DNA of 22,316 nucleotides, taken from a virus. Position 1 is the first letter of the stretch. Every line of letters begins with the position of its first letter. This document shows positions 1 to 22,316 of this stretch, one piece after another. The stretch spans positions 1 to 22,316 of the IMG/VR virus record IMGVR_UViG_3300037010_000818. One strand, given 5' to 3'. The notes beneath the pieces were generated by a model. That model saw only the letters and a list, made by a program, of their open reading frames with translations, did no database searches and was not told the DNA's origin. Both the position numbers and the translations under genes were made by a program.

Positions 1-2
1 GT

Positions 3-863
3 ACATCGGTTAACATCGGACCAGAGCAAGGCTTCATCTACTTCTACAAGAAGGTGAATGGTGTATGGGTCGACAAGACAAAAGACTTGCTAAGTGATAC
101 CGCTGGTTGTGTAACGCCACGCAAGCTACTGGTTGCAGATTTCAACGGCGATGGTATCCCCGATATCTATGCCGCTTGCCATGGTTCGGAATTTGGACCT
201 ACTGCGACCTGGCCTGGTGAACACCAGCGAATCATCTTGAGCCAGATAGATGGTACGTACAAAAACATCCGACTCGATCTGAACTGCTACTGTCACACTG
301 CCACTGCAGCTGACCTGAACAACGATGGCACTATCGATATCCTCACTAGTGACATCCTCTCGGCGAATGCCGGCAAGCAAGCTAACATGGTGTTGTTTAA
401 TGATGGGCAAGGTAACTTCACCATCAAGACTCCATCGATCAACACCGCAGCAAATCTGGAAGTGGTGAACAACACCAACTACTTCATGTCTTACTTTGAC
501 ATGGAACTGGTCGACATCAACGGTGACGGTAAGCTGGACCTGTTCCTCAGTGGAAGTGAGATGTATCATAACTCGTACATCCTGGCTGGTGACGGAAACG
601 GCAACTTTGACACCGTGCTTAAGAAATTCGACAAGACCGCAAATGATATACATGTCACTGACATCGTGTTCATTAATGGGACCCTATATGAACACCTCTA
701 TGTCAACAACACTAAGAGGGTTCAAGTTCGCAAGTACTCTAAGGACATGTCTACATATGAACTGGTCTTCGATGAAGACACCAGCGATTTCGTCTGGATC
801 ATGCCCTATGGCTCGACGATCGTTCCATATGACTCGACTTATGGCGTGACCATCAAGCAATAA
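3..863 (+). CDS. FG-GAP/VCBS-like repeat protein, 5' end outside window
   Basis: The reading frame is open from the left edge of the window, so the gene starts upstream; a GTG at 54 is only an internal Val codon. Three calcium-loop motifs of the form DxNxDGxxD are visible: DFNGDGIPD (138-164), DLNNDGTID (312-338) and DINGDGKLD (513-539). They are spaced as in FG-GAP/VCBS beta-propeller blades. Proteins of this kind are usually extracellular or virion-surface calcium-binding adhesins. In a phage the likeliest place is a tail fibre or capsid decoration, but that is inference. Trp is always TGG here and the stop is TAA. A strong terminator follows 14 bases after the stop. The repeat family is clear; the exact role is not. 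Confidence 0.8.
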   Translation, partial: TSVNIGPEQGFIYFYKKVNGVWVDKTKDLLSDTAGCVTPRKLLVADFNGDGIPDIYAACHGSEFGPTATWPGEHQRIILSQIDGTYKNIRLDLNCYCHTATAADLNNDGTIDILTSDILSANAGKQANMVLFNDGQGNFTIKTPSINTAANLEVVNNTNYFMSYFDMELVDINGDGKLDLFLSGSEMYHNSYILAGDGNGNFDTVLKKFDKTANDIHVTDIVFINGTLYEHLYVNNTKRVQVRKYSKDMSTYELVFDEDTSDFVWIMPYGSTIVPYDSTYGVTIKQ

Positions 864-876
864 TCAAACCACCAAC

Positions 877-905
877 AAAAAGGGAGCCAATGGCTCCCTT
901 TTTGC
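877..905. terminator. Bidirectional rho-independent terminator
   Basis: AGGGAGC (881-887) pairs with GCTCCCT (893-899) around a 5-base loop. A-rich sequence lies to the left and a T-run to the right, so it can work on both strands. It lies between the FG-GAP gene and the convergent minus-strand gene ending at 952. Confidence 0.85.
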
Positions 906-906
906 T

Positions 907-963
907 TTACAATAAGATGCACCAGAAAGATGCTACGTCTTTAGCGTAGCACTAGTTTACAAA
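907..963 (+). repeat. Repeated hairpin element, copy 1 (longest)
   Basis: This stretch holds a 7-bp hairpin, TGCTACG (931-937) with CGTAGCA (945-951), around a TCTTTAG loop. The left flank (907-930) recurs at 16812 and the right flank (952-963) recurs at 17060, so this copy contains both flanks. The right flank also encodes the last codons and the stop of the minus-strand gene 952-1224. There is no T-run after the stem, so it is not a standard terminator. Confidence 0.75.
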
Positions 964-1224
964 CTCTGCAACTTCTGGAAGACTTTCAGGTTCGATGATG
1001 CACTTTGCGGTAGGACAAACACGCCGGATCTTTGCTTCATCTATAGTTTCAAAGCCTACTAGCTTTCCGTCTTTAGTGATTAAATAAGACCGATCCCAAG
1101 TAGAAAAATAAAAATCTGGTTCTATGTCTTCGAGAAACTTCCAAGACTTGAAAGCCCTATCAAATTCTCTATACATTCCAGAAATCACTATAGCTACATT
1201 CTTTTTAGGACTATGTCTTTTCAT
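952..1224 (-). CDS. Short N-terminal paralogue of the glycosyltransferase-like gene at 1773-2570
   Basis: The 90-residue product aligns by eye with the first part of the 265-residue product of 1773-2570. Both share a hydrophobic start, then S/AGxYREF, then a W near position 28, then DxYFSTW, then RVC followed by an EP pair. The C-terminal two thirds, including the RPD and DVLFVG motifs of the longer protein, are missing. Its last codons and TAG stop lie inside the repeated hairpin element, which suggests that the gene was cut by a rearrangement there. No Shine-Dalgarno is evident before the ATG. CTAAATATAG on the minus strand (1268-1277) may be a weak late promoter. It is either a gene remnant or a stand-alone short protein. 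Confidence 0.6.
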   Translation of the reverse strand: MKRHSPKKNVAIVISGMYREFDRAFKSWKFLEDIEPDFYFSTWDRSYLITKDGKLVGFETIDEAKIRRVCPTAKCIIEPESLPEVAEFVN

Positions 1225-1284
1225 GAACTAATACACGGCTAAAGATTGCGTTATTTTTCTTGCTTGACTATATTTAGAAATCAC

Positions 1285-1761
1285 TTATGGTTTAGCCTCA
1301 ATATTAACGAAATCTCCTGAGTTAACCATGACATTAGATTTCTTGAGCTTAATTTCTACACTTGTAGGTATGACTGCCACTCTTTTTCTTTTAACGCGAG
1401 GCTTTGCATCAGTGTCATACAAGAAAATCTTTCCAATTATACGAGATACATAATCCAAATTGAATGTTTTCATGATAGGAGTAACTTTGTTCTTAGCACC
1501 AATACGAGCCATCTCGAATGACAATGGATAGCGATTACTAGATTTGTAGTACCAAAGATTAGCTACACTCAATAGCCAATTCACATCAACCTCTTCGGCC
1601 TCTGCATAATCCAAAACGAATGCAGTAATTTCAGATCCTTGAATGTTGTCGATGATAGTGAGGTACTTTTCTTTCTTATACTCGATCAACGTGAGGTATA
1701 AATGATTGGCTCTATCTTGCAACTCTTCAATGATCAATGGTGGGATATTTTTCTTAGCCAT
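1285..1761 (-). CDS. Hypothetical protein, 158 residues
   Basis: I do not recognise a family. The product is rich in Lys, Ile and hydrophobic residues, with an acidic helix-like stretch (AEAEEVDVNW) near the middle and a basic KPRVKRKR run near residue 120. No signal peptide or membrane segment is evident. It starts with ATG 10 bases after AAGGAC, and a GATAAATA box lies 23 bases upstream on the same strand, as expected for a T4-type late promoter. It sits between the two glycosyltransferase-like paralogues and shares their direction. The stop is TAA. Confidence 0.7.
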   Translation of the reverse strand: MAKKNIPPLIIEELQDRANHLYLTLIEYKKEKYLTIIDNIQGSEITAFVLDYAEAEEVDVNWLLSVANLWYYKSSNRYPLSFEMARIGAKNKVTPIMKTFNLDYVSRIIGKIFLYDTDAKPRVKRKRVAVIPTSVEIKLKKSNVMVNSGDFVNIEAKP

Positions 1762-1772
1762 CGAGGCCGTCC

Positions 1773-2570
1773 TTATTGTTTCAGATATTTATCGGCACTT
1801 TCCCTCATTTGTCTTAAGTACGCCAACTTGTGTTGGTACCAAACTTTTGACAAATGCTTCACTGCGGCGAAGTCTGTGATCCCTCTTGTGTTTGACCTAG
1901 CTACCACATACTCAATAGGCACCAACTCATTGATGCTTCTGATAGCAAGACCTGCTTTCGAAAACAATTCATAGAACATGTGGTGACCTTTGTTATTCTC
2001 GGTCTTTGACCACTCAAACCCTGACATCCTAAAAATAGATTCTGGCTTTCCAACAAATAAGACATCATTTACCGAAAGACCTGGTAGTCCGCCGCCATTG
2101 TCCAAGTCCATTAACGAGTTCGAATCCATTATGACTTGGCCAAACATATTAACTACGTAAACAGAATTCTCTTTTAGAGAGTCTAGTGCCTTACGTAGTT
2201 GTTCACCATCACAGTCAACTATGAGGTCTGGTCGGATGATGATAATCGCTTCATATTCGACATCCGAAAATTGAATCGCTGAGATTCCGCGTTTCATTCT
2301 ATGAAGCATCTTGTATTGTGGCGATAGGTTCGAGAATGCTTCTTGCGGTTCTACACAGACTCTTGCTAAGTTCTGCGTATTCAATTTGACTCTATCTACA
2401 GAAACTTCCTCATGGATTTCTATGCCTAACAGATGATTGACTTCATTAGTGGTCGTCCACGTCGAGAAGTAGAGGTCTACATCAGACCAAGCAAAAAATG
2501 GCCAAGTTTTGCAAGCTGTTTCAAATTCCCTATACTCGCCAGCAATAAGTAACGCAATTTTTTTCTCCAT
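1773..2570 (-). CDS. Putative glycosyltransferase-like protein
   Basis: The 265-residue product starts with a hydrophobic beta strand and AGEYREF, then has DLYFSTW near residue 32, IIIIRPDLIVD near residues 110-120, and DVLFVGKPE near residue 170. A central I-R-x-D element and a later D-hydrophobic-F-hydrophobic-G element are typical of a broad group of phage and capsule-synthesis proteins thought to be sugar transferases (WavE-like). This is family resemblance by eye only, with no catalytic assignment. It is transcribed divergently from the SprT-like gene. It may act with the nucleotide-sugar dehydrogenase at 15278 in altering surface sugars, but that is speculation. Confidence 0.45.
   Translation of the reverse strand: MEKKIALLIAGEYREFETACKTWPFFAWSDVDLYFSTWTTTNEVNHLLGIEIHEEVSVDRVKLNTQNLARVCVEPQEAFSNLSPQYKMLHRMKRGISAIQFSDVEYEAIIIIRPDLIVDCDGEQLRKALDSLKENSVYVVNMFGQVIMDSNSLMDLDNGGGLPGLSVNDVLFVGKPESIFRMSGFEWSKTENNKGHHMFYELFSKAGLAIRSINELVPIEYVVARSNTRGITDFAAVKHLSKVWYQHKLAYLRQMRESADKYLKQ
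1784..1791 (-). promoter_or_regulatory. Late-promoter-like box GATAAATA
   Basis: Read on the minus strand this is GATAAATA, one base from the T4 late consensus TATAAATA. It lies inside the 3' end of the upstream gene and 23 bases before the ATG at 1761. Confidence 0.45.
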
Positions 2571-2574
2571 AGTG

Positions 2575-2603
2575 TTTACATCACCTTTAAAGTTGTGTAT
2601 AAT
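2575..2603 (+). promoter_or_regulatory. Strong sigma70-type promoter for the SprT-like gene
   Basis: TTTACA (2575-2580), a 17-base spacer and TATAAT (2598-2603): five of six and six of six matches to consensus. An in-frame ATG at 2602 overlaps the -10 box and therefore cannot be the start on this transcript. This supports the ATG at 2638. Confidence 0.8.
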
Positions 2604-2637
2604 GACTCATCGGTTAAACAACTTGAAACCAAAAATC

Positions 2638-3387
2638 ATGAGTCAAGCTGAACTGATTGTTAAGTCCTTCGCAGAACAAACCATTGCCAAAATCGTCGAA
2701 TATGTTCGTACTACTTATTCGCCGAAGTTCGAACTCGAGACGACTTTGTCTTTCTCTGATAGCCGTAATCGTAGCTGGGGTGGTAGTCGTCGTGGTCGTC
2801 CTTTCATTAGCCTCTCGCTCTGCCACTATCTGCCTATGAGTGATAGCCACACCTTCAATGAATACAAGTCGTTCGCTGCCAGCAATGTTATCGGCACGGT
2901 GACCGGCACTTGGCAAAAATGTCTGACCGCTTTGATCGCTCATGAAATTGGTCACGCAGTTCAACATGCGGTCACCTCCCAAAACGTTCGTGAAGCTCTG
3001 GCCATTGGTCCAAATGACCACGCCGACTTCAAGTCCCATGGTGATGTTTGGCAGCGTATTTACACCGACCTTCGCAACAAGTTCGTAAATGACGTTTCAA
3101 TCGACTTCGCAACCGAAGTTGCTATCACTGCCAAGATCTCGAGTCGCGAGAAGCGTGATACCACTAAATCCGGTCGTGAAATCACTAAGACTACTAAAAA
3201 GAATGGTAAGATCTGGTACCATCGCTATTTCAAGAATGGCGTGTTCGTGGTCAAGTTCATCGAGAGTCCTGGTCGCTTCATCTGTGCTTGCACTAACGAC
3301 GATTCTTTCGACTACGAATATGTGAAGGACCAATACGGTTCCTATGTAACTTCGCTCAAAGCAGCTCGCGCCGAGTTCGGCATCTGA
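2638..3387 (+). CDS. SprT-like zinc metalloprotease
   Basis: The 249-residue product has the zinc-protease motif HEIGHAVQH (His102, Glu103, His106) and a third likely ligand in SHGDVW (His134). That is the HExxH...HGxxW arrangement of SprT/Spartan proteins. Spartan-type enzymes cleave proteins crosslinked to DNA; here that role is inference. The N-terminal 90 residues include a Ser/Arg/Gly-rich stretch. The C-terminal part is basic and may bind DNA, and it contains CAC (residues near 216) but no obvious zinc ribbon. The ATG at 2638 is chosen because the upstream ATG overlaps the -10 box; no clear Shine-Dalgarno is seen. It ends in TGA, 36 bases before the ligase ATG. That TGA must be a true stop, because readthrough would fuse it in frame to the ligase. 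Confidence 0.75.
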   Translation: MSQAELIVKSFAEQTIAKIVEYVRTTYSPKFELETTLSFSDSRNRSWGGSRRGRPFISLSLCHYLPMSDSHTFNEYKSFAASNVIGTVTGTWQKCLTALIAHEIGHAVQHAVTSQNVREALAIGPNDHADFKSHGDVWQRIYTDLRNKFVNDVSIDFATEVAITAKISSREKRDTTKSGREITKTTKKNGKIWYHRYFKNGVFVVKFIESPGRFICACTNDDSFDYEYVKDQYGSYVTSLKAARAEFGI

Positions 3388-3423
3388 GATACAATTCATC
3401 AATTACGATTTCGGAGAAATCAA

Positions 3424-4821
3424 ATGAAAAGCTTTGTCAATGCCTTGAAGATTTGCGAATCAACCAATGGCACTGGTAGCGATGCTATCAAGCAAGAAGC
3501 TATTGGCAACCTGAGCGAAGATGGCAAACGCCTCATGGTGGAAATGTTCTCCATCTTCCGAGTCTTCGGTGTGAAGAAATATGATGCGCCGACTGAATAC
3601 GCGATTACCGATGAATCTGCGATCGTCTTCTTCAAACTGCTTGACAACCTGCATGAACGTCATCTGACCGGCAATGCGGCTCGTACCGCGGTCACCAACG
3701 CTCTGTCACAATACACCGAAGAGACGGCCAAGTATCTGGCGCGTGTTCTCGACAAGGATGCTAAAGCGGGCTTCAGTGAATCGACCGTGAACAAAGTCTT
3801 CCCTGGTCTGGTACCGGTGTTCAAAGCTATGAAGGGCGAGAAGATCGAAGACAAGAAGAAGAAGGGCAAGGATGGCAAGATCACCACCGAACCGTTTGAC
3901 TTCAAAAAGAAGATCGGCTTCCCGTGCCGTGTTGAAATCAAACACGATGGCCTGCGTTCGATCGTGTTCTCTGGCAATCCGGTTCTGTACTTCTCATATG
4001 AAGGCCGTCTTCAAGAACAGTGGAATGGTCTGTTCGATGACGAAGTGAATGCCTTGGCCACTGCTCATGGTGGTCCTATTATCGTCGATGCTGAAGTCGA
4101 AGGCAACAACTTCCTGGAAACGATTCGCGCTAAGAAGGCTGGCAACGATCTTGGCAAGGACAATCTGCGTCTGAAGGTGTTCGACATCCTGACTCGTGAA
4201 GAGTGGGACACCGAAACCTGTGCTCGCAAGCAAAATGAACGTTCTGACTACGTCACCACGCTGCTTAACAAGACCAATCCGACCAAGATCGTTCAGACTC
4301 ATTTCGCGATCTGTAAGGATCTGGAAGAGCTGAAGACATTCCACGCCAAGGCTGTTGAAGATGGCTACGAAGGCACGATGGTCAAGGTCATCGATGGCGT
4401 GTACGAATGGAAGCGTTCCAAGTTCTGGTTCAAGTGGAAGCCCGTGATCACTGTCGACCTGGAAATCGTAGACTTTTACGAAGGCAAGAAAGGCACCAAG
4501 AACGAAGGCACTCTTGGCGGCTTGGTTCTGAAAGGCACCGACGAAAATGGCCAGAAGATCAAGACGGATTGCGGTGGTTTCAAGGTTCGTGGCGGCCTGC
4601 TTGATGACTGGATGATGTCAATCGGTATCGACCTGAAAGACAATGACGTGATCAGTCAAGTGCGTGATTACATCTGGAATCACAAAGCCGAGTTCATCGG
4701 TAAGATTGTAGAAATTGAAGGTCAAGAACTGACCTTGGCTGAAGGCGAAACTGAACTATACTCTATTCGTTTCCCTCAAGTCAAGTTGTTCCGCACTGAC
4801 AAGGATTACGCAAAGAAGTAA
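3424..4821 (+). CDS. ATP-dependent DNA ligase (T4 gp30-like)
   Basis: This protein seals nicks in DNA by way of a lysyl-AMP intermediate. The 465-residue length is close to that of T4 ligase. The nucleotidyltransferase motifs occur in order: motif I EIKHDGLR with Lys173 as adenylation site; a YEGR element; VDAEVEG (motif IIIa region); EGTMVK (motif IV); and FWFKWKP (motif V). An OB-fold follows (DLEIVDFYEGKKGT). A Lys-rich linker (KKKKGKDG region) lies just before motif I. The Shine-Dalgarno CGGAG precedes the ATG by 7 bases. It forms a probable early operon with the SprT-like gene. The stop is TAA. The family is certain; the subgroup is less so. Confidence 0.93.
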   Translation: MKSFVNALKICESTNGTGSDAIKQEAIGNLSEDGKRLMVEMFSIFRVFGVKKYDAPTEYAITDESAIVFFKLLDNLHERHLTGNAARTAVTNALSQYTEETAKYLARVLDKDAKAGFSESTVNKVFPGLVPVFKAMKGEKIEDKKKKGKDGKITTEPFDFKKKIGFPCRVEIKHDGLRSIVFSGNPVLYFSYEGRLQEQWNGLFDDEVNALATAHGGPIIVDAEVEGNNFLETIRAKKAGNDLGKDNLRLKVFDILTREEWDTETCARKQNERSDYVTTLLNKTNPTKIVQTHFAICKDLEELKTFHAKAVEDGYEGTMVKVIDGVYEWKRSKFWFKWKPVITVDLEIVDFYEGKKGTKNEGTLGGLVLKGTDENGQKIKTDCGGFKVRGGLLDDWMMSIGIDLKDNDVISQVRDYIWNHKAEFIGKIVEIEGQELTLAEGETELYSIRFPQVKLFRTDKDYAKK

Positions 4822-4826
4822 GACAG

Positions 4827-4834
4827 TATTTATA
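4827..4834 (-). promoter_or_regulatory. Late-promoter-like TATAAATA facing back into the ligase gene
   Basis: On the minus strand this reads as a perfect TATAAATA, five bases after the ligase stop. A transcript from it would be antisense to ligase. It also lies between the arms of a 6-bp inverted repeat, ACAGTA (4823-4828) and TACTGT (4842-4847), that may be a weak terminator. It could be a chance match. Confidence 0.3.
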
Positions 4835-4916
4835 AGAAAATTACTGTTCTTTAATATGAATCTGCAATGCTGCGCTCATAGGTGTAAATACTTCTGTAAC
4901 TTAACAGGAGAACACC

Positions 4917-5084
4917 ATGAGCGCCGCTGATAAAATCAGACTGCAACGTGAGAACGACAACCTCTTGGCAGTAATGTTGTATGCCTATGAAGAACCAAAA
5001 TTTCTACAGTATAATATAGGGTTTATAAAAGCTTGTTTTGAAGAATGGTATCGCAGTCACAAGAAGCTCTCTATGAGCACCTAG
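4917..5084 (+). CDS. Small hypothetical protein, 55 residues
   Basis: The ATG has a good Shine-Dalgarno (CAGGAG, 6 bases upstream). The product begins MSAADKIRLQRENDNLLAVM, a probable amphipathic helix, and has an aromatic middle (FLQYNIGFIKACFEEWYR). No family is recognised. The TAG stop is followed 12 bases later by the metallophosphoesterase ATG, so the two are probably cotranscribed. A GTAAATAC box at 4884-4891 is a possible late or middle promoter. Confidence 0.65.
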   Translation: MSAADKIRLQRENDNLLAVMLYAYEEPKFLQYNIGFIKACFEEWYRSHKKLSMST

Positions 5085-5096
5085 CAAAAGGATAAT

Positions 5097-5900
5097 ATGT
5101 TCCGTTATATCCGAGTGATGTCGGACTTACATCTTGAATTTGATACCTTCGATGTTCCGGTATTAGACACTGATAATGAGACTGTGCTGGTTCTTGCTGG
5201 CGATATTCACGTAAAGGACGGCGCAGAAAAATCTGGCTGGATGGCCAATCTCGCTCAACGCTTTTTCCACGTGATCCGAATCCTCGGAAATCACGAGCAT
5301 TATCGTTCGAGCCTGGATGTTACTCCAGACAAAATTAAAACTAGGCTCTTCGAGCAAAGTCTTACCAATGTAACCTTGCTTGACAACCAATTCATCGAGC
5401 TAGAATCCACTAAGGGGTGCGTTCGTTTTGTTGGCGGTACTATGTGGACCGACTTGAACAAGGGATGCCCCCACACTGTGTTCACTGTCCAGTGTGGCAT
5501 GAATGATTACAAATACATCCGCATCAACAAGTATGCACATAAGCTCCGTCCGTGCGATGTCTTGAACGAACACGCCAAATCGAAGGCAGCCTTTGAGGCA
5601 GCCCTTGATGGCTACACCGGAATCGCGGTGGCTATCTCGCATCATGCGCCGCATCAGATGAGTGTGGGTCCTGCTTTTCAAGATCAGTACTTGATGAATG
5701 GTGGCTATCGTTCAGACTTGAGTGAATTCATTTTGGATAGGCCGAGTTTGAAGTTCTGGTTTCATGGGCACATCCACAACGCCTCTGACTACATGATTGG
5801 TGACACTCGTGTGGTTTGCAATCCGAGAGGATATGCGCCAAATTATCTAGCACATGATTTCAATCCTGTGCTACGCTTTGATTTGGAAGAGCTGCAATAG
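5097..5900 (+). CDS. Calcineurin-like metallophosphoesterase
   Basis: The 267-residue product has the full set of dimetal phosphoesterase motifs: SDLHLEF (Asp10, His12), LAGDIH, GNHEHY, ISHHAPH and HGHIH. Such enzymes hydrolyse phosphomono- or diesters such as nucleotides, cyclic nucleotides or nucleic acid ends; the substrate here is unknown. No signal peptide is seen, so it is probably cytoplasmic. AAAGGA lies 6 bases before the ATG. It follows the 55-residue ORF directly and ends with TAG. Phages often carry a phosphoesterase of this type near ligase or kinase genes, so DNA- or RNA-end repair is a reasonable but untested guess. Confidence 0.88.
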   Translation: MFRYIRVMSDLHLEFDTFDVPVLDTDNETVLVLAGDIHVKDGAEKSGWMANLAQRFFHVIRILGNHEHYRSSLDVTPDKIKTRLFEQSLTNVTLLDNQFIELESTKGCVRFVGGTMWTDLNKGCPHTVFTVQCGMNDYKYIRINKYAHKLRPCDVLNEHAKSKAAFEAALDGYTGIAVAISHHAPHQMSVGPAFQDQYLMNGGYRSDLSEFILDRPSLKFWFHGHIHNASDYMIGDTRVVCNPRGYAPNYLAHDFNPVLRFDLEELQ

Positions 5901-6080
5901 CCATCGGCATAGACACTCCAGGCGGCGCCAGGGAGCGGAGTAGTTCAATGATCAATACATGACCAAACCGTATAGCATAAATGGCCCTATGACGTACCTT
6001 GGTGAAAAGGATTGTTAAGTCAAAGACACTGTTAGAGATACTCGACCAAACGTTGGATGGATTGAGAAGAGGAATGATGA
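5901..6080 (+). other. Gap with short overlapping ORFs, no confident gene
   Basis: After the phosphoesterase stop there is a GC-rich hairpin-forming stretch: ACTCC pairs with GGAGT around 5914-5942. A GGAG at 5937-5940 serves a four-codon ORF (ATG 5948). A 19-codon ORF starts at 5959. A frame open from GTG 6002 to TGA 6176 (58 codons) reads plausibly but overlaps the better-supported gene at 6081 and has no Shine-Dalgarno. The region may contain gene remnants. Confidence 0.3.
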
Positions 6081-6281
6081 ATGTTTACAGCCAAGAAGTT
6101 CGTACCGCATCTATTCATGCCTGGACATACAATAACTGGAGCGATAAAGCTTCACAATACTCATTTGGTGACGACTGAAGAGATGGAAGCTCTTTTAGAA
6201 GAGTTCAATCGAATCAATGACAACAGGCTTCCAAAGCCTGGCAATAATTTCAAAATACCAATTCTGGATAGGCTCGCCTGA
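6081..6281 (+). CDS. Small hypothetical protein, 66 residues
   Basis: The product starts MFTAKKFVPHLFMPG, then has a predicted helix TTEEMEALLEEFNRIND and ends NFKIPILDRLA. No family is recognised. GAGGA lies 7 bases before the ATG. The stop is TGA followed immediately by TAA, and that TAA is part of a GATAAATA late-promoter-like box for the next gene. Confidence 0.6.
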   Translation: MFTAKKFVPHLFMPGHTITGAIKLHNTHLVTTEEMEALLEEFNRINDNRLPKPGNNFKIPILDRLA

Positions 6282-6287
6282 TAAATA
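6280..6287 (+). promoter_or_regulatory. Late-promoter-like box GATAAATA
   Basis: One base from TATAAATA, 25 bases before the ATG at 6312. It overlaps the stop codons of the upstream gene. Confidence 0.5.
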
Positions 6288-6311
6288 GACGATAATACTC
6301 GGAGAAAAGCC

Positions 6312-6818
6312 ATGTCTTTTAACCTATTGAAACAATTAGATGAACTGCGGGATGATGAGTTATTCATTGCCGAAAGTGTGTTTGGCATTGGTGACATGCT
6401 CGCAGAAGATAAAGAAATTCTTTCGGAGAACGTTAAGAAATTTGTAGCTTGGGCACGCAACTTGCTTGATCGTCCTGTAGTCAATGTTTCTCAAATTGAA
6501 CGGGATCCTACAGTTGATGCTACAGAAGCGAAGCCTTTCGACGTAAAAGATGAGAAGGATGCATTTGCTAAACTGGCTCGCACTATTGCTGGTTTGATCT
6601 ACTTCATGAATAAGAATGTTGACGGTCATGCCAAACAGATGATTGCTAATAAGGTTCAAGGCGATAAACAGATTGATAAGTATGTGAAGTCATTTGGCGT
6701 AGATAAAGCTATGGATGTGATCAACAAAGTCGGCGCAGATTTGAAGACTAAGAATCGTTCTTACATCAAGAACTTGCTAACCAAGATCGAATCCTACTAC
6801 CAAATGAATCACGCTTAA
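6312..6818 (+). CDS. Hypothetical protein, 168 residues
   Basis: I do not recognise the family. The product is charged and mostly helical by composition, with Lys/Asp/Glu-rich segments, a hydrophobic segment TIAGLIYFMNK near residue 95 and a Lys-rich C-terminus. No catalytic motif is visible. GGAG lies 8 bases before the ATG. The late-type box just upstream suggests late expression and hence a structural or assembly role, but this is inference. The stop is TAA. Confidence 0.7.
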   Translation: MSFNLLKQLDELRDDELFIAESVFGIGDMLAEDKEILSENVKKFVAWARNLLDRPVVNVSQIERDPTVDATEAKPFDVKDEKDAFAKLARTIAGLIYFMNKNVDGHAKQMIANKVQGDKQIDKYVKSFGVDKAMDVINKVGADLKTKNRSYIKNLLTKIESYYQMNHA

Positions 6819-6843
6819 TTGCGGAATTTCTAAGTTCTCAAAT

Positions 6844-6874
6844 GAACCGGAGTGATAGAATGTTACTTCGGTTC
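6844..6874 (+). other. Stem-loop after the 168-residue gene
   Basis: GAACCGGAGT (6844-6853) pairs with ACTTCGGTTC (6865-6874) over 10 bp including one G-T pair. No T-run follows. It may be a rho-independent-like or mRNA-stabilising 3' structure. Confidence 0.5.
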
Positions 6875-6959
6875 TCCATTCAAAATAAACACTTCATCTT
6901 CACCTTTTGGCGTCGCAGCAAATAAGCTGGCGTGCTAATTTCTAGTCAGTGACACTTAC

Positions 6960-7481
6960 ATGTTAGCGTTGATCGTAGCAAAAACCAAAAACAATGTAAT
7001 TGGTGTGAACAACACTTTGCCTTGGAAACAACGCAATGACCTTCAACGCTTCAAGTCCCTGACTATCGGTCATAACATGATCATGGGCCGCAAAACTTTC
7101 GAATCGTTTGGTGCTAAGCCTCTTCCAGACCGGGACCACTTCATCTTGACTAATGATTGGAGTTCCATTGAAAACAAATACAAGAGCATGTGGACTCAAG
7201 AGCAAGCTGACCGTGTCCATCACTTCGGCGAATTCGGCCAAACTCTAGAAGACTTCCTGAAAGCCAGTCAAGCTTTTGTTATTGGTGGCGCGCAGATTTA
7301 CCATCAATTCTTGCCATTCGCGGATGTTCTATACATTACCGAACTAGATGTCGAATTGACTGGTGATGCATTCTTTCCTGAGATTGATCCTTCTATGTGG
7401 AAGTTGATCGCTCAAGAAAGCTACAAAGCTGATGAGCGTAATCAGTATGACTATAAATTTTTAACTTATAAGAGGATTTGA
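6960..7481 (+). CDS. Dihydrofolate reductase
   Basis: The enzyme reduces dihydrofolate to tetrahydrofolate with NADPH, which supports thymidylate synthesis. The 173 residues carry the standard motifs: IVAKTKNNVIGVNNTLPW at the N-terminus, RNDLQRFKSLT with the substrate-binding acidic residue, MGRKTFES, PDRDHFILT, FVIGGAQIY (NADPH-binding Gly-Gly) and a DAFFPEID C-terminal strand. Length and order are typical. No good Shine-Dalgarno is seen before the ATG. It ends in TGA at the expected C-terminus (LTYKRI). Only one base separates this stop from the next ATG, so TGA is a real stop here and the two genes are coupled. Confidence 0.94.
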   Translation: MLALIVAKTKNNVIGVNNTLPWKQRNDLQRFKSLTIGHNMIMGRKTFESFGAKPLPDRDHFILTNDWSSIENKYKSMWTQEQADRVHHFGEFGQTLEDFLKASQAFVIGGAQIYHQFLPFADVLYITELDVELTGDAFFPEIDPSMWKLIAQESYKADERNQYDYKFLTYKRI

Positions 7482-7482
7482 T

Positions 7483-7824
7483 ATGGACCTAAGGACTGGC
7501 CGCTTTTTAAATATGCTATACGGTTTTGTAGGGCCGCTTAATGCAGCACAACAAGATCAAGTATGTAAGCACATTAGCACATTTGCTAAGAACTGTATAG
7601 CAAACGAAGATGGACGCCTTCTTGATGAAGCCCTCGAATATGCCAATGTTCGTATGCTACATGAGTATGTACTGGTAGCTTTGATTCGCCTAACCAGCAT
7701 TTATAGTGATCATCTACCGCACTTCAGTCGGGTAGTGAACCTTGGAGCCAATGAGCTCCTCAAAGCCGGAATTGATGTTGAAGAGGCGCTAAGACCATTT
7801 GATGGTGGCACAATCATCGAATAA
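7483..7824 (+). CDS. Hypothetical protein, 113 residues
   Basis: The product looks all-helical, with three Cys/His-containing segments but no clear metal-site spacing, and no known motif. Its GAGGA Shine-Dalgarno lies inside the end of the DHFR gene and the ATG follows that gene's stop by one base. It is therefore almost certainly translated from the same mRNA. The stop is TAA. Confidence 0.7.
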   Translation: MDLRTGRFLNMLYGFVGPLNAAQQDQVCKHISTFAKNCIANEDGRLLDEALEYANVRMLHEYVLVALIRLTSIYSDHLPHFSRVVNLGANELLKAGIDVEEALRPFDGGTIIE

Positions 7825-7866
7825 ATTTGTGCTTGCAACAAAGAATTTCTATGCGAAGCGCAGAAG

Positions 7867-7893
7867 TTGATACCGCTCATGAAGATGTATAAT
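7867..7893 (+). promoter_or_regulatory. Sigma70-type promoter for the helicase gene
   Basis: TTGATA (7867-7872), a 15-base spacer and a perfect TATAAT (7888-7893). The spacer is short, but both boxes are close to consensus and the region is intergenic. Confidence 0.6.
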
Positions 7894-7900
7894 ATTCATA

Positions 7901-7921
7901 GCAGGAACCATTGAGTCCTGC
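7901..7921 (+). other. 5' leader hairpin of the helicase mRNA
   Basis: GCAGGA (7901-7906) pairs with TCCTGC (7916-7921), right at the expected start of the transcript. This position suits a 5' stabilising stem-loop. Confidence 0.45.
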
Positions 7922-7945
7922 CTCTTAACTATAAGAAAAATAATA

Positions 7946-9580
7946 ATGGATTTACTGAAATTCTTCTCTACATGCGGACTCACGCCACGTCCTCAACAAT
8001 CTGAAATCCTCACCAAGATCCAAGACACGTGGGGACAGTACAAGTACATTGCAATCAACGCTCCAACCGGTGTAGGTAAAACTCACGTTGCACTTGCCAT
8101 TGCCGATGTACTCTCGAAATCCTACATCCTCACTGGCACAAAAGACTTGCAAGCTCAGTATGAGCATACGAGTGCAAAGATTGTTAATATCAAAGGTCGA
8201 AACAACTACCAGTGCCAAATCAATCCTATCTTTCAAGTCGACGAAGCTCCTTGCTTGGCCGATAAGCAGCTGAAAGGTGATTGCATTCGTAGAGGCATTT
8301 GCGATTACTATCGCCAAAAGTCCAAGGTGCTAGACTCGCAAATGATGATCACGAACTATTCGTACTTCCTAGCGGCAACATCAGGTTCTAATGCTGACCC
8401 GGATACCGAATGGGTCAAGCGTGATGCTTTGATCATGGATGAAGCGCATGATTTAGAAAAGCAGTTAGTGAACATCGCCGAAGCCCGCATCAACTTCAAT
8501 GACCTGTACAAAAACTTTGGCATTGGTGATAAAGGTTGGCTTGTGTCTCTTGATATGAAAGTCAATCGGGAATACTTTAAAGTCTTGGTTAAAGATATGA
8601 TCAAGAGTGTTGAAGAGATGAACGAAAGAATCGAAGCCGCTCTAAAAGAAGGCACCGGTCTGAAGAGCAAGCCTTCGAATATTCCAAGGTCGGTTCAAGA
8701 GAAGGTCAAGCGCATCAACTCGAAAAAGCAAATTCTGGTTGACTACCTTTCGAAGCTTTCGTTCTACCTCGGACAGGCTGACCCGATCGAGAATCCATGG
8801 GTCGAAACTCCTAATCAAAAGGACAATTCGATCGTTCTTTCTCCTCTAACTGCAAAGAACTTGTTCTTTCGATGCATGGATCATCTAGCCGATCATTTCG
8901 TCTTTCTTTCCGCTACTCTCCCGCCAGCAGACGAACTATGTCGTGAGCTAGGCCTGAATCGAGAAGAGATGCTATACATCGAAGTTGATACTCCATTCGC
9001 TGCTGAAAAATCTCCTATCCATATTCTGGAAGTAGCGAAGATGAACTACAAGGAACTCGATGCTGCAATTCCCAAAATCGTCCAAGTAGTTGAAGCGATC
9101 CTGGAAGAACATCCTAATGAGAAAGGCATCATTCACACCGGCAACTACAGAATTGCCAAAGACATCCTTTCTCAGATCGACAAGAAACTTAAGCCTCGAT
9201 TGATCGCCAGAGATGTCGGCGACATGAAAGTACATAACAGCCAGCTTCTCAAACAGCATTATGAGACCAATAAACCAACAGTCCTCCTTTCGCCAAGTAT
9301 GACAACTGGTATTGACTTGAAAGACGACTTGGCCCGCTTCCAAATCATCGTCAAACTGCCATTCCCATCACTCGCTGATCCCCGAATCAAGAAAAAGTCG
9401 GACATTTATCCGGATTGGTATTTGATGCAGATGTGGATTGAAATTCTCCAAGCCGCAGGTCGTGCGACTCGTAATGAAGAAGACTATTCGATCACGTACA
9501 TTCTTGATGGGTCGTTTAGTTACTTCCTCAACAAGTCACGACCCAAGTTGCCTAAATGGTTCACCAATAGGTTGCAATAA
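7946..9580 (+). CDS. XPD/DinG-family iron-sulfur DNA helicase
   Basis: This is a superfamily 2 ATPase that unwinds DNA 5' to 3', probably in repair or replication restart. The 544 residues show Walker A APTGVGKT (Lys45), the DEAH box (Asp165-His168) and TNYSYFL. SATLPPAD lies before the second RecA domain, and QAAGRATRNEED (motif VI) near the C-terminus. Four cysteines between Walker A and DEAH (Cys90, Cys103, Cys113, Cys119) match the 4Fe-4S site of XPD/DinG proteins. There is no exonuclease domain. No Shine-Dalgarno is obvious; the start is preceded by an A/T-rich leader. A terminator follows at once. Family assignment is firm; the exact orthologue is uncertain. Confidence 0.9.
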   Translation: MDLLKFFSTCGLTPRPQQSEILTKIQDTWGQYKYIAINAPTGVGKTHVALAIADVLSKSYILTGTKDLQAQYEHTSAKIVNIKGRNNYQCQINPIFQVDEAPCLADKQLKGDCIRRGICDYYRQKSKVLDSQMMITNYSYFLAATSGSNADPDTEWVKRDALIMDEAHDLEKQLVNIAEARINFNDLYKNFGIGDKGWLVSLDMKVNREYFKVLVKDMIKSVEEMNERIEAALKEGTGLKSKPSNIPRSVQEKVKRINSKKQILVDYLSKLSFYLGQADPIENPWVETPNQKDNSIVLSPLTAKNLFFRCMDHLADHFVFLSATLPPADELCRELGLNREEMLYIEVDTPFAAEKSPIHILEVAKMNYKELDAAIPKIVQVVEAILEEHPNEKGIIHTGNYRIAKDILSQIDKKLKPRLIARDVGDMKVHNSQLLKQHYETNKPTVLLSPSMTTGIDLKDDLARFQIIVKLPFPSLADPRIKKKSDIYPDWYLMQMWIEILQAAGRATRNEEDYSITYILDGSFSYFLNKSRPKLPKWFTNRLQ

Positions 9581-9582
9581 AG

Positions 9583-9611
9583 AAAGGAGCTTATTTAGCT
9601 CCTTTTCTTTT
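9583..9611 (+). terminator. Rho-independent terminator after the helicase gene
   Basis: AAAGGAGC (9583-9590) pairs with GCTCCTTT (9598-9605), followed by a T-rich run. Confidence 0.85.
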
Positions 9612-9639
9612 ATACACAAACCACTTACCATGATACAAT
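9611..9639 (+). promoter_or_regulatory. Sigma70-type promoter for uvrB
   Basis: TATACA (9611-9616), a 17-base spacer and TACAAT (9634-9639). The -10 box overlaps an ATG at 9638 that would add 12 residues, so the true start is the ATG at 9674, which has AGAGG 5 bases upstream. Confidence 0.65.
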
Positions 9640-9673
9640 GTCTTTATTAACTGAAGATGATAGAGAGGCTTGC

Positions 9674-11671
9674 ATGAAACACTATAAGGAAAACCTATAC
9701 AAGCTCAGCACCAATCACAAGCCTACTGGTGACCAGCCAGGTGCTATCAAGCAACTTATAGCCGGTCTTGAAGATGGTCTTGCATTCCAAACTCTTCTTG
9801 GCGCTACAGGCACAGGCAAAACCTTTACGATGGCCAACGTCATCGAACAAACTGGTCGGCCTGCTCTGATCATCGCACCTAACAAAACTCTCTGTGCTCA
9901 GCTGTATGCGGAAATGAAAGAATTCTTCCCTGATGCTGCTGTCGAGTACTTTACCAGCTACTTCGACTACTTCCAGCCAGAGACCTATATCCCGTCGATC
10001 GACAAGTATATAGACAAAGATTCTCTGATCAACTCACACCTACAAATGCTTCGCCTGTCAGCAACCAAGTCCATTTTGACTCGCGCTGATACAATCATTG
10101 TTGCCACGGTGTCAGCAATCTATGGCCTTGGCGAAGTGCACGAATTCCAGGATCATGCAGTTCTATTCAAGGCCGGCTGGAAGCGCACAGTCGAAGCAGT
10201 GGTCAAGGATATGGTCAAGGCTCGCTATGAAGTCTGCCCTAATGACAAGCTTCTGACCGGCGGCAAATTCAAAAAGGCTGGTGACTTGCTCACAATCTAC
10301 CCGGCCGAAGCCGAAGACTTTGCAGTTCGAGTGTCATTCTTCGATGATGTAATTGAGTCGATTGACATCGTCGACCCGATCACCGGCAAGGTCAAGGAAA
10401 AAACCGAAAGCTTCATTCTGTTCCCGGCCACGCACCACGTGTATGGTCAAGAACGTGTGACATCAGCTATTGAGGATATTCACCAAGAAATGACTGCTAG
10501 ATTTAACGAGCTCCGTGAAAAGGGTAAAGTCACCGAAGCTCATCGTCTTCGCGAGCGAGTCATGTTAGATCTGGAAATGCTGATTACTACAGGCTACTGT
10601 AAAGGCATCGAAAACTACTCTAGGATCTTCACTGGTCGCTGCGAAGGTGAACCGCCTCCGACCCTGCTGGATTACTTGCCACGCAACACCATCGTGTTCA
10701 TCGATGAAAGCCATACTACTTTGCCGCAACTCAATGGTATGTACGCTGGCGATAGATCTCGCAAAGAAGTGCTGATCGACTATGGCTTCCGCCTTCCGTC
10801 TGCATTTGATGCTCGTCCTCTCAAGTTCGATGAAGTCGAGGCTCGTCTTGGGCAGACTATCTTCGTTTCTGCGACTCCAAGTAATTATGAACTTGAAAAG
10901 TCTGGCCCGGATATAGCCGAGCAAATTATCCGTCCTACTGGCATCATCGATCCTCAAATTGAGATTCGACCGGTTCGAGATATGGTTGCCGACTGCATGT
11001 CCGAAATTACGAATCGTGTCAAGAAAAACGAGCGCGTGATCGTAACAGTCATCTCTAAAAAGTTGGCTGAAGGCGTATCGGACTTCTTCAACGAACATGG
11101 AATCAAGGCTCGCTACTTGCATGGTGGTGTCGAAGCTGTAGAGCGTGTCGAGATTCTACGCGAGCTCCGTCTAGGGAAAATCAATGTCGTGGTTGGTATT
11201 AACCTGCTCCGCGAAGGGTTGGATCTCCCTGAAGTGTCCCTAGTGGCCGTGATGGATGCTGATAAGGAAGGCTTCCTTCGTAATGCACGCAGCCTGATCC
11301 AGACCGTAGGTCGTGCTGCTCGTAATGTCAATGGTCATGCTATCTTCTATGCCGACACTATCACAGACTCTATGAAGAAGGCGATCGACGAAACTGATCG
11401 CCGCAGGACTAAGCAGCTTGCTTACAACAAGAAGCATAAGATCGTACCTAAGAACGCAGCCAGCAAGATTCGCGCAATGCTTGATCAACCCGACAAGCCG
11501 GATCCCGTTGCTGAACTGCTGGAAGAAATTCCGGAGGAAAACCTGACTAAGGCCGTCAAGGAGCTTGAAAAGAAAATAAAGGCTGCAGTTAAAGATCTTG
11601 AATTCGAAAAAGCTGCGAAGTATCGCGACCAAATCACCGCATTACGTCGTCGCACCATTGGGATCGGATAA
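9674..11671 (+). CDS. uvrB: UvrB, nucleotide excision repair helicase subunit
   Basis: UvrB verifies damage handed over by UvrA and recruits the UvrC nuclease. The 665-residue length is normal. Visible motifs are GDQP near the N-terminus, Walker A GATGTGKT (Lys49), the damage-probing beta-hairpin SYFDYFQPETYIP (residues 95-107) and DESH (344-347). RLPSAFD, INLLREGLDLPE and QTVGRAARN follow, with a C-terminal UVR domain (ELEKKIKAAVKDLEFEKAAK) that binds UvrC. In the hairpin two of the four Tyr usual in bacterial UvrB are Phe. AGAGG lies 5 bases before the chosen ATG. No UvrA or UvrC is in the window, so it probably works with host partners or with genes elsewhere. The stop is TAA. Confidence 0.95.
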   Translation: MKHYKENLYKLSTNHKPTGDQPGAIKQLIAGLEDGLAFQTLLGATGTGKTFTMANVIEQTGRPALIIAPNKTLCAQLYAEMKEFFPDAAVEYFTSYFDYFQPETYIPSIDKYIDKDSLINSHLQMLRLSATKSILTRADTIIVATVSAIYGLGEVHEFQDHAVLFKAGWKRTVEAVVKDMVKARYEVCPNDKLLTGGKFKKAGDLLTIYPAEAEDFAVRVSFFDDVIESIDIVDPITGKVKEKTESFILFPATHHVYGQERVTSAIEDIHQEMTARFNELREKGKVTEAHRLRERVMLDLEMLITTGYCKGIENYSRIFTGRCEGEPPPTLLDYLPRNTIVFIDESHTTLPQLNGMYAGDRSRKEVLIDYGFRLPSAFDARPLKFDEVEARLGQTIFVSATPSNYELEKSGPDIAEQIIRPTGIIDPQIEIRPVRDMVADCMSEITNRVKKNERVIVTVISKKLAEGVSDFFNEHGIKARYLHGGVEAVERVEILRELRLGKINVVVGINLLREGLDLPEVSLVAVMDADKEGFLRNARSLIQTVGRAARNVNGHAIFYADTITDSMKKAIDETDRRRTKQLAYNKKHKIVPKNAASKIRAMLDQPDKPDPVAELLEEIPEENLTKAVKELEKKIKAAVKDLEFEKAAKYRDQITALRRRTIGIG

Positions 11672-11674
11672 ATA
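11667..11674 (+). promoter_or_regulatory. Late-promoter-like box GATAAATA
   Basis: One base from TATAAATA. It overlaps the uvrB stop and lies 26 bases before the next ATG. Confidence 0.5.
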
Positions 11675-11699
11675 ATACGTAATCAAGGAGAGATTTGAA

Positions 11700-11966
11700 A
11701 TGAAGCTTTATGAAATTACAGAATTAGGAAAGTCTATAAACCCGAAGGACTTGACTGCTGACTTCCACTGGCATGACAAGACAGTTCCAATCGGCAAGTT
11801 TGCCTTGGATACGTACCCAACTACTTACCCATTGCTTTCTTGGAACGAGCTACACGATCATGTGATCGAACAGTTGTTAGCTTCTAAGATGCTAACAACA
11901 AGCGAGATGGAATCGATTGGCTCTATGGACGTTGAGCAATTCGTAGACTGTATCGTCGAACGCTAA
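11700..11966 (+). CDS. Hypothetical protein, 88 residues
   Basis: The product starts MKLYEITELGKSINPKDL, a start common among small phage proteins, and has an aromatic and His-rich centre (FHWHDK, YPTTYPLLSWNELHDH). No family is recognised. AAGGAG lies 10 bases before the ATG and a late-type box sits upstream. The stop is TAA and a strong terminator follows, so it is a single-gene transcript. Confidence 0.7.
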   Translation: MKLYEITELGKSINPKDLTADFHWHDKTVPIGKFALDTYPTTYPLLSWNELHDHVIEQLLASKMLTTSEMESIGSMDVEQFVDCIVER

Positions 11967-11985
11967 GTAGCACAACTCAATCTGG

Positions 11986-12018
11986 AAGGACTGTCTTTGA
12001 CAGTCCTTTCGGGCTTTT
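11986..12018 (+). terminator. Rho-independent terminator
   Basis: AAGGACTGTC (11986-11995) and GACAGTCCTT (11999-12008) form a 10-bp stem with a TTT loop. It is followed by TCGGGCTTTT. Confidence 0.75.
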
Positions 12019-12064
12019 ATGGGCGCGTTTTTTCACAAGTACTGTAGTTATCTATGATCTGGAA

Positions 12065-12128
12065 GAAAGTAAACAACCAGTGTCAAGAAAAATACACTTG
12101 ATTTTTCTTTGCAAAAGTGTTTACTTTC
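12065..12128 (+). promoter_or_regulatory. Nested inverted repeat overlapping the -35 of the DUF932 gene
   Basis: The outer arms are 12065-12075 and 12118-12128 (11 bp, perfect). The inner arms are 12085-12093 and 12101-12109 (9 bp, perfect) around a 7-base loop. The right outer arm includes the -35 box at 12120. This fits an operator for a dimeric repressor, a cruciform or an initiation site. No protein is known to bind it. Confidence 0.6.
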
Positions 12129-12148
12129 CTAAGAAGTAGGGATAAGAT
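12120..12148 (+). promoter_or_regulatory. Sigma70-type promoter for the DUF932 gene
   Basis: TTTACT (12120-12125), a 17-base spacer and TAAGAT (12143-12148), with four of six matches in each box. GTTTAC also begins the -35 region of the SprT-like promoter. Confidence 0.55.
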
Positions 12149-12196
12149 GACACTACAGTTTGGAAAACCTAAACCACTTTTAAGGAGAGAAGCATT

Positions 12197-13186
12197 ATGG
12201 CTCATGAAATCGATATGTCTAACAAGCGTGCCAACATTGCCTTCGTCGGTGAGGTTCCCTGGCATGGACTGGGTCAACCCCTGACTGCCGGTGCTCCAAT
12301 CGAAGTCTGGAAGAAGGAAGCTGGCATGGACCATCGGATCATCCACACTCCGGCCATGTTCGAAGTCGGCGGCCAAATGCACGAGTTCGAAGGCAAGCGT
12401 ACGTTGTATCGCAGCGACACTAAAGCTCCATTGTCGATTGTCTCTGACTCCTACAAGATCGTCCAGCCGGGCGAAATCCTGGAATTTTTCCGTGACCTAG
12501 TTGGTGTCAGTGGTATGGAATTGGAAACCGCAGGATGTCTGTTTGGTGGTACCCGCTACTGGGCATTGGCCAACACCAAACACGAAGAAGACGTGATCAA
12601 GAATGACCGTGTGAAAGGTATGCTGCTCTTGACCACAAGCTGCGATGGTACCCTGGCCACCACTGCCAAGTTCACCTCAGTTCGGGTGGTGTGCAACAAC
12701 ACTCTCCGCGTCGCAATGCATCACGAGAACGATTCTATGAAGGATCGTCCTACCATCAAGGTCGGACACAACTCGGTCTTCGACCCGAACAAGATCAAGG
12801 ATGCCCTGGGTCTGATCGACCACGGCTGGTCGAGTTTCATCACTGACATTCGCAAGATGGCTCATACCAAGATGACCGACGCCGGAGCGAAGAAGTTCTT
12901 CGCCAACATCATGTTGAATGCCGAGCAACTGGAAGAGTTCAAGAAGGAAGAAGCCATTCACGCCCGGGTCCAGGCCAAGCTCGACAAGATGTTCAATATG
13001 TACAAAGGCGAAGGCATGGGTGCCGACATGGTCACTGGTACTGTCTGGGGTGCGCTGAACACTGTTACCGAGTTCGCCGATCACAACATCGGTAAGATTG
13101 CTGACAACATGCTCTGGAATAGCTGGTTCGGCTTCGGTGAAAACCTGAAGAACAAGGCTCACGAACAAGCTCTCGAACTGATCTAA
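12197..13186 (+). CDS. DUF932 / phage-plasmid-like protein (TIGR03299 type)
   Basis: The 329-residue product has the hallmarks of the DUF932 family: a WHGLG motif near residue 24, LYRSDTKAPLSIVSDSYKIVQP, and CNNTLRVA with HHEND in the middle. It is a family found widely on phages and plasmids and has no settled biochemical role. No signal peptide or membrane segment is seen. TAAGGAG stands 8 bases before the ATG. It has its own promoter with an unusual nested inverted repeat, which suggests tightly controlled early expression. The stop is TAA, with a stem-loop after it. Confidence 0.85.
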   Translation: MAHEIDMSNKRANIAFVGEVPWHGLGQPLTAGAPIEVWKKEAGMDHRIIHTPAMFEVGGQMHEFEGKRTLYRSDTKAPLSIVSDSYKIVQPGEILEFFRDLVGVSGMELETAGCLFGGTRYWALANTKHEEDVIKNDRVKGMLLLTTSCDGTLATTAKFTSVRVVCNNTLRVAMHHENDSMKDRPTIKVGHNSVFDPNKIKDALGLIDHGWSSFITDIRKMAHTKMTDAGAKKFFANIMLNAEQLEEFKKEEAIHARVQAKLDKMFNMYKGEGMGADMVTGTVWGALNTVTEFADHNIGKIADNMLWNSWFGFGENLKNKAHEQALELI

Positions 13187-13196
13187 TTTCGTCAAA

Positions 13197-13220
13197 GATG
13201 GGAGCTTTTCAGCTCCCATC
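13197..13220 (+). terminator. Stem-loop after the DUF932 gene
   Basis: GATGGGAGC (13197-13205) and GCTCCCATC (13212-13220) form a 9-bp stem. The T-run lies in the loop rather than after the stem, so it may attenuate or protect the mRNA end rather than terminate fully. Confidence 0.5.
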
Positions 13221-13238
13221 AATCGAAAAGGAGTTGTC

Positions 13239-13409
13239 ATGAAAGACACTACCACTACCACTACACCGCCATCTTCCGACAAGATCGCATCCGAATCGAA
13301 GGTTCTTAGTGGCCCGAAATCCCAGATTCCGGAATTCAAGACTTTCGGCGATCCCATCTGGCATACCCGTGTTGACTTCGAGTCTTATTTGTCATATCGG
13401 AAGTTCTAA
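13239..13409 (+). CDS. Small hypothetical protein, 56 residues
   Basis: An excellent Shine-Dalgarno (AAAGGAG, 5 bases upstream) supports the ATG. The product has a Thr-rich start (MKDTTTTTTPPSSDK), a polar linker and an aromatic tail ending SYLSYRKF. No family is recognised. It follows the DUF932 gene and its stem-loop. The stop is TAA. Confidence 0.65.
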   Translation: MKDTTTTTTPPSSDKIASESKVLSGPKSQIPEFKTFGDPIWHTRVDFESYLSYRKF

Positions 13410-13468
13410 AGAATTCCTACACTAGAGACAAAAACATGATAGAATAGAATCTTTAATTGGGAGACATC

Positions 13469-13906
13469 ATGAACAAGATCGCAATTGGTTTTACTGGGAC
13501 CCGTGATGGAATGACTATTGACCAATGCCAGGCTTTTGCCAAACTTGTGGTTGAACTTGGAGCGACCAGCTTCCACCATGGTGATTGTGTTGGCGCTGAT
13601 GCTGATGCTCATGATCTGGTTCGCAAATACCTTCCAGATACAATCATCATTGCTCATCCTGGATCGGAAGGGTCCGAGTTGCGAGCTCACAAACAGGCTG
13701 ATGTGACTGCCGAGTCTAAGCCATTCCTGGAACGCAACAGGGACATCGTGGATTTGACCAATGTGATGATTGCTGCTCCGAATTCTCCGACTGAGAAGCT
13801 GCGTAGCGGTACTTGGTCAACCATGCGATATGCTGCCAAGCAGGGCAAAAAGGTCTATGTGATTAACCCCAATGGTACCGTTACAATTTACCGCAAAAAA
13901 GTTTAA
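13469..13906 (+). CDS. SLOG-fold (YspA/DprA-like Rossmann) protein
   Basis: The 145-residue product has the nucleotide-binding pattern of the SLOG superfamily: GFTGTRDGMT at the N-terminus, HHGDCVGADADAHDLV, HPGSEGSELRA, then ERNRDIVDLTNVMIAAP and a GTWSTMRYAAKQGKKVYVI strand. SLOG proteins bind or process nucleotide-derived ligands and occur in phage conflict systems; the ligand here is unknown. The ATG at 13469 is preferred over an upstream TTG because GGGAG lies 6 bases before it. The stop is TAA. Confidence 0.8.
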   Translation: MNKIAIGFTGTRDGMTIDQCQAFAKLVVELGATSFHHGDCVGADADAHDLVRKYLPDTIIIAHPGSEGSELRAHKQADVTAESKPFLERNRDIVDLTNVMIAAPNSPTEKLRSGTWSTMRYAAKQGKKVYVINPNGTVTIYRKKV

Positions 13907-13914
13907 GAAAGCTG

Positions 13915-13943
13915 TGTACAGGCTGAAAAGTTCTAGTTAATAT
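13915..13943 (+). promoter_or_regulatory. Possible sigma70-type promoter for the AAA+ gene
   Basis: TGTACA (13915-13920), a 17-base spacer and TAATAT (13938-13943). Both boxes have four of six matches. Confidence 0.4.
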
Positions 13944-13980
13944 AGCAATATCGACAACGAACTTTAATAGAGAAAACACT

Positions 13981-15045
13981 ATGACTCATACCGCAGACCT
14001 GGTTCAAGATCCCGTTTCGAGCAAGTGGCATGCCATATTCCAAGGCCGTTCAATCATTAGCTCGCAAGATCCGAAGTACGTGGAAAGCGTGATTCGCCGT
14101 GGCTTGAATGCAACGGCTAAGGCCTGCGGCATCACTAGTGTTCGCACTCTGACCAACATCACCTACACTGAGTTGCTCCAGAATCCTCTGGCTAGTGAAG
14201 TCGGTTCGATGATGAATCCGAGTGTTGATCGTCCGGTATTCTCGATCGATGAGCGATTCCAGTTCTTAAGCGACTACACCGAAATGACGATTCACGGCAC
14301 CGCGGTGGCTCTGGTTGTTTCTGGACGTGGCGGTCTCGGCAAGACATACACTGTGAAGTCTGTCATTGCTGATACTGGTCTGACCTATACCCACGACTTT
14401 GAAGCCCCTCTAGTTCCGAAGCCGAAGAAAGAATCGGAATATGACGAAGACATCGATGGTGAAGACGAAGAGGATCTGATTCCTGATCCGAACTGGGTCA
14501 ACCCAGGCCAAGTCCACTATATCAAGGGTTACAGCTCTGCCAACGCCTTGTACAAGACCCTGTTCGACAACAACGGCAAGCTGATCGTGTTCGACGACTG
14601 TGACTCGATCCAAAAGGACCAGAATGCGCTGAACATTCTCAAGGGAGCTCTCGATTCGAGCGAAGAACGCTGGATCGCCTGGAACACTGGGCGCAAGCCT
14701 AAGGGTACTCCTGCAATGTTCAAATTCACCGGTCGTGTGATCTTCATCACGAACATCAAGATGGAGTTCTTGGACGAAAACCTGCTGTCTCGTTCATTGA
14801 AGGTCGACCTGTCGATGACCAACGAAGAGAAGATCACCCGGATGCGTCACATCATCTCAGTCTCGGCCTTCGAACCAAACATTGCTATGGAATGCAAGAT
14901 CGATGCAGTCGACTTCATCGAAGAGCATATGTCGATGGCTGCCAACCTCAGTCTCCGCACCCTGCTCGACACGATCAAGTTCCGTGTCGAGAACAAACCA
15001 AACTGGAAGCGTCAAGCACTGTACTCGATGTCTGCAGGTTTCTAA
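13981..15045 (+). CDS. AAA+ family ATPase
   Basis: The 354-residue product has Walker A GRGGLGKT (Lys121), Walker B LIVFDDCDS (Asp205-Asp206), a sensor-1 strand VIFITN and LLSR as a candidate arginine finger, in the normal order. An acidic, low-complexity insert (EYDEDIDGEDEEDLIPD, about residues 155-172) between Walker A and B is unusual. The 110-residue N-terminal domain is not recognised. Phage AAA+ proteins of this type act in DNA handling or remodelling; the partner is unknown. It has weak AGAG before the ATG and a TAA stop. Confidence 0.85.
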   Translation: MTHTADLVQDPVSSKWHAIFQGRSIISSQDPKYVESVIRRGLNATAKACGITSVRTLTNITYTELLQNPLASEVGSMMNPSVDRPVFSIDERFQFLSDYTEMTIHGTAVALVVSGRGGLGKTYTVKSVIADTGLTYTHDFEAPLVPKPKKESEYDEDIDGEDEEDLIPDPNWVNPGQVHYIKGYSSANALYKTLFDNNGKLIVFDDCDSIQKDQNALNILKGALDSSEERWIAWNTGRKPKGTPAMFKFTGRVIFITNIKMEFLDENLLSRSLKVDLSMTNEEKITRMRHIISVSAFEPNIAMECKIDAVDFIEEHMSMAANLSLRTLLDTIKFRVENKPNWKRQALYSMSAGF

Positions 15046-15067
15046 CAACTAATAGAGGAGCACCACC

Positions 15068-15218
15068 ATGAATTTGTCAAAAGTGTCAATGGTGCTCCTT
15101 TCAAGGTTGGTGATACAGACAAATACCAGAATGGTCACCAAGAACAAGTATCGCTTCACTTCTGATCCCGGATGATCAATCTGAATATGAAGCAAAAATT
15201 TGCGAACTAACAGAATAG
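15068..15218 (+). pseudogene. Broken small gene with a hairpin-hidden ribosome site
   Basis: GAGGAG (15055-15060) and ATG 15068 look like a normal start, but the ATG frame stops after 35 codons at a TGA. A neighbouring frame reads EFVKSVNGAPFKVGDTDKY and on to SLHF. The third frame then reads LIPDDQSEYEAKICELTE and stops at TAG 15216. Joined, the three pieces make one sensible protein of about 50 residues, with two single-base losses (near 15070-15074 and near 15160). GGAGCACCA (15057-15065) pairs perfectly with TGGTGCTCC (15090-15098) and would hide the Shine-Dalgarno. It is most likely a decayed gene. Confidence 0.45.
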
Positions 15219-15234
15219 GCCTTTAGGCCTATTC
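15213..15234 (+). terminator. Short perfect stem-loop before the dehydrogenase promoter
   Basis: GAATAGGCC (15213-15221) and GGCCTATTC (15226-15234) pair around TTTA. No T-run follows, so termination is uncertain. It abuts the TATAAATA box. Confidence 0.5.
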
Positions 15235-15237
15235 GGG

Positions 15238-15245
15238 TATAAATA
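15238..15245 (+). promoter_or_regulatory. Perfect TATAAATA late promoter for the dehydrogenase gene
   Basis: This is an exact match to the T4 late consensus. A transcript would start near 15251, which leaves the ATG at 15278 but not the in-frame ATG at 15245 as start codon. Confidence 0.7.
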
Positions 15246-15277
15246 TGATGTACCACAACAAAATAATAGAGACCATC

Positions 15278-16537
15278 ATGAAGAATATCGCAGTCATTGG
15301 ACTAGGGTATGTGGGGCTTCCACTAGCCATAGAGTTCGCTAAGACGAACAATGTCGTCGGCTTCGACATTTCAAAAGCCAAAATCAATGCATACTTAGCT
15401 GGGTACGATCCAGCCAATGAAGTAGAACCAGAGCAATTCAAGGCAGCAAAACACTTCACTCCTACCACGGACATTTCCAAGATTGCCGATGCCGACTTCA
15501 TCATCATCGCAATGCCGACTCCAGTCGACGAGCATAACATTCCAGATTTCACATACTTAAAGATTGCAAGCATTCAAGTAGGCAGTGTCATGAAGCAAGG
15601 TACTACTGTGATTTACGAATCTACTGTTTACCCTGGAGCAACCGAAGAGATTTGCATTCCTCTTCTAGAGCAAGCTTCCGGTAAAACTTGGAAGAAAGAC
15701 TTCTTCGTAGGATATTCACCAGAGCGAGTAATCCCAGGTGACAAACAGCATACAGTGTCCAAGATCACAAAGATAGTCTCAGGAGACACCCAGGCGACCC
15801 TAGAGAATGTTGCATCTTTGTATGATGAGATTATCACTGCAGGCCTCTATAGGGCATCATCGATCAAAGTGGCCGAGGCAGCCAAGGTATCAGAGAACAT
15901 CCAGCGTGATGTAAACATCGCAATTATTAACGAACTAGCAATGGTATTCAATAAACTCGGAATTGATACCCTAGAAGTCCTAGAAGCTGCTGGCTCAAAA
16001 TGGAACTTCATTCCTTATAGACCTGGTTTAGTTGGTGGTCATTGCATTGGTGTTGACCCTTACTACTTGATCCACCGCGCATTAGAAGTTGGACAAGAAG
16101 CTAAGGTAATGTCGAGTGCACGTGAAGTGAATAATAGCATTCCTAAGTTCATTGTAGATAGTGTAGTGTACGGAACACCTCGTGTGCTTGTATATGGCAT
16201 GACATTCAAAGAAGACTGCAAAGACATTCGAAACTCGAAAGCTGCAGACTTGATCAAAGAGTTCGGGCTTAAAGCTGATGACGTGGTAGTATGTGACCCA
16301 TTGGCTGATGAAGCTGAGACGATGCATGAATACGGAATCCAGATCATCCCGTTCGATCAACTTCCGAAACATTACTTTGACATCATCGTTTTAGCTGTTC
16401 CGCACAAAGAGCTTTTGGCAAAGAACCCTGAAGAGTTGTTGTCTCCAGGAAGACCGCATTGCACATTTGTGGATGTTAAGAGCAAGATGGATCGTGAAGT
16501 AGTTGCTCCATTGTGTGGCAAGGTATGGCGTCTATAA
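15278..16537 (+). CDS. UDP-sugar 6-dehydrogenase (WbpO/TviB type)
   Basis: The enzyme oxidises the C6 hydroxyl of a UDP-N-acetylhexosamine (or UDP-glucose) to a uronic acid with two NAD. The 419 residues have the NAD-binding GLGYVGLP at the N-terminus, TPVDEHNIPD and ESTVYPGATEE. FVGYSPERVIPGDKQHT is characteristic of the WbpO/TviB group. The catalytic Cys256 is in GGHCIGVDPYYL. AAKVSENIQRDVNIA and a C-terminal WRL also match. The ATG at 15278 is chosen from the late promoter position. In a phage it may supply sugars for glycosylating its own DNA, virion or the host surface; the glycosyltransferase-like gene at 1773 is a possible partner. The stop is TAA. Confidence 0.9.
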   Translation: MKNIAVIGLGYVGLPLAIEFAKTNNVVGFDISKAKINAYLAGYDPANEVEPEQFKAAKHFTPTTDISKIADADFIIIAMPTPVDEHNIPDFTYLKIASIQVGSVMKQGTTVIYESTVYPGATEEICIPLLEQASGKTWKKDFFVGYSPERVIPGDKQHTVSKITKIVSGDTQATLENVASLYDEIITAGLYRASSIKVAEAAKVSENIQRDVNIAIINELAMVFNKLGIDTLEVLEAAGSKWNFIPYRPGLVGGHCIGVDPYYLIHRALEVGQEAKVMSSAREVNNSIPKFIVDSVVYGTPRVLVYGMTFKEDCKDIRNSKAADLIKEFGLKADDVVVCDPLADEAETMHEYGIQIIPFDQLPKHYFDIIVLAVPHKELLAKNPEELLSPGRPHCTFVDVKSKMDREVVAPLCGKVWRL

Positions 16538-16573
16538 AGGTCCGGCCAACGCTGAAGACTATGACTATGCGCG

Positions 16574-16608
16574 CTGTATTACGTGGTTGACGACTTAGTA
16601 ATATACAG
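16574..16608 (+). other. Stem-loop in the intergenic RNA region
   Basis: CTGTATTAC (16574-16582) pairs with GTAATATACAG (16598-16608) with a two-base bulge. It lies 37 bases after the dehydrogenase stop. Confidence 0.45.
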
Positions 16609-16622
16609 TAAATGGTATGTAC

Positions 16623-16663
16623 ATCAGCGTATGAGTGTGTAATAATTCAACTCATACGCTGAT
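16623..16663 (+). other. Perfect 14-bp stem-loop
   Basis: Arms 16623-16636 and 16650-16663 are fully complementary around a 13-base A/T-rich loop. No T-run follows on either strand, so it is not a standard terminator. It could be a structured RNA 3' end, a processing site or a protein-binding palindrome. A smaller hairpin, ACACAT with ATGTGT (16707-16724), follows. Confidence 0.75.
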
Positions 16664-16745
16664 TCAAACAAACATCTGCAACGTTCTTTCAAAAGTAGTT
16701 GAATGCACACATTAAGAAATGTGTTTATATCTTTGCAGGATAGAC

Positions 16746-16753
16746 TATAAATA
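16746..16753 (+). promoter_or_regulatory. Perfect TATAAATA late promoter
   Basis: An exact TATAAATA followed by C, with no ORF downstream for several hundred bases. Its transcript would begin near 16759 and run into the noncoding region. Confidence 0.65.
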
Positions 16754-16754
16754 C

Positions 16755-16860
16755 TTTTCTATCCAAAATAGAAAATTTAACTGAAGCTTTCTCTCTCCAC
16801 ATATGGAGCGGTTACTATAAGATGCACCAGAAAGATGCTACGTCTTTAGCGTAGCATATG
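16755..16860 (+). ncRNA. Candidate noncoding RNA A
   Basis: It begins directly after the late promoter with an 8-bp hairpin, TTTTCTAT (16755-16762) with ATAGAAAA (16768-16775). CTCCA-CATA-TGGAG (16795-16808) follows, and the unit ends at the repeated hairpin TGCTACG/CGTAGCA (16836-16856). No ORF of useful length is present. The 5' hairpin partly overlaps the expected start of transcription, so the exact 5' end is uncertain. Confidence 0.35.
16812..16856 (+). repeat. Repeated hairpin element, copy 2 (left flank plus core)
   Basis: It matches 907-951 over 45 bases with one mismatch. It then diverges exactly after the hairpin. Confidence 0.8.
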
Positions 16861-16879
16861 AATGGTTGCTAAGCTAACC

Positions 16880-16909
16880 TTGATTTTTGATATAAATAAA
16901 GTATAAAAT
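16880..16909 (+). promoter_or_regulatory. Overlapping sigma70-type and late promoters
   Basis: TTGATT (16880-16885), a 16-base spacer and TATAAA (16902-16907) form a sigma70-like promoter. A perfect TATAAATA lies at 16891-16898. Both would start transcripts just before the structured RNA at 16911. Confidence 0.6.
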
Positions 16910-16910
16910 A

Positions 16911-17060
16911 GGGCAGGAACTGTCCGAATTCACGCTCGTGGAGATTGAGTCAGACTCAAGTCGTTCTAGGACGACAAAAGCGTCGATCGTTGAAACGAGA
17001 AGGTCTGAAAAGAATCTGAAGAGCGTTTGCTCAGAAGATGCTACGTCTTTAGCGTAGCAC
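16911..17060 (+). ncRNA. Candidate structured RNA B next to the Ro60 gene
   Basis: Several helices are visible. GGGCAG with CTGTCC lies at 16911-16925. TTGAGT with ACTCAA lies at 16945-16959. GTCGTT with GACGAC lies at 16960-16975. TCGT-TGAA-ACGA lies at 16987-16998. ACGCTC (16932-16937) pairs with GAGCGT (17021-17026) and closes the inner ones like a multibranch loop. An alternative closing helix pairs CTCGT (16935-16939) with ACGAG (16995-16999). The 3' end is the repeated hairpin (17039-17059). I see no tRNA T-loop, so a YrlA-type tRNA mimic is not shown. The unit directly follows two promoter signals and lacks an ORF. Confidence 0.45.
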
Positions 17061-17071
17061 TAGTTCACAAA
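17032..17071 (+). repeat. Repeated hairpin element, copy 3 (core plus right flank)
   Basis: It matches copy 1 from the hairpin through the 12 bases that follow, with one T/C change in the right flank and one base missing just before the hairpin. It lacks the left flank carried by copies 1 and 2. Confidence 0.8.
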
Positions 17072-17084
17072 TGCATTCAAAGTG

Positions 17085-17204
17085 ATGGCTATCACTTTGG
17101 TAAGAACTGCGACAACAAATGATGGTAAGATATACATCATAGGTTGGAACAAAAGAGTAATAGCGTTGCGTAATTTAGAGCTACTTCGGATTGAATTTGT
17201 TTGA
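17085..17204 (+). CDS. Possible small ORF, 39 residues, start codon inside a hairpin
   Basis: The ORF reads MAITLVRTATTNDGKIYIIG, then WNKRVIALRNLELLRIEFV, a plausible peptide. It ends at TGA 17202, then CTC and TAA. Its ATG lies inside a perfect 9-bp hairpin, CAAAGTGAT (17078-17086) with ATCACTTTG (17091-17099), and has no Shine-Dalgarno. It could be a gene remnant or a chance ORF in an RNA-coding region. A second hairpin, ATGATG/CATCAT, is at 17119-17140. Confidence 0.25.
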   Translation: MAITLVRTATTNDGKIYIIGWNKRVIALRNLELLRIEFV

Positions 17205-17237
17205 CTCTAAAAATATCTTTATCTCGCTATCCCTAAA

Positions 17238-17437
17238 TACCTGTTTGCTTTCCATGCAGGTAGTCTTCCAAGAGACTTTGATGAACCAGATAGCTTGAAT
17301 TATCTGGAAAAATGTAGTGTGTCACGAAATTTAGATCAGAGTGAACCGTTGACCTGATCATAAGATTGGTTTCATAGTGTTTTTTCTTGGTTGGTAACAA
17401 GAGAATTGGGAGAGGTCTTTGACCTCTCCCAATTTTT
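17238..17437 (+). ncRNA. Candidate structured RNA C ending in a strong terminator
   Basis: Consecutive short stems are TACCTG/CAGGTA (17238-17262), AGTCT/AGACT (17262-17277), CCAGATA/TATCTGG (17286-17307) and GATCAG/CTGATC (17334-17359). They run directly into the 14-bp terminator at 17404. CTAAATAC at 17233-17240 resembles a weak late promoter and overlaps the first stem, so the true 5' end may lie further upstream. The only long ORF here is on the opposite strand and runs through the terminator, so it is not credible. Confidence 0.4.
17404..17437 (+). terminator. Very strong rho-independent terminator
   Basis: Perfect 14-bp arms (17404-17417 and 17421-17434) with a TTT loop and a T-run (17433-17437). 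No convincing protein gene ends just upstream, so its presence argues that the preceding sequence is transcribed as RNA. Confidence 0.9.
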
Positions 17438-17444
17438 GTTTGTT

Positions 17445-17652
17445 GATAACAGTCACTGGTGGACTGCGCTCGGAACAATCAAGATCCAAAAGAAAGGCTA
17501 CTTAATAATCTCTACTATGGAGATGATGTGAAAATAACCGTCTCTACTACGAAGGTCATGTTAAAATGATTATTCGTTTAGACTGTGGTGAACTCGTGGG
17601 ATTTGATGTTTGACTTGAAGAAGTCCTCGACATCGAAGAAGACGACGAATAA
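17445..17652 (+). pseudogene. Remnant small gene with tandem repeat, frame breaks and an in-frame TGA
   Basis: Two imperfect tandem units, near 17504-17536 and 17533-17568, encode NNLYYGDDVK and NNRLYYEGHVK but in different frames. The second frame continues MIIRLDCGELVGFDV, a TGA at 17611, then LEEVLDIEEDDE and TAA at 17650. Upstream, another frame reads DNSHWWTALG before NNQDPKERLL. Joined, they resemble one small acidic protein broken by about two single-base losses and one TGA. ATG 17566 has GAAGG 10 bases upstream and could give a shorter product only if TGA is read through. Confidence 0.4.
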
Positions 17653-17689
17653 ACTAAGTTGCTTTAACTCTTAGAAAAGGATAACAAAT

Positions 17690-19237
17690 ATGTCAAAGAT
17701 CAATCAACGTGGTACAACCACCAATAACGGCCTGGGCTATTCTGGTAACGGCAACCTCCAACATGTTAAGAGTCCAGAACAAGTGTTGTACGAAATTGCA
17801 GTATCTACTCTGTATGGCAAGGAACACAACTACTACGAGCCGCAAGATGGCATTGTGAAACGGTTAGAAGCTGCGGTGGATACTGTTGTGGCTAAGGACA
17901 ACCTTGACTATGTGGCTAATGTTATTATCCATGCTCGTACCAACATGAACATTCGCACCATGCCACTATTGCTGACTGGGTTGTTTGCCAAGGCTCTTCG
18001 TGAGCAAGGCAAGACTTACCCACAACTCCGCAAGGTGGTGTGTGACGTGATTCAACGTGCTGACCAGATCACTGACATGATTTCCGTCGCTCGCATGTTG
18101 TTCGGTGCTGAAAAGGCCAAGAGTGGAGCAGTGTCTGTACAAAAGATGCCTATGGCATTCAAGCGTGGTATTGGTGACGCTTTCAACAAGTTCGACGAAT
18201 ACGCCTTCGCCAAGTATAACCGCAACGGAGCTGTGAAATTGCGTGATGTACTTCGCATCGTCCATCCACGCAGCAAGGATGAAGCACAAGGTCTTCTGTT
18301 CGAAAAGATCATGAAGGATGAACTTAAAACTCCTTACACTTGGGAAACCCGCCTGTCTGCAAACGGTCAAGCTGACTATAAGCAGTTGTCTAACAAAGAC
18401 ATCTGGACCGAATTGGTCATGTCTGGTGATGTTGGCTATATGGCTTTGTTGCGTAACCTCCGCAACATCAGCCAAGCTGGGTTGGATGCTCAAGTCGAAC
18501 AGAAGTATGTAGCTGACGTGATTGCTTCACGTGAAAACGTGTTGAAATCGAAGCAGTTCCCATATGCTTTCCTGGATGCCTACTCTGCAATCGAAAGTGA
18601 CGGTTCTACTCGTATCCGCACTGCTATTAGCAACGCGCTGGATCACTCGTTTGCTAACCTTCCTGTTATCGGTGATAACGTATGGATCATCATCGACCGC
18701 TCTACCTCTATGCGGCACAGTCACTACTTAACCGATAACCAAACTCCGATTAAGACTGCGTGCTTGTTCGCTTCGGCTCTGGCAAAGGCTAATGCCAATG
18801 CTCGTAACCTGAAGATCACGATGTTCAGCGACAATGCTAAGCATATTCCGATGAACACGAGTGATTCGATCATGGTCATGACCGAATACTTGATGAAAAA
18901 TGTCTATGGCGGCGGCACCAATCTGGAAGCAGCCCTAGTTCTGAAGTCTTCATTGGGCTTCGAACCAGACACCATCGTCGTCCTGTCCGACATGGAAGTA
19001 AACCAACTTCAAGGTGGTACTGTTTCAAAGACGTTTTGTGTTGATGCAGTGAAAATCGCTATCAACCTGAACTCACGTGACACGACTCCTATCGGCGAAA
19101 AAGCTGGTTGGTATCAACTTGCAGGATGGAGCGAGAAACTATTCGATTTTATCCCTGCAATGCGTAACGGGCAGTCTATTGTTGAGACATTGTCTAAGCC
19201 ATACCTTGGTCTAGGCATTAAGAAGCTGTTTTCGTAA
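17690..19237 (+). CDS. Ro60-type TROVE/VWA RNA-binding protein
   Basis: Ro60 proteins are rings of helical repeats that bind Y RNAs and misfolded noncoding RNAs. In bacteria (Rsr) they assist RNA maturation and decay with exonucleases such as PNPase. The 515 residues have a TROVE domain (about 20-330), including HPRSKDEAQG (His192) and YMALLRNLRNIS. A C-terminal VWA domain has a complete metal site: DRSTS (Asp336), GGTNLE (Thr410) and LSDME (Asp434). Length and order match cellular Ro60. AAAAGG precedes the ATG by about 9 bases. The upstream 1.15 kb is structured and noncoding, as in bacterial rsr loci where Y RNA genes lie beside rsr. The stop is TAA and a UUCG terminator follows. Confidence 0.92.
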   Translation: MSKINQRGTTTNNGLGYSGNGNLQHVKSPEQVLYEIAVSTLYGKEHNYYEPQDGIVKRLEAAVDTVVAKDNLDYVANVIIHARTNMNIRTMPLLLTGLFAKALREQGKTYPQLRKVVCDVIQRADQITDMISVARMLFGAEKAKSGAVSVQKMPMAFKRGIGDAFNKFDEYAFAKYNRNGAVKLRDVLRIVHPRSKDEAQGLLFEKIMKDELKTPYTWETRLSANGQADYKQLSNKDIWTELVMSGDVGYMALLRNLRNISQAGLDAQVEQKYVADVIASRENVLKSKQFPYAFLDAYSAIESDGSTRIRTAISNALDHSFANLPVIGDNVWIIIDRSTSMRHSHYLTDNQTPIKTACLFASALAKANANARNLKITMFSDNAKHIPMNTSDSIMVMTEYLMKNVYGGGTNLEAALVLKSSLGFEPDTIVVLSDMEVNQLQGGTVSKTFCVDAVKIAINLNSRDTTPIGEKAGWYQLAGWSEKLFDFIPAMRNGQSIVETLSKPYLGLGIKKLFS

Positions 19238-19270
19238 GATCACAGTAGCTTGATGAAAAAGGCATCCAAC

Positions 19271-19295
19271 AAAGGAGACTTCGGTCTCCTTTTTT
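19271..19295 (+). terminator. UUCG-tetraloop terminator after the Ro60 gene
   Basis: AAAGGAGAC (19271-19279) and GTCTCCTTT (19284-19292) enclose TTCG and are followed by more T. Confidence 0.9.
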
Positions 19296-19299
19296 CGTT

Positions 19300-19308
19300 C
19301 ATAAATAC
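19300..19308 (+). promoter_or_regulatory. Late-promoter-like box CATAAATAC
   Basis: One base from the TATAAATA consensus, with the C that follows it at 16746. It sits between the Ro60 terminator and the hydroxylase ATG at 19332. Confidence 0.55.
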
Positions 19309-19331
19309 CTGAAACACGAGTAAGGTATTTC

Positions 19332-19955
19332 ATGGCAGTCACAGACTTAGTCGTCCATTTTGGCGATGTCATCGAACTTAAAGATCCGGGCTTCAATCTA
19401 GGACACATGCAGAAAGTGCTAGACGAAAGTCCGCATTGGGTCCAATACAACCCACGCAAACCAATCAAGCGTTATGGCCTCTCAGTCACATCGGCTGATG
19501 GTGGCTATTCAGGCATTCCCGACTTAGACTCGCTTCGTGAGCACAACATGCTCAACGGAACTAACTACACCGAAAAGTCATTCCGTAAACGTACACCAAT
19601 TGTTGATGAGCTAGGTTTAGGCCCTTTTCTTGATATTTGGGAGCCTTGGTTAGGACGTGCGCATTTCTTGAAGTTAGATGCTGGTGGCTATTTCCCTCCA
19701 CACCGTGACAATGGCATTTCATTTCCACCAAACACTATTAGGATTTTGATTCCGATTCGTTGGAAGAACCGTCACGCTGTGTGGATTCAGGATGGCGAAC
19801 TCTTAACCCTAGAAGAAGGCAAGGCGTACTTTGTCAACACTACAAAGGAACATTCGTTGTTTTCATATCAGGACGGGACTATGCTTCTAGTGTTGAATGT
19901 GATGACAAGTCAAGAGACTGTGATGAAGGTTGCTAAGAATGCAAAAATTCTTTGA
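19332..19955 (+). CDS. Asp/Asn beta-hydroxylase-fold 2-oxoglutarate oxygenase
   Basis: Enzymes of this fold hydroxylate Asp, Asn or Arg side chains using Fe(II), 2-oxoglutarate and O2. The 207 residues contain AHFLKLDAGGYFPPHRDN with His124-x-Asp126 as two iron ligands and a second His174 in TTKEHSLFSY, plus the usual RILIPIRW strand between them. The substrate is unknown. GTAAGG lies about 5 bases before the ATG, and a late-type box is upstream. The gene overlaps the PP-loop gene by 17 bases, so they are coupled. It ends in TGA immediately followed by TAA. Confidence 0.75.
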   Translation: MAVTDLVVHFGDVIELKDPGFNLGHMQKVLDESPHWVQYNPRKPIKRYGLSVTSADGGYSGIPDLDSLREHNMLNGTNYTEKSFRKRTPIVDELGLGPFLDIWEPWLGRAHFLKLDAGGYFPPHRDNGISFPPNTIRILIPIRWKNRHAVWIQDGELLTLEEGKAYFVNTTKEHSLFSYQDGTMLLVLNVMTSQETVMKVAKNAKIL

Positions 19956-20859
19956 TAAGGATTGGTTGAAGTTCGAGATAGGAAAAGATCCAGTCAAAGA
20001 CACCAAGACATCTTTGGTATGGAGACTCAAGGATAACGTTAGGACGCCGCCAGGGATCGGTCTCAGCCACATGGTTGACGGAATAAGACGGATGAAACTT
20101 GGAACGTCCCCTTACGTTTCCTTAAGCGGAGGGGTCGATAGCCAAGCGGTGTGTTTACTCTTGAAGGAAGCCGGAATCAATTTCATACCAGTTATTTTAG
20201 AATTTAAAGATCGTTACAACAGCATGGATACCGATTGTGCATATGCGTTCTGTGAAAAGCATGGTATCAAATATGAAACAATTGAACTTGACGTGTTCCA
20301 ATTTTTGAGTCGCTCGCTTCCTGAGTATGCAGACAAGTACAAATGCCCATCGCCGCAGTTCAATACTCATTTTAAGTTCTATGAAATGTTGATTGATAAG
20401 CATAACCCGAGCTCAATCTTGGCCGGTGGTAATGCACCATTTTTCTATAATGAGAAACTCACATTTAACACTACGGTGGCTCAGAACTCATGGACAAATT
20501 TTGTGGTGGTTAACGACTATCCTTTATTTGGGAATGTGTTAGGGTGGAGCCTAGACATTGCTGCATCATTGATTGTTGCAACACCAAACGTTACAGCTGA
20601 TGATGAGCTTAAAACTGAAAGATATGAGACTAAGGTCCTCGGTATGCATAGGTTGGGATTGGATGTTACACCGCAAGACCAAAAGTACAACGGATTCGAA
20701 GTGTTTAAGCAACACTTAGCTAGGATGACCGGAGATGGTTGGTCGTTTGAGAAGTCATTCAGGTATCCATTCGAAGCTAAATTTCCAAATTACACAGGAG
20801 TCTTGGCACCTTCAAAGTTAGAGAAAATTTTATTGAGAATGAACAAAGCTTACAAATAA
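19939..20859 (+). CDS. PP-loop ATP pyrophosphatase (asparagine-synthase-like)
   Basis: The 306-residue product has the PP-loop SGGVDS (residues 63-68), which binds ATP and activates a carboxyl, carbonyl or similar group by adenylation. Another conserved-looking element is ILAGGNAPFF near residue 165. It lacks an N-terminal glutamine amidotransferase domain, so it is not a complete asparagine synthase. It belongs more broadly to the PP-loop (AANH) superfamily. The ATG at 19939 lies inside the hydroxylase gene. The pair may carry out a two-step modification of a small molecule, protein or nucleotide; the substrate is unknown. The stop is TAA. Confidence 0.75.
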   Translation: MQKFFDKDWLKFEIGKDPVKDTKTSLVWRLKDNVRTPPGIGLSHMVDGIRRMKLGTSPYVSLSGGVDSQAVCLLLKEAGINFIPVILEFKDRYNSMDTDCAYAFCEKHGIKYETIELDVFQFLSRSLPEYADKYKCPSPQFNTHFKFYEMLIDKHNPSSILAGGNAPFFYNEKLTFNTTVAQNSWTNFVVVNDYPLFGNVLGWSLDIAASLIVATPNVTADDELKTERYETKVLGMHRLGLDVTPQDQKYNGFEVFKQHLARMTGDGWSFEKSFRYPFEAKFPNYTGVLAPSKLEKILLRMNKAYK

Positions 20860-20862
20860 ATA
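20855..20862 (+). promoter_or_regulatory. Late-promoter-like box AATAAATA
   Basis: One base from TATAAATA. It overlaps the PP-loop stop and lies 30 bases before the subtilase ATG. Confidence 0.45.
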
Positions 20863-20891
20863 ACTTATACAACCCTAAAAGGATTTCCTAA

Positions 20892-21905
20892 ATGAAATTA
20901 TCTCCACTAAGTGTAGCCGTTAATTCAGTTGCAGATATTCAGCCAGACATGCTGTGAGCACTTAGCAGAATTGCAAATCGATATAAGCCATTTGTTTCTA
21001 ATCCAATTTTGGCTGACTTAACTCCTAATATCCAAGTAGAAGTCATCGTAATGGATTCTGGTTATATGGCTTCTCATCCAGAATTTGAAGGCGCGAATAT
21101 TGAGACTCTTTATAAAGTTCCAGCTTTTACGTCTTTCGACGATGACACCGGCCATGGTACTAGCGTATTGAGCGCCATCGTCGGTAAAACATTTGGTGTA
21201 AATTCAAAAGCTGCCGTAAAGATTGTGAAGCTCTTTGGTGCAGGTTATCAAACAACAGCTACTGATTTTTACACAGCATTGGATGCAGTTTATAACTACC
21301 ATACTTCTAAGCCTGAAGTTCTGAAAATTGTCTTGGCTTCTTGGTCTGTTGCTAATGATCCAATCATTGCAGCAAAGATCACTGACATGATCGAAGCAAA
21401 CTTAGTCGTAGTGGCGGCGGCTGGTAACCAAGCAGGCAACATTGATGACATTGTTCCGGCTGGTGTTCCTGGCGTATTGACAGTAGCGGCTTCGAACAAG
21501 AACGATGAAGAGCTTTACGCGGTGTTTGGTACCGCTCGCCAGCTAGACTTGTATGCCCGGGGCGAATTGGTTGGTGTAGCATCTATAGATTCTGGATTGC
21601 CATACGGCTACGCTACGGGCTCTTCGATTTCTGCAGCACTAACCGCCGGTTGCACTTCTCTAATTGCCGGAGTGTTCAAGACCCTTCCACAGGACTCAAG
21701 CGTTATTGATGCTGTTAAACGTTACAGTACATATTCGGCTTTGCTAGTTAATAGCAATGTATCATCTACCGAAAATCGTTTGTTGTATCGCCCAGACTCT
21801 GTGACTTTGAGTGCCGATCAAGATTACTACTTAGGTACTATCACTATTGGATCCGACACACCAACATTGACATTAGTTGTCGATTCCATTTTTGCCATTG
21901 TCTAA
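20892..21905 (+). CDS. Subtilisin-like serine protease with in-frame TGA at codon 22
   Basis: The S8 catalytic triad is complete: Asp in VMDSG (codon at 21054), His in TGHGTSV (21153) and Ser in GSSISAA (21624). The oxyanion region AAAGN lies between His and Ser. ATG 20892 has AGGA 8 bases upstream and a late-type box before it. The frame is open apart from TGA at 20955, where the context QPDML-x-ALSRIANRY would suit Trp. A start after the TGA would have to be TTG 21009 with no ribosome site. So the protein needs TGA read as an amino acid, or the gene carries a nonsense mutation. It may process or be part of the virion (inference). The stop is TAA, overlapping the next ORF. Confidence 0.75.
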
Positions 21906-22236
21906 GTATAAGGAAACATTTACAGACATTCATACGTCTGTAGTGTTTGCTTCTGATTCTGAAGTATTTGCTTCAGTTGTGGAATTAAAAGATGACTCTG
22001 CTGTGGTTATTCATCTACCAGACGGATTTGATTTGCCGCCTACTGAAAAGCTTCATAAGTACAGCTTCAAAGTTACATTGAACGCTACTGGTATGAGTGT
22101 AGAATCGACTGCTTTGTACTTCTTTGTTGCAACAAATGACGCATCTCATGATGATATTCAACAGGCAGTACAAGCATTGGTTGATGAAGGACGTGTGTTC
22201 AACATCACCCCTCTAGGCAATAATGGCCAAAAGTAA
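21898..22236 (+). CDS. Hypothetical protein without an ATG start
   Basis: The frame encodes about 112 residues from TTG 21898 (MSKYKETFTDIHTSVVF) or 119 from TTG 21877. It has acidic, beta-rich character and no known motif. No ATG and no Shine-Dalgarno occur near the start, and it overlaps the end of the subtilase gene in the +1 frame. It is either translated from a TTG by coupling or made as a +1 frameshift extension of the subtilase. The late position and composition suggest a structural protein (inference). The stop is TAA. Confidence 0.6.
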   Translation: MSKYKETFTDIHTSVVFASDSEVFASVVELKDDSAVVIHLPDGFDLPPTEKLHKYSFKVTLNATGMSVESTALYFFVATNDASHDDIQQAVQALVDEGRVFNITPLGNNGQK

Positions 22237-22316
22237 TTATAGATCTATAACTTCTAGCTTAGGACCAGATGCAGAAATTTCTATGTCAGCTCCATACTGG
22301 TTTGTGTTGTGATATT
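22223..22316 (+). CDS. Start of another gene, with in-frame TGA, cut by the window edge
   Basis: ATG 22223 overlaps the end of the previous gene. The frame reads MAKSNYRSITSSLG, then PDAEISMSAPYWFVL, then TGA (22310) and TAT before the window ends. Trp would fit at the TGA. If TGA is a true stop this is a 29-residue ORF; if not, the gene continues past the edge. Confidence 0.4.

What the first reader, a model, noticed from the sequence alone, without database searches (positions are those of the whole stretch)
20892..21905. Subtilase gene split by one TGA with an intact catalytic triad downstream
The upstream 21 codons have the only plausible ribosome site and ATG. All three catalytic residues lie after the TGA in perfect frame, over 315 further codons without another stop. 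Selection has therefore kept the frame open, which argues against long-term decay. Readthrough, recoding or a very recent mutation are the options.
Basis: partly seen in the sequence, partly recalled or inferred. Interest (0 to 1): 0.7.

Follow-up and report, generated by a model that had tools for sequence, protein, structure and literature searches.

The report
Recently broken phage protease gene
A phage gene for a subtilisin-type protease carries a stop codon exactly where its intact relative has tryptophan, and a frame break near its end as well, so it looks like a freshly damaged gene (or a sequence error) and not a new way of reading stop codons.

Summary
In detail: ATG 20892, 21 codons, TGA 20955, then 315 open codons to TAA 21903-21905 encoding an S8 subtilase with Asp, His and Ser of the triad in frame. 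The closest intact relative (L012, a 296,594-base phage contig) has the same neighbouring genes and aligns without a gap straight through the TGA, where it has Trp. The upstream codons therefore belong to the protein, and the TGA interrupts its first helix. Two facts argue against programmed readthrough. No stop lies there in any of 60 scored viral or 72 scored cellular relatives. The gene also has a second break: its C-terminal part continues in another frame (21889-22209, E 7e-7), while L012 is one frame. Decay is recent or absent: at 62 conserved positions the window departs at 19 and intact L012 at 20. Most likely a recent nonsense mutation plus frameshift; sequence error cannot be excluded; leaky UGA-to-Trp decoding could give a little enzyme. 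More interesting in passing: 54 of 62 distinct viral relatives lie within 300 bases of a PP-loop (QueC-like) ATPase gene.

The parts
20892..20954 (+). Start and first 21 codons of the subtilase gene (ATG with AAGGA 8 bases before it)
   Evidence: same-frame start in L012 22 codons before the Trp
20955..20957 (+). In-frame TGA; L012 has Trp here; Trp in 25 of 60 viral relatives in this column
   Evidence: X in this place also aligns with Trp of PDB 8c4z and 3f7o
20958..21905 (+). 315 open codons and TAA: rest of the N-terminal helix and the S8 catalytic domain
21054..21056 (+). Catalytic Asp55
   Evidence: invariant in A4
21153..21155 (+). Catalytic His88 (GHGT)
   Evidence: invariant in A4
21624..21626 (+). 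Catalytic Ser245 (GSS, in place of GTS)
   Evidence: invariant in A4
21855..21905 (+). Stretch in which homology to L012 passes from frame +3 to frame +1 (second break); contains a run of T
   Evidence: tblastn pieces end at 21854 and restart at 21889; frames overlap 21877-21905
21877..22236 (+). ORF of 119 aa, the shifted C-terminal part of the same ancestral protein
   Evidence: E 7e-7 to L012 residues 333-436; score 98 against at most 63 in 1000 shuffles
19930..20859 (+). PP-loop ATP-pyrophosphatase-like gene (SGGVDSQ), conserved partner of phage subtilases
   Evidence: Pfam QueC E 7e-6; 50% identical orthologue next to the L012 subtilase; pairing
19332..19955 (+). Oxygenase-like gene, first gene of the syntenic run
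   Evidence: 69% identical orthologue in L012 record; weak Asp/Asn hydroxylase match of that orthologue, below cut-off

Best explanation
The feature is the 5' lesion of a phage S8 (proteinase-K-like) subtilase gene that was intact until recently. In the intact relative the protein starts 22 codons before a Trp in its first helix, runs through the catalytic domain and ends in a C-terminal tail. In this window the Trp codon reads TGA, and the tail lies in another frame. Shown: positions of both breaks, homology across both, intact triad, no excess loss of conserved residues. Inferred: both breaks are real mutations of this phage and abolish normal expression, leaving a 21-codon peptide and at most trace amounts of catalytic domain through ordinary misreading of UGA by the Trp tRNA. 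Loss may be tolerated because such phages can carry a second subtilase copy, as the L012 phage does.
For: L012 aligns gap-free through the TGA with Trp there. Trp is the commonest residue of that column, 25 of 60 viral relatives. 0 of 60 viral and 0 of 72 cellular relatives scored have a stop within 40 codons before the Asp; of 142 distinct proteins, 9 without the Asp motif and 1 cut by a contig edge were dropped. Second break: C-terminal homology in frame +1, E 7e-7, 0 of 1000 shuffles as good. Recency: 62 columns conserved in other relatives, window departs at 19, L012 at 20, shared 16. Second copy of the pair in the L012 record.
Against: One record only; no reads and no near-identical second record, so neither break is verified. 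Both lie in the last 1.4 kb of the contig, where a sequence fault would look the same. Only one close intact relative, at 46% identity, so the age of the breaks is bounded only loosely. The second copy is known in a relative, not in this phage (22 kb fragment).
Confidence: 0.58

Rival explanations
1. Sequencing or assembly error: the phage gene is intact and the TGA and the frame shift are faults of this metagenome contig near its end.
For: Two breaks in one gene, both within 1.4 kb of the contig end, the second in a stretch with a run of T; no excess loss of conserved residues; several other long ORFs of the window match families over most of their length.
Against: The TGA lies 1.36 kb from the end, further than the usual low-coverage tip of a contig (general knowledge, coverage not available). 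The TGA is a plain substitution, not an indel.
Confidence: 0.27
2. Leaky expression: the TGA is real but read at low level as Trp by the host's near-cognate Trp tRNA, so some catalytic domain of the ancestral sequence is still made.
For: The column is Trp in L012, the residue that misreading of UGA by tRNA-Trp inserts; UGA decoding by tRNA-Trp(CCA), raised by a 4-bp anticodon stem, was shown in E. coli (PMC13092985, passages). The catalytic fold is complete before the second break.
Against: No structure at the TGA, z 1.16, 0.30, -1.02 and 0.53 for four stretches; no suppressor tRNA in the window or in the L012 record, which has 2 tRNA-Met and a tmRNA-like gene; host unknown; tail still lost.
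Confidence: 0.1
3. Programmed recoding or a reassigned TGA: readthrough regulates the protease.
For: Frame open for 315 codons; triad intact; the relative's residue at that place is Trp.
Against: Stop not conserved in 60 viral relatives; TGA terminates 4 of 23 tabulated genes and 2 of those 4 are followed at once by another stop, while 73 TGG encode Trp; no selenocysteine-type hairpin seen; a frameshift would have to be programmed too.
Confidence: 0.03
4. Translation restarts downstream (TTG 21009 or ATG 21051) and the shorter protein is the native one.
For: A TTG in frame opens the ORF listed at 21009.
Against: No Shine-Dalgarno-like sequence before TTG 21009; the codons between TGA and TTG are conserved with L012 (ALSRIANRYKPFVSNPI / AQNRIVNRYRPLIANPL) and form most of the first helix of the model, so the native protein includes them.
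Confidence: 0.02

Closest known systems
L012 subtilase (IMGVR_UViG_3300049460_000128), intact syntenic relative
   Same: 46% identity over 307 aligned positions, same two neighbouring genes, no prodomain, same start position relative to the Trp within a codon
   Different: One unbroken frame of 444 codons; Trp instead of the stop; a minus-strand ORF lies between ATPase and subtilase
Peptidase family S8 (PF00082), proteinase K-like; PHROG 3677 'protease'
   Same: Profile matches, triad, fold (PCSK9, proteinase K, aqualysin among the best)
   Different: No prodomain; gene interrupted twice
Natural UGA readthrough in phages (Q-beta coat/A1; seen only in a search listing)
   Same: UGA followed by a long open frame
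   Different: There the short product is itself a functional protein (recalled); here it would be 21 residues, and no relative keeps the stop
QueC-like enzymes that act on proteins in defence (Cap9, QatC; passages of PMC13279940)
   Same: The partner gene is a PP-loop ATPase with weak QueC similarity beside a possible protein partner
   Different: Phage-borne, paired with a protease; no function tested; similarity covers only part of the protein

Membership tests
Peptidase S8 / subtilase | Profile match above curated cut-off | tested here: met
   PF00082 54.3 bits, cut-off 21.8
Peptidase S8 / subtilase | Asp-His-Ser triad and oxyanion Asn in order | tested here: met
   Asp55, His88, Asn179, Ser245 invariant in the 26-row A4
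Peptidase S8 / subtilase | Subtilisin fold | tested here: met
   Model pLDDT 81.9, read with Trp at the stop; Foldseek best E 1.1e-19, to subtilases
Peptidase S8 / subtilase | N-terminal prodomain (usual in secreted members) | tested here: not met
   21 codons only before the TGA; L012 also lacks it; L009 and others have it. Not a strict requirement of the family (recalled)
Programmed stop-codon readthrough | In-frame stop conserved among homologues | tested here: not met
   0 of 60 viral and 0 of 72 cellular scored
Programmed stop-codon readthrough | Stimulating structure near the stop | tested here: not met
   No fold clearly better than shuffles, z from -1.02 to 1.16
Programmed stop-codon readthrough | Extended product made | not testable with these tools
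   needs proteomics or ribosome profiling
Reassigned TGA (code 4 type) | TGA used as sense in many genes, not as terminator | tested here: not met
   4 of 23 tabulated genes end in TGA, 73 TGG codons
Selenoprotein | SECIS-type hairpin right after the UGA | tested here: not met
   folds of 49 to 126 bases, none clearly better than shuffles; the commonest residue of relatives at the site is Trp and none has Cys
Recent pseudogene | Intact orthologue exists and further lesions are present | tested here: met
   L012 intact; frame change near 21855-21905
Recent pseudogene | Lesions confirmed in reads | not testable with these tools
   no reads held

The most novel reading that the evidence does not exclude
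The phage makes its subtilase only through double recoding, UGA read as Trp near the start and a frame change near the end, so that protease output depends on the translational accuracy of the infected cell.
Probability: 0.03. Interest if true: 0.7.

Novelty: new member of a known kind. Interest (0 to 1): 0.25.

Why it matters
By itself the split gene is ordinary: a disrupted member of a phage protease family. Settling it prevents a false claim of stop-codon recoding. The context matters more: the search showed that phage subtilases of this family are nearly always paired with a PP-loop (QueC-like) ATPase gene and often carry cysteine-rich tails, a conserved module for which I found no description in the papers searched (terms on subtilase or subtilisin-like with phage, PP-loop and asparagine synthase: 0 papers each) and which can be tested directly.

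Tried and rejected
Near DNA relatives: megablast of the whole window against phages, no match. A degenerate DNA pattern around the stop, allowing TGA or TGG, in viral contigs: 0 matches; near-identical records may be left out by the tool. The neighbouring ATPase and the 119-aa ORF as queries in viral contigs: no relatives. Protein search of phages and plasmids gave only distant bacterial-type proteases. Structure of the intact L012 tail: low confidence, not used. Selenocysteine and stem-loop ideas rejected. A suppressor tRNA in the relative's record was looked for and not found.

In one search the start of the gene ending at 3387 was set at 2596 by hand (ORF listing gives TTG 2509); this does not affect stop codons. 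The rows are ORFs, so absence of inner stops in the other 22 is by construction.

For the 26-row and 25-row alignments used for folding, the rows were chosen by hand for variety: 25 of the 62 distinct viral proteins. The Trp count depends on the MAFFT alignment; relatives with other residues there are real (35 of 60).

Full report
Observation. The gene starts at ATG 20892 behind AAGGA, runs 21 codons, meets TGA at 20955, and continues for 315 codons to TAA at 21903-21905. The part after the TGA is a subtilase (PF00082 E 1.7e-14; PHROG 3677 'protease' E 1.2e-20). All reported features are there.

What the homologues say at codon 22. The window is a 22,316-base virus record without near DNA relatives in the phage collection. 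A profile search of viral contigs returned 80 loci (the best of 129), the first being L012, 46% identical, on a 296,594-base contig. There three genes stand together in the same order as in the window: an oxygenase-like gene (69% identical), a PP-loop ATPase (50%) and the subtilase (46%), with a minus-strand ORF between the last two. The L012 protein, 444 codons in one frame, aligns with the window from its residue 16 without a gap straight through the TGA; it has Trp at that place. In an alignment of the window and 60 relatives Trp is also the commonest residue in that column (25 of 60; the rest Asp, Thr, Asn and others). When the stop was given as X, phmmer put it on the Trp of two solved subtilases, 8c4z and 3f7o (the other three alignments shown do not reach that residue). 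A model with Trp at the stop puts the residue in a helix of residues 18-36 (local confidence only moderate there, blocks of 59-77) and matches subtilases by fold.

Second break. The same tblastn search gave a second piece in another frame: L012 residues 333-436 match 21889-22209 in frame +1 (E 7e-7), whereas the first piece ends at 21854 in frame +3. Against 1000 shuffles of the 119-aa ORF the score was 98 against at most 63. The ORF has only TTG and GTG starts in its first part and none has a Shine-Dalgarno-like sequence. The ORF is therefore best read as the shifted tail of the same ancestral protein. The gene is broken twice.

Age of the damage. At 62 columns conserved in at least 70% of the other viral relatives, the window departs at 19 and the intact L012 at 20, 16 of them shared. 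The first and second codon positions differ less from L012 than the third in the catalytic part (0.45, 0.34, 0.64); in the tail the contrast is weak (0.61, 0.40, 0.59). The lineage was under selection until recently; this says nothing about translation now.

Recoding. Stops within 40 codons before the catalytic Asp: 0 of 60 viral and 0 of 72 cellular proteins scored; of 142 distinct proteins 9 lacked a recognisable Asp motif and 1 was cut by a contig edge. Folding of four stretches round the TGA gave z-scores of 1.16, 0.30, -1.02 and 0.53. TGA ends 4 of 23 tabulated genes, and in 2 of the 4 another stop follows at once; Trp is otherwise TGG, 73 times. No tRNA was found in the window; the L012 record has two tRNA-Met and a tmRNA-like gene. 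A programme that needs both a readthrough and a frame change in this phage alone is improbable. Leaky decoding remains possible: UGA can be read by tRNA-Trp in bacteria, and a 4-bp anticodon stem raises this in E. coli (PMC13092985, passages).

Mutation or error. No reads are held. Both breaks lie in the last 1.4 kb of the contig. The clustering fits either a gene no longer under selection or a poor stretch of sequence. I lean to mutation because the TGA is a substitution well inside the contig, but I keep 0.27 for error. The L012 phage has a second ATPase-subtilase pair with prodomain and a cysteine-rich tail, so loss of one copy could be tolerable.

Context. Of 62 distinct viral subtilases, 56 have an ORF with SGGxDS (PP-loop) in the fetched flank, 54 of them within 300 bases; the nearest one lies upstream on the minus strand in 33, upstream on the plus strand in 17 and downstream on the plus strand in 6 of the 56; of the 6 without, three (L010, L050, L089) begin at the contig edge. 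Cellular relatives: 6 of 80, with shorter flanks. The L012 record has 4 such ORFs in 297 kb. Of the 62, 26 have at least four Cys in the last 60 residues, against 0 of 80 cellular ones. Pfam, PHROGs and PADLOC place the ATPases weakly near QueC, asparagine synthase and NAD synthase. QueC-like proteins Cap9 and QatC act on proteins in bacterial defence (PMC13279940, passages; PMC13329287 has no hit for protease or peptidase). A protein-modifying pair is a plausible guess, untested.

Noticed in passing
window 19930-20859 with 20892-21905; L002-L091: Phage subtilases of this family are paired with a PP-loop (SGGxDSQ, QueC-like) ATPase gene: within 300 bases in 54 of 62 distinct viral proteins; 6 of 80 cellular ones have such an ORF in the flank. 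Looks like a conserved two-gene phage module of unknown function.
   Followed up: partly
C-termini in L009, L010, L013-L016, L020-L023, L034 and others: 26 of 62 distinct viral subtilases end in a variable cysteine-rich tail (4 to 14 Cys in the last 60 residues), 0 of 80 cellular ones; most others end in a tyrosine-rich YYYD-type motif.
   Followed up: partly
L184 3075-5542: The L012 phage has a second ATPase-subtilase pair, with prodomain and cysteine-rich tail, next to a gene whose start looks like a UDP-sugar dehydrogenase (recalled); the window also has a UDP-glucose dehydrogenase gene at 15245-16537.
   Followed up: partly
window 907-951, 16812-16856, 17015-17059: A 45-base intergenic repeat (98% and 69% to the first copy) ending in a perfect small hairpin TGCTACG-loop-CGTAGCA; one copy abuts a truncated gene.
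   Followed up: no
window 952-1224 (minus): A 90-aa ORF resembling only the first part of its 265-aa neighbour at 1773-2570; it ends right at the repeat copy 907-951: probably a truncated paralogue.
   Followed up: partly
window 2509-3387 and 3424-4821: Another TGA followed in frame, 12 codons later, by the ATG of a 465-aa ORF; motifs look like a metallopeptidase (HEIGH) and a DNA ligase (recalled), so two separate genes in the same frame by chance is likely.
   Followed up: no
window 17690-19237: TROVE/Ro60-type RNA-binding protein with a vWA domain (PF05731 E 1e-24); distant relatives in 93 phage records.
   Followed up: no
L180 6223-6647 (minus): tmRNA-like gene in the L012 phage record (ARAGORN, flagged tmRNA*, tag ANDSSFRQAVAA).
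   Followed up: no
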